Below are positions 1 through 44,944 of a stretch of DNA of 44,944 nt, one piece after another. The stretch is from Gemmatimonadota bacterium (GTDB lineage Bacteria > Gemmatimonadota > Gemmatimonadetes > Gemmatimonadales > Gemmatimonadaceae): contig NSHR01000032.1 of assembly GCA_002737115.1 (NCBI GenBank), positions 1 through 44,944 on the forward strand, given 5' to 3'. The first letter of the stretch is position 1, and each line of letters opens with the position of its first letter. The translations under genes were made by a program, and so were the position numbers. Below the pieces are notes generated by a model, which made no database searches, was not told the DNA's origin, and saw nothing but the letters and a program-made list of their open reading frames with translations.

Positions 1-1326
1 GCTCGTGGTCGGCGTGCGACGCTTGCTCGGGCCACACCAGGTGCCGTTGTCCTGCGCCCCGCCGCAGATGTTGTACGGTACGGCCATATCGTAGGCCACT
101 TCGTAGAACTGCGCCACGGGAATGTTCTGTCCCTGTACGAAGTTGCCGCCCTTGTCGAACGTGATGGCGATGCCGCCGTCGTTGGCGATGACCCAGCGCT
201 CGGGATCACTCGGATCGATCCAGATGCCGTGCGAATCGATGTGCACGCCGTTGGCGGTGGCGCGGTTCGTCTTGCCGCCGTCTTCCGACATTTGCAGGTC
301 GGTGCTCGAGAAGTACACGCGGTCCGGGTTTTTCGGATCACTGCGCACCTGCGAGTAGTAGAACGGACGCACGTTGTAGTTGTTCATCTGCGCCCACGTG
401 GCGCCGCCGTCGGTGCTCTTCCACAACCCGTTGTTCTTCGGGCTGCGCTCACCCACGATGGGGCCGGTCGCATTGGCCGCCGCTTCGATCATCATGTACA
501 TCACGCTCGGATTCGCGTGGTTGATGTCGAGCGTCATGCGTCCCTTCTGACCAGACGGGAATCCGCCCCCCTTTACTTCCGCCCACGTGGTGCCGCCGTC
601 GGTGCTCTTCCAGAGCGCCGAGCCGGGGCCGCCGCTGAACAACGAGTACGGCGAGCGGCGACGCTCCCAGCTGGTGGCGAACAGGACGTTCGGATCCTTG
701 GGATGAATGGCCACATCGATCATGCCGGCCTTGTCGCTCACGAACTTCACCAGCTGCCACGACGTGCCGCCGTCGGTGGTCTTGTACAAGCCACGCTCCG
801 GATTCGAGCGCCACGCCGCACCGAGCGCCGCCACGTACACGACGTTCGGGTTGGTCGGGTGCACCGCGATGCGACCGATGTGCTCGGTCTTCTCGAGTCC
901 CTTGGCCGACCACGTGATGCCGCCGTCGGTGGACTTGAAGATGCCGCCGCCCGGCTCGATCGAGTTACGCGAGTTCGGCTCGCCGGTGCCGGCCCACACC
1001 TGCTGCGTATCCGACGGGGCGATGGCGAGCATGCCCATCGAAATCACGCGCTGGTCGTCGAACACCGGACGCCACGTGGTGCCGTTGTTGGTGGTCTTCC
1101 AGATGCCACCGCCGGCGGCGGCGGCGAACAGGGTCTTGGAGGGGCCAGGAATGCCGACGACGTCGGACATGCGGCCCATGAAGTTGGCGGGGCCAACCGT
1201 ACGCCAGCGCATACCGGCCACGGCGGCGGAGTCGAGCGACTGCGCACCCAGCGCGGGAGCGCCCAGTGACTGGGCACCCAGGAGCACGCTGCCAGCCAGC
1301 CAGGCGAGGGAAGAAATTCGGGACAT
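1..1326 (-). CDS. Secreted BNR/Asp-box (sortilin/VPS10-like) propeller protein, C-terminus off the window
   Basis: The frame is open for 442 codons from ATG at 1326 to the left edge, so the 3' end is missing. A hydrophobic N-terminal signal is followed by repeated Asp-box motifs such as IWKTTNNGTTW, IFKSTDGGITW, LYKTTDGGTSW and LWKSTDGGTTW, which mark beta-propeller blades. It is a clear paralogue of the protein encoded at 10663-13665: both share MSGR/MGR near the start, the WAGTGE/WVGTGE motif and the ERGLYKTTDGG-type blade. Family members are annotated as glycosyl hydrolase BNR, sortilin-like or WD40/YVTN proteins. They are exported, and their substrate is generally unknown. DNA at 1234-1278 contains three copies of a 15-bp unit, giving GAQSL-GAPAL-GAQSL just after the signal core. 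The gene is divergent from the dehydrogenase at 1397. Confidence 0.88.
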   Translation of the reverse strand, partial: MSRISSLAWLAGSVLLGAQSLGAPALGAQSLDSAAVAGMRWRTVGPANFMGRMSDVVGIPGPSKTLFAAAAGGGIWKTTNNGTTWRPVFDDQRVISMGMLAIAPSDTQQVWAGTGEPNSRNSIEPGGGIFKSTDGGITWSAKGLEKTEHIGRIAVHPTNPNVVYVAALGAAWRSNPERGLYKTTDGGTSWQLVKFVSDKAGMIDVAIHPKDPNVLFATSWERRRSPYSLFSGGPGSALWKSTDGGTTWAEVKGGGFPSGQKGRMTLDINHANPSVMYMMIEAAANATGPIVGERSPKNNGLWKSTDGGATWAQMNNYNVRPFYYSQVRSDPKNPDRVYFSSTDLQMSEDGGKTNRATANGVHIDSHGIWIDPSDPERWVIANDGGIAITFDKGGNFVQGQNIPVAQFYEVAYDMAVPYNICGGAQDNGTWCGPSKRRTPTTS

Positions 1327-1396
1327 AGGGGAACGGTGGGGGGAGTGTTACGGGCTCACCATGGAAAACGTACGCCCCCCCCCACACGTTTAGCCA

Positions 1397-2449
1397 ATGA
1401 CTCACACCCTCGGTTTTGCCGCGTTTGGCGCGGCCGCTCCCCTCGGTCCGTGGAGCTTCGAGCGCCGTGCGCCCGGCCCGCGCGACGTGCAGATCCAGAT
1501 TCTCTTCTGCGGCATCTGCCATTCCGACCTGCACACGGTGCGCGGCGAATGGGGCCCGATCAGCTACCCACAGGTGCCTGGACATGAAATCGTGGGGCGG
1601 GTCGTCTCGACGGGATCCGATGTCACCCGCTGGAAGGCGGGTGACATGGTGGGCGTGGGGTGCATGGTCGACAGCTGCCGCACCTGTCCCTCGTGCGAAG
1701 ACGGGCTCGAGCAGTACTGCGAGGCCGGCATGACCGGCACCTACGGCGGCGTGGAGAAGCAGACGGGCCTCCCCACCCAGGGTGGCTACTCCAACGCGAT
1801 CGTGGTCGACGACCGCTACGTGCTGCGTATTCCCGACGGCATGGACTCGGCCGGCGCCGCCCCGCTGCTCTGCGCGGGGATCACCACCTTCTCGCCGCTC
1901 CGCCACTGGAAGGTCGGTCCGGGCAGTCGGGTCGGCGTGGTCGGCATTGGCGGACTCGGGCATATGGCCGTGAAGCTGGCCGCCGCGATGGGCGCGCACG
2001 TGGTGGTGCTCACCACCTCGCCGTCCAAGATCGACGACGCCAAGCGCCTCGGCGCCCACGACGTCGTGATGTCGAAGGACAGGGCGGCCATGAAGGCCTT
2101 CTCCAATTCGCTCGACCTGATCATCGATACCGTCGGCACGTCGCATGATCTCGAGCCCGAGTTCGCCCTGCTCCGTCGTGATGGCGCGCTCTGCCTGCTG
2201 GGTGGCTCCCCCGAGCCGCACCATTACCCAGGCGCCTTCTCGTTCATCATGAAACGAAAGAAGCTGGCCGGCTCGCTCATCGGCGGCATCCCGGAAACGC
2301 AGGAGATGCTCGACTTCTGCGCGGCGCACCACATCCTCGCCGACATCGAAGTCGTCGCCGCGTCGGCCATCAACGAGGCCTACGAGCGCATGCTCAAGGC
2401 CGACGTGAAGTACCGCTTCGTGATCGATCTCAGCACGCTTGAAGGCTGA
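1397..2449 (+). CDS. Zinc-dependent NAD(P) alcohol dehydrogenase, YahK/cinnamyl-alcohol type
   Basis: This 350-residue medium-chain dehydrogenase/reductase is probably a cytosolic NADP-dependent aldehyde reductase. Catalytic zinc ligands are visible as C41 in CGICHSDLH, H63 in PGHE and C159 in LLCAGIT. The structural zinc cysteines are C94, C97, C100 and C108. The Rossmann glycine motif GIGGLGH spans residues 183-189. Length and motif order fit the CAD/YahK branch, where members reduce a broad range of aldehydes. The exact substrate cannot be read from sequence. It stands alone, divergent from the BNR protein with about 70 bp between them. It differs clearly from the second MDR dehydrogenase at 26446. 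Confidence 0.93.
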   Translation: MTHTLGFAAFGAAAPLGPWSFERRAPGPRDVQIQILFCGICHSDLHTVRGEWGPISYPQVPGHEIVGRVVSTGSDVTRWKAGDMVGVGCMVDSCRTCPSCEDGLEQYCEAGMTGTYGGVEKQTGLPTQGGYSNAIVVDDRYVLRIPDGMDSAGAAPLLCAGITTFSPLRHWKVGPGSRVGVVGIGGLGHMAVKLAAAMGAHVVVLTTSPSKIDDAKRLGAHDVVMSKDRAAMKAFSNSLDLIIDTVGTSHDLEPEFALLRRDGALCLLGGSPEPHHYPGAFSFIMKRKKLAGSLIGGIPETQEMLDFCAAHHILADIEVVAASAINEAYERMLKADVKYRFVIDLSTLEG

Positions 2450-2501
2450 CCACCTGGCCCGATGCTGACAGCGGCAGGTCGCTTCCGTTAGCAGTGGAGC
2501 A

Positions 2502-2720
2502 TGTTGCCCGAACTCTTCACGCCTCGAGCGCATCTTCACCCCGCTCGATCGGCGGGCGTCACCGTGCGACGCGCAGCGGGAGCGGATGGGCGTTGGTCTT
2601 TCCATCGCGCGCACGTTTGCCCGCGCGCAGCGCGGCGATGTGCGCTACCGCGCGCGCGAGGGCGGTGGTTCGGCCTTCGTGTTCGTCGTTGCGACCGCGC
2701 ACGACAGCGACGCGACGTGA
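2502..2720 (+). pseudogene. Decayed C-terminal tail of a sensor histidine kinase
   Basis: The 308 bp between the dehydrogenase and the aminotransferase contain one frame, ending in TGA at 2718-2720, whose translation looks like the end of a kinase HATPase domain. It reads LERIFTPLDRR, then GVGLSIARTFARAQRGDV (the G2-box region), then a GGGSAFVFVVATA strand. No start codon, HisKA domain or N-box is present upstream. The matching segment is only about 65 codons, so I read it as a relic of a deleted two-component gene. The left boundary is arbitrary. Seen directly: the motif-bearing frame. Inferred: loss of the rest of the gene. Confidence 0.6.
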
Positions 2721-2757
2721 CGCAGGTGGCGAACAGATGGCGGTGCTAACCGACCCC

Positions 2758-3927
2758 TTACCGTCCCGCGTTCACCCGTGCCGACAGTCCGGCCAGCCGT
2801 TCGCCCGCGGCTCTGAGCGTTTCTTCCCGCTTGGCGAAATGGAAGCGAATGAGATGATTCACCGGCTCGCGGAAAAAGCTCGAGCCCGGCACACCGGCCA
2901 CGCCGATGTCCTTGATCAGCCATTCGGACGCGAGCGTGTCGTTGGCAAAGCCGAGGGCCGTGATGTCCACCATGACGTAGTAGGCACCCTGCGGCTCGGT
3001 GAACGGCAACCCCGTGCTGCGGAGAATGTCGAGGAAGATCTCGCGCTTGGCGCTATAGAGCTTGGTGAGGCCCGCATAGTACGAGTCGGGGAGCTCGAGG
3101 GCGCCGACCGCCGCTTCCATGAGCGGCGCCGCCGCGCCGACGGTGAGGAAATCGTGCACCTTCTTCGCCTGCGCGATCACGCTGGCGGGCGCATGCACGT
3201 AGCCCAGACGCCAACCGGTGATCGAGTACGTTTTCGACAGGGAACTGCAGGTGATCGTGCGCTCGAAGGCGCCCGGCAGGGTGTTGAAGTACACGTGCTG
3301 GTGCGGCGCGTACACGATGTGTTCGTACGGCTCGTCCATGATCACCCAGGTGTCGTACTGCTGCGCGTACTTGAGGATGATCATCAGTTCCTCGCGCGTG
3401 AACACCTTGCCGCTGGGGTTCGATGGGTTGCACACCACGATCGCCTTCGGGCGCTGCGCGAACGCGGCGGCGAGCACGTCTTCGTCGAAGCCGAAGTGCG
3501 GCGGATGCAGCGGCACGTAGATCGGCTCGGCCCCGGAGAGAATCGCGTCGGCCGCGTAGTTCTCGTAGAACGGCGAGAAGATGATCACCTTGTCGCCCGG
3601 ATTGCACGCCGTCATCATGGCGACCATCATCGCTTCCGTGCTGCCGCAGGTGACCACGAGTTCCGATTCGGGGTCGACCTCGAGGCCGCTGAAGTGCGAG
3701 ATCTTCTTCGCCAGCGCGGTCCGGAAGCGCGGCGCGCCCCACGTCACCGCATACTGATGGAACGGCCCGCGCGTGGCGCGCTCGAGCCCCTCCAGCAACA
3801 CTTCCGGCGGATCGAAATCCGGAAAGCCCTGCGACAAATTGATGGCGCCATGCTGATTCGCAAGGCGCGTGGTACCGCGAATCACCGATTCGCTGAAGAC
3901 GGAAAGACGCTGAGCAGTCGTAGGCAT
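2758..3927 (-). CDS. PLP-dependent class I/II aminotransferase (kynurenine/methionine aminotransferase-like)
   Basis: This 389-residue fold-type I aminotransferase would be cytosolic. Landmarks are LSQGFPDFDPP near residue 31, the NPSNPSGK motif with N170, the cofactor Asp in MDEPYEH (D198, Y201), the PLP lysine K232 in SLSKTYSITGWRLGY and the substrate-carboxylate arginine region near the C-terminus (IRFHFA). The SQGFPDF start and the TGWRLGY block are typical of the YbdL/kynurenine-oxoglutarate aminotransferase branch, which acts on methionine, glutamine or aromatic amino acids. The specific substrate is not determinable here. The start ATG is divergent from the DUF3429 gene, with 47 bp containing a CATATACC stretch that may hold promoters for both. 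Confidence 0.93.
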   Translation of the reverse strand: MPTTAQRLSVFSESVIRGTTRLANQHGAINLSQGFPDFDPPEVLLEGLERATRGPFHQYAVTWGAPRFRTALAKKISHFSGLEVDPESELVVTCGSTEAMMVAMMTACNPGDKVIIFSPFYENYAADAILSGAEPIYVPLHPPHFGFDEDVLAAAFAQRPKAIVVCNPSNPSGKVFTREELMIILKYAQQYDTWVIMDEPYEHIVYAPHQHVYFNTLPGAFERTITCSSLSKTYSITGWRLGYVHAPASVIAQAKKVHDFLTVGAAAPLMEAAVGALELPDSYYAGLTKLYSAKREIFLDILRSTGLPFTEPQGAYYVMVDITALGFANDTLASEWLIKDIGVAGVPGSSFFREPVNHLIRFHFAKREETLRAAGERLAGLSARVNAGR

Positions 3928-3974
3928 GGCGTCGACATATACCGCGCGGCGCCCGTCGGCGCTACCTTCGCGCG

Positions 3975-4418
3975 ATGCCTACCCGCACCTTCTGGCTGAT
4001 CAGCGCGTCGGGGCTCGCCCCGTTTCTCGTGTGCCTCGCCATCGCCTACGGCTCACCCGATGTCAGTGCGTTGCACGACGCCGCGGTGAAGACCTTTCTC
4101 GTGTATGCCGCCCTCACGCTCAGCTTTCTGGGTGGGGCGCGCTGGGGTGCCGAGCTGGCGCGGTCCCCCGACGCGCCGAACCTCCGGCGCATGGTGGCGG
4201 GCGCGACGCCGACCGTAGTTGGGCTCGCCGCCCTCTTGCCACAAACGCCACTCAAGGCGGCGCTCGGGCTGCTCATACTGAGCGGGGGGATCCAGCTGGC
4301 GTGGGACGTCGCCGCGTCGCGCAGCGGACTGCTGCCCCCGTGGAACGCCCGCGTGCGCACCGTGATGACCATCGCCGGCACGCTGTGCAGTCTCGCGCTC
4401 TGGCCCGCCATCGCATGA
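3975..4418 (+). CDS. DUF3429 family integral membrane protein
   Basis: This 147-residue protein has about four predicted membrane helices. The central motif LTLSFLGGARWGAEL is typical of the DUF3429 (TMEM69-like) family. The function of that family is unknown. It is the first gene of a plus-strand operon. Its stop overlaps the ATG of the acetyltransferase gene (ATGA at 4415-4418), implying translational coupling. Nothing in the sequence indicates a catalytic site. The assignment rests on the FLGGxxWG motif and the helix pattern. Confidence 0.85.
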   Translation: MPTRTFWLISASGLAPFLVCLAIAYGSPDVSALHDAAVKTFLVYAALTLSFLGGARWGAELARSPDAPNLRRMVAGATPTVVGLAALLPQTPLKAALGLLILSGGIQLAWDVAASRSGLLPPWNARVRTVMTIAGTLCSLALWPAIA

Positions 4419-5275
4419 CCACGTCGCATCCGTGCGGCGCACCCGACGATACGCCGCTGCCGACGCCGCTGCGCGATGCCGTGTGTGCGCGGCTCGGCAT
4501 CGCCCCCGCGCCACCGACGCTGGATTTTCTGGAGGCCGTCTACGCCGCGTGGTGCCGCCGCGTGCCGTTCGACAACGTGCGCAAGCTCATCGCCCTGCGA
4601 GAGGCCGCCCCGCCGCCCCTGCCGGGCACCCAGGCCGCCGATTTCTTCGAGCATTGGCTGGCGCACGGCACCGGCGGCACCTGCTGGTCCTCCAGCAATG
4701 CGCTGTACATGCTCGTCACCGCCCTCGGCTTCACGGCACGACGCATCGCCGGCTCGATGCGCGACCTGGGATTCATCACCCACGGCAGTACGGTGGTGGC
4801 CATCGACGGACGCGACTGGCTGGTGGATTCGTCGGCGCTCACGCAGCGCCCCGTACCGCTCTTCGCCGGACCCTACCGTGATCCCGATCCCGCCTTCGCC
4901 ACCACCTGGACCATGGACGGCGACACGCACCTGCTGCGCTTCGGCGCTGCCCCCGGTCCCGAGCACACCGTGTGCCGGTTCATGATCGACTCGATCGATC
5001 ATGCGTTTCTCGACGCCGCGCACGAACGATCGCGCGGGTTCGGACGCTTCAACGAGATCACGTACGCGCGGCGCAATGTCGCCGATGGATTTCTCGTGCT
5101 GTCCTCGGCCGTGCGCTATCACCGCACGGCCGACGGCACCGATGTCCGCTCGCTCAACCGCGACGCCCTGCTGCGGTCGCTCGCCGATGACTTCGGGATC
5201 GGCCCCGACGTGCTGCAGCGCTACGAGGCGTGCGGGGCGCTCGAGGCGAATTTCACGCCCACCATCCCCCTATGA
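4415..5275 (+). CDS. Arylamine N-acetyltransferase (NAT)-like protein
   Basis: The product is 286 residues from an ATG overlapping the preceding stop. It carries the NAT cysteine-protease-like triad: C90 in GTGGTCWSSSNAL, H123 in ITHGSTVVAI and D138 in DWLVDSS. The early VPFDNV segment near residue 50 matches the family's PFEN block. NATs move acetyl groups from acetyl-CoA to arylamines, hydrazines or hydroxylamines; some relatives act in ansamycin ring closure. The canonical RGGxCxExN is changed to GTGGTCWSSSN, so the acceptor may differ. It overlaps the MFS gene by the same ATGA arrangement, suggesting that the transporter handles its substrate or product. Confidence 0.82.
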   Translation: MTTSHPCGAPDDTPLPTPLRDAVCARLGIAPAPPTLDFLEAVYAAWCRRVPFDNVRKLIALREAAPPPLPGTQAADFFEHWLAHGTGGTCWSSSNALYMLVTALGFTARRIAGSMRDLGFITHGSTVVAIDGRDWLVDSSALTQRPVPLFAGPYRDPDPAFATTWTMDGDTHLLRFGAAPGPEHTVCRFMIDSIDHAFLDAAHERSRGFGRFNEITYARRNVADGFLVLSSAVRYHRTADGTDVRSLNRDALLRSLADDFGIGPDVLQRYEACGALEANFTPTIPL

Positions 5276-6639
5276 ACGTCGCTGAAACCGGCTTCGCCAT
5301 CGCCGCGCGTCGATTGTTGCCGCTGCTGTTCGTGAGCTACATCGTAGCGTTCCTCGACCGCGTCAATATTGGCTTCGCCAAATTACAGATGGCCTCCGCC
5401 CTCGGCTTCTCCGACGCGGTGTACGGATTCGGCGCCGGCATTTTCTTTCTCGGCTACTTCCTCTTTGAAGTGCCCAGCAACCTCGCCCTCGAGAAGTTCG
5501 GGGCGCGCCGGTGGATTACCCGCATCATGTTCACCTGGGCGATCATCTCCGGCGCCTTCGCGTTCGTGGACCGCATTCCCTGGGGACCGCTGCCAGCGCT
5601 CTTCGGTGTCGCACCGCTTGAGTTCGGGTTTTATGCGCTGCGCTTTCTGCTCGGCGTCGCGGAAGCTGGATTCTTCCCGGGCATCATTCTCTATCTCACC
5701 TACTGGTTTCCCGCCGCCAAGCGCGCCCGCACCGTGGCGCTGTTCATGACCGCCGTCGCCGCCGCCAACGTGATCGGGGCCCCCGTGTCGGGCGCCATCA
5801 TGCAGTACGCTGATGGCATGGGTGGCTGGAGCGGATGGCGATGGCTGTTCGTGCTCGAAGCGATCCCGTCGATGATCGCCGGCATCGGCATCTGGTGCTT
5901 GCTGCCCGACCGACCCGCGCAGGCATCGTGGCTCACCTCGGAGCAGCGCCACGCGATTACCGCGCAACTCGCCCAGGAGGACACGGCCGCGCACGGCATC
6001 GCGCACAGCACCGCGCGCGTCGCCGCGACTGGTGCGGCGCAGGCGCTGCGCAGCGGCCGCGTGTGGGTGCTGGCGCTCGTGTATCTGGCCGGCACGTTCT
6101 CGCTGTATGGCGTGAGCTTCTGGATGCCGACCATCGTGCAGGAGCTGGGCATCGGCAAGACGGAGTACCTGGAGATCGGACTGCTCAGCATGATCCCGTG
6201 GGGCACCGCCGGCGTCGTCATGGTGTGGGCCGGCGCGCGCTCCGACCGCACCGGCGCGCGGCATCAGCATGTGGCGGGCGCGTTGCTCGTGGCGGCGGCA
6301 GGGCTGGTCGGGCTGGTGCTCGTCGGTGCGCACGTGGTGCCGGCGCTGATCGCGCTTTGCTTCGTGACCGCAGGCGTGTTGTCGTTTTTCGCCACGTTCT
6401 GGTCGTTGCCCACCGCCTTCCTCCGGCAAACCGCCGCCGCGGCCGGTATCGCTTGGATCAACGCGGTCGGGAATCTCGGTGGCCATTTCGGACCGGATAT
6501 TATCGGCCGCATTCGAACCGCCACCGGCAGCGCGAACTACGGGTTTCTTTTCCTCGCGGCGCTGGCAGTGGCAGGGGCCCTGCTCACACTCTTCGCGACG
6601 GGTGCACGTGAGCGGACCATGACGACACAGGAAACCTGA
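5272..6639 (+). CDS. MFS transporter, anion:cation symporter (ACS) type
   Basis: This 455-residue protein has about 12 membrane segments. The opening blocks (FLDRVNIGFAKLQM, then GYFLFEVPSNLALEKFGARRWI) are the signature of the ACS subfamily. That group carries organic anions such as galactonate, tartrate, 4-hydroxyphenylacetate or phthalate with protons. The mid-protein block LYLTYWFPAAKRAR also fits. The start ATG at 5272 overlaps the stop of the NAT-like gene, and the next gene begins 3 nt after its stop, so all are probably co-transcribed. The substrate is not identifiable. The link with an acetyltransferase suggests an aromatic acid or amine, but that is inference. Confidence 0.92.
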   Translation: MNVAETGFAIAARRLLPLLFVSYIVAFLDRVNIGFAKLQMASALGFSDAVYGFGAGIFFLGYFLFEVPSNLALEKFGARRWITRIMFTWAIISGAFAFVDRIPWGPLPALFGVAPLEFGFYALRFLLGVAEAGFFPGIILYLTYWFPAAKRARTVALFMTAVAAANVIGAPVSGAIMQYADGMGGWSGWRWLFVLEAIPSMIAGIGIWCLLPDRPAQASWLTSEQRHAITAQLAQEDTAAHGIAHSTARVAATGAAQALRSGRVWVLALVYLAGTFSLYGVSFWMPTIVQELGIGKTEYLEIGLLSMIPWGTAGVVMVWAGARSDRTGARHQHVAGALLVAAAGLVGLVLVGAHVVPALIALCFVTAGVLSFFATFWSLPTAFLRQTAAAAGIAWINAVGNLGGHFGPDIIGRIRTATGSANYGFLFLAALAVAGALLTLFATGARERTMTTQET

Positions 6640-6642
6640 CGA

Positions 6643-6666
6643 ATGCGGATGCAAATGCAGATGCAG
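6643..6666 (+). repeat. Four-copy ATGCRR hexamer repeat at the start of the TPR gene
   Basis: Units ATGCGG, ATGCAA, ATGCAG and ATGCAG lie in frame, followed by ATGATG. Gain or loss of a unit would keep the frame and add or remove Met-Arg/Gln pairs ahead of the signal peptide. Whether the tract is unstable is not shown. Confidence 0.75.
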
Positions 6667-7389
6667 ATGATGTGGCGCCGCGTACGGGTGGCCCTCCTTC
6701 TCGGAGCGCTGGTTTCGCTCGCGCCGCGTCCGGCGCAAGCGCAGGCGGCGCCTGCCGCGACGGCCATCGACCGCGCCCTCGCCACCAGCCAGTGGCGCGA
6801 CGCGGTGCGCCTGCTCGACAGCGCCCTGACGGTGACGCCCCGTGACGCCACTCGACTACAGCAGCGAGGTCGGGCCCATCGTGAGCTCGCGCAGTTCGAT
6901 AAAGCACTGGCGGACTACACCCTGGCACTTGCCGTGGACCGTCGCTTTGCCGCCGCCTATGGTGGCCGGGCGATCGTGCAGCAGCGTCTCGGCAACATCA
7001 ACGCGGCGTTCGCTGACGTCGACAGCGCCCGCGCCCTCGGCATGAACGATCCGCAACTCGACCTCGTGGATGGGATCGGACACCTGATGAACGATGATGG
7101 CGCCAAGGCGTGGGCACGCTTCAACACGTACGTGCGCGCCGAGCCCGACGCCGCCCAAGGGTGGATGCTGCGCGGCCGTGCCGCGGGGATGTTGGGGCGC
7201 AACGCCGACGCCGAAAAGGACTTCACGGCGGCGATCGAACGGCGGATGCCTGGACCCGAGGTGTACACGCTGCGGGCGATGGCGAGAGTGGCACTGCGGA
7301 ACACGGCCGGGGCCTGTGCCGATCTGACCGAGGCCGCGAACCGCGGCGACAAGACGGCCGCCGGCACGGTGACCAAGATCTGTCGTTAG
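6643..7389 (+). CDS. Secreted tetratricopeptide-repeat protein
   Basis: The product is about 248 residues, with a signal peptide ending near ALVSLAPRPAQAQA and then several TPR helices (for example RGRAHRELAQFDKALADYTLAL and a later RGRAAGMLGRNADAEKDF block). TPRs mediate protein contacts, and no enzyme domain is visible. It is the last gene of the operon. An AGGA at 6629-6632, inside the end of the MFS gene, could serve as its ribosome site. The first codons are four hexamers (ATGCRR), so five in-frame ATGs compete as starts. The stop overlaps the convergent DUF4184 gene by 4 bp. Confidence 0.85.
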   Translation: MRMQMQMQMMWRRVRVALLLGALVSLAPRPAQAQAAPAATAIDRALATSQWRDAVRLLDSALTVTPRDATRLQQRGRAHRELAQFDKALADYTLALAVDRRFAAAYGGRAIVQQRLGNINAAFADVDSARALGMNDPQLDLVDGIGHLMNDDGAKAWARFNTYVRAEPDAAQGWMLRGRAAGMLGRNADAEKDFTAAIERRMPGPEVYTLRAMARVALRNTAGACADLTEAANRGDKTAAGTVTKICR

Positions 7390-8213
7390 GCCTCGGCGAC
7401 CGTCCGCACACGGTTCAGTCGGAGGCCCAGCGCCAGCAGCACCGCGCCGCCGACCGAAAAGGTGATCGCTCCAAACACCGTCCCAGCCAGTGCCAACTTC
7501 GGGCTTTCTCCCTCCCGTAACGTGCGCCCCGCCGCCGCGCCGAGCATCGCCACGACGAGAATCAGTCGGGCAATCAGCAGGCCGTGTTGCCGCGGCATGC
7601 GCGGGAGGCGGTATTCGGCGGTGTGTGCTCCGCCAGACTGACCCACACCGCGCCACTGCCACACGGCCCGTTGGCGCACGATGCGTCGCCAGAGTACAAG
7701 CGTTACCACGGCAAAGATGACGGTACACCACAGCTGCAGCGCGTCGTGCAGTGGGACCGTCCCGCCGAAATGTGGAACGGGGGTACGCAGAATCGGAAAC
7801 CATGGGACCAACCATCCCGAGTGATTGCCGTGCGTCACACCGTCCAGCAACACGTGGGACATGCCACCCACCCACGCCGACGCGGCCACGCGTCCCCACG
7901 CGCGCATCGTCTGCGGCGGGCGAATCGCCGCCAGATCATGCGGCCGCCACCAGGCGTGATCCGGGACGTACGGCAGCAGGGCGGGAATCAGGAGCACGGT
8001 CGTGACCCACACCAACAGTGCGGTCAACGGAACCGTAAACCAGAATTGCGCCGACACCGTGTGACTGAGCAGCCAGTCGTCGTGCAGGCGGCCGATGAAC
8101 TCCAAGTCCGGAGCCATACTCCCGATACAAAGCGCAATGCCGGAGAACCGCGCGGGCCAGCGGAGCTTCAGCGGGAGTACGAGCGCCTGATGAGACAGGA
8201 GTGTGGCGGGCAT
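7386..8213 (-). CDS. DUF4184 family membrane protein
   Basis: This is a 275-residue integral membrane protein. The start MPATLLSHQALVLPLK is followed by IGSMAPDLEF, SHTVSAQFWFTVPL and a MSHVLLDGVTH block. These are the recurrent His/Asp motifs of the DUF4184 family, distantly like YdjM/metal-dependent membrane hydrolases. About six hydrophobic segments are visible. The longer frame up to 8336 lacks these features, so the internal ATG at 8213 is preferred. Function is unknown; conserved SMAPD, SHT and SHxxxDxxTH motifs suggest a possible metal site (inference). Its 3' end overlaps the TPR gene by 4 bp, and repeat array A lies upstream. Confidence 0.85.
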   Translation of the reverse strand: MPATLLSHQALVLPLKLRWPARFSGIALCIGSMAPDLEFIGRLHDDWLLSHTVSAQFWFTVPLTALLVWVTTVLLIPALLPYVPDHAWWRPHDLAAIRPPQTMRAWGRVAASAWVGGMSHVLLDGVTHGNHSGWLVPWFPILRTPVPHFGGTVPLHDALQLWCTVIFAVVTLVLWRRIVRQRAVWQWRGVGQSGGAHTAEYRLPRMPRQHGLLIARLILVVAMLGAAAGRTLREGESPKLALAGTVFGAITFSVGGAVLLALGLRLNRVRTVAEA

Positions 8214-8358
8214 GTCGCTCCGGTGGCGTGGTCGTGTCGGTGTCCGAGTGCCTCGTGGAGCAGTGTCGTTGATAAACTCGACGGTCTCCCGACGATCACG
8301 TCGCGGGACGGCGTCGGTCATGCAACGAACCCGCAACGGCGGGCGGGCCGTCCGGAAG

Positions 8359-8454
8359 CGTAAAATGCGAAAACGGCGAACAGCGCACTGTGCACTGATT
8401 CGCCGTTTACTCTTCGCGCGTTTTACGTTAGCGCGGTTGACTCGTCGCGCCGTT
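8359..8454 (-). repeat. Array A: tandem 15-16 bp GCGC-centred repeat with inverted end copy
   Basis: Read on the minus strand the region contains four successive units: AACGGCGCGACGAGTC (8454-8439), AACCGCGCTAACGTAA (8438-8423), AACGCGCGAAGAGTA (8422-8408) and AACGGCGAATCAGTGC (8407-8392). An inverted copy at 8371-8386 pairs with the last unit (10-bp perfect arms 8371-8380 and 8399-8408). The same unit occurs at 20195-20317 and 28657-28797. The array begins 7 nt past the stop of the sugar dehydrogenase gene, so it would be transcribed as its 3' end. The 248-bp gap holds no gene I can support. Confidence 0.8.
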
Positions 8455-8461
8455 CATTAGT

Positions 8462-9631
8462 TCACCGCCGCGCGACTGGTTCCATGCGCATCACTGCGGT
8501 CGGCTTCGCTTGTTGTTCATCGATCGAAAAGTAGATGAACCCGTCCGGTCCTTGCTTCACGTCGCGGATGCGTCCCTGCGTGCGCACCAGGTTGTCCTCG
8601 ACGTTGAACACCTTGCCGTCGTAGGTGAGACGCACAATGCGCGGTCTGGCGAGTCCGCCCACGAAGAAGCTGCCCTTCCATGCCGGGAACTTGTCACCGG
8701 AGTAGATCATGAGGCTCGACGTGGCGATGGAGGGCACCCACACATTCTTCGCGTTCTCCATGCCGTCACGCATCGTGCCCGCGTGGATCGCGACACCGGG
8801 GCCGTAGTTCACGCCGAAGCCAACGACCGGCCAGCCGTAGTTGAGCCCCTTCTGGATCAGGTTGAGTTCATCGCCACCCTGCGGTCCATGCTCCACGGCC
8901 CACACCTCTCCCGACGTGGGATGGATCGCGAGGCCCTGCTGATTCCGATGACCGTAGCTCCAGATTTCCGGCTTGGCGCCAGCCTTGCCCACGAACGGAT
9001 TGTCGGGGGGTACACGGCCATCGTCGAACAGGCGAATGACTTTGCCGTGGTGATTCGACAGGTCCTGCGCCGGATGCTTCTCGAGATCACCAGTAGGCGG
9101 CGCCTGGCGCTCGCCGACGGTGATGAACATCATGCCGCTCTTGTCGAACGCGATGCGCGACCCGAAGTGGCCCGGTGCGCCCTTAGTGTCGGCGACGAAG
9201 ACATCCTTCACGTCGACCAGCGCGTTGTTTTCGAAGCGCCCACGCGCGACCGCGGTGGTGGCGGCCCCGCCGCCGGTGGGCTTGGAGTAGCTGAGATAGA
9301 CCAGCTTGTTCGCCGCAAAGTTCGGATGCGCCACGACATCGAGCAGACCACCCTGTCCGCGGTAGACGACTTCCGGCACACCGGTGACGGGCGTGGGCAG
9401 CAGCTTGCCACCGCGCACGAGGCGGAGACGGCCGGGCCGCTCGGTCACCAGCAGGTCGCCGCCGGGAAGGAACGCCATCGACCACGGCTGCACGAGCCCC
9501 TCAGCCACGGTAACGAGGCGGTAGTCGTGCGCCGACGACTTGTACACGGGCGACTGCGCCATCGCGGGTACCGCGAGCAGCGCGCTCGCCGTCGCAACCG
9601 CGCGCGCAAGCAGAAACGTACGACGAATCAT
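8462..9631 (-). CDS. Soluble PQQ-dependent aldose sugar dehydrogenase (YliI/Asd-like)
   Basis: The product is 389 residues with a signal peptide ending AVPAMAQ, so it is probably periplasmic. The six-bladed propeller motifs of the GSDH family are present: QPWSMAFLPGGDLLVTER, GQGGLLDVVAHPNFA with the likely catalytic-base histidine, YGHRNQQGLAIHP and EHGPQGGDELN. Relatives oxidise aldoses with pyrroloquinoline quinone and pass electrons to the respiratory chain. Whether this host makes PQQ is not visible in the window. It is preceded by the HDAC-like gene on the same strand with a 42-nt gap and followed at once by repeat array A. Confidence 0.92.
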   Translation of the reverse strand: MIRRTFLLARAVATASALLAVPAMAQSPVYKSSAHDYRLVTVAEGLVQPWSMAFLPGGDLLVTERPGRLRLVRGGKLLPTPVTGVPEVVYRGQGGLLDVVAHPNFAANKLVYLSYSKPTGGGAATTAVARGRFENNALVDVKDVFVADTKGAPGHFGSRIAFDKSGMMFITVGERQAPPTGDLEKHPAQDLSNHHGKVIRLFDDGRVPPDNPFVGKAGAKPEIWSYGHRNQQGLAIHPTSGEVWAVEHGPQGGDELNLIQKGLNYGWPVVGFGVNYGPGVAIHAGTMRDGMENAKNVWVPSIATSSLMIYSGDKFPAWKGSFFVGGLARPRIVRLTYDGKVFNVEDNLVRTQGRIRDVKQGPDGFIYFSIDEQQAKPTAVMRMEPVARR

Positions 9632-9673
9632 CCGGAGGTCTCCTGAGAACGGAAGGGGGGAATCTGTAAGAAA

Positions 9674-10579
9674 CTAGCGCCCCGCGAAGCTCTGCAGCAC
9701 CCGTACGGTGTTCAGGTGCACCTGCACCGTGTCCCGCACGTCCCGCCCGTACCCGCCGGACATCGTCGCACAGACCGGGACGCCGATCTCCCGGCACAGC
9801 TGCACGACGACGGCGTCCCGCCGGTGCAGCCCCTCGACGGTAAGCCTGAGGCGACCCAGCTTGTCCCCCTCATGCGGGTCGGCGCCAGCCAGATAGACCA
9901 CGAGATCGGGGCGCGCCTCGCGCAGCACCGTGGGAAGATGCGCCTCTAACAGAGCCAGATACGCCGCATCACCGGTGCCGTCGTCGAGCTCGACGTCGAG
10001 CGTGCCCGGCACTTTGTGAAACGGGAAGTTCTTCGCCCCATGCATACTGAACGTGTACACCTGCGAATCACCGGCGAAACAGGCGTGCGTTCCGTTGCCC
10101 TGATGCACATCGAGATCGATGATCGCCACCCGACGCACGCGCCCGTCGCGCTGCAGGCGGCGGATCGCCACCGCCACGTCGTTAAACGTGCAAAACCCTT
10201 CGCCGCGATCAGGAAATGCGTGATGCGTGCCACCGGCCAGATTCATCGCCACGCCATGCGTGAGCGCCGACTCGGCCGCTTCGCAGGTGCCCTGCACCAC
10301 CCGATATGCGCGCTCCACGAAACTCTCCGACCACGGCAACCCGATGCGTCGCTGTTCGGCCGCCGGCAACGTGCCGTTGGTAATGTGGTCCACGTACTCG
10401 CGCGTATGCACCAACAGCAGATCATCCACGCGCACCCGTTGCGGATCGTGCAACCGCTCCGGTGGCACCAACCCCTCCGCCAATACCCCCTCGCGCAATA
10501 GCTGGTACTTGGACATCGGAAACCGATGCCCGTCAGGGAGCTCGATGGCGTATTTCGAGGAGGACCAGAGGTGGAGCAT
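9674..10579 (-). CDS. Histone deacetylase superfamily protein (class IV/HDAC11-like amidohydrolase)
   Basis: This 301-residue zinc amidohydrolase has the catalytic histidine pair H119-H120 in GGTHHAFPDRGEGFC and zinc ligands D157 and H159 in IDLDVHQGNGT, with D234 in AGADPHEGDKLG as the third. The transition-state tyrosine Y278 lies in MSGGYGRD. The FPDRGEGFCTFND block is typical of the short HDAC11-like bacterial branch. Bacterial relatives deacetylate acetyl-lysine, polyamines or other small amides. Signal and membrane segments are absent, so it is cytosolic. The true substrate is unknown. The 83-bp gap upstream holds a CACAGAGG-type sequence. Confidence 0.93.
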   Translation of the reverse strand: MLHLWSSSKYAIELPDGHRFPMSKYQLLREGVLAEGLVPPERLHDPQRVRVDDLLLVHTREYVDHITNGTLPAAEQRRIGLPWSESFVERAYRVVQGTCEAAESALTHGVAMNLAGGTHHAFPDRGEGFCTFNDVAVAIRRLQRDGRVRRVAIIDLDVHQGNGTHACFAGDSQVYTFSMHGAKNFPFHKVPGTLDVELDDGTGDAAYLALLEAHLPTVLREARPDLVVYLAGADPHEGDKLGRLRLTVEGLHRRDAVVVQLCREIGVPVCATMSGGYGRDVRDTVQVHLNTVRVLQSFAGR

Positions 10580-10611
10580 GGGTGAATTCTACTCGCACCA
10601 CTTGAACAGAT

Positions 10612-10640
10612 CACACAGAGGCAAAGAGAAAAGTTCAACG
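10612..10640 (+). repeat. Short CACAGAGG-type intergenic motif
   Basis: The 83-bp gap between the HDAC-like gene and the BNR gene contains CACACAGAGGCAAAGAGAAA. This is an A/G-rich sequence unlike the surrounding coding DNA, and it recalls the CACAGAGG(C)ACAGAG intergenic sequences that recur in several environmental phyla. The resemblance is from memory and unverified; it may be chance. Confidence 0.3.
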
Positions 10641-10662
10641 AACCATCAACCACACACGAACC

Positions 10663-13600
10663 TTATCGTCCCGCCTTCCCCAGTTCGGCTGCCATACGGG
10701 TGTAGAACCGCAGCTCGGACCGCTGATCCGACGTCGGCGCACCGGTGTAGCGCGCCACGGCACCATACAGCCCCGAGATCCGCGCACTCAGCTCACTCGC
10801 CTGTCGCTTGCCGTCGCGCGTGGCGGCGTCGGTGCCGGTCATCGCCCGCCACCGCTCTGCCACCGGCGCATGAGACGTGGCCAACGCCGCGATCTCACGA
10901 TGAAACGCCGTCCAGGCCGCCCGCTCGGTGCGCGACACGGTAACCCGCGGGTCCTCCTTCACCACGACCCGCTGCTGCTGCGCCGCGCCACCGGTCGATA
11001 GTCGCACCGTGTACGTACCCGGCACCACCAGCGGCCCCGGCGTCGTCGCACTGGGACCCGCGTCGTCGTCTTCACCACCACCACTCCGAATCGGCAGATC
11101 GGCATAGCGCAGATTCCACACGATGCGGTTCACACCACGAACACTCGTGGGCTTGAGCGTTTGTACCGTGCGACCAGCGCTGTCGAGCACCGTGAGCTCC
11201 ACCACCGTGCCCGATTCGCGCACCCAGTAATCGAGCAGCGCCCCATTAGCCGGGTTCTCACCGCGGAAGTGCATGTCGCCAGTGTGCGGACGCACGTTCG
11301 TGGTGCGAAGCTGCATCGCCGGCTGCACCGTGAACAGATGCGCACTGCTGGCCGCCACCGCCGGCGTGAGCTCCTGCAGCGCATTGAGCTGATCAAGAAT
11401 CCAGAGCCCACGCGCATGCGAGCCCAGCACCAACGTGTTGTCGCGGGCCTGAATCGTGATGTCGTTGAACGGCATCGTCGGCATGTTGTTGCGCAGCGGC
11501 ACCCACTGCCCACCGGCGTCGGGCGAAATGAACACGCCGAACTCGGTGGCGAGGTACAGAAGTTTCGCGTTACGCGGATCTTCACGCACCGTGCGCGCGA
11601 CGCGATTCGCGGGGAGCCCGGCGTCAATACGACGCCACGTGGTCCCGAAGTCGGCCGTGGCGTACACGTAGTTCGTGAAATCGTTGCTGCGGTGGTTGTC
11701 CACCACCACATACGCCGTACCCGCTGCATGACGCGACGCGTCCACGCCGGCAAACCACGAATCCTTCGGCAACCCCGGGAATCGGCTCTGCACGTCCGTG
11801 AACGTCATGCCGCCATCACGCGATACGCGGAAACGCCCGTCATCGGTGCCGACGTATAGCACGCCCTTGGCACGCGGCGATTCGGCCAGCGCCGTGACTC
11901 CGGGGAAGTAGGGCACGCCGTCATCCAGCGACAGCGTATTCTCGCCCGGCTTGCGTCCCATCAGCGGCAACGTCGAGCGATCGACGCCCGTGCTCATATC
12001 GCCGAGGTCCTTCCAAGTGCGGCCGCTGTTCACCGACTTGAACAGATGCTGGCCGCCAGCGTACACCGTGGCCGTATCGTGCGGCGAGATGATGAACGGC
12101 GCATCCCAGTTGGCCGGATGCATCGCGTTGCCCAGCACCTGCGTGGCCCCCGGCTTGCCCCACGTTTCCCAGTTGCGACGGCCGGCAATGTGGCCGGTGG
12201 AATCGCCGGGACGGATGTCCTGCACCTCCCACGTTTTCGTGTCGTTGCGCTGCAACCCCAGGAACTGCGACGCCGAGTACACCGTGCGTGGATTCAGTGG
12301 ATTCGGCGTCACGTGAAATCCGTCGCCGCCACAGAGCCGCGAGAAGTGATCGTTCAACACGCCGTTGGTATTCCAGCTCGCGCTCGGCCCCATCCAGCAG
12401 CCGTTGTCCTGTAGACCGCCGTAGATGTTGAAGGGCACCGCATTGTCGGTCGTCACCCGATAGAACTGCGACAGCGGCAGTGACGTGACGTACAGGAACT
12501 TGTTGCCGCGATCGTAGCTGATGCCGATGCCGCCGTCGTCGAGCTTCACCACATGACGGCTGTTCGCGGGATTCACCCACACGAAGCGGTCGTCGCCATG
12601 CGTGGTCGTGCGAGGCGCGGTGAATGTCTTGCCACCGTTGTCGCTGAACGAATACGCGTTCAGCATGTAAATGCGCTGGTCGTCGTTCGGATCGATGATC
12701 ACCTGGCTGGCATACATCGGCCGCGGATTCCAGTCGCTCATGAACGTCCACGTGGCGCCCGCATCGTCGCTGCGATACACACCCGCCTTGCGCACGATGT
12801 ACGCCGTGCTGGCATTGTAGCGCGCGCCCTGCTCGATGCTGACCGTCAGGATCTTGGGATTCTTGCGATACACGCCGATGCCGATGCGGCCGTATTCGCC
12901 GTCGGGCAATCCGTGCCCCGTGAGCTTGGTCCAGGTGGCGCCGGCGTCGATGCTCTTCCAGAGCGCGCTCCCCGGGCCGCCGCCGTCGAAGCCGTAGGCA
13001 CTGCGGCGACGCTGATACGTGGCCGCGTACAGCACGTTCGGGTCGTTCCAGTCCATCGCCACATCAGTGGCACCGGTTTCGTCGTTTACCGCCAGCGTGC
13101 GCGTCCAGCTGCGGCCGCCATCCGTGGTGCGGTACAATCCGCGCTCGCCGCCGGCGCCCCACACCGACCCCTGTGCCGCCACGTACGCGATGTTGGGATC
13201 GCGCGGGTGCAGCTGAATGCGGCCGATGTGCATGCTCGTGGCGAGGCCCATGTTCTGCCACGTCTTCCCGCCGTCCGTGCTTTTGTACACGCCGTCACCC
13301 CACCCCACGCTCTGGCGGCTGGCGCGCTCGCCGGTGCCCACCCAAATGATCTGCGGATTGGGCTGGAACACGGCCACATCGCCAATGGAGTGCACCGGCG
13401 CATCGAACGTCGACGCCCAGGTCACCCCATTGTCCTCGGTGCGCCAGAGTCCACCGGTAGCGCCGGCCACGTACCACGTGCTCGGATTGGACTCGACGAC
13501 GTCCATGTCGACCACACGGCCGCTCATGGAGGCGGGGCCGATGTTCCGCAGGCGGAGCGCCCCCAGATCAGCCGCCGAGAAGGGCGGCGCCGCCTGGGCG

Positions 13601-13665
13601 GACACGACGGCAGGAAGGGCCCAGAGCAGGGCCGGAAGCAGGAAACGGGAGGAGCGGACGCGCAT
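10663..13665 (-). CDS. Large secreted BNR/Asp-box (sortilin/VPS10-like) propeller protein
   Basis: The product is 1000 residues from ATG at 13665; the upstream codons to 13707 precede the signal peptide MRVRSSRFLLPALLWALPAV and look untranslated. About 700 residues of Asp-box blades follow (LWRTEDNGVTW, VYKSTDGGKTW, LYRTTDGGRSW, LFKSVNSGRTW), with WVGTGER and a QDNGCWMGPS block. The C-terminal quarter has beta-rich segments (ELTVLDSAGRTVQTLKP; VPGTYTVRLSTGG), resembling a FlgD-like Ig domain, and a helical tail. It is a paralogue of the protein at 1-1326. It is probably extracellular or outer-membrane associated; catalytic role unknown. It is divergent from the M28 peptidase gene across 113 bp. 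Confidence 0.9.
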   Translation of the reverse strand: MRVRSSRFLLPALLWALPAVVSAQAAPPFSAADLGALRLRNIGPASMSGRVVDMDVVESNPSTWYVAGATGGLWRTEDNGVTWASTFDAPVHSIGDVAVFQPNPQIIWVGTGERASRQSVGWGDGVYKSTDGGKTWQNMGLATSMHIGRIQLHPRDPNIAYVAAQGSVWGAGGERGLYRTTDGGRSWTRTLAVNDETGATDVAMDWNDPNVLYAATYQRRRSAYGFDGGGPGSALWKSIDAGATWTKLTGHGLPDGEYGRIGIGVYRKNPKILTVSIEQGARYNASTAYIVRKAGVYRSDDAGATWTFMSDWNPRPMYASQVIIDPNDDQRIYMLNAYSFSDNGGKTFTAPRTTTHGDDRFVWVNPANSRHVVKLDDGGIGISYDRGNKFLYVTSLPLSQFYRVTTDNAVPFNIYGGLQDNGCWMGPSASWNTNGVLNDHFSRLCGGDGFHVTPNPLNPRTVYSASQFLGLQRNDTKTWEVQDIRPGDSTGHIAGRRNWETWGKPGATQVLGNAMHPANWDAPFIISPHDTATVYAGGQHLFKSVNSGRTWKDLGDMSTGVDRSTLPLMGRKPGENTLSLDDGVPYFPGVTALAESPRAKGVLYVGTDDGRFRVSRDGGMTFTDVQSRFPGLPKDSWFAGVDASRHAAGTAYVVVDNHRSNDFTNYVYATADFGTTWRRIDAGLPANRVARTVREDPRNAKLLYLATEFGVFISPDAGGQWVPLRNNMPTMPFNDITIQARDNTLVLGSHARGLWILDQLNALQELTPAVAASSAHLFTVQPAMQLRTTNVRPHTGDMHFRGENPANGALLDYWVRESGTVVELTVLDSAGRTVQTLKPTSVRGVNRIVWNLRYADLPIRSGGGEDDDAGPSATTPGPLVVPGTYTVRLSTGGAAQQQRVVVKEDPRVTVSRTERAAWTAFHREIAALATSHAPVAERWRAMTGTDAATRDGKRQASELSARISGLYGAVARYTGAPTSDQRSELRFYTRMAAELGKAGR

Positions 13666-13778
13666 AGGGCACCAAGGTCGACGGGAAACGGATGAACGCC
13701 CGAGCAATATGGGGCGTATTGTTGAGGATCGCTGGACGCTCGAGAGTGCGTCCGGCTCCCAGTTTCACCTGACCAAGG

Positions 13779-15665
13779 ATGCGTCTCGTGTCTCGACCCA
13801 CACGTCTTGCTGCAATGGCCGTAGCCCTACTGGCCGGCACCGCCGTTGCGCTCCCCGCGCAGAACCGCCCCAGCGCCACCAAGGTGGCGCGCCCGGAACG
13901 CCCGGTGTGGCCCGACGAGGGTCCGCGCACGTGGGCTCCACGGCCCACCGTGTCGGCCATCACGGCCAACGATCTCCGCACCCGGCTCTATCAGTTCGCC
14001 GACGATTCCATGCAGGGTCGGCGCATCGGGGAGAAGGGCAACTTCAAAGGCACCGAGTACATCGCCCGTGAGTTCAAGCGCGTCGGCCTCAAGCCGGCCG
14101 GCGACAGCGGCACGTACTTCCAGACGCTCCCCTTTGGCCCCACGCAGTTCGACAGCAGCACCTCGTCGTTGCGGATCGGCGGCGCGGCGCAGGCGGCGAC
14201 GCGCGACTGGATTCCCACCGTGCCGACGGCGCAAAACGGTTTCGGCGGCAAAGCCGAGCTGAATGGCGTGCCGGCCGTCTTTGCCGGCACGTGGGGGGAC
14301 ACCGCCGTGATGCTCGATCCGGCTGCGTTCACAGGCAAGGTGGCCGTCTTCCTGGCCGCGCCCGGCGCGGGCTCCTCGGGTGGCGTACGCGGACCGGCGT
14401 CGTTCGTGAGCTGCGCCGACGTGCCCAACAAGTTCGGCGTCACCGCAATTCTCGCCACCGACAAGGTGGCCGCGTCCGCGCCGGCTCGGCCGCCCGCCCC
14501 CGCCTTCGCCGCGGCCGGAGCGCGTGACACGCGGGCCCGACGCGCCGGCGCCGTCGCGGTGCTGGTGATCGGCTTGGATGACATGACGCCGACGACCATC
14601 AACGCCGCCTTCGAAGGCCGCAACGGCATGCGCCCCACCACCGCGCTCAACGCCGATGCGCCGGCCGGCGCGACCATCTCGCGAAAGACGGCCGAGCGAC
14701 TCTTCGGCAAGCCAATCAGCGAGGTGACGGTCGGTACGATTGGTCAGCCGATCACGGCCTCGTGGAATCACGCCTGGCGCCCGTCGGCCTTCGCCGCGCG
14801 CAACGTCATCGCCGTGCTCCCGGGCTCCGATCCCACGCTCAAGGAAGAGTATGTGCTCGTTGGCGCGCACAATGACCACGTGGGCGTCAACACCGCCGTG
14901 ATCGATCATGACTCGCTGCGCGCCACGAACTTCATCACGCGTCGTCAGGGCAACAACGATCCGACGTGCATCCCGACGGCGGAACAACAGGTGAAGATCA
15001 ACGCGCTCATCGCCAAGGCGCGCGCGGCCCGACCGGCTCGCAAGGACTCCATCATGAATGGTGCCGACGACGATGGATCGGGCTCGATGGTGCTGCTGGA
15101 GCTCGCCGAGCGGTTCGCCAAGGAGAAGCCGGCGCGTTCGGTGATCTTCGTGTCGCATCAGGGCGAAGAGGGCGGCCTGCTCGGCTCGCGCTGGTTCGTC
15201 GACAACCCAACGGTGCCGATCGACAAGATCGTGGCCGCGCACAACATGGACATGGTCGGCAAGGGTCGCGCCGATCAGGTGAAGTTCGGAGGACCGAACT
15301 CCGTGCAGATGCTCGGCGCCCGTCGACTGTCGCCTGAGTTTGGCGATATCATCGATTCGGTGAACGCCAGCAGCCCCGAGCCCATGGCGATCGACAAAAG
15401 CTGGGACGTTCCCGCCAATCCGCTCAACCGGTTCTGCCGCAGCGACCAGGTGAACTACGTGCGCAAGAATATTCCGGTCGTGTACATGTCGCTCGGCTAC
15501 GGTCCCGACTATCACATGCAGTCGGACGAACCGCAGTACATCGACTACGACCACGCCGCGCGGTTAGGACGGTTCGTGCACGATGTGATGACCGCCGTGG
15601 CGAACCGAAAGGAGAAACCGGCCATCGGCGGCGCCGATCCGAGCTACCCGAGTTGTAACCGATAG
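13779..15665 (+). CDS. Secreted M28-family zinc metallopeptidase with PA-type insert
   Basis: The product is 628 residues with a signal peptide ending ALPAQN. Residues 65-120 form the usual pre-domain (DSMQGRRIGEKGNF; EYIAREFKRVGLKP). A protease-associated insert occupies roughly 160-330. The M28 co-catalytic site follows: H364 in GAHNDHVG, bridging D431 in GADDDGSG, E463/E464 in SHQGEEGGLLGS, D491 in HNMDMVG and a late histidine in YGPDYHMQSDEP. Such enzymes are aminopeptidases or carboxypeptidases that act outside the cytoplasm on peptides. An insertion (residues 375-425) separates the first two zinc motifs and is longer than usual. The start was chosen at the ATG preceding the signal peptide. 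Confidence 0.93.
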   Translation: MRLVSRPTRLAAMAVALLAGTAVALPAQNRPSATKVARPERPVWPDEGPRTWAPRPTVSAITANDLRTRLYQFADDSMQGRRIGEKGNFKGTEYIAREFKRVGLKPAGDSGTYFQTLPFGPTQFDSSTSSLRIGGAAQAATRDWIPTVPTAQNGFGGKAELNGVPAVFAGTWGDTAVMLDPAAFTGKVAVFLAAPGAGSSGGVRGPASFVSCADVPNKFGVTAILATDKVAASAPARPPAPAFAAAGARDTRARRAGAVAVLVIGLDDMTPTTINAAFEGRNGMRPTTALNADAPAGATISRKTAERLFGKPISEVTVGTIGQPITASWNHAWRPSAFAARNVIAVLPGSDPTLKEEYVLVGAHNDHVGVNTAVIDHDSLRATNFITRRQGNNDPTCIPTAEQQVKINALIAKARAARPARKDSIMNGADDDGSGSMVLLELAERFAKEKPARSVIFVSHQGEEGGLLGSRWFVDNPTVPIDKIVAAHNMDMVGKGRADQVKFGGPNSVQMLGARRLSPEFGDIIDSVNASSPEPMAIDKSWDVPANPLNRFCRSDQVNYVRKNIPVVYMSLGYGPDYHMQSDEPQYIDYDHAARLGRFVHDVMTAVANRKEKPAIGGADPSYPSCNR

Positions 15666-15729
15666 CGCTGCGTTCGTCGCGTACAATCGAGGCACGCCGG
15701 TCTCGTCCCTTTCGCATTTCCTGACTCCT

Positions 15730-16131
15730 ATGCGCACCATCACCGTCATTTTCGCGCTCGCTTCGGCCGGCCTCCTCGCACCACGCGGGCTCTCCGCACA
15801 GGCCCGCAAGCCGATCGGTCTGATCAACGGCGGCACCGTGCTGCTCGAGTCGAATACGGTGAAGCGCGACGGGGGGATCATCACCGCCGCGCTGCGCGTG
15901 CAGTTTCACAAGCCGACCAAGGTGCCAGGCGGCAACTGGTACAGCTCGCGCACGCGGCTCATGCTGGACTGCCGCAAGCAGGTCGTAGCCGTGCAGGAGA
16001 ATTGGTACTACAGCGACGCCAAGGGCACTAAGGTGGCGCAGCACAAGGAAGTCGGGATCCCGGGATACGCCACACCGCTACCGGGTTCCATGCCGAAGGT
16101 CGCCCTCGACCACCTCTGTCAGGCGAAGTAG
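15730..16131 (+). CDS. Small secreted protein, surface-adhesin E-like
   Basis: The product is 133 residues with a signal peptide (MRTITVIFALASAGLLAPRG... to SAQA). The mature part has alternating strands, a YSSRTRLMLDCRKQ block, a second ENWYYSDAKG strand and a PGSMPKVALDHLC end, with two cysteines likely disulphide-linked. This arrangement resembles the surface-adhesin E/PF16747 family, small exported beta proteins of unclear role. It lies 64 nt after the M28 peptidase gene on the same strand and may be co-transcribed. The family call is moderate; export is more certain. Confidence 0.75.
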   Translation: MRTITVIFALASAGLLAPRGLSAQARKPIGLINGGTVLLESNTVKRDGGIITAALRVQFHKPTKVPGGNWYSSRTRLMLDCRKQVVAVQENWYYSDAKGTKVAQHKEVGIPGYATPLPGSMPKVALDHLCQAK

Positions 16132-16162
16132 ACCTTCCGTCGGCTGCGGACGGGCGGGCCGG

Positions 16163-17017
16163 TTACGCGCCGGTCCGCAGCATCCGCTCGGTCGAGAGCA
16201 GGGCGCCGATGGCCGTGGCCGATCCACCGTCGTCGGGCGTGAGAATCGTGGCGCCGTAGAACTTGGCCACGAGCCCGAACGTGCGACGGATGCTCTTGAG
16301 ATCCGAGAGATGGCCCACGATCACCACGTGCGGCATCTGCTGCGCCCGGGCCGCGTTGATCGCGATGAGCGCGATCACCTGCCCCACCATATTGACCAGC
16401 GCCGCCGCCGTATCTTCGCGCGACGCCTCCACCGGATGACGGGCCACGCGCCCGAAGTTTACGGCCGTCGTTTCGGGCGGCAAACTACCGATCGCACCGC
16501 CCAGCACTTCGGCAATCGTGAGATTATGCGTCGTGTCCGTGCCGCGCTGCGCCAACGCATCGATCTCGCGCGGATCCACGGAATCGAGGAGCAGTCGGCC
16601 CAGCCCCATGAGCGTGCCACCGCCCACGCCGGTGCCGGTCACATGGTGGGCCTCCTCCCCGGTGGCCGCCACGCACGCCGTTCCCGATCCGGCACTGGTC
16701 ACCAGCGCCGATTCGAGATGCGCCAGCGCCAATCCACCGCGACCGATGGCGCGCACTTCATCGACCCGATGCAGCACCCGATCATCGATGACCGACGGTA
16801 GCAGCGCGCGATTACCGCCGGTCACCGCGATCCACGCGAGATCGCGCGGGGACACCCCGCCCGCCTCCAGCACGCGCCGTATGCGCGCCTCATCGGGCTG
16901 CCCCTCGGTCGGCAGGGTCCAATGCCGCGTCGCACCGCCGTCGCGCACGACGACGTCGGTGTTGCTGGCGCCGAAGTCGATCGCGGCGACAGGATGCATC
17001 GAAGCGTCAGTCACCAC
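16163..17017 (-). CDS. Type II pantothenate kinase-like ASKHA kinase
   Basis: The product is about 284 residues. It shows the ATP-binding phosphate motif DFGASNTD (14-21), the likely catalytic glutamate E87 in VDEVRAIGRGG, a second loop TSAGSGT (107-113) and the hallmark GTGVGGGTLMGLGRLLL (128-144) of eukaryotic-type/Staphylococcus CoaW pantothenate kinases. The expected reaction is ATP-dependent phosphorylation of pantothenate or pantetheine, the first step of CoA synthesis, in the cytosol. The listed start is GTG two nt after the acylase stop. An ATG at 16999, six codons later and just before the kinase fold, is equally plausible. Operon position after rsmD and an amidase is discussed in the findings. 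Confidence 0.82.
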   Translation of the reverse strand: MVTDASMHPVAAIDFGASNTDVVVRDGGATRHWTLPTEGQPDEARIRRVLEAGGVSPRDLAWIAVTGGNRALLPSVIDDRVLHRVDEVRAIGRGGLALAHLESALVTSAGSGTACVAATGEEAHHVTGTGVGGGTLMGLGRLLLDSVDPREIDALAQRGTDTTHNLTIAEVLGGAIGSLPPETTAVNFGRVARHPVEASREDTAAALVNMVGQVIALIAINAARAQQMPHVVIVGHLSDLKSIRRTFGLVAKFYGATILTPDDGGSATAIGALLSTERMLRTGA

Positions 17018-17019
17018 CG

Positions 17020-19188
17020 TTACTGACCCGGATGGTACGTGCGCTTGGCGTTCTTCTCCACGTCGTCGCGATAGTAGTTGACCGCCTTGAACTGCCCCTT
17101 CGCGTAGTCCTCGGCCTGGTTCATGAAATACGGCGACGCCGGGTCGCCGCTCACACCACCGGCGAGCGACGTCTTGGCCACGATACGCGGCCCAAATTCG
17201 ACGGCCGCGATAAAGCTATTGCCGCGGTTCCCGTAAATACGCTTCGTGGCGCGCACGCCGTTCTGCGAGAACGCGGCCAGCGAACCCCAGTTCGACGTCG
17301 TGAATGGCACCGGGATGCTCGGCTTGGCGTCATCATACACTGCGGTGATACGCCCATCGAGCCGCTGGAAGCGGTTGATCTCACCCCACGGCGTCTTCCA
17401 GCTGCCGAAGTCGCTGGCCAGCTTGTCAGCGCTGCGCGCGAGGGCGCCAAGCATCGCCGCGTTGTCGCGGCTCGCAGTGCGGTTGGTGCGGGAGACGCGC
17501 CCCATCTCTTCGCCGTACGCATTCGCCAGCGACATCGCCACCGACGTCAGCCCGTAGCGATAGTCCCAGCTACGCAGCACCGCGATCTGCTCGGCGAGTT
17601 TGAGGCGCAGCGTGTCGGCGCCGGGCAGCGCATCCCACGCCCCCACCAGCGGCGGAATCATCTGCTCGAATGCCGGGAGATAGCTATCGTACGCCGCGGC
17701 GATCAGCTTGTCGACGGTGAAGTCGGTACGACCATCCAGCACGCGGATGGCGTGGATGCCGCGCGCGTTCTCGTCCTGATACTGCGACATGTACTTCGGA
17801 TAGTCGCCGATCTTCGGGCTGTTCGGACCAGCCGCGGTGAACGGCCAGTTGTTGGTGTTCATCAGCCAGCCGGTGGCCGGATTCGTGACCATGATCGTTT
17901 CGTCGATCGCGTGCAGCCCCTGCCACTCGGTGTCGGGCGTGCTGCCGTCTACCGGGCGCGTGTAGTCGTATTTCGGATTCCGCTTCGGAATGAAGTCCCC
18001 GTTTACAAACGCAATCGTACCGCTCGCATCGGCGTACACCGTGTTGTTCGACGAATTCGTGCGCAGCTCCATGACTTTCTTGTAGCTGGCGAAGTCGCTC
18101 GTCTTCGTGCGCCCGAACGACTGCATCAGCGCCTTGATCGGCTCCTGCATGAGACGCACGGCCACCCACTTGCCGTTGTCGCCACGGATGATCGGCCCCT
18201 GATGGCTGAAGTACGCCGTGACCGTTTTGCGCTGTAGGCCGGTAGCGGTCTTGTACGGCAGCACGATGCGCTTGGCCTGCATTTCGCGTTCACCGCCCGC
18301 GTACTGGTAAAACGCCTTGCCGTCACGCTCGGTCACCGTAAGCTGATACTCGTCAGCCACGTCGCCGCCACCGGTGGTGTGCATCCAGCCGTTCTTGTCG
18401 TTGAAGCCTTGATAGATGAAGAACTGCCCCCACGTAACAGCACCGTAGGCCTTGAGCCCCTCCTCGCTGGTCACGTGAATTTCCGGACGGAAGTAGTGAT
18501 CCGTGTGCGGATTGATCAGCAGCAGCGCATGGCCGTTCGCCGTGTTCTTTGGCGCGATCGCGAAGCCGTTCGATCCCGTGGGCTCACGCGGCTCAAACTC
18601 GGCGTCGAGCTCTTCGCGCGACGGACCGGTGGGCGTCATGCCCATGCGCGGCGCATAGAACTGCTCGATGCCACCGGCGTTCACCCCGGCGATGTCGCCA
18701 CCGATGCTGCCTTCGGTGAACGTGAGTGCCATCCACGGCTCGAACTTCGTGAGCAACTTCGGCTTCACTTGGCGGTGCGTGGCCAGATAGTAATTCAGTC
18801 CATCGGCAAAGCTGTTCATCAATGCCTTGAGCCACACCGGACTCTCGGCGTACTTCGCTTTCATGTCGAGCGTGTCGATGAAGAGCTTCATGCGCAGGTC
18901 GCGCCAGAGCGCGCCCTCGCCTTCCACTTCCGACGTGCGACCCATCGCAGTGATGTAGTTCGTCTCCACGCGATTGAAGTCGTCCTCGGCCTGCGCATAC
19001 ACCATACCGAACACCGCATCGGCGTCCGACTTGCCGTACACGTGGGCGATGCCGTACTGGTCGCGCATGATCGTGACGCGGTCGGCCTGCTTCTTCCATT
19101 TCGCCGGCTGCGCCGACGAGACAGTAGGTACGACGAACGACGCGAGCAGCAGAGTCGCCGCGATGGCGGAGCGGAGCATGATGCGCAT
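17020..19188 (-). CDS. Penicillin acylase-family Ntn-hydrolase (amide/AHL acylase), exported
   Basis: The product is 722 residues with a signal peptide ending PTVSSAQ. The N-terminal nucleophile is S206 in REPTGSNGFAIAPKNTANG. Autocleavage before it would yield an alpha chain of about 180 residues and a beta chain of about 517. The oxyanion and assisting residues lie in SNNTVYADASGTIAFVNGDF. The family cleaves amides: penicillins, cephalosporins, acyl-homoserine lactones, or cyclic lipopeptides. No single specificity can be read here. It lies 32 nt after rsmD and 2 nt before the pantothenate-kinase-like gene, so it is probably in one operon with them. Confidence 0.92.
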   Translation of the reverse strand: MRIMLRSAIAATLLLASFVVPTVSSAQPAKWKKQADRVTIMRDQYGIAHVYGKSDADAVFGMVYAQAEDDFNRVETNYITAMGRTSEVEGEGALWRDLRMKLFIDTLDMKAKYAESPVWLKALMNSFADGLNYYLATHRQVKPKLLTKFEPWMALTFTEGSIGGDIAGVNAGGIEQFYAPRMGMTPTGPSREELDAEFEPREPTGSNGFAIAPKNTANGHALLLINPHTDHYFRPEIHVTSEEGLKAYGAVTWGQFFIYQGFNDKNGWMHTTGGGDVADEYQLTVTERDGKAFYQYAGGEREMQAKRIVLPYKTATGLQRKTVTAYFSHQGPIIRGDNGKWVAVRLMQEPIKALMQSFGRTKTSDFASYKKVMELRTNSSNNTVYADASGTIAFVNGDFIPKRNPKYDYTRPVDGSTPDTEWQGLHAIDETIMVTNPATGWLMNTNNWPFTAAGPNSPKIGDYPKYMSQYQDENARGIHAIRVLDGRTDFTVDKLIAAAYDSYLPAFEQMIPPLVGAWDALPGADTLRLKLAEQIAVLRSWDYRYGLTSVAMSLANAYGEEMGRVSRTNRTASRDNAAMLGALARSADKLASDFGSWKTPWGEINRFQRLDGRITAVYDDAKPSIPVPFTTSNWGSLAAFSQNGVRATKRIYGNRGNSFIAAVEFGPRIVAKTSLAGGVSGDPASPYFMNQAEDYAKGQFKAVNYYRDDVEKNAKRTYHPGQ

Positions 19189-19220
19189 GGAAAGGCCTAC
19201 CGTGGTCTACAAGGTGGGAG

Positions 19221-19745
19221 TTACAGGCGGTACACCGAGATGGCGCTGTCGTCGAAAATCTGCGTGTGCTGCGGCTGCACTATTGTGGGGAGCACGTGCA
19301 CGCGCGCGTGCTCAATGGCGAGAATCGTCGAGAATTTCTGCCGGTGCCAGCTCTCGATGAGCCGGTCGAGCATCTTCGATTCGTATGGGGGATCGGCAAA
19401 GGCGATGTCGAACTTCCCCGACGGCAAGGCGCCCGCGAACGGCAGGGCGTCCTTCTTGTACACCCGCGTCTTCTCGCGCACCCCAAGGGCGGCGATGTTG
19501 GCCTTCAGCGCGTGCAGACTCGACGGACGGAACTCGACGAAGTCCACATACTTGCCGCCGCGCGAGAGCGCCTCGAGGCCGAGTGCGCCGGTACCGGCGA
19601 ACAGATCGATAATGCGAGCGCCTTCGAGATCGTTGCGCAAAAGTCGCATGAGCGCGACCCGCACCGTCTCCCCCGTGGGGCGCACCCGAAAATCATTGGG
19701 TGAGGTGAGGTGTCGTCCTGCAAACTTTCCGGCCACAATGCGCAT
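19221..19745 (-). CDS. rsmD: 16S rRNA (guanine966-N2)-methyltransferase
   Basis: The product is 174 residues from ATG at 19745, which opens with the family start MRIVAGKFAGRHL; the longer frame upstream is not part of it. SAM-binding motif I is DLFAGTGALGLEALSRGG and the catalytic motif IV is FADPPYESK. RsmD methylates N2 of G966 in 16S rRNA during 30S assembly. It is 14 nt downstream of the truncated haemoglobin gene. In many bacteria rsmD is followed by coaD; here the next genes are an Ntn-hydrolase and a pantothenate-kinase-like protein. Confidence 0.95.
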   Translation of the reverse strand: MRIVAGKFAGRHLTSPNDFRVRPTGETVRVALMRLLRNDLEGARIIDLFAGTGALGLEALSRGGKYVDFVEFRPSSLHALKANIAALGVREKTRVYKKDALPFAGALPSGKFDIAFADPPYESKMLDRLIESWHRQKFSTILAIEHARVHVLPTIVQPQHTQIFDDSAISVYRL

Positions 19746-19759
19746 AACGGGCTTCTGAG

Positions 19760-20137
19760 CTACTCGGGTTGGTTGCGCATGTGATCGGCCAGCTGGTGCA
19801 TCCTGAGCCGCAGAGATCCGCGGAGCTCCTCGGACATCGCGTGCTCGGTCAGCGCCCGATCCATGCACCACAGCCATTCGTCCCGCTCACGCGAGCCGAT
19901 GGCAAAGGGGAAATGCCGCATCCGCAGCTGCGGATGGCCAAACTGCTCCACGTACAGATCCGGCCCGCCCGTCCATCCGGTCAGAAACAGATACAGCTTC
20001 TCGCGAGACGCCTTGAGGCTGGTCGCGTGAAGCGCCCGCACGTGCACCGCTTCGGGCGCGGTGTCCATAAGGTCGTAGAAGCGATCGACCAGCGCACGGA
20101 TGCCGGTCTCGCCGCCGAGGTCGTCGTAGTGAGACAT
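19760..20137 (-). CDS. Group II truncated haemoglobin
   Basis: The product is 125 residues from ATG at 20137; eleven upstream codons in frame are not homologous. It follows the trHbO pattern closely: LGGETGIRALVDRFYDLMD with B10 tyrosine Y21, HATSL with a histidine in the CD1 region, GGPDLYVEQFGHPQLRMRHFPF containing the proximal histidine H75, and ERDEWLWCM with the conserved G8 tryptophan W88. These small cytosolic haem proteins bind O2 or NO and are linked to oxygen handling or nitrosative/oxidative stress. It appears to head the minus-strand cluster with rsmD; array B lies upstream. Confidence 0.94.
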   Translation of the reverse strand: MSHYDDLGGETGIRALVDRFYDLMDTAPEAVHVRALHATSLKASREKLYLFLTGWTGGPDLYVEQFGHPQLRMRHFPFAIGSRERDEWLWCMDRALTEHAMSEELRGSLRLRMHQLADHMRNQPE

Positions 20138-20194
20138 GAGAAGGACGAAGACTAGCGTCCGAGGACTCACTGGGAAACGGCCGGGGCAATCACG

Positions 20195-20317
20195 GGCAAA
20201 CGGCGCGAAAAGTGAAGGGCGACATGGCGCCCCTAACTGTCAGCGCAGTAAACTCTTAGCGCGCCCTCCCGTAGCGCGGTGTACTTTTAGCGCTCCTACC
20301 TCTTAGCGCCGTTTGCC
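20195..20317 (-). repeat. Array B: tandem 15-17 bp GCGC-centred repeat bounded by 12-bp inverted ends
   Basis: Read on the minus strand there are five direct units: AACGGCGCTAAGAGGT (20313-20298), AGGAGCGCTAAAAGTAC (20297-20281), ACCGCGCTACGGGAGG (20280-20265), GCGCGCTAAGAGTTT (20264-20250) and ACTGCGCTGACAGTTA (20249-20234). An inverted copy lies at 20195-20216. The two ends form a perfect 12-bp inverted repeat, 20195-20206 against 20306-20317. The inverted copy matches the outer unit of array C at 24 of 26 positions. The rest of the 311-bp divergent gap (20138-20448) shows no gene. Confidence 0.82.
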
Positions 20318-20448
20318 AGTGGCGAATCGCGCGGCCATCGTTGCGTCGTCCCCACCGGCGCCCATCCCCGGCCTCGGGGACACGGCGGGGGCCTCACGTC
20401 GCCCTCCCCGTCGCGCCACCCGCCGCCCTCGCATCAACACGGACCGCC

Positions 20449-22134
20449 ATGTCACTCCTCCGTCTCCCGCTCCGTGCCGCACTGCTCGCCACCGGCGTCG
20501 CGCTCTCCAGCGCACCCGCCGCGGCGCAAACGGTGCAGCTCCGCTACGACGCATCAGTCGCATCCGGCCCGATCACCGGTCGCGCGTTCTTCTTTATCGC
20601 GCGCACCGATCGCAGTGAGCCACGACAACAGGCCAGCTCCAGCCGCAACAGTGAACCGTTTTTCGGCATCGAGGTCGAAGGACTGCGCCCCGGCCAAGTG
20701 GCCACCATCGACGCCTCGACGCTCGGCTTCCCGGTGGCCTCGCTCAAGCAGCTGCCAGCCGGCGAGTACTTCGTGCAGGGCATGATCCTGCCGTACACGC
20801 AGTTCACGCGCGCCGACGGGCATACGATCTGGGCGCACATGGATTCGTGGGAAGGACAACGCTTCAACAATGCGCCAGGTGCGTTGGTCAGCGCCGTGCA
20901 GAAACTCCGCATCGACCCGGCCACCAATCCCACCATCGCGCTGTCACTCACGAAGGTGCTGCCGCCCGTGGCCACCCTCACCGATTCGCCGTGGGTACAG
21001 CGCTTCAAGATGACATCGAAGAAGGTCAGTGCCTTCTGGAATCACGACATGCCGATCGGTGCCGTGGTGCTGCTCCCCAAGGGGTACGAGCAGAACACCA
21101 CCAAGCGGTATCCCGTGGTGTACACGGTGGGTCACTTCAGCGAACGCGCGCCGTTCGGCTTTACCTTCGAGGGATGCGACACGCCGGAGACCGCGCAGGC
21201 CAAGGCCACGCGCTTGCTGCGCAGCGCACGCGAACCGGGCTGTGAATTCCAGCAGGCATGGACCGCCGGCAACGTGCCCGAGTTCATCGCGGTGTTCATT
21301 CAGCACCCCACACCGTTCTACGACGACAGCTACGTGCTGAACTCGGCCAACAACGGACCGTACGGCGACGCGATCACGCAGGAGCTCATCCCCGAGATCG
21401 ATAAACGCTATCGTACCATTCCATCAAGCCACGCCCGTACCCTCACCGGCGGTTCGACCGGAGGCTGGGACGTACTCGCGTTGCAAGTGCACTACCCCGA
21501 CGTCTTCGGCGGGGCGTGGTCGCTGTATCCCGACCAGCTCGACTTCCGCAATTATCAGTTCGGCAACGTGTACGCCGACGCCAATGCGTTCGTGATGAAC
21601 GAGCGCTCGTGGCTGCCGCGCGAAGTGCCGTCGAGCCGTTCGCCCGAAGGCATGACCGAACTCACGATGCGCGAGGAGAATACCGCCGAGCTGGTGATCG
21701 CGACCAAGGGACGCTCGGGCGGTCAGTGGGACGGATGGCAGGCGGCGTGGGCCCCGGTCGGTGCCGATGGCTACCCGAAGCCGCTCTGGGACAAGCGCAC
21801 CGGGGTGATCGACAAAAGTGTGGCCGAAGCCATGCGCACCAACGGCTACGATCTGCGCGACTACGTGGAGCGCAACTGGTCCACGATCGGGCCGCGGTTG
21901 GTGGGCAAGCTGCACGTGGCCGTGGGCGACATGGACAACTACTTCCTCAACCTCGGCGTGTACCGCTTCGAGACCTTTCTCGAAAGCACGAAAGAGCCGG
22001 GCAAGGGACCATACTACGCCGGCAAGTTCGACTACGGCCGTCCGCTCAAGCCGCATGGCTGGCAGCCGTGGAGCAACCAGGAGCTGCTGCGCATCATGGA
22101 CGAACAGGTGAAGCGCAACGCGCCGCGACCGTAG
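20449..22134 (+). CDS. Secreted alpha/beta-hydrolase esterase (enterochelin-esterase-like)
   Basis: The product is 561 residues from ATG at 20449; codons upstream in frame precede the signal peptide MSLLRLPLRAALLATGVALS...AAAQ. An N-terminal beta domain (about 25-200) precedes the hydrolase fold. The fold includes the strand RYPVVYTVGHFSE and the nucleophile elbow GGSTGGWDVLALQVHYPDVF. A histidine in LKPHGWQPWS near the end may complete the triad. The fold resembles the putative esterase (PF00756) group that includes enterochelin esterase and acetyl-xylan esterases. The substrate is unknown. It stands alone and is convergent with the oxidoreductase gene, with only 17 bp between stops. Confidence 0.88.
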   Translation: MSLLRLPLRAALLATGVALSSAPAAAQTVQLRYDASVASGPITGRAFFFIARTDRSEPRQQASSSRNSEPFFGIEVEGLRPGQVATIDASTLGFPVASLKQLPAGEYFVQGMILPYTQFTRADGHTIWAHMDSWEGQRFNNAPGALVSAVQKLRIDPATNPTIALSLTKVLPPVATLTDSPWVQRFKMTSKKVSAFWNHDMPIGAVVLLPKGYEQNTTKRYPVVYTVGHFSERAPFGFTFEGCDTPETAQAKATRLLRSAREPGCEFQQAWTAGNVPEFIAVFIQHPTPFYDDSYVLNSANNGPYGDAITQELIPEIDKRYRTIPSSHARTLTGGSTGGWDVLALQVHYPDVFGGAWSLYPDQLDFRNYQFGNVYADANAFVMNERSWLPREVPSSRSPEGMTELTMREENTAELVIATKGRSGGQWDGWQAAWAPVGADGYPKPLWDKRTGVIDKSVAEAMRTNGYDLRDYVERNWSTIGPRLVGKLHVAVGDMDNYFLNLGVYRFETFLESTKEPGKGPYYAGKFDYGRPLKPHGWQPWSNQELLRIMDEQVKRNAPRP

Positions 22135-22151
22135 GCAGCGCTACAGAAGCC

Positions 22152-23537
22152 CTACAGCTGGCCCGTGCTGCCCCAATTCGCCAGCTGTGCCACATACGCC
22201 GGATCGTCGTAGCGCGTGGGCAGGAAGGCCCGTTCGTACGCGGGCCGCGCGGCGCCGACAATCTGTGCGGCGAGCAGTTCGCCGCACGCGGGCGCGGCCA
22301 TGAGACCGAAGCCTGAGAACCCCGCGCACACGAATGCGCCGCGCACACCGCTCGGCCCCACCAGCGGACGGTTCTCGGCGGTCTTCGTGTAGTAGCCGCC
22401 GTCCACATACGCGTGTGGCAGCCGCTCCAGATACGTGACGAGGCCCGGCGCGAGCGACGTCATGCCACGCAGCACCAGCTCGGGATAGAGCGCGTCGTCG
22501 GGCATCGGAAACTCCGGCGTGCTAAACCGATGCGCGCTGTGATAATCCCACAACATCAACACCGTGCGACTGGCGCCGTAGCCCTCTGGTCGCAGATGAA
22601 TCCCGGCGGGCATCGGCTCGGTGAGCCAGCGTGTGGCCTCATCAGCCGCAAGCTCCTCGCGCTCTTCATCGCTCCACTCGAGCGATTGCGGGTCATCAAG
22701 AATCACCAGGCCGGTATCGCGATCGATCACACCGGCGCTGTCCTCGATCGCGATCTTGTAGTGTGCTTCGGAAAACAGGGGAAGCTCGGCGCCGGCCAAC
22801 ACGCCCACTTGGGCCGCATACGGGCCCGCCGCATTCACGAACACCGGTGTAGCAATGCGCAGCGTGGTGCCGTCGGTGCAGGCCACCTCCACCGCCTGCA
22901 CGCCGCCTGCTTCCTCCAGCACGCGTTCCACCCGTCCACTCACGAGTTGTACGCCGGCCGCGCGTGCTTCGTCCAGCAGATACATGCCCAGCTGCTGACC
23001 GCTGAACCATCCGCATCGTCGCGCATGCAGCACTGCCACGATGTCGTGGTGCATCCACGGAAAGTGCTGGCGAATGGCGTCGCGGTCGAGAAACAGATCG
23101 GCGCCATCGGGCACCCCGCGAAAGCCGCGGTGCGGACTGCGCTGGTACGTGGCCGCCTCGGTCACTGAACGATACGTGCGCACCACGCCGGCGCCCTGCT
23201 CCGTCGCGCGCTCTGCATCCGCCACGAACCGTTCGGCCGTATCGGTATCGCGGGTCGTGTACAGATAGCCGCGCCGGTTCAAACCGAAGCGATCGTCACT
23301 GGCGTCGGACCACTGCTCCAGTAAGTCGATGCTGCGATTCACCAGCTGCACCATCGCGTCGTCGGGCCCGGGCCACCAATTACGATACGCTTCGGTGCTC
23401 TTGTCGCTGGTGAGCGTGAGTGGGGCGCGTTCATCGACCAACAGTACGTTGCGCAGGCCATGCGTCACCGCGAGCGCGTGCGCCGTGGCAATGCCGGCGA
23501 TGCCGGCGCCGCAGATCACGACATCGGCCGTGATCAC
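22152..23537 (-). CDS. FAD-dependent oxidoreductase, DAO/sarcosine-oxidase family
   Basis: The product is 461 residues. The dinucleotide-binding motif CGAGIAGIATAHAL is at residues 9-22, with the acidic end of the second strand in LLVDER. A DKSTEAYRNWWPGP block and a late GVRGAFVCAGFSGFGLM FAD-binding segment fit the D-amino-acid-oxidase superfamily. Members oxidise amino acids, N-methyl amino acids or related amines. The substrate is not evident. It follows the SRPBCC gene by 34 nt on the same strand and may share its transcript. The start is the ATG just before the first beta strand. Confidence 0.9.
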   Translation of the reverse strand: MITADVVICGAGIAGIATAHALAVTHGLRNVLLVDERAPLTLTSDKSTEAYRNWWPGPDDAMVQLVNRSIDLLEQWSDASDDRFGLNRRGYLYTTRDTDTAERFVADAERATEQGAGVVRTYRSVTEAATYQRSPHRGFRGVPDGADLFLDRDAIRQHFPWMHHDIVAVLHARRCGWFSGQQLGMYLLDEARAAGVQLVSGRVERVLEEAGGVQAVEVACTDGTTLRIATPVFVNAAGPYAAQVGVLAGAELPLFSEAHYKIAIEDSAGVIDRDTGLVILDDPQSLEWSDEEREELAADEATRWLTEPMPAGIHLRPEGYGASRTVLMLWDYHSAHRFSTPEFPMPDDALYPELVLRGMTSLAPGLVTYLERLPHAYVDGGYYTKTAENRPLVGPSGVRGAFVCAGFSGFGLMAAPACGELLAAQIVGAARPAYERAFLPTRYDDPAYVAQLANWGSTGQL

Positions 23538-23571
23538 GAGGTGGCCTCCAGTCTGGCGGATGCCTCGGCGG

Positions 23572-24102
23572 TCACTTCAACTCCGCCTGCGTCTTGAGCG
23601 AAGCCAGTCCATCTTCGAAGTCTGTACCGATAATCGTGTCCATGTTCATAAAGAGCCCGATGATCTTCGATAGGAACGAATTCGCCCCCCGCATCGCCCA
23701 TGTGACGCGCGTACCGCCGTCAGCTGGCTCGAGATTAAACTCGATCACGTTGTGTCCTTCGATCGGCTTCAGCATATCGAGCTGCATCGTGATCTTCGAC
23801 GGTGGCATCAGCTCGCGCACGGTCATGGTGCCTTCGCCCGCCTTCGCGTTGCCGCTCCAGTAGTAGCTGGCGCCGGCCGCGCCCGGCGTGCCGTTGAACA
23901 CCTTCTTCATCTGCGCGTCGAGCTTCTCGTACGGCGACCACGCGCTCCACTGATGCAAATCGGCGATTTTCGGATAGATCACCTCAGCGGGCGCGGAGAC
24001 CACCACGGAGCGCTCAATGGCGAACGCATCCGGCTGCCGCGACGCCATCAGTAGGAGCGCGCCCAGCAGGACAAGCAGAAGGATGCTGACGGTCTTGATC
24101 AT
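23572..24102 (-). CDS. SRPBCC/polyketide-cyclase-like protein with N-terminal membrane anchor
   Basis: The product is 176 residues. One N-terminal hydrophobic helix (about 4-20) is followed by the START-like fold: ERSVVVSAPAEVIYPKIADL, HQWSAWSPYEK and GTRVTWAMRG. The family binds hydrophobic ligands in a deep cavity; this anchored form is common and of unknown role. It lies between the DUF1697 and DAO-type genes with 47- and 34-nt gaps. Confidence 0.88.
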   Translation of the reverse strand: MIKTVSILLLVLLGALLLMASRQPDAFAIERSVVVSAPAEVIYPKIADLHQWSAWSPYEKLDAQMKKVFNGTPGAAGASYYWSGNAKAGEGTMTVRELMPPSKITMQLDMLKPIEGHNVIEFNLEPADGGTRVTWAMRGANSFLSKIIGLFMNMDTIIGTDFEDGLASLKTQAELK

Positions 24103-24149
24103 GCGCGTCTGGGCCGAGATATGAGGGGAGGGCGAGCGGCCGGCGCGGA

Positions 24150-24737
24150 CTATTCGTCTGCGTTGGCGGCCGCAGCGACATCATCCACCAGTTCCTGCAG
24201 CTTGCCGATGGTATCCCAAGTCCGCGCCGTGACGCGGTCACCGAGCCGTTCGGCCACGGCGTCGACGAGGTCGCTCTCTGAGGCGCCATCGGGCGCATGC
24301 TGATACGCGGCGCGCGTTCCCAGCTGGAGGCGATCGTCGCCCCACTCCTGCTCCAGCAGCGGCACGAGAGCGTTCCGATCGAAGGCGTCGCGCCAGACCG
24401 AGACGACCAGGCAGCTCGGGTCGACGTCGTCGCCCTCGAGGGTGTTCTCCGCGATGATCAGATCGAGCTCCGCGGCGGTGACCACCAGGGCCTGGGTGGA
24501 CACCTTCATCCGTTGCAGGATGCCCTGTTCAAGGGCGATCGCGGCCTCTTCGGTGGGTTTGCCGTGGGCGGCATAGACCAGATTGCCGCTGTTCAACAGG
24601 GTCCGCGGATTACCGAAGCCGAGGCCGCGCGCCAGCTCGCGGAGCTCCAACATCGGCACCTTCTTCTTACCACCTACATTGACGCCACGCAGCAGGGCGA
24701 TGTGGACGTCGTCTCGATCCCGGGAAATTCGTGCCAT
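24150..24737 (-). CDS. DUF1697 family protein
   Basis: The product is 195 residues. The family signature ALLRGVNVGGKKKVPM appears near residue 14, followed by LLNSGNLVYAA. The family is widespread, cytosolic and structurally ferredoxin-like; its biochemical role is not established. It is the first gene of a minus-strand trio. The upstream 431-bp gap (24738-25168) separates it from the cold-shock gene transcribed the other way. Confidence 0.92.
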   Translation of the reverse strand: MARISRDRDDVHIALLRGVNVGGKKKVPMLELRELARGLGFGNPRTLLNSGNLVYAAHGKPTEEAAIALEQGILQRMKVSTQALVVTAAELDLIIAENTLEGDDVDPSCLVVSVWRDAFDRNALVPLLEQEWGDDRLQLGTRAAYQHAPDGASESDLVDAVAERLGDRVTARTWDTIGKLQELVDDVAAAANADE

Positions 24738-24917
24738 ATGGGAGTATAGCCGCCGAGCGCCCGGGGGCGGACCGCGGCGGTCGACCTGGCGGGGGAGGCC
24801 GGCGCCCTCGTCCTTTCCGGTGGCTGTGGCCCCCGCGGGGTACTCGTGGAAGGAGGCAAGTCCTAGTGCTATATGGAGCTAGGCACCCGGGGTCATCAAA
24901 AAATAGTTGACAGAGTA

Positions 24918-24948
24918 TTTGCGTTTCCGAGGAACACCTTATACTTTG
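24918..24948 (+). promoter_or_regulatory. Candidate promoter for the cold-shock leader
   Basis: The stretch is distinctly AT-richer than its surroundings. TATACT at 24940-24945 is a strong -10-like hexamer extended into TATACTTTG. TTTG at 24918-24921, 18 nt upstream, would give a -33/-7 arrangement like that known in Bacteroidetes. A perfect TTGACA at 24907 is 27 nt from the -10, too far for standard sigma70 spacing. No start-site data exist here. Confidence 0.45.
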
Positions 24949-24950
24949 CT

Positions 24951-25028
24951 TACAGCGATGCATGCGCCTCGGCGTATGGACAAGTTCCGATAGAAACGGG
25001 CCTGCCAAATCGAGCGGGTCCTTTTTTG
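24951..25028 (+). ncRNA. Candidate short leader or small RNA ending at an intrinsic terminator
   Basis: Transcription from the promoter at 24918-24948 would meet a complete intrinsic terminator (24998-25027) after about 75 nt, long before the csp start at 25169. The product would be either a free-standing small RNA or an attenuated cold-shock leader. I do not recognise the sequence as a known riboswitch. Both ends are estimates. Confidence 0.35.
24998..25027 (+). terminator. Intrinsic terminator inside the csp leader
   Basis: GGGCCTGC (24998-25005) pairs with GCGGGTCC (25014-25021), an 8-bp stem including two G-U pairs, around an 8-nt loop. Six consecutive T residues follow at once (25022-25027). 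Confidence 0.7.
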
Positions 25029-25168
25029 TTTGCAACGCAGTCACCGAGTGGTGGCGACCGTCGTGAGGTTGATCACGAGTACCAGGTGGTTGGTTCCGTT
25101 CTGCATCGGCTCGTCTGTCCGCGTGCTCCGACTGACACCAGCACCAAATCAGAAACAGGAGTATCGCG

Positions 25169-25381
25169 ATGCGTACGACCGGCACAGTCAAGTGGTTCAA
25201 CGATGCCAAGGGCTTCGGCTTCATCACCCCGGCGAACGGGCAGAAGGATTGCTTCGTTCACCATTCCGCCATTCAGGGCGGCGGCTTCAAGTCGCTGACC
25301 GAAGGCGAGACCGTTGAGTTCGACATCGTGCAGGGCCAGAAGGGCCCGGCCGCTGAGAACGTCACGCGGATGGGTCGCTAA
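25169..25381 (+). CDS. CspA-family cold-shock protein
   Basis: The product is 70 residues, the usual length for a single cold-shock domain. RNP1 is KGFGFITP (residues 13-20) and RNP2 is CFVHHSAI. The start [15 protein letters not shown] is canonical. It binds single-stranded RNA/DNA and acts as an RNA chaperone in the cytosol. A good ribosome site, AGGAG at 25157-25161, lies 7 nt before the ATG; most genes here lack one, which suggests high expression. The long leader of over 200 nt, with a terminator in it, suggests post-initiation control. Confidence 0.97.
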
Positions 25382-25400
25382 TTCGGGCAGTTAGCCCTTT

Positions 25401-25439
25401 CGTCATGAGCGATTTGCGTCACGCGAGTCGCTTATGACG
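25401..25439 (+). terminator. First hairpin downstream of csp
   Basis: CGTCATGAGCGA (25401-25412) pairs with TCGCTTATGACG (25428-25439) over 12 bp with one G-U. No clear T-run follows. It may protect the csp mRNA 3' end or act with the next hairpin as a terminator. Confidence 0.55.
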
Positions 25440-25441
25440 TC

Positions 25442-25488
25442 CCGAAGCGCCGTGTGCCCGGACCTCTGTCCGCCACACGGCGCTTCGG
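25442..25488 (+). terminator. Strong GC-rich hairpin after csp
   Basis: CCGAAGCGCCGTGTG (25442-25456) and CACACGGCGCTTCGG (25474-25488) form a perfect 15-bp stem. A smaller GGAC/GTCC helix is possible inside the loop. Only scattered T residues follow. It lies 28 nt before the next start, so readthrough into the unknown gene would have to pass it. Confidence 0.7.
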
Positions 25489-25516
25489 CGTTGTCCCCAC
25501 TCACCGGGAACCACGC

Positions 25517-26074
25517 ATGATTGAGAGCGCACCCATCGAACGCGCGTTTGATCCGCGCGATACAGCTGCTCGCACGTCCTTTTTGTCATCACACCGCGCC
25601 CAGGCTGTCTGCACGCGCGAGTTTGCGCGTTTGTCCGAAGGTCTCGTCGCCGCCACGAAGGTGCTGGCGGTGCAGACCGCCATCGAACCACCCACGGTTC
25701 GCCTGTCCCCCGATCGCTGCATCGTTCAGCTCGGACCCGTCGCCCTCACGGTCGCCTGGCTCCGCAATGGAACCGATGTCCCGGCCGCCGGACAATTGCT
25801 CTGCATCGTGTGGCGTGGCGTGATTGCTCCGCGTGGTGAACACGCCCCCGAACGGCGTGGATGGCGGCAGGTGCCGGCCACTCCGCAGTCGGTCTGGGAA
25901 GAGACCTGTCTTCCCTCGGCCACGAGCGAAGCCACCTGGCATTGGCATCCGGAGTCGCTGGAACGCGAAGGCTATGCGTCCCTCGAACTCGCGAGCCGCT
26001 GTATTGATCAACTTCGAACGGCTCTCGAGGCGCTCCTGCAGGATGCGCCGATCGACTCCGGTTCCACGACCTAG
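25517..26074 (+). CDS. Unrecognised 185-residue protein between csp and infA
   Basis: I do not recognise a family. ATG at 25517 gives 185 residues; upstream in-frame codons overlap the 15-bp hairpin and are unlikely to be translated. No signal peptide or membrane helix is seen. An N-terminal helical part (about 1-60, ARTSFLSSHRAQAVCTREF) is followed by strands (CIVQLGPVALTVAWL; LLCIVWRGVIAPR), a WEETCLPSATSEATWHWHPE stretch and a C-terminal helix (SRCIDQLRTALEALLQ). Four cysteines and four tryptophans are scattered. Composition matches its neighbours. Position between a cold-shock gene and an IF-1 gene hints at a role in translation or stress, which is inference only. Confidence 0.75.
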   Translation: MIESAPIERAFDPRDTAARTSFLSSHRAQAVCTREFARLSEGLVAATKVLAVQTAIEPPTVRLSPDRCIVQLGPVALTVAWLRNGTDVPAAGQLLCIVWRGVIAPRGEHAPERRGWRQVPATPQSVWEETCLPSATSEATWHWHPESLEREGYASLELASRCIDQLRTALEALLQDAPIDSGSTT

Positions 26075-26103
26075 TATGACGTGCGCATGACCAAGGAGAT
26101 TGT

Positions 26104-26319
26104 ATGAAGGAAGACGCCATCGAATTCGAGGGAGTCGTGTCGGACGTCCTACCCAGCGCGATGTTCCGTGTCGATCTCGAAAACGGACATTCATTGCTGG
26201 CTACCATGGCGGGAAAAATGCGCAAGTTCCGCATTCGCATCCTCGCCGGTGATAAGGTCACGGTCGAAGTCTCGCCGTATGACCTGAGCCGCGGACGCAT
26301 CACGTTCCGCCACAAGTAG
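26104..26319 (+). CDS. infA: Translation initiation factor IF-1
   Basis: The product is 71 residues, the standard length. [20 protein letters not shown], the ENGH block, the [11 protein letters not shown] strand and [15 protein letters not shown] match the IF-1 OB-fold throughout. IF-1 binds the ribosomal A site with IF-2 and IF-3. AAGGAG at 26093-26098 is a strong ribosome site 5 nt before the ATG. It is not in a ribosomal-protein operon here, so the genome probably has another infA (inference). The phenylalanine in KMRKF replaces the more usual asparagine. Two hairpins follow the stop. Confidence 0.96.
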
Positions 26320-26340
26320 CTCGGTCACGTCAGTGCCGAC

Positions 26341-26377
26341 GCAGTGCGGATTCGCACTGCGCGGCAAACGTTGCCGC
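26341..26377 (+). terminator. Two back-to-back perfect hairpins after infA
   Basis: GCAGTGCG (26341-26348) pairs with CGCACTGC (26353-26360) around a GATT loop. Then GCGGCAA (26361-26367) pairs with TTGCCGC (26371-26377) around ACG. No T-run follows, so factor-independent termination is uncertain; they may mark the infA mRNA end. Confidence 0.55.
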
Positions 26378-26445
26378 CATGACTCGCGTTGGACGGAAAA
26401 GGGCGACACGCTCGACGCCCGGTCACACTCGCCTCAAGGCTGCCC

Positions 26446-27483
26446 ATGCGCGCTGTCCGTCTCCCCGCTCCGGGTCACCGCGTCGAAGACGCCGAAGTCC
26501 CGATGCCCTCGTGCGGTCCCGGCGACGTCCTCGTGCGCGTTCGCGCCGCCGGCATCTGTCACTCCGATGTGCACTATCGGGCCGGCCGGTCGCGCGTCGA
26601 TCCACTCCCCCTCACGCTCGGGCATGAAATCGCCGGCGAGATCGTGGAAGTCGGCCAGCATGCGCTGCACCACAGCGTCGGCGACTCCGTGTGCCTCCAC
26701 TACCTCATCACCTGCGGGCAGTGCGACGATTGCCTCGCTGGCCGCGAACAGTTCTGCGCCACGGGCAAAATGCTCGGTCACTTCACCGACGGCGGCTGGG
26801 CCGAGTACATCGCGGTGCCGGCCCGGAATGCGGTGCCACTCCCGCCGAGCGTGCCCTTCGCGCAGGGCGCGGTCATGATGTGTTCGTCCGCCACGTCGCT
26901 ACACGCGCTCCGCAAAGGCCGCCTAAAGGCTGGCGAGACGGTGCTGGTGGTCGGTGCCGGCGGGCTCGGCATGTCGGCGGTGCAACTCGCTCGCGCCCTC
27001 GGTGCCTCGGATGTCATCGCGGTCGACCGCGACCCGATGAAACTGGCGCTGGCCGAACGCTTCGGCGCGCGGACGATCCGGGCCACCGACCTCTCACCCG
27101 ACGACGTGGTGGCGCAGGTGCGGGCCATGACGAAGGGACGCGGCGTGGATGTCGCCCTGGAGCTGGTCGGCAACCCCGACACCATGCGCACTGCGCTGCA
27201 GTCCCTGGCACCGCTGGGGCGCGCGGTCGTGGTCGGCCTGTCCGACATTAACCTGCCGGTGGACACCTATCGCGATCTGATCGGCCGGGAGGCAGAGCTG
27301 ATCGGATCAAACGATCACCTGCTGAGCGAGCTGTACGAACTGGTCGAGATGGCCGACAAGGGCATTCTCAACCTCGCGGACGTCGTCATGCACACTGTTC
27401 CGCTGCAGGCGCGGGACATCAACGGCGTGCTCGACGCCCTCGATCGCCACGCCGCACCGATTCGGACGGTCATTGTACCGTAG
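26446..27483 (+). CDS. Zinc-dependent medium-chain alcohol dehydrogenase
   Basis: The product is 345 residues from ATG at 26446, chosen because MRAVRLPAPG begins the fold; earlier in-frame codons are unlike any dehydrogenase. GICHSDVHY carries the catalytic cysteine and LGHEIAGEI the catalytic histidine and glutamate. Four structural-zinc cysteines lie in ITCGQCDDCLAGREQFC. The NAD motif is VGAGGLGMSA and the following strand ends IAVDRD, an acidic residue favouring NAD over NADP. It is an ADH/sorbitol-dehydrogenase-like enzyme of unknown substrate and cytosolic. Its 3' end overlaps the convergent Nudix gene by 14 bp. Confidence 0.93.
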   Translation: MRAVRLPAPGHRVEDAEVPMPSCGPGDVLVRVRAAGICHSDVHYRAGRSRVDPLPLTLGHEIAGEIVEVGQHALHHSVGDSVCLHYLITCGQCDDCLAGREQFCATGKMLGHFTDGGWAEYIAVPARNAVPLPPSVPFAQGAVMMCSSATSLHALRKGRLKAGETVLVVGAGGLGMSAVQLARALGASDVIAVDRDPMKLALAERFGARTIRATDLSPDDVVAQVRAMTKGRGVDVALELVGNPDTMRTALQSLAPLGRAVVVGLSDINLPVDTYRDLIGREAELIGSNDHLLSELYELVEMADKGILNLADVVMHTVPLQARDINGVLDALDRHAAPIRTVIVP

Positions 27484-27940
27484 TGTTTTCGCGCACGAAG
27501 CGAACCGCCATGCCCGGCGGGCGGTAGCCGAGTTGGAGTAGATGGTCGATGGAAAGAAAACGCGGGGTCGGCAGGGCGTCCCAGGAACACCACTGCCACT
27601 CGGCGCACTTCTCCGGCTCACGCACCTCGGGCGCCCCGTCGAGGGACGACGCCAGTACGAAGAGCGTGACGTAGTGCTTCCCTTCGTCGACGAAAATGTC
27701 GTTGGTGTGCGGCCCATCACCGAGCACGGTGACCGCGAGCCCCGTTTCTTCCGCCACTTCGCGCAGGGCGCACTGGGCGATCGACTCGCCCCACTCGAGG
27801 TGACCCCCAGGGAACTGCCACGTCGCATCGCCGTGTGACGTGCTACGACGTCGTCCGATCAGCACCAGTCCGTCGCGGATCACGATGACGGCGACACCGA
27901 TGCGCGGCATGCCGGTAGTCGGTACGCGCGCTACTTCCAT
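27470..27940 (-). CDS. Nudix hydrolase
   Basis: The product is 156 residues from ATG at 27940, which overlaps the end of the flavoprotein gene by 10 nt; much longer frames upstream are shadows of that gene. The full Nudix box GX5EX7REUXEEXGU is present as GGHLEWGESIAQCALREVAEETGL, of which I quote the start GGHLEWGE and the end REVAEETGL. MPRIGVAVIVIRDGLVLIGRR opens the fold. Such enzymes cleave nucleoside-diphosphate derivatives, often in nucleotide sanitation. Overlap with the upstream gene implies co-translation. Confidence 0.92.
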   Translation of the reverse strand: MEVARVPTTGMPRIGVAVIVIRDGLVLIGRRRSTSHGDATWQFPGGHLEWGESIAQCALREVAEETGLAVTVLGDGPHTNDIFVDEGKHYVTLFVLASSLDGAPEVREPEKCAEWQWCSWDALPTPRFLSIDHLLQLGYRPPGMAVRFVRENTTVQ

Positions 27941-28599
27941 ACGGTGATCGCTTCGAGCGGTTTCCTGGCCAGATCGGGCACCGCCGCATCGGCCGCGGGA
28001 TAGCCGACGGGCATGACGAGCATCGCCTTCTCGTTCGTTGGGCGCTGCAGAAGCTCCCCGAGAAATCCCATCGGACTCGGCGTGTGCGTGAGACAGACGA
28101 GTCCCATATCGTGGATGGCCGAGATGAAGAATCCGGCCGCGATACCACAGGACTCCTGGGTGTAGAAGTGCGTGCGCTTCTGCCCATCGGGGAAATGGCC
28201 GTACGATTGGCGAAAGAGCACGACCACCCACGGCGCGTCAGTGAGGTGCGGCTTGTGTTCGTCGGTACCGAGCGGGGCCAAGGCCTCGAGCCACTCGGGG
28301 GTGGCGCGTCCGGCGTAGAACGCGCGCTCCTCGGTTTCAGCCGCCTCGCGAATCTGCTGCTTGAGCGCGGCATCGGACACCGCCACGAAGGTCCATGGCT
28401 GCTGATGCGCGCCGCTCGGCGCCGTGCCGGCCGAACGGATGGCCAGCTCGATGAGCTCGCGGGGGACGGCGTCGCGGCTGAAGTGACGCGTCGTGCGACG
28501 ACGATCCACGTGTGCGTAGTGCGCACGCGCGCGAGAGAGAGAGACGTCAGGTGTGAGACGCTCAAAGGCGAGCGGAACGAAGGGAAGCGCGGAGCTCAT
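27931..28599 (-). CDS. Nitroreductase-superfamily flavoprotein, iodotyrosine-deiodinase-like
   Basis: The product is 222 residues. RRRTTRHFSRD and APSGAHQQPWTF form the FMN-binding start. SCGIAAGFFISAIHDMGL and THTPSPMGFL, with RPTNEKAMLVMPVGYPA, match the iodotyrosine deiodinase branch rather than generic nitroreductases. The three zwitterion-binding residues of that branch are present with the right spacing: E91, Y95 and K116 (Glu, +4 Tyr, +21 Lys). The predicted role is reductive dehalogenation or binding of halotyrosine-type amino acids in the cytosol. Activity is inferred. It precedes and overlaps the Nudix gene; array C lies upstream. Confidence 0.9.
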   Translation of the reverse strand: MSSALPFVPLAFERLTPDVSLSRARAHYAHVDRRRTTRHFSRDAVPRELIELAIRSAGTAPSGAHQQPWTFVAVSDAALKQQIREAAETEERAFYAGRATPEWLEALAPLGTDEHKPHLTDAPWVVVLFRQSYGHFPDGQKRTHFYTQESCGIAAGFFISAIHDMGLVCLTHTPSPMGFLGELLQRPTNEKAMLVMPVGYPAADAAVPDLARKPLEAITVWK

Positions 28600-28656
28600 G
28601 AAAGACGAATGGAGGTCGGAAGGGCGGTGCTCGGGATGAACGGCGCTCAGTATTAC

Positions 28657-28797
28657 GGGCGTGAAGAGCGAACTGCGCCAACAGCTAAGCTCTGAGCTCT
28701 GGGCTGTTGGCGCAGTTCGTTGTTCACGCGGTCAACGCTTGGCGCTACTTCCCTTCGCGCGGTCGACTTGTAGCGCGGTTCACTCTTCGCGCCGTTT
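28657..28797 (-). repeat. Array C: six-copy GCGC-centred repeat with a 17-bp perfect hairpin
   Basis: Read on the minus strand the direct units are AACGGCGCGAAGAGTG (28796-28781), AACCGCGCTACAAGTCG (28780-28764), ACCGCGCGAAGGGAAGT (28763-28747), AGCGCCAAGCGTTG (28746-28733), ACCGCGTGAACAACG (28732-28718) and AACTGCGCCAACAGCC (28717-28702). The last unit is repeated inverted at 28669-28685, making a perfect 17-bp stem with 28703-28719. Pairing resumes beyond a 3-nt internal loop (GTGAA/TTCAC). The array starts 9 nt past the stop of the protease gene. The 206-bp gap holds nothing else I can support. Confidence 0.84.
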
Positions 28798-28805
28798 GCC
28801 GGTGA

Positions 28806-31259
28806 TCACGGCCACGGCAGTATGATCACCGGGAACCGCGGCCGCGCCGTCGGATCGTCGTTCCCATCCATGAAGCGCGCGATGTCGTGGCGTGCCGATG
28901 CCACATGCGCTTGCATCGCAGCGTCGGTGGAGGTCAGGCTGGCGAGCTGTGCATCGAGCGCCTTCAGGTGCATGAGGGCGGCGGCGCGCACGTCGGGCAT
29001 GGCACGCTTGTCGCCGGCGAGGTCGAGGACGGCGTCGACAGCCGCGCGCTGTGCGGCGCGTTGCACGGCCTTCTCTGGTGCGGCGCTGGCGGCGGTGCTG
29101 CCCCACGTGCGCTGTACGACGGTGCGCAGGACTTCGTCGAGAGAGAGCGCGGCGTTGTCACGTCCGGCGATCAGCACCACGCGGGCAAGGCGCTCACGGT
29201 CGAGCAGATAGCCGATCACTTCCGTGGCGAGGCCACCAGCCAGCGTGACGGCGTCGAACGTCGTGCCGCCGTTGCTGTCGATCCACGTCATGTCCGCGTT
29301 GAAACCGGGCGGCGCGGGCGGAATCATCTTCTGCACGCGCTCGGGAACCGTGAGCTCGCTCGGCTGAATGGCGTCGAGCGCCATCGTGAGCGCACGGCGC
29401 TGCGTGGCGGCGGGCACGATGGTGGTCGGCGTCTGTCCGTCGCCGCGCAGCGTAAACGTGAAGTCCATGCCGCCGATGTTCTTGGCGAGGCCTTCCAGCG
29501 AGTAGCGGTGATGCAAGTACACGTGGCCGAAGCGCATGTTGAGCAGCGCCATCGGCTCGCCCGGCTTGATCGCGCGTTCGTCGAACTTGTCCATCAGCAC
29601 GCGACGCACCTTCGACGTACGCTCCACGGCGTCGAACATCGTGGCGCCTTCCACCCAGCGCGTCACTTCGGGAATCGATCCGTTGGCGCTCGCATACTGG
29701 TCGTTGATGAAGCGCACGTTGCGTGCGAGGCCGTCCTTCATGATCGCGTCGAGTCCCTTCGCTTCCGACGCGCTGTCGGCGTACCACGTGTACCCCAGCT
29801 TGATGGCGAGCGTGTCCCACGCGCCGGGGCCTTTGCGATACGCGTCGCGCAGATCGGGCGTGCCGTCAGCGGCGAGCGTGATCAGCGGATACGGATAGTC
29901 CATCACCGACGTGCGGCCCTGCGAATGCGCGATGTAGTTGTGCGACAGGCCGAGCGTGTGGCCGATTTCGTGGGCCGCATGCTGGCGACGGCGTGACATG
30001 GCGAACGTCTCGGCGTCCACGTTCGGGCCACGCGGGCCGGAGGCCGGCACCGTGCCGGCCCAGATGTTGTAGTCGACCAGCGACCGCCAGGCGTCCATCC
30101 GCACCATAGCGCGGATGATCTCGCCGGTGCGCGGGTCGCTGTAGCTGGGGCCCACGCTCGGGCCGGGACCGGAGCGGTGCACCCACATGAGCATGTTGTA
30201 GCGGGCGTCCATCGGGTCGGCGCCGGCGGGGAGGTCGAGCACGCGGAAGGCGTTCTTGAAACCGGCGGCCTCGTACACCTTGGCCCACCAGTTCCCCCCT
30301 TCGCGCAGCGCTTCGCGATACTGCGCCGGGATACCGGGATCGAGGTAGTAGGTGATCGGGGTGACGGGCTCCGTGAGCTCGCCACGGCGGTACGCCGCCG
30401 GATCCTTGGGCACGAGGCGCCAGCGATTGATGAAGCCCGAGCGATAGGTGCCGTCGAAGCCCTGAGACAAATCGGCGAACTGCGTGCCGCCGTAGCCGAA
30501 GCGCGGATCGAAGTTTCGCGGGCGATAGCTGGTGGGATCAGGGAGCACGACCAGCGAGTGGTGCTCCTCGAAGGTCATCGCCTTGGGGTCGGGCGCCGCG
30601 CGGCGCGCGAGTCCGCCGGGGGCATCGCTCACGAAGGTCAGCACGGCATGCACTTCGGCATTCTTTGGGAACGCCTTGGTGCGCGCCGTATCGAGCCAAC
30701 TGCGCGTCGCGTCCACGCGGTATGCGCCGGCCGATCCGCCGGCACCGACGCCGCCGGGGCCGGCGCCGCCACGGAGGGCATCGGCCACGCCATAGGCGTC
30801 GGCCAGGAAGAGCGACGTGGCGTCGACCGTGGTCACGCCGTCCTTCTCCCCATCGACGGTGAACGAGGCCACCACCGAGCGCGGGAAGGCATCGGAGGCG
30901 GCCTGCTTGTTGCCGGCATCGCCGTTGGGTGCTCGCACGCTCCAGTTATCCCGCACCATCAGCACGCGGTTGCCGCGCCGTTCGAGGCGCACCACCACGC
31001 TCTGCCCCATCTGGGCCCGATCGAGCCCGGGGCCGTTGCTCTGCCCGAGTCCGGTCGTGAGGGTGACCTGATGCAGGAAATCCTTGCCCATCTGCGCGGC
31101 GGGGATGTCGAGCAGAGCGCGGTTACGGGCCTCATCCACGCGGACACGGAGGAAGGGCGCGTCGGGCGCTTGGGCGGACAGACCTGACGTGACGCCGGCA
31201 AAGGCGACCGCCGCGGCGGCAAGACAGCGCGGCAGGAAACGTGGGCGGAGCTTGGACAT
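28806..31259 (-). CDS. Secreted zinc metalloprotease, metzincin-like (DUF5117/DUF4953 type)
   Basis: The product is 817 residues from ATG at 31259 with a signal peptide ending AGVTSGLSAQ. The zinc site HEIGHTLGLSH is at residues 430-440 (H430, E431, H434, H440). A SVMDYP Met-turn is at 451-456, the metzincin arrangement. An N-terminal DUF5117-like region (about 35-300) precedes the catalytic region that begins YYLDPGIPAQYREAL. A helical C-terminal domain of some 300 residues follows. It is presumably exported and hydrolyses proteins outside the cytoplasm. An upstream in-frame extension to 31388 falls into palindrome D and has no signal, so it is not used. Confidence 0.92.
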   Translation of the reverse strand: MSKLRPRFLPRCLAAAAVAFAGVTSGLSAQAPDAPFLRVRVDEARNRALLDIPAAQMGKDFLHQVTLTTGLGQSNGPGLDRAQMGQSVVVRLERRGNRVLMVRDNWSVRAPNGDAGNKQAASDAFPRSVVASFTVDGEKDGVTTVDATSLFLADAYGVADALRGGAGPGGVGAGGSAGAYRVDATRSWLDTARTKAFPKNAEVHAVLTFVSDAPGGLARRAAPDPKAMTFEEHHSLVVLPDPTSYRPRNFDPRFGYGGTQFADLSQGFDGTYRSGFINRWRLVPKDPAAYRRGELTEPVTPITYYLDPGIPAQYREALREGGNWWAKVYEAAGFKNAFRVLDLPAGADPMDARYNMLMWVHRSGPGPSVGPSYSDPRTGEIIRAMVRMDAWRSLVDYNIWAGTVPASGPRGPNVDAETFAMSRRRQHAAHEIGHTLGLSHNYIAHSQGRTSVMDYPYPLITLAADGTPDLRDAYRKGPGAWDTLAIKLGYTWYADSASEAKGLDAIMKDGLARNVRFINDQYASANGSIPEVTRWVEGATMFDAVERTSKVRRVLMDKFDERAIKPGEPMALLNMRFGHVYLHHRYSLEGLAKNIGGMDFTFTLRGDGQTPTTIVPAATQRRALTMALDAIQPSELTVPERVQKMIPPAPPGFNADMTWIDSNGGTTFDAVTLAGGLATEVIGYLLDRERLARVVLIAGRDNAALSLDEVLRTVVQRTWGSTAASAAPEKAVQRAAQRAAVDAVLDLAGDKRAMPDVRAAALMHLKALDAQLASLTSTDAAMQAHVASARHDIARFMDGNDDPTARPRFPVIILPWP

Positions 31260-31361
31260 GTGGCGCGGGACGAGGTGGAGGGTCGGCGAACTCCCGATTG
31301 TAGCACCGGTAGAGCGGGGTGCGCCATCGGTGCGGGGGTGGGAAAACGGGAACGGCAACGG

Positions 31362-31491
31362 CCAGAACACGGATGACACGGAATACACCGAACCAACACG
31401 GATAAGCAGAACGGCGCCGAGAGGTATTTTCTCGGCGCCGTTTCGCTTATCTGTGCGTTGTCCGTGCCGTTTCCGTATATCCGTGTTCTGG
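31362..31491. repeat. Element D: 130-bp nested palindrome of ACACGGAT-like units
   Basis: Outer arms CCAGAACACGGAT (31362-31374) and ATCCGTGTTCTGG (31479-31491) are a perfect 13-bp inverted repeat. Next come GATAAGC (31401-31407) and GCTTATC (31445-31451). The core AACGGCGCCGAGA (31410-31422) pairs perfectly with TCTCGGCGCCGTT (31430-31442) around a 7-nt loop. Between the layers each arm carries several ACACGGAA/ACACGGAT-like units in opposite orientation. It fills the gap between the lipase 3' end and the protease start and could act as a bidirectional terminator or be a mobile-element remnant. Confidence 0.82.
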
Positions 31492-31526
31492 CTTTTGCTT
31501 TTGCGGTTGCGATCACGCCGCGTCGG

Positions 31527-32846
31527 CTATTCCCGCTGAAACTCCGCCGATACCAGTCGCCGCTTGTCACCAGGCTGGGTGCGCACCACGATCGTTTCGC
31601 CGTTCACGCGCGTGCGCACGGAGATCGGTTCACGGGCACCGACCCAACGAATAGCGCGATCCACCGTCGGCACACCGGGCGGTATTCCCAAGGCGCGCGT
31701 GCCGTCGAACTCCACGGTGTCACGGCCGAGCCCGAGATAGCCGCGCGGACGCACGATGAGCACGCCCACGCTGTCAGCTCGCGTGGCGGGCGGTGCGGGA
31801 AACCGGAAGTTCACCACGCGGCTCGATCGCGGGAACGGCAGGCGGAACACGTGCAAGATCACCGTGCTGTCGGGACCAGCAACCTCGAATTCGTAGCGCG
31901 CGGTGGGTGACGCGCGGAACGGGCCCCAGCGGCCCGTGTGCGACGTCACCGCACGATAGGCCGGCGCGCCGATGCGCTGGCCGGTGGCGGCGTCCACCGC
32001 ATGTACGGTGATCACGGCGTTCGCGAGCGGCAGATTGGTCGGGCTGGCATTCGCATGACCGCTGATCATGCCCTCAAGCACGGCCACTGTGTCGGGCACG
32101 ATGTCCATCTGCGTCGGCGCGCGCCCCGTGATGAAGCGGTACTGCGCGCGAAAGGCGGCCGCGCCGAAGGCTACTTCGCGATGATCGGTACCTGGTAGCA
32201 CCACGTTCGTCGCGCCGCGCAACGCCGGGCCCGTGGCATCCACGTTGGTGGGCGTGCCCTTCATGCCGAGCCCCGTACCGTCGGCCTGCGCGTACTTGTC
32301 GAGCGAGTCCGAGCGAAGGGCGAGGAATTTCACGCCCGGCACCACCTCGCTGTCGCGATTGAGCCCGCGCAGGTACGGACCGGCGCCGTTGAATTCGCCG
32401 TTTGGCTGGAGGGTGGGAATGGCGAATACGCCGTGGTTTGGGGTGCCGCCGGTGATCACGTGCGAGACATGCGCCGCGCCGCCACCGTAGCGCACATAGT
32501 TGCGGATCGTCATGCCGCCGCGCGAACTCCCCACCAGCGCCACCTTCTTCGCGCCCGTGGTGAGCAGCACGCGCGTGACGAACGCCGCCAGCGCCGCCGT
32601 CTGCTCCTCGGGGGTCGATCGATTGAGCTCCACCGCCGTGAGCGTGCTCGAGGCCGACGGGTTCGGGAGATCCACCGCGAACAGACGCGACGAGGGATAG
32701 CCGTTGGACTCGAACCGCCAGATCACGTTATCCCAGAGCCCGGCATGGTCGCCGTTGCCGTGCACGAAGACGATGGGCGTCTGGGCCGAGGCGGCCATGG
32801 GAAGGAGCGTCGCGGCTACCGCCACGATCAGTGCGCGGCGGAGCAT
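31527..32846 (-). CDS. Secreted lipase-like alpha/beta hydrolase with C-terminal beta domain
   Basis: The product is 439 residues from ATG at 32846 (signal MLRRALIVAVAATLLP..ASAQ); an ATG 12 codons earlier is possible. The oxyanion strand PIVFVHGNGDHAGLWDN and the nucleophile elbow VGSSRGGMTIRNY are clear. The YPSSRLFAVDLPNP block resembles the Archaeoglobus AFL-lipase branch. A later histidine in VLPGTDHREVAF may complete the triad. Residues from about 245 to the end are beta-rich, with a carboxypeptidase-like strand pattern (ANAVITVHAVDAATGQRIG), perhaps for lipid or surface binding. It is divergent from the FabH gene. Confidence 0.87.
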   Translation of the reverse strand: MLRRALIVAVAATLLPMAASAQTPIVFVHGNGDHAGLWDNVIWRFESNGYPSSRLFAVDLPNPSASSTLTAVELNRSTPEEQTAALAAFVTRVLLTTGAKKVALVGSSRGGMTIRNYVRYGGGAAHVSHVITGGTPNHGVFAIPTLQPNGEFNGAGPYLRGLNRDSEVVPGVKFLALRSDSLDKYAQADGTGLGMKGTPTNVDATGPALRGATNVVLPGTDHREVAFGAAAFRAQYRFITGRAPTQMDIVPDTVAVLEGMISGHANASPTNLPLANAVITVHAVDAATGQRIGAPAYRAVTSHTGRWGPFRASPTARYEFEVAGPDSTVILHVFRLPFPRSSRVVNFRFPAPPATRADSVGVLIVRPRGYLGLGRDTVEFDGTRALGIPPGVPTVDRAIRWVGAREPISVRTRVNGETIVVRTQPGDKRRLVSAEFQRE

Positions 32847-33074
32847 CGGCCAGCGAGGTCGGGGGAGCAGAGGAGTGAGCATGTCGAAAATGTATTTGCA
32901 CGCCGCCCACGCGCCCGCAAAATCGGGAATCCGTTACCGAATCCGCCCGGCTGTTCTTGTGGCTCGCGCTGTCTCGCCCTAGCCTTAAACTATCAGTCTG
33001 CCGCCTCGCCTCCTCCCCGCGAGCGTTCGACGGCGACCCAACGGTGTACGACCAACGTCTTACCAACCCGTGAA

Positions 33075-34214
33075 ATGACGCCAGCGCGCCATGCTGCGAT
33101 CACCGGATGGGGTGAAGCGCTTCCCCCCGCCATCCTCACCAACGACGACCTCTCGACGTTCCTCGAGACCTCCGACGAGTGGATCACGCAGCGCACCGGC
33201 ATGAAGGAACGCCGCGTGTCGCACATCTCGGCAATCGAGATGGCCACCATCGCCTCGTCGCGCGCCCTCGCTTGCGCGGGACTCGAGGCCGGTGACGTGG
33301 ACCTCATCATCTACGGCGGCTGCAGCAACGAAGAAGCCGTCCCGAATAGCGCCTCCGGTGTGCAGATCGCCCTCGGCGCGACCCGCGCCGCCGCGATGGA
33401 TGTGAACACCGCCTGCACCAGCTTCCTGTACGGCCTCTCCACCGCCACCGCGATGATCCAGACCGGCGTGGTGCGCAATGCCGTCGTGATCGGCGTGGAG
33501 CTCATCACCCGCTACATGGACTGGAGTAATCGCAATGTGGCGGTGCTCTTCGGCGACGGCGCGGCCGCGGTGGTCGTACAGGCTAGCGACAACGAGGAAG
33601 GGGTGATTGGCACCGTGCTCGGCTGCGACGCCGAAGCACGCCAGAGCCTACGCGTGCGCGGCATCGGCTGCGGCTACGCGAATCGCGACGTCTCGCTCGG
33701 CGACACGCTGTGGGACTTCGACGGACAGGTCATCTTCAAGCGCGCCGTGCATGGGATGAGCGAGGCCTCGGGGCGGGTGCTCCGCGAAGCGGGCGTGACA
33801 GCGGATGACGTAGACCTCGTCGTCCCGCATCAGGCCAACCTGCGCATCATCGAGTCGGTGGCCAAGTACGCCGGCATCGGGATGGATCGCGTGATGGTCA
33901 CCGTGCAGAAGTACGGCAACATGAGCGCGGCCACGGTTCCCGTGAGCCTGGTCGACGCGCTCAAGGAAGGACGCGTGAAGCCGGGTAGCCTGTTGCTGAT
34001 GCCAGGCTTCGGTGGTGGACTCACGTTCGGTGCGCTGCTCGTGCGCTGGGGACAGCGCACGACACCCCTTGGCGCATCATCGATGGTGATGCCGCCGTGT
34101 GATCAGACCGCGCTCGAACTCGTCAATGAGATCCGGGCCAAGCAGGATCCGCACGGCCGCTCGCTGCGTGGACTGATGGAACCCGTGTTCGCGGAATCGA
34201 GGACGGCCGACTGA
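33075..34214 (+). CDS. Beta-ketoacyl-ACP synthase III (FabH-type) with C-terminal extension
   Basis: The product is 379 residues from ATG at 33075; the longer frame upstream is non-homologous. The KAS III triad is intact: C114 in DVNTACTSFLYG, H252 in PHQANLRII and N282 in KYGNMSAATVPVSL. SDEWITQRTGMKERR near residue 33 is the classic N-terminal block. It condenses an acyl-CoA with malonyl-ACP to start fatty-acid (or specialised lipid) chains. Usual length is about 320-340; here some 45 extra residues follow the normal LVRW end. It is not in a fab operon, so it may be a second, specialised copy. Confidence 0.93.
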   Translation: MTPARHAAITGWGEALPPAILTNDDLSTFLETSDEWITQRTGMKERRVSHISAIEMATIASSRALACAGLEAGDVDLIIYGGCSNEEAVPNSASGVQIALGATRAAAMDVNTACTSFLYGLSTATAMIQTGVVRNAVVIGVELITRYMDWSNRNVAVLFGDGAAAVVVQASDNEEGVIGTVLGCDAEARQSLRVRGIGCGYANRDVSLGDTLWDFDGQVIFKRAVHGMSEASGRVLREAGVTADDVDLVVPHQANLRIIESVAKYAGIGMDRVMVTVQKYGNMSAATVPVSLVDALKEGRVKPGSLLLMPGFGGGLTFGALLVRWGQRTTPLGASSMVMPPCDQTALELVNEIRAKQDPHGRSLRGLMEPVFAESRTAD

Positions 34215-34267
34215 GAAACAGCAAACGGCCACCGGAGGTGCAGCCACGTCACCGACTATTTTCCGGT

Positions 34268-35890
34268 ATGTCGTCCACCCCGCCCGCCCCAACGGCATCC
34301 GCCGACCCGCTGCACACCGACGCCGGTCTCCACCTATTGCGCTTCACGCGCGACGGGGACCTGCTAGTGTTCGACGACAAGCGGCCGGGCGAGGGGTTCG
34401 CGCAGTTCTACAGCCTCGAGCGCAACGAGCTGCGCAAGTTCGTCCGCGATGCCGTGCGCACCAAACTCGAGCGCGTGCGCAACCGCGATCTCTGCCAGTC
34501 GGCCTTCGACCGGTATCGCGCCTATCTGGCGTCACTGCCGCCGGAGAAAACGCCCACGCCGCGCAAGGCGGTGCAGGCGGCGCGACGCATGGCCGCCGTG
34601 GAAAGCGGCGGCAGCGCCGAGCTAGCCGAGCTGTATGATCGGCTTGATGTGCGCGACCCGCGTCCGCTGTTCGTGACCGGACGGGCTGGCACCGGCAAGA
34701 GCACGGTGCTGCGACAGCTCGCCGCCGCACAGGGCAATACGTGCGTGGTGCTCGCCCCGACCGGGCTCGCCGCGCTCAATGCGGGCGGGCAGACGATTCA
34801 CTCCTTCTTTCGCTTTCCGCTCAAGCCGCTCACCGCGCGCGACATCCAAGGCGGTAAGTGGCTGCAAGTGGCGAAGAAGCTGACCATGCTGATCATCGAC
34901 GAAATCTCGATGGTACGCGCCGACGTGGTGGACGGTATCGATGTGGCCATGCGCATGGCGAAGGGCAACGACCTGCCCTTCGGCGGCGTGCGCGTCGTGA
35001 TGTTTGGCGATCCGTTTCAACTGCCGCCGATCGTGTCGAAGGAACAGGCGAGTGCGTTCGGCGATCTGTGGTACGAGACGCCGCACTTCTTCGACGCGGC
35101 GGTCTTCAAGTACGCGCCACTCTCCACCGTCGAGTTTCGCACGGTGTATCGCCAGCGCGATCCGGTGTGGGTTGCGCTGCTGGACCGCGTGCGCACGGCA
35201 ACGCTCACCGGCGACGATTATCAATTGCTGCACACGCGCATTACTCATGCGACCGACGACGAACTCGACGAGACGATCATTCTGGCCGCGCGCCGTCTCG
35301 ACGCCGAACGGGTGAATCAGCGCCGACTCGACGCGCTCGACGACGCCCCCGTCACGTTGTCGGCGGAGCGGAGCGGCACGTTCAGCGCCGCGGGGGGCAG
35401 CGGTGCCGTCAAACAAGATCCGGCGCCCGATCCGCTGCAGCTCAAGCGCGGGGCGCGCGTGATGTTCGTGAAGAACGACCCGGAAGAGAACTGGGTGAAC
35501 GGATCGCTGGGCGAAGTACAGGCGATCAGTGCCACGGGCGTCATCGTGAAGCTCGACAGCGGGGCCATCGTGACCGTGGAGGCGCAGGAGTGGCAGCAGC
35601 TCGAGTACTGGTACGACGACGAGGCTGACGAAATCCGCCAGAAGGTGGTCGGCCGCTACACGCAGATGCCGCTGCAACTCGCCTGGGCCGTGACGATCCA
35701 CAAGAGTCAGGGACTGACCTTTGATCGGGTGCACGTGCATCTGGGGCGCGGCGCGTTCTCGGCCGGACAGACCTACGTCGCGCTCAGTCGCTGTCGCACG
35801 ATGGAAGGGATGACGCTCGAGTCACCGATCGGCGCCGGCGATGTGCGCTGTGATCCGCGCGTCGTGGAGTTCATGGGGCGAATAGCGTAG
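34268..35890 (+). CDS. Pif1/RecD-like SF1B DNA helicase
   Basis: The product is 540 residues from ATG at 34268. Walker A GRAGTGKST is at 138-146, preceded by VTGR. APTGLAALNAGGQTIHSFF is motif Ia, MLIIDEISMV (D211, E212) motif II and MFGDPFQLPPI motif III. AVTIHKSQGLTFDRV and QTYVALSRCR are motifs V-VI. This set defines Pif1-type 5'-3' helicases. The first 130 residues are a separate charged N-terminal region I cannot place. A C-terminal insert (about 385-460) contains an SH3-like VNGSLGEVQAI segment. It would act on replication or recombination intermediates. Its 3' end overlaps the convergent GNAT gene by 20 bp. Confidence 0.92.
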   Translation: MSSTPPAPTASADPLHTDAGLHLLRFTRDGDLLVFDDKRPGEGFAQFYSLERNELRKFVRDAVRTKLERVRNRDLCQSAFDRYRAYLASLPPEKTPTPRKAVQAARRMAAVESGGSAELAELYDRLDVRDPRPLFVTGRAGTGKSTVLRQLAAAQGNTCVVLAPTGLAALNAGGQTIHSFFRFPLKPLTARDIQGGKWLQVAKKLTMLIIDEISMVRADVVDGIDVAMRMAKGNDLPFGGVRVVMFGDPFQLPPIVSKEQASAFGDLWYETPHFFDAAVFKYAPLSTVEFRTVYRQRDPVWVALLDRVRTATLTGDDYQLLHTRITHATDDELDETIILAARRLDAERVNQRRLDALDDAPVTLSAERSGTFSAAGGSGAVKQDPAPDPLQLKRGARVMFVKNDPEENWVNGSLGEVQAISATGVIVKLDSGAIVTVEAQEWQQLEYWYDDEADEIRQKVVGRYTQMPLQLAWAVTIHKSQGLTFDRVHVHLGRGAFSAGQTYVALSRCRTMEGMTLESPIGAGDVRCDPRVVEFMGRIA

Positions 35891-36431
35891 TGCGCCACGC
35901 GTAGCGCCACTCCGGATACCATTGTCCGTCGGGCGCCGCGTACAGGATCTGCTCCACCGCTTCGGCACCCTGGCGCTCGTAGAAAGCGCGGGCCCGGGTG
36001 TTCTGCTCGTAGCACCACAAAAAGAGGCCCGGATGCGTCGCACGCTCGTGCGCGAAGTGCGCCACGGCCGTGAGCAAACCACGACCGATTCCCGCCCCGT
36101 GGTGCGATGGCAGCACATGCAGGTTGTCCACTAAGGTGCCCCACGTGGGGTCTTGGTCGATCGACGCAAAGGCGAAGCCCACCGGTTCACCATCGTGCCG
36201 GGCTATCCAGCCGAACTGACGATCCGTCATCGCCGATAGCTTCGGATGCCACACGTCGAGGCGGTTGGCAAGGAGATCCCCCTCGAGGTAGGCCTCGGAC
36301 AGAATGCCGCGATAGGCACTGCGCCAGCTCGCACAGTGCAGCGTCGCCACCACATCCAGATCAGCCACCGAGATGGCGTGCAACGTCACGGGTGTCTGGT
36401 TCAACGGTCGTTTACTCGGTCTAGAGGTCAT
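35871..36431 (-). CDS. GNAT family N-acetyltransferase
   Basis: The product is about 186 residues from ATG at 36431; a start further in, near VTLHAISVADL, is also possible. The acetyl-CoA loop is VLPSHHGAGIGRGLL (motif A, Q/RxxGxG/A form). The following LFLWCYEQNTRARAFYERQGAE is motif B. An HCASWRSAYRGILSEAYL start is common in this subfamily. The acceptor is unknown. It is cytosolic, single-gene and divergent from the methyltransferase gene 95 bp away. Confidence 0.92.
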   Translation of the reverse strand: MTSRPSKRPLNQTPVTLHAISVADLDVVATLHCASWRSAYRGILSEAYLEGDLLANRLDVWHPKLSAMTDRQFGWIARHDGEPVGFAFASIDQDPTWGTLVDNLHVLPSHHGAGIGRGLLTAVAHFAHERATHPGLFLWCYEQNTRARAFYERQGAEAVEQILYAAPDGQWYPEWRYAWRTTLFAP

Positions 36432-36526
36432 CCTGAGCCCGCAACGGCCGCCAGCGGTGATACACTTCGCTGACCATACGCTGCCGCTGTAAGCTCGACC
36501 CCTCACTCTGTACCAGCAAGTCCTCC

Positions 36527-37198
36527 GTGAAGCCTTACGAACGCCTCGCCGAAGCCGCGGCCCCTGATGGCACCGTGCTCACGCTGTACCGCCACGACGG
36601 CGCGTACCTGCTGCGCATTGATGGCATCGAGCTCATGTCGACGCGCCGGTCACAATCGGAAGTGCAGTTGGCTGAACTCGCCTGCCGCGGCTTGGCCGAT
36701 CAGCCGGGCGTGCGCGTGCTCGTGGGCGGACTCGGTTTCGGTTTTACCATGCGCGCCGCCCTCGAGCGACTGGGGCCCGATGCGCAGGTAATGGTGGCCG
36801 AGATTGTGCCTGAGGTGATCGCGTGGAACCGCAATCCTGAGTACGCGCTCGCGGGCGCGGCGATGGACGACCCCCGGGTCGATATCCGTGAGGGCGACGT
36901 GCTGCCGTTGCTCCGCACGCACCGAGGCGTGTTCGACGCCATCATGCTGGACGTGGACAACGGGGCGGAGTCGCTCACGACATCGGGCAATGCGAAACTG
37001 TATGTCGATACGGGCATTCAGGCGGCGATCGCCGCTCTGCGTCCCGGTGGCCGTGTGATCTACTGGTCAGCTGATGCCGATCCCGCGTTTGCGAAAGCGC
37101 TGCGCCGCAACGGACTCACCGTCACCACCGCGCAAAGCCACGCGCACGGAAAGCACGGCGCGGCCCACGCGCTCATTGCGGGGGAGAAGCGTCGGTAG
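36527..37198 (+). CDS. Spermidine-synthase-like SAM-binding protein
   Basis: The product is 223 residues from GTG at 36527; no upstream ATG is in frame near the fold. GGLGFGFTMRAALERLG (68-84) is the nucleotide-binding loop. VAEIVPEVIAWNR carries the acidic residue of strand 2. DAIMLDVDNGAESLT is the motif IV equivalent. The pattern is that of the spermidine synthase/class I methyltransferase fold. It lacks a clear N-terminal synthase beta domain, so polyamine synthesis is not certain. Its 3' end overlaps the convergent rmuC by 26 bp. Confidence 0.87.
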   Translation: MKPYERLAEAAAPDGTVLTLYRHDGAYLLRIDGIELMSTRRSQSEVQLAELACRGLADQPGVRVLVGGLGFGFTMRAALERLGPDAQVMVAEIVPEVIAWNRNPEYALAGAAMDDPRVDIREGDVLPLLRTHRGVFDAIMLDVDNGAESLTTSGNAKLYVDTGIQAAIAALRPGGRVIYWSADADPAFAKALRRNGLTVTTAQSHAHGKHGAAHALIAGEKRR

Positions 37199-38396
37199 CA
37201 TCCGCCTCGTCTTCAACCGGCAACTCCAACACCATTGCCGCTTCCGCCTCGGGAAGCCGCTCGGCCGACCGTAGCTTCTTCTCCATCGCGCGGCTGCGCT
37301 GACCGGTTTCCTCGATGGTGCGACTGGCGGTGGTGAGCTGTCGTTGCACCTTGTCGAGCACATCGCCGAATTTACCGAACTCGGTTTTCACCGCGCCGAG
37401 GACACGCCACACTTCAGCGGCGCGCTGCTCGACCACCAGCGTCTGGAAGCCCATGCGCAAGCTGGTGAGAATCGCCGCCAAGGTGGTCGGGCCGGCCACC
37501 ACCACGCGATACTGCTGCTGCAGATCACTCACTACCGACGGATGCCGAAGCACTTCGGCAAACAGCCCTTCGGTGGCGAGAAACATGATCGCGAAGTCGG
37601 TGCTGGCCGGCGGATGCACGTACTTGTCGTGGATCTCCTTAGCCGACCCGCGCACGGTGCGGATAAGCGCGTCGCTGGCTGCCTGCACGGCGGCGACGTC
37701 ACCCTGATCTGATGCGTCCTGCAGCCGCAGCCAGTCTTCCTGCGGAAACTTGGAATCGATTGGCAGCCATACGCAGGTGGTCGGATCATCGAGCGGTCCC
37801 GGCAACCGGACGGCGAACTCGACGCGCTCCGCGGTTTCCGGCCGAATGCACACGTTCTTGCCGTACTGCTCGGGCGTGAGCACCTGCTCTAGAATAGCCC
37901 CGAGCTGCACTTCAGCCCAGGTACCACGCGCCTTCACGTTGGTGAGCACGCGCTTGAGATCGCCCACCCCGGTGGCGAGCTGCTGCATCTCGCCGAGTCC
38001 CTTGTGCACGGTGTCGAGCCGATCGCTCACGAGCTTGAACGATTCGCCGAGTCGCTTCTCGAGCGTGTCGTGCAGCTTTTCGTCGACGGTACGGCGCATT
38101 TCGTCGAGCTTGCGTTCATTGCCTTCCTGCAGCTCCCGCACGCGCTGATCGAGCGTGACGCGCACGCGATCGAGCGAGGCTTGCGTAGCGTCGATCGACT
38201 TCGTCACCTCTTCGCGCAGCTCGCGCGCCGACAGCCGCGCCTCTTCACGTGCGCTGCGCAGCTCGTCGCGCAGTTCACGGCGGGCGACGTCGGGATCGGC
38301 TCCGGCACTCGGGCGAATGCGTAGTAGCTGCACGAGCAGCAGCACCACGGCGAGCGCGGCACACAGGAGTGTCAGCATAGCCACCGGCTCACCCAT
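37173..38396 (-). CDS. rmuC: RmuC-family DNA recombination protein
   Basis: The product is 407 residues from ATG at 38396, which overlaps the recD end by 8 nt. A single N-terminal membrane helix (MLTLLCAALAVVLLLVQLL) leads into a long coiled coil (about 35-140, EARLSARELREEVTKSID). The RmuC domain follows: NVKARGTWAEVQLGAILEQV, PIDSKFPQEDW and VVVAGPTTLAAILTSLRMGF. The family has a PD-(D/E)XK-like nuclease core; E. coli rmuC limits inversion at short inverted repeats. Coupling to recCBD suggests a shared role in processing DNA ends. Confidence 0.93.
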   Translation of the reverse strand: MGEPVAMLTLLCAALAVVLLLVQLLRIRPSAGADPDVARRELRDELRSAREEARLSARELREEVTKSIDATQASLDRVRVTLDQRVRELQEGNERKLDEMRRTVDEKLHDTLEKRLGESFKLVSDRLDTVHKGLGEMQQLATGVGDLKRVLTNVKARGTWAEVQLGAILEQVLTPEQYGKNVCIRPETAERVEFAVRLPGPLDDPTTCVWLPIDSKFPQEDWLRLQDASDQGDVAAVQAASDALIRTVRGSAKEIHDKYVHPPASTDFAIMFLATEGLFAEVLRHPSVVSDLQQQYRVVVAGPTTLAAILTSLRMGFQTLVVEQRAAEVWRVLGAVKTEFGKFGDVLDKVQRQLTTASRTIEETGQRSRAMEKKLRSAERLPEAEAAMVLELPVEDEADATDASPPQ

Positions 38397-40110
38397 GCGC
38401 CGCCTCCCCCGCCATACCCGCGCGCAGGATCGCTTCGAGCCCACTGCCCCGTCGCACGGTGCGCGACACCGCCGAGCGCATGACCGTCTCGTCACCGACG
38501 ATCAGCACGTGGCCGCGGGCGCGGGTAACCGCGGTGTACAGCAGTTCGCGTCCCAACACCCGACTGCCCTTGGCTGGCAACATCACGATGACGTTGGTGA
38601 ACTCCGAACCCTGCGCCTTGTGTACGGTCATGGCCCATGCCGTTTGTGTTTCGGGTAACCGCGCCGGCGGAATGGCGCGCGTGGCGCCCTCAGGCCCCGG
38701 GAAGTGCACTAGGAGCTCGCCATCGGCTTCCCACGCCACGCCCACATCGCCGTTAAACAGTTGCGTGCCGTAGTCGTTCGCGATCACCATTACCGGACGC
38801 CGATGATACCAGCGCTCGGTGATAACGGTGCCCTGGCTGCGCATCCAGCGCTCGACCTCGGCGTTGATGCCGGACACGCCCCACGTGCCTTCGCGCTCGG
38901 TGCAGAGCACGCGGAATCCATCGAGGGCTGTGAGAGCGGCGGCCGGCGACTCCGCCGAGAGGCACCGCTCGAGATGGGGCACCAGTAGCGCCAGCAACTC
39001 GGCACGATCGTGAGGCGCTGGTACCCAGCGCACATCGGTGCGTGCCGGGTCGTGCACGAGGGCCGAGAGTGCAACCGCGTCGCCAGCGAGAATCGCCGCC
39101 GCGGCCTCGCCGATGGCAGGGTGCGCTTCGAACCGATAGCTGCGGGTGAGCCGCAGCACGCGGTCGTGGAGCGCGTGGCCGGCGCCGATGTCGTGCGCGA
39201 CGCGACAGATCGCTCCGAACACGTCGCCGGCTTCCACACTCGCCAGCTGATCCTGATCGCCCACCAGCAGCAGCGTGGCGTACGACGGAAGGGCAGCCAC
39301 CAGGGCATCCATCAGCAGTACGTCCACCATGCTGGCTTCATCGAGAATCACCAGATCGTACGGCAACGGCGCGCCAGCGCGCGACCAGAAGCGGTCGCGA
39401 TCGGGCTGATAGCCCAGCAACCGGTGCACCGTGCGCGCGCTCTGCGGCACGCGCGCGCGAACGTCCGGCGAGGCGTTCATACCGTCGAGACGTAGGCGGA
39501 CCGACTCCGAGAGCCGTGCCGCGGCCTTTCCGGTGGGTGCGGCCAACGCCACGCGACGCGCGGGGTCGCGCGCGAGGGTATCGATGAGCAGCTCGGCGAT
39601 GCGCGTAGTCTTTCCCGTGCCCGGGCCGCCGGTGATCACGCGGAAGGTGGGCTCGCCGTGGGCCAGCGACATGCGAAGGTGCGCTGCGATGCGTTGCTCA
39701 GCGTCGAAGTACCGGCGGAACTGCACCAGCGAGCCATGCAGCACCAGCGGTGAGGCAGCCGAACTGTTCGCGCCGTGCACGACCGAGGGTACCGCTATCA
39801 GCGTCGCACGCCACCACGCGGTATCGCGCTCGTGCATCAGCGCACCGATGGTATCGGCGCCGACCGCAGCGGCGAGCTCTCGCGCCAGCTCCGTCGCTTC
39901 GGCGGCAAGATCGCTCAGTGACAGCGCGCTGTGGCCGTCGTCTCGCGCACGCGCCAGCAGCGCTACCGCCACGGCGATCGGCACGGCCGCTTCACCAGAC
40001 AGGCCAGCCCGTCGCACCGTGAGTTCGCCGAGGACACGGTCGCTGGTGGAGAGCAGATACTGCTCAACGGCGGCGTCGAAGAATGCCGTGAGACGGCGAT
40101 CAACACTCAT
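38389..40110 (-). CDS. recD: Exodeoxyribonuclease V subunit alpha (RecD helicase)
   Basis: The product is 573 residues. The N-terminal RecB-contact region (about 1-110) is followed by Walker A ITGGPGTGKTT (159-169), motif II VILDEASMVD, motif III LVGDQDQLASVEAGDVFG and C-terminal motifs MTVHKAQGSEF and LYTAVTRARGHVLIVGD. RecD is the fast 5'-3' helicase of RecBCD. The ATG at 40110 overlaps the recB stop (ATGA), so the subunits are probably made in step. Length is close to E. coli RecD (608). Confidence 0.95.
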   Translation of the reverse strand: MSVDRRLTAFFDAAVEQYLLSTSDRVLGELTVRRAGLSGEAAVPIAVAVALLARARDDGHSALSLSDLAAEATELARELAAAVGADTIGALMHERDTAWWRATLIAVPSVVHGANSSAASPLVLHGSLVQFRRYFDAEQRIAAHLRMSLAHGEPTFRVITGGPGTGKTTRIAELLIDTLARDPARRVALAAPTGKAAARLSESVRLRLDGMNASPDVRARVPQSARTVHRLLGYQPDRDRFWSRAGAPLPYDLVILDEASMVDVLLMDALVAALPSYATLLLVGDQDQLASVEAGDVFGAICRVAHDIGAGHALHDRVLRLTRSYRFEAHPAIGEAAAAILAGDAVALSALVHDPARTDVRWVPAPHDRAELLALLVPHLERCLSAESPAAALTALDGFRVLCTEREGTWGVSGINAEVERWMRSQGTVITERWYHRRPVMVIANDYGTQLFNGDVGVAWEADGELLVHFPGPEGATRAIPPARLPETQTAWAMTVHKAQGSEFTNVIVMLPAKGSRVLGRELLYTAVTRARGHVLIVGDETVMRSAVSRTVRRGSGLEAILRAGMAGEAAHG

Positions 40111-43100
40111 GGCGTACCTCCGAAGGCGCGATCGAGTGCGTGTAGCAGCTCGGCGGTGGGAGCATCGGTGAACCAGCCGTCGCGCCCGGTGGCGCCAATG
40201 CCGCGCAGGAATGCGTAGGTGACTTGGCCCCAGTGCACGCGTGGGTCATACCCGGGCTGCCGGGCGCGCAAGTGACGGTGCAGCGCCACCAGGTATACGT
40301 GGTACTGCAACGTGTAGTGCGTGGCGTGCATCGCGTGGCCGAGCGCCTCGGGCGCGTAATCGGCGTCGTTGGCCCCGAGCCAATTCGATTTCCAGTCGAG
40401 AATATGCCAGCGCCCTTCGTGCTCGAAGGCAAGATCGATGGAGCCGGTGAGATAGCCGCGGAACTGCTCATCGCGCAGGGTCCGCAACATCGGCGCATAC
40501 GCTTTCGCGTGCGCCGATCCATACGCCTCGAGGGCGCCGGCCACGGCGGCCATCGAGAAGTCGCGCACGGGCATGGAGAAGCGCCACTCGCGCAATGTGG
40601 CCTGCGGCGGCACCGCGCTCAGCGCAAAGCCCGCACCGGGGATCCCGGCACGACAGACCGTGTCGATCATTTCGCGAATATGGGTCGGGGTCCATCGGCC
40701 GTCGCGTGGCACCACCACACCATATGCGCGCAGGGCGTCCTCCACGGCCGCCTCAGTGGTGACGGCTGCACGCATGAAGTCGGTGTGCTCGAACAGGCCG
40801 TGCAGCACGTTGCCGATATTGGTACCGGCCGGCACGCCGCGGAAGCCGCCGACGTGCGCCGCCGTGCGACGCACCTCGTCGGGCTGCAGGATATCATCGA
40901 CGTCGCGGCTGTCCGCGTGCGACACGTTGCGCGTGAGCGTGGTGAAGCTGCTGCTGCGCCAGATGGCGAGCTGACCTGGCGCCGTCGTGAAGGTGAGCGG
41001 TGCGCGGCGCGCAGGCAGCTCGACTGGGGTCGGTACCGGCGACGCCGGCGCCTGCAGGACCACATCGGCGATACCCATCGTGCCGGCACTGGCGGCGATC
41101 AGCGTATCGATTGCCGCCCGCTCCACCGTGTCGCCACGGCCCTGGATGAGCCATCCGAGCGGCGACGCGGCGGCGTCGGAGAAGGTGCCCCATGTCACGT
41201 AGCAACGCGACTCGGCGCGCGTGAGCGCCACGTAGGCGAGACGCAGATCTTCACCGAGCTGCTCGAGCTGCTTCTGTTCACGGCGCTGTGCCTGTAGGGG
41301 CGAACCGAGATCGAGCACCATGCCGTCGTCGAGCGGCGTGAGCGTGTATGGGACATCGAGCGTTTTCGGCGCGAACGACTTGGTGCGCCAGAGCGTGGGG
41401 CAGAACACGACGGGCCACTGCAAACCCTTCGCCTTGTAAATGGTGAGGATCTGCACCGCATCGGCGTCCCGTTCCAGCCGCATCTCGCGACGTTCCGGCG
41501 TAATCGCCGACCCGCGCTCGCTTGCCACCCAGCCGTGCACCGCGTCGGGCGTGAGCGCCGAGACCGCGTCGGCTTCCTGCAGAATCTCGAGCACATGCCG
41601 CACGTTCGTGACCCGCCGCTCGCCATCGCGCAGCGACAGCAATCGCGCCGTGGCACCGCACGCGTTCAGCAGCCACGCCAGCGCCGTGGCGCCATCATGC
41701 CGCAGCCAGATCGTTCGTGCCAGAACCAGCCGATCCAGCACGCTGTCCCACGCGCCACTGCCATCGTTGCGCAGGGTGTCGGCCACCGCCACCGCGTCGC
41801 ATCCCCAGAGGCGAGTGGCCATGGCCGACCGCACCGCCGCCCCGTCGCGCGGTGTGGCAATCGCCACGGCCAGCCGCACGAGTTCGTCGGCCTCCTCACT
41901 GGCCAGCACATCCTGATTGGCGCCTACGACACAAGGAATGCCCGCCGCATCCAGCGACCGTTTGACTTCCTGCGCCTCGGCGTTGGTGCGCACCAGTACC
42001 GCTATCTCGGCGGCGCCAACGCCGTCGGCTATGAGACGCTGCATTTCCACCGTGACAGCACGAATCGCCAGCGTGGTGCCCTGTTCCTTCGCGATGCTGT
42101 GCTTCGACGTGTTGTACGCCTCGCCGATCCACATCCACTGCAACGCCTGCTGACCGTCGGCGGTGAGGGACTCGGGAGTATGCACCCGATTGGCCGCCGT
42201 GACCTCGGGCACGCCGATCAACTCGGGGCTGCAGGCGAACGGCTCGGGGTTTTGGCGAAACAGCTGCGTGACGCCACGCACCATGGCATCGGTGCTGCGA
42301 AAATTCGTGAGCAGCGTGTACCGTCGTTCGATGGTCGCGGCGGCCTTGAGATAGGCGTGCACATCGGCGTTCCGGAACGCGAAGATGGATTGCTTCGGAT
42401 CGCCGATCAGGAACAGCGGACACCCACTGAACGCGGTCGAGAAGATCGGGAACTGGGTGGGATCGGTGTCCTGAAACTCGTCGATCAGCGCTACGCAAAA
42501 GCGCTCGCGGATCCGCGAGGCCAGCAGCCCACCCGGTCCTTCAGCCACTAAAATATCGTGCAGGCGACGCAGGAGATCATCGAAGCCCATCAGGTGACGC
42601 GACTGCTTTTCCTGCTCGAAGGCTTTCGACACCGTGAGGACGAAGTCCTTGAGCAGCTGGGGAGCGAAATCAGGCGCCGCCTCGATGGTGGTGCGGGGAT
42701 GGCGTAAGTACGGCCGCATCAGACTTTTGATCCACGTAAGCGGATCATCACCGTCGTCGGAAATCAGCGCCGCGGCGGCGGGAGCCTGCAGCACGCGACG
42801 GCGCAACCAGTCCTGCGTGAGACGCTGCAGGATGTTGCTGTCGTCGTCGAGAAACGTGCCGCCAAAATGCACGCGACTTTCCAGCGCGCTTTCGGAGAGC
42901 ACGCGATGACAGAAGCCGTGAATGGTCGACACCCCAAGCTCGTCAAGCGCACCGAGGGCGGCACGCACGATGGGGGCACCGGCGCTGCCATGCTTCTCGT
43001 ACAGCGTGAACAGATCGTCATTGCCCGCATCGCGCAACGGCGGCGTGTCGGACCAGACACGATCGGCCTCGCGCAACACCGCACGAATGCGGCCGATCAG

Positions 43101-43301
43101 TTCCTGCGTGGCCTTTTCGGTGAAGGTAACCACGAGGATCTGTCCGAGATGCTCCACCTTCCGTTCGAGGAGCAGCCGGAGCACGAGCCGGGTAATGGCG
43201 AACGTCTTTCCGGTGCCGGCGCTGGCTTCCACGAGCGTGATGCCGGGCTCCAGCGCCACATCAAGCGCATCGAATGGCATCATAGGCCGGCCCCTGCTCA
43301 T
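40107..43301 (-). CDS. recB: Exodeoxyribonuclease V subunit beta (RecB helicase-nuclease)
   Basis: The product is 1064 residues from ATG at 43301, which overlaps the recC stop by 4 nt; codons upstream of it are recC shadow. Walker A is VEASAGTGKTFAI (K32). Other SF1A motifs are ALIDEFQDTDPTQF, IGDPKQSIFAFRNADV, TIYKAKGLQWPVVF and AYVALTRAESRCYV. The C-terminal nuclease core has GSIDLAFEHEGRWHILDWKSNW, with DWKSN in place of the common DYKSN. As the 3'-5' motor and nuclease, RecB resects double-strand ends for RecA. Somewhat shorter than the E. coli protein (1180). Confidence 0.95.
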   Translation of the reverse strand: MSRGRPMMPFDALDVALEPGITLVEASAGTGKTFAITRLVLRLLLERKVEHLGQILVVTFTEKATQELIGRIRAVLREADRVWSDTPPLRDAGNDDLFTLYEKHGSAGAPIVRAALGALDELGVSTIHGFCHRVLSESALESRVHFGGTFLDDDSNILQRLTQDWLRRRVLQAPAAAALISDDGDDPLTWIKSLMRPYLRHPRTTIEAAPDFAPQLLKDFVLTVSKAFEQEKQSRHLMGFDDLLRRLHDILVAEGPGGLLASRIRERFCVALIDEFQDTDPTQFPIFSTAFSGCPLFLIGDPKQSIFAFRNADVHAYLKAAATIERRYTLLTNFRSTDAMVRGVTQLFRQNPEPFACSPELIGVPEVTAANRVHTPESLTADGQQALQWMWIGEAYNTSKHSIAKEQGTTLAIRAVTVEMQRLIADGVGAAEIAVLVRTNAEAQEVKRSLDAAGIPCVVGANQDVLASEEADELVRLAVAIATPRDGAAVRSAMATRLWGCDAVAVADTLRNDGSGAWDSVLDRLVLARTIWLRHDGATALAWLLNACGATARLLSLRDGERRVTNVRHVLEILQEADAVSALTPDAVHGWVASERGSAITPERREMRLERDADAVQILTIYKAKGLQWPVVFCPTLWRTKSFAPKTLDVPYTLTPLDDGMVLDLGSPLQAQRREQKQLEQLGEDLRLAYVALTRAESRCYVTWGTFSDAAASPLGWLIQGRGDTVERAAIDTLIAASAGTMGIADVVLQAPASPVPTPVELPARRAPLTFTTAPGQLAIWRSSSFTTLTRNVSHADSRDVDDILQPDEVRRTAAHVGGFRGVPAGTNIGNVLHGLFEHTDFMRAAVTTEAAVEDALRAYGVVVPRDGRWTPTHIREMIDTVCRAGIPGAGFALSAVPPQATLREWRFSMPVRDFSMAAVAGALEAYGSAHAKAYAPMLRTLRDEQFRGYLTGSIDLAFEHEGRWHILDWKSNWLGANDADYAPEALGHAMHATHYTLQYHVYLVALHRHLRARQPGYDPRVHWGQVTYAFLRGIGATGRDGWFTDAPTAELLHALDRAFGGTP

Positions 43302-44944
43302 AAGCCGGCCTCCGCCACCATGCGCGGCGACCACGATGCCTCGAACAGCATCGTCGTCAATCGTACGAACTCCGCCTCGGACGCATCGAACGCTAGGGTG
43401 TCCCGGAAGCACAGCTGCAGATACGGATCCGACTCGTCACCGGGGGCGCCATAGTCGTTTCCCGCGAACGCCGCGGCAGCCTTCGTAATGGGAAACTGCT
43501 CCTTGGCACGCGACTTAGGATTGAGCGCAATCCTCGCGTTGTGCACCATGGCGGCCCGATAGGCCTCGGCCGCATTCGGGAAAAACTTTAACGGAGCGCG
43601 ACGCGCGTCGTGCATAGCACTGATCCAGCCGTCGAGTACGTCGGTGGCGTTGGGCACTTCGATCATCGATTCGACAATCGCCTTCTCTTTCTTACTGTCA
43701 GGATACGTGAGCACCGTGGTGCCCGGCACCTCCGCGCCCTGCTGCTTCGCCGCACACATCACGACGTGCTCCACCCATGCCACGATCCGATGCCGTGCCG
43801 AGACGCTCCCCGTGCGCACGACGTAGCGGGTGCTCTCAATCACGCCCTCCGCCACTCCGGTGATACGCCAGTTGCGGCCGTGTACCGTCAGCGCGGCGCT
43901 CGTGCGGACACCCTCGGGCAGCGCGTCGATGATCGGTCGCGCTTCGTCTGCCAGGCGCGTAAACCACGACACACCGAGGGCACCGGGTGGCAGTTTACCG
44001 ATCGCCACCATCTCGCGCTGCATCCACTCCATATCACCGTGGCCCGTCATCACCGATCGCAGCATGTCGGCGCGCACGCCACCCTGCTTCATCGTGCTCA
44101 GCCAGTGCAACTCACTGTCCGGGCTCTCCGTCGCCCGGGCGTCGGGGAGACGCAGTCGCAACAGCTGCTCGCAGAACCACTGCGATGGATTGCTCCAAAA
44201 TTCGGTCAGGTGGCGCAGCGCAATCTCGGCCACGTCGTCGGACACCAGATCGGGCACCGTGTCCACGAAGAACGGGAAGCCCTCGACCGTCGCGGTGCCC
44301 GACGCCTTGCCCGCCAACGGCGAGAACGTGATCAAACGCGGGTCGTCGGTGCTGACATAGCGATCGCTGAACGCCTGCAGTGGGTGGCGCAGCACAAGAT
44401 TGGTGCGAGCGTGACCATTTGTGCGGCGATCGAGATGGTCGAGTAACTCGTCGATCACAATCGACGGCGCTCGCGCGGCGTTATCGCGAGGATCGTTTCC
44501 GCTGTACGTGAGCACGAGGCGCGACTCGGCAGCCATCAGCAGGTCGAGAAAGAGCTGTTGATCGTCGTCGCGCAGATGGCGATCGCCGTCGCGCGCTTCG
44601 CACGACAGCAGGTCAAACGCCGGTCGGCGGTCGCGCCGCGGGAACGCCACGTCATCGAGGCCGGCCACGGCGATCATCTTGAACGGTACGCTGCGCATTG
44701 GTTTGAGCGCGGCCACCGTGACGCGACCGCTGAGAAAGCCAGAGCCGAAGCTGTCGTCGGCGAGTTCCTGTTCCAGCCAGTCGCGCACCACGCCGAACGA
44801 GACGAGCGCGGTGTACCCGGCCTGCACGGCCGTGCGCGACAGTCTCTGCACGACGACACGCACGGTGTTCAGCCCCTCGCGTTCGTCGGCCGATGTGGGC
44901 TGCACCATCCCGTCGAGAAATGCAGCGAGCGCGGTCGCCCAATC
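43298..44944 (-). CDS. recC: Exodeoxyribonuclease V subunit gamma (RecC), N-terminus off the window
   Basis: The frame stays open for 549 codons to the right edge, so this is the C-terminal half of a protein usually near 1100 residues. Recognisable RecC blocks are the VSFGVVRDWLEQEL segment, LKPMRSVPFKMIAVAGLDD (the RecC PMRSIPF block) and the AFPRRDRRPAFDLL stretch. A FWSNPSQWFCEQLLRLRLP block and the C-terminal inactive nuclease-like region follow. RecC holds RecB and RecD together and in E. coli reads Chi. It is the first gene seen of recC-recB-recD-rmuC, all linked by short overlaps. Its real start lies beyond 44944. Confidence 0.93.
   Translation of the reverse strand, partial: DWATALAAFLDGMVQPTSADEREGLNTVRVVVQRLSRTAVQAGYTALVSFGVVRDWLEQELADDSFGSGFLSGRVTVAALKPMRSVPFKMIAVAGLDDVAFPRRDRRPAFDLLSCEARDGDRHLRDDDQQLFLDLLMAAESRLVLTYSGNDPRDNAARAPSIVIDELLDHLDRRTNGHARTNLVLRHPLQAFSDRYVSTDDPRLITFSPLAGKASGTATVEGFPFFVDTVPDLVSDDVAEIALRHLTEFWSNPSQWFCEQLLRLRLPDARATESPDSELHWLSTMKQGGVRADMLRSVMTGHGDMEWMQREMVAIGKLPPGALGVSWFTRLADEARPIIDALPEGVRTSAALTVHGRNWRITGVAEGVIESTRYVVRTGSVSARHRIVAWVEHVVMCAAKQQGAEVPGTTVLTYPDSKKEKAIVESMIEVPNATDVLDGWISAMHDARRAPLKFFPNAAEAYRAAMVHNARIALNPKSRAKEQFPITKAAAAFAGNDYGAPGDESDPYLQLCFRDTLAFDASEAEFVRLTTMLFEASWSPRMVAEAGL

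What the first reader, a model, noticed from the sequence alone, without database searches (positions are those of the whole stretch)
28657..28797. Best-preserved member of an apparently unnamed tandem repeat family: six ~16-bp GCGC-centred units capped by a perfect 17-bp fold-back
Six head-to-tail units, 14-17 bp each, share the pattern A[A/C]C-n-GCGC-[T/G]AA/AC-n-AG. The final unit recurs inverted at 28669-28685, giving a 17-bp perfect stem with 28703-28719. The same architecture appears at two other intergenic sites in this window, so it is a family rather than chance. It starts 9 nt after a stop codon and so should be transcribed. It is neither an ordinary terminator (no T-run, far longer) nor a CRISPR (no unique spacers). 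A multi-site protein-binding RNA or DNA, or a REP-like element, are possibilities.
Basis: seen in the sequence. Interest (0 to 1): 0.78.

Follow-up and report, generated by a model that had tools for sequence, protein, structure and literature searches.

The report
Fold-back repeats partnered with IVP gene
The odd repeat cluster is one of a family of hairpin-forming DNA elements scattered through this bacterium and its close relatives; one member carries a small gene of long-unknown function (the 23S rRNA-intervening-sequence protein), and in many bacterial phyla that gene is often boxed in by matching short repeats, which ties an orphan protein to several families of unexplained dispersed repeats.

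Summary
In detail: six ~16-bp units and a perfect 17-bp fold-back. Intact relatives are fold-back elements (most 95-260 bp): tandem GAACNGCGCNAANAGN units, a centre, then the same units inverted. The window holds three worn copies (28638-28797, 20198-20314, 8368-8455). An arm profile finds the family strongly in 7 of 30 genus genomes. In four of these, the member at one orthologous site encloses an IVP gene (Pfam PF05635, four-helix bundle) under purifying selection; the window's own genome and one relative keep deletion remnants of that gene there. In the genus, 81 of 93 IVP genes lie between mutually reverse-complementary flanks (threshold: 99th percentile of controls). In 80 IVP loci from many phyla the flanks are strongly 7-bp periodic. 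A Solimonas genome repeats the pattern: one IVP gene in GGGAATC arms plus twelve gene-less convergent GGGAATC pairs. Best reading: gene-less satellites of an IVP-encoding fold-back element resembling 23S rRNA intervening sequences, a partnership like RAYT/REPIN. The association is well supported; how the elements spread and what IVP does are inferred. The held literature describes the repeats and the protein separately.

The parts
28638..28797 (-). Copy A: worn fold-back element; six tandem units, loop, inverted units
   Evidence: (z -6.2)
28703..28797 (-). Copy A, forward arm: six ~16-bp units
   Evidence: arm profile E 3.8e-15
28686..28702 (.). Copy A, loop of the 17-bp fold-back
28638..28685 (+). 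Copy A, inverted arm, eroded to about three units (orthologues G014, G017 and G024 keep more)
20198..20314 (.). Copy B: unit at 20198-20213 on + and mirrored units up to 20314 on -
   Evidence: E 5.7e-13; weak fold z -1.4
8368..8455 (-). Copy C: three units plus central hairpin, 6 nt after a glucose/sorbosone dehydrogenase stop codon; inverted arm lost
   Evidence: E 2.9e-11
28806..31388 (-). Flanking gene upstream of copy A in transcription: Met-zincin (DUF4953) protein
27931..28599 (-). Flanking gene downstream of copy A: nitroreductase
8462..9631 (-). Flanking gene of copy C: glucose/sorbosone dehydrogenase

Best explanation
The arrays are gene-less (satellite) members of a family of fold-back elements whose coding member carries an IVP gene (23S_rRNA_IVP, PF05635) between inverted arrays of the same tandem unit. 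Shown: the anatomy; the recurrence of one ordered arm at several loci per genome; an IVP gene inside the same arms at one orthologous site in four relatives; purifying selection on that gene; remnants of it in the window's own genome and in one relative; and the general arrangement of IVP genes between inverted short repeats. Inferred: IVP protein recognises the repeat hairpin (as DNA or as RNA) and helps it to be copied or kept in trans; the arms stay matched through hairpin-templated repair; insertions at gene ends and between operon genes are tolerated because the hairpin in the transcript can be processed, as 23S rRNA intervening sequences are by RNase III.
For: Ordered arm shared between loci and found strongly in 7 of 30 genus genomes. 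IVP between forward and inverted 16-mer arrays; the IVPs in such arms form one tight cluster, dN/dS 0.10-0.22. Remnants of this IVP gene next to 16-mer units in G000 and G025, and no element at the same site in G021. 81 of 93 IVP loci in the genus have reverse-complementary flanks above the 99% control level (median score 92; control maximum 31). Cross-phylum flanks have 7-bp periodicity, z 41, control -0.8, and 40 of 76 pass the inverted-flank threshold. Xanthomonas carA-IVP-carB: repeats and gene are present or absent together, with mirrored, species-specific heptamers. Solimonas: one IVP plus twelve gene-less convergent pairs of the same heptamer.
Against: The dispersed copies contain no clear IVP remnant, so they may have spread gene-less or arisen otherwise. 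The 16-mer IVP is known from a single orthologous site, so its tie to the 16-mer rests on one insertion plus the general pattern. G014 has many arms but no IVP hit (80% complete). Xanthomonas G079 has many GGGAATC arrays and no IVP between carA and carB, and G063 with an IVP has none. No insertion with target duplication was caught; movement, binding and processing are untested. About half of cross-phylum IVP loci do not pass the inverted-flank threshold.
Confidence: 0.6

Rival explanations
1. Functional 3'-UTR hairpins: the arrays act as terminators or stabilisers of transcripts and are kept for that; the IVP link is incidental.
For: Copies A and C follow a stop codon closely; at the copy C site some relatives have an ordinary terminator hairpin instead; full copies fold very stably.
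Against: No T-run; covariation not seen; copy B is not at a clear gene 3' end and folds poorly; it does not explain mirrored arrays around IVP genes.
Confidence: 0.15
2. Neutral palindromic simple repeats: replication slippage and hairpin-templated correction generate and homogenise mirrored repeats, and IVP genes merely tend to sit in such DNA.
For: Unit sequences differ between lineages at the same site yet match between arms; copy number varies freely.
Against: The same ordered arm recurs at many loci, which needs copying between loci; control positions in the same loci lack such flanks; genomes without the Xanthomonas IVP lack the repeats there.
Confidence: 0.13
3. REPINs moved by a RAYT (Y1 transposase), or retro-mobility by a reverse transcriptase with IVP as an Avd-like partner.
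For: Inverted pairs of short repeats dispersed in intergenic DNA; PF05635 resembles Avd of diversity-generating retroelements (PMC10053308).
Against: No reverse transcriptase (PF00078) in 27 of 30 genus genomes, including complete G029, which is rich in elements. The gene found inside arms is IVP. Y1 transposases were not searched.
Confidence: 0.07
4. Array of binding sites for an unrelated DNA-binding protein, as on a plasmid origin or centromere.
For: Regular 16-bp spacing of direct units.
Against: Many chromosomal loci, mirrored arms, patchy loss; no such protein identified.
Confidence: 0.05

Closest known systems
23S rRNA intervening sequence (IVS) with S23p/IVP gene, e.g. Coxiella burnetii (PMC4990558)
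   Same: IVP-family gene enclosed by inverted repeats that form a stem; tandem heptamers (GACAGAT) before the gene in Coxiella
   Different: Here between protein genes, not in 23S rRNA; arms are long tandem arrays; many gene-less copies
REPIN/RAYT (PMC3116915; details from general knowledge)
   Same: Few coding loci and many short gene-less inverted pairs sharing the repeat
   Different: Partner is a four-helix bundle protein, not a Y1 transposase; arms are tandem arrays of a non-palindromic unit
Dispersed heptamer arrays: GGGAATC in Xanthomonas and related repeats in Nostoc (PMC4692102), TAACTGA in Beggiatoaceae (PMC4679880), heptamers in Geobacter (PMC2700814)
   Same: Tandem heptamers, often as convergent pairs, mostly intergenic; GGGAATC flanks an IVP gene in Solimonas (L281)
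   Different: Unit is 16 bp here; the passages found in these papers do not link the repeats to IVP
Avd of diversity-generating retroelements (PMC10053308)
   Same: Related protein fold and family
   Different: No reverse transcriptase or template/variable repeat found with the elements here
Eukaryotic foldback transposons (general knowledge)
   Same: Long inverted ends made of tandem short repeats
   Different: No homology claimed

Membership tests
IVP-type fold-back (IVS-like) element | Inverted arms of the same repeat around a centre | tested here: met
   eroded in the window copies
IVP-type fold-back (IVS-like) element | IVP (PF05635) gene between the arms | tested here: not met
   Not in the three window copies; met at one site in G015, G024 and G029 (G017 partly, contig end), remnants in G000 and G025. 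The window copies are therefore filed as gene-less relatives, not full members
23S rRNA IVS | Insertion in 23S rRNA, excised by RNase III | tested here: not met
   Copies lie between protein genes; RNase III processing not testable
REPIN/RAYT | Partner Y1 transposase (RAYT) | not tested
Diversity-generating retroelement | Reverse transcriptase in the genome | tested here: not met
   PF00078 in 3 of 30 genus genomes, none of the seven carriers; carriers G000, G014, G015, G017 and G025 are incomplete
Intrinsic terminator | Short GC stem followed by a T-run | tested here: not met
   No T-run after either side of copy A or C
CRISPR | Identical repeats separated by unique spacers | tested here: not met
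   Units abut and are mirrored
Known Rfam RNA | Match at gathering score | tested here: not met
   0 matches in the window

The most novel reading that the evidence does not exclude
IVP proteins are the trans-acting factor of a widespread class of bacterial fold-back repeats: they disperse and homogenise lineage-specific tandem units without a transposase or reverse transcriptase of their own, and several heptamer repeat families now called regulatory are their gene-less satellites.
Probability: 0.35. Interest if true: 0.9.

Novelty: new variant of a known kind. Interest (0 to 1): 0.76.

Why it matters
PF05635 is a widespread protein family without known function outside diversity-generating retroelements, and dispersed heptamer arrays have been reported repeatedly without explanation. 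Finding that such genes are commonly enclosed by mirrored tandem repeats of the same kind gives one testable hypothesis for both, and names genomes in which to test it: a Solimonas with one IVP gene and dozens of arrays, and Xanthomonas species with and without the carA-carB insertion.

Tried and rejected
Rfam: nothing. CRISPR: no unique spacers, units mirrored. RT/DGR-driven mobility: no RT in most genomes of the genus. RNA selection by covariation: 3 of 67 and 4 of 48 pairs with double changes, unfavourable covariation term; it is not evidence against structure either, since the centre hardly varies. IVP remnants in dispersed copies: none convincing; one 16-nt match in L062 at a contig end, while shuffled controls (five times as many sequences) gave 12 weak hits. 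Plasmid search: two chance-level matches. The loose single-unit scan of the MAG hardly exceeds its control and should not be used for counting. The G007 hit looks like another simple repeat, and the arm profile finds nothing in G007.

Full report
CHECK. All stated features exist. The core motif is in clear excess in the window (13 against 0.83). The element is longer than stated: on the minus strand it reads six units (28797-28703), a 17-nt loop (28702-28686), the inverted last unit (28685-28670) and two more inverted unit remnants down to 28638.

FAMILY. With a two-unit pattern, 61 genomes of the genus, family and order were searched: hits in 8, all of the genus, none for the reversed pattern; one of the eight (G007) looks like another simple repeat. 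Reading the loci showed the architecture: units, centre, inverted units, for example five units then five inverted units in G015. The arms have a fixed order, with a characteristic shortened third unit (...CGCTAAGGTAA...), at different loci. A sequence-only profile of the arm gave 4 hits in G000, 20 in G014, 23 in G015, 23 in G017, 26 in G024, 10 in G025 and 35 in complete G029 (about 16 places by my count); 22 genomes had none and G005 one marginal hit. By identity of flanking proteins the seven genomes are close relatives; no species tree was built. Two near relatives, G020 and G027, have a sister unit of the GACGGCGTTAGGAT type.

SITES. The site of copy A is shared by G000, G014, G017, G024 and G025; G014, G017 and G024 keep more of the inverted arm. 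The site of copy C, just after a glucose/sorbosone dehydrogenase stop codon, carries the family in G000, G014, G015, G017, G024 and G029, a fragment in G025, a sister-unit element in G027, a different repeat in G001 and G023, and what looks like an ordinary terminator hairpin in, for example, G021 and G026. The same position can thus hold different repeat types.

THE GENE. In L071 (G015) a 138-aa ORF lies between a forward and an inverted 16-mer array; it is a 23S_rRNA_IVP protein. IVP genes are multicopy in the genus (28 of 30 genomes, up to 9 per genome; none in 14 control genomes). The IVPs in 16-mer arms (G015, G024, G029, and G017 at a contig end) form one cluster at one orthologous site next to an ABC substrate-binding gene; dN/dS among them is 0.10-0.22. 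At this site G020 and G027 have an IVP with sister-unit arms; G022 another IVP, and G026 also has an IVP hit beside the ABC gene; G006, G009 and G019 have gene-less fold-backs of other repeats; G021 has no element; G000 (the window's genome) and G025 keep arm pieces and gene remnants with the middle deleted. This shows loss of the gene from a coding element at this site. It does not show that the dispersed copies arose the same way: they contain no clear IVP piece.

GENERALITY. For 93 IVP loci of the genus, local alignment of the left flank with the reverse complement of the right flank gave a median score of 92; 115 control positions reached at most 31, and mismatched pairs of loci had a 99th percentile of 49; 81 of 93 exceeded the 99% level of the control positions. 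Many of these loci are orthologous, so 81 is not 81 independent events. For 80 loci from many bacterial phyla, 40 of 76 usable ones exceeded the stricter control threshold, and the flanks have a sharp 7-bp periodicity (z 41, 29 and 26 at 7, 14 and 21 bp; controls -0.8, -0.9 and 8.7, the last from coding three-periodicity). In Xanthomonas an IVP lies between carA and carB in six of 20 genomes, with heptamers mirrored on both sides and differing between species (GGGACCC, GGGACCG, GGGACTC); the genomes read without IVP lack the heptamers there (the IVP-bearing G083 was not read out by my script). In a Solimonas genome with one IVP hit, the GGGAATC pattern that flanks it occurs 89 times (0 in the reversed control); grouped by hand into 47 array clusters these contain 13 convergent and 0 divergent pairs, one being the IVP locus. 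GGGAATC arrays also occur in genomes whose carA-carB IVP has another heptamer, so repeat and IVP are not matched one-to-one at genome level.

STRUCTURE. Full copies in relatives fold into nearly continuous hairpins (z -10 to -18); copy A has z -6.2, copy C -2.5 and copy B only -1.4. Covariation does not support selection on RNA, so matched arms may come from hairpin-templated repair.

MECHANISM. Inferred: IVP, by its solved relative 2gsc a pentamer of four-helix bundles (PMC4990558), acts on repeat hairpins in trans. Its relative Avd works with a reverse transcriptase (PMC10053308), but the genomes here mostly lack one. The 23S IVS precedent (stem, RNase III excision, heptamers before the gene; PMC4990558) would explain why insertion into transcribed regions is tolerated.

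LITERATURE. Nine full-text searches of the held library gave no paper linking IVP genes with dispersed tandem repeats, apart from the heptamers inside the Coxiella IVS; the repeats are described without the gene in Xanthomonas/Nostoc, Beggiatoaceae and Geobacter. Subscription papers are not covered, so priority is not certain.

Noticed in passing
L255, L285, L286; L261, L293; L281: IVP genes sit between genes of conserved operons: carA/carB in Xanthomonadaceae, accB/accC in Dyella and Dokdonella, and upstream of a metF-like gene in Solimonas, with heptamers on one or both sides.
   Followed up: partly
L126:1173-2102 (G013): An IVP gene flanked by very long arrays: 9-bp units on one side and 11.5 copies of a 15-bp unit on the other.
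   Followed up: no
L204:1400-1500 (G029): A central hairpin like that of copy A (AAC-GCGCCAACAGC...CTGTTGGCGC) recurs in G029, where no nitroreductase orthologue was found, so perhaps at another locus.
   Followed up: no
L229, L226 (G001, G023), after the dehydrogenase stop: An unrelated repeat (GGGCGTAAGGTGTGACTGCGTAAGGTGGAC) occupies the same post-stop position as copy C.
   Followed up: partly
L122 (G000:C35:28157-28480): The window genome's only IVP hit is of another type, with reverse-complementary flanks rich in 7-bp repeats (score 122).
   Followed up: partly
L322 (Geobacter sp. AOG1): An IVP gene with a long GGAACTC-type heptamer array; five PF05635 hits in that genome. The G. metallireducens genome paper calls paired heptamer arrays regulator sites (PMC2700814).
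   Followed up: no
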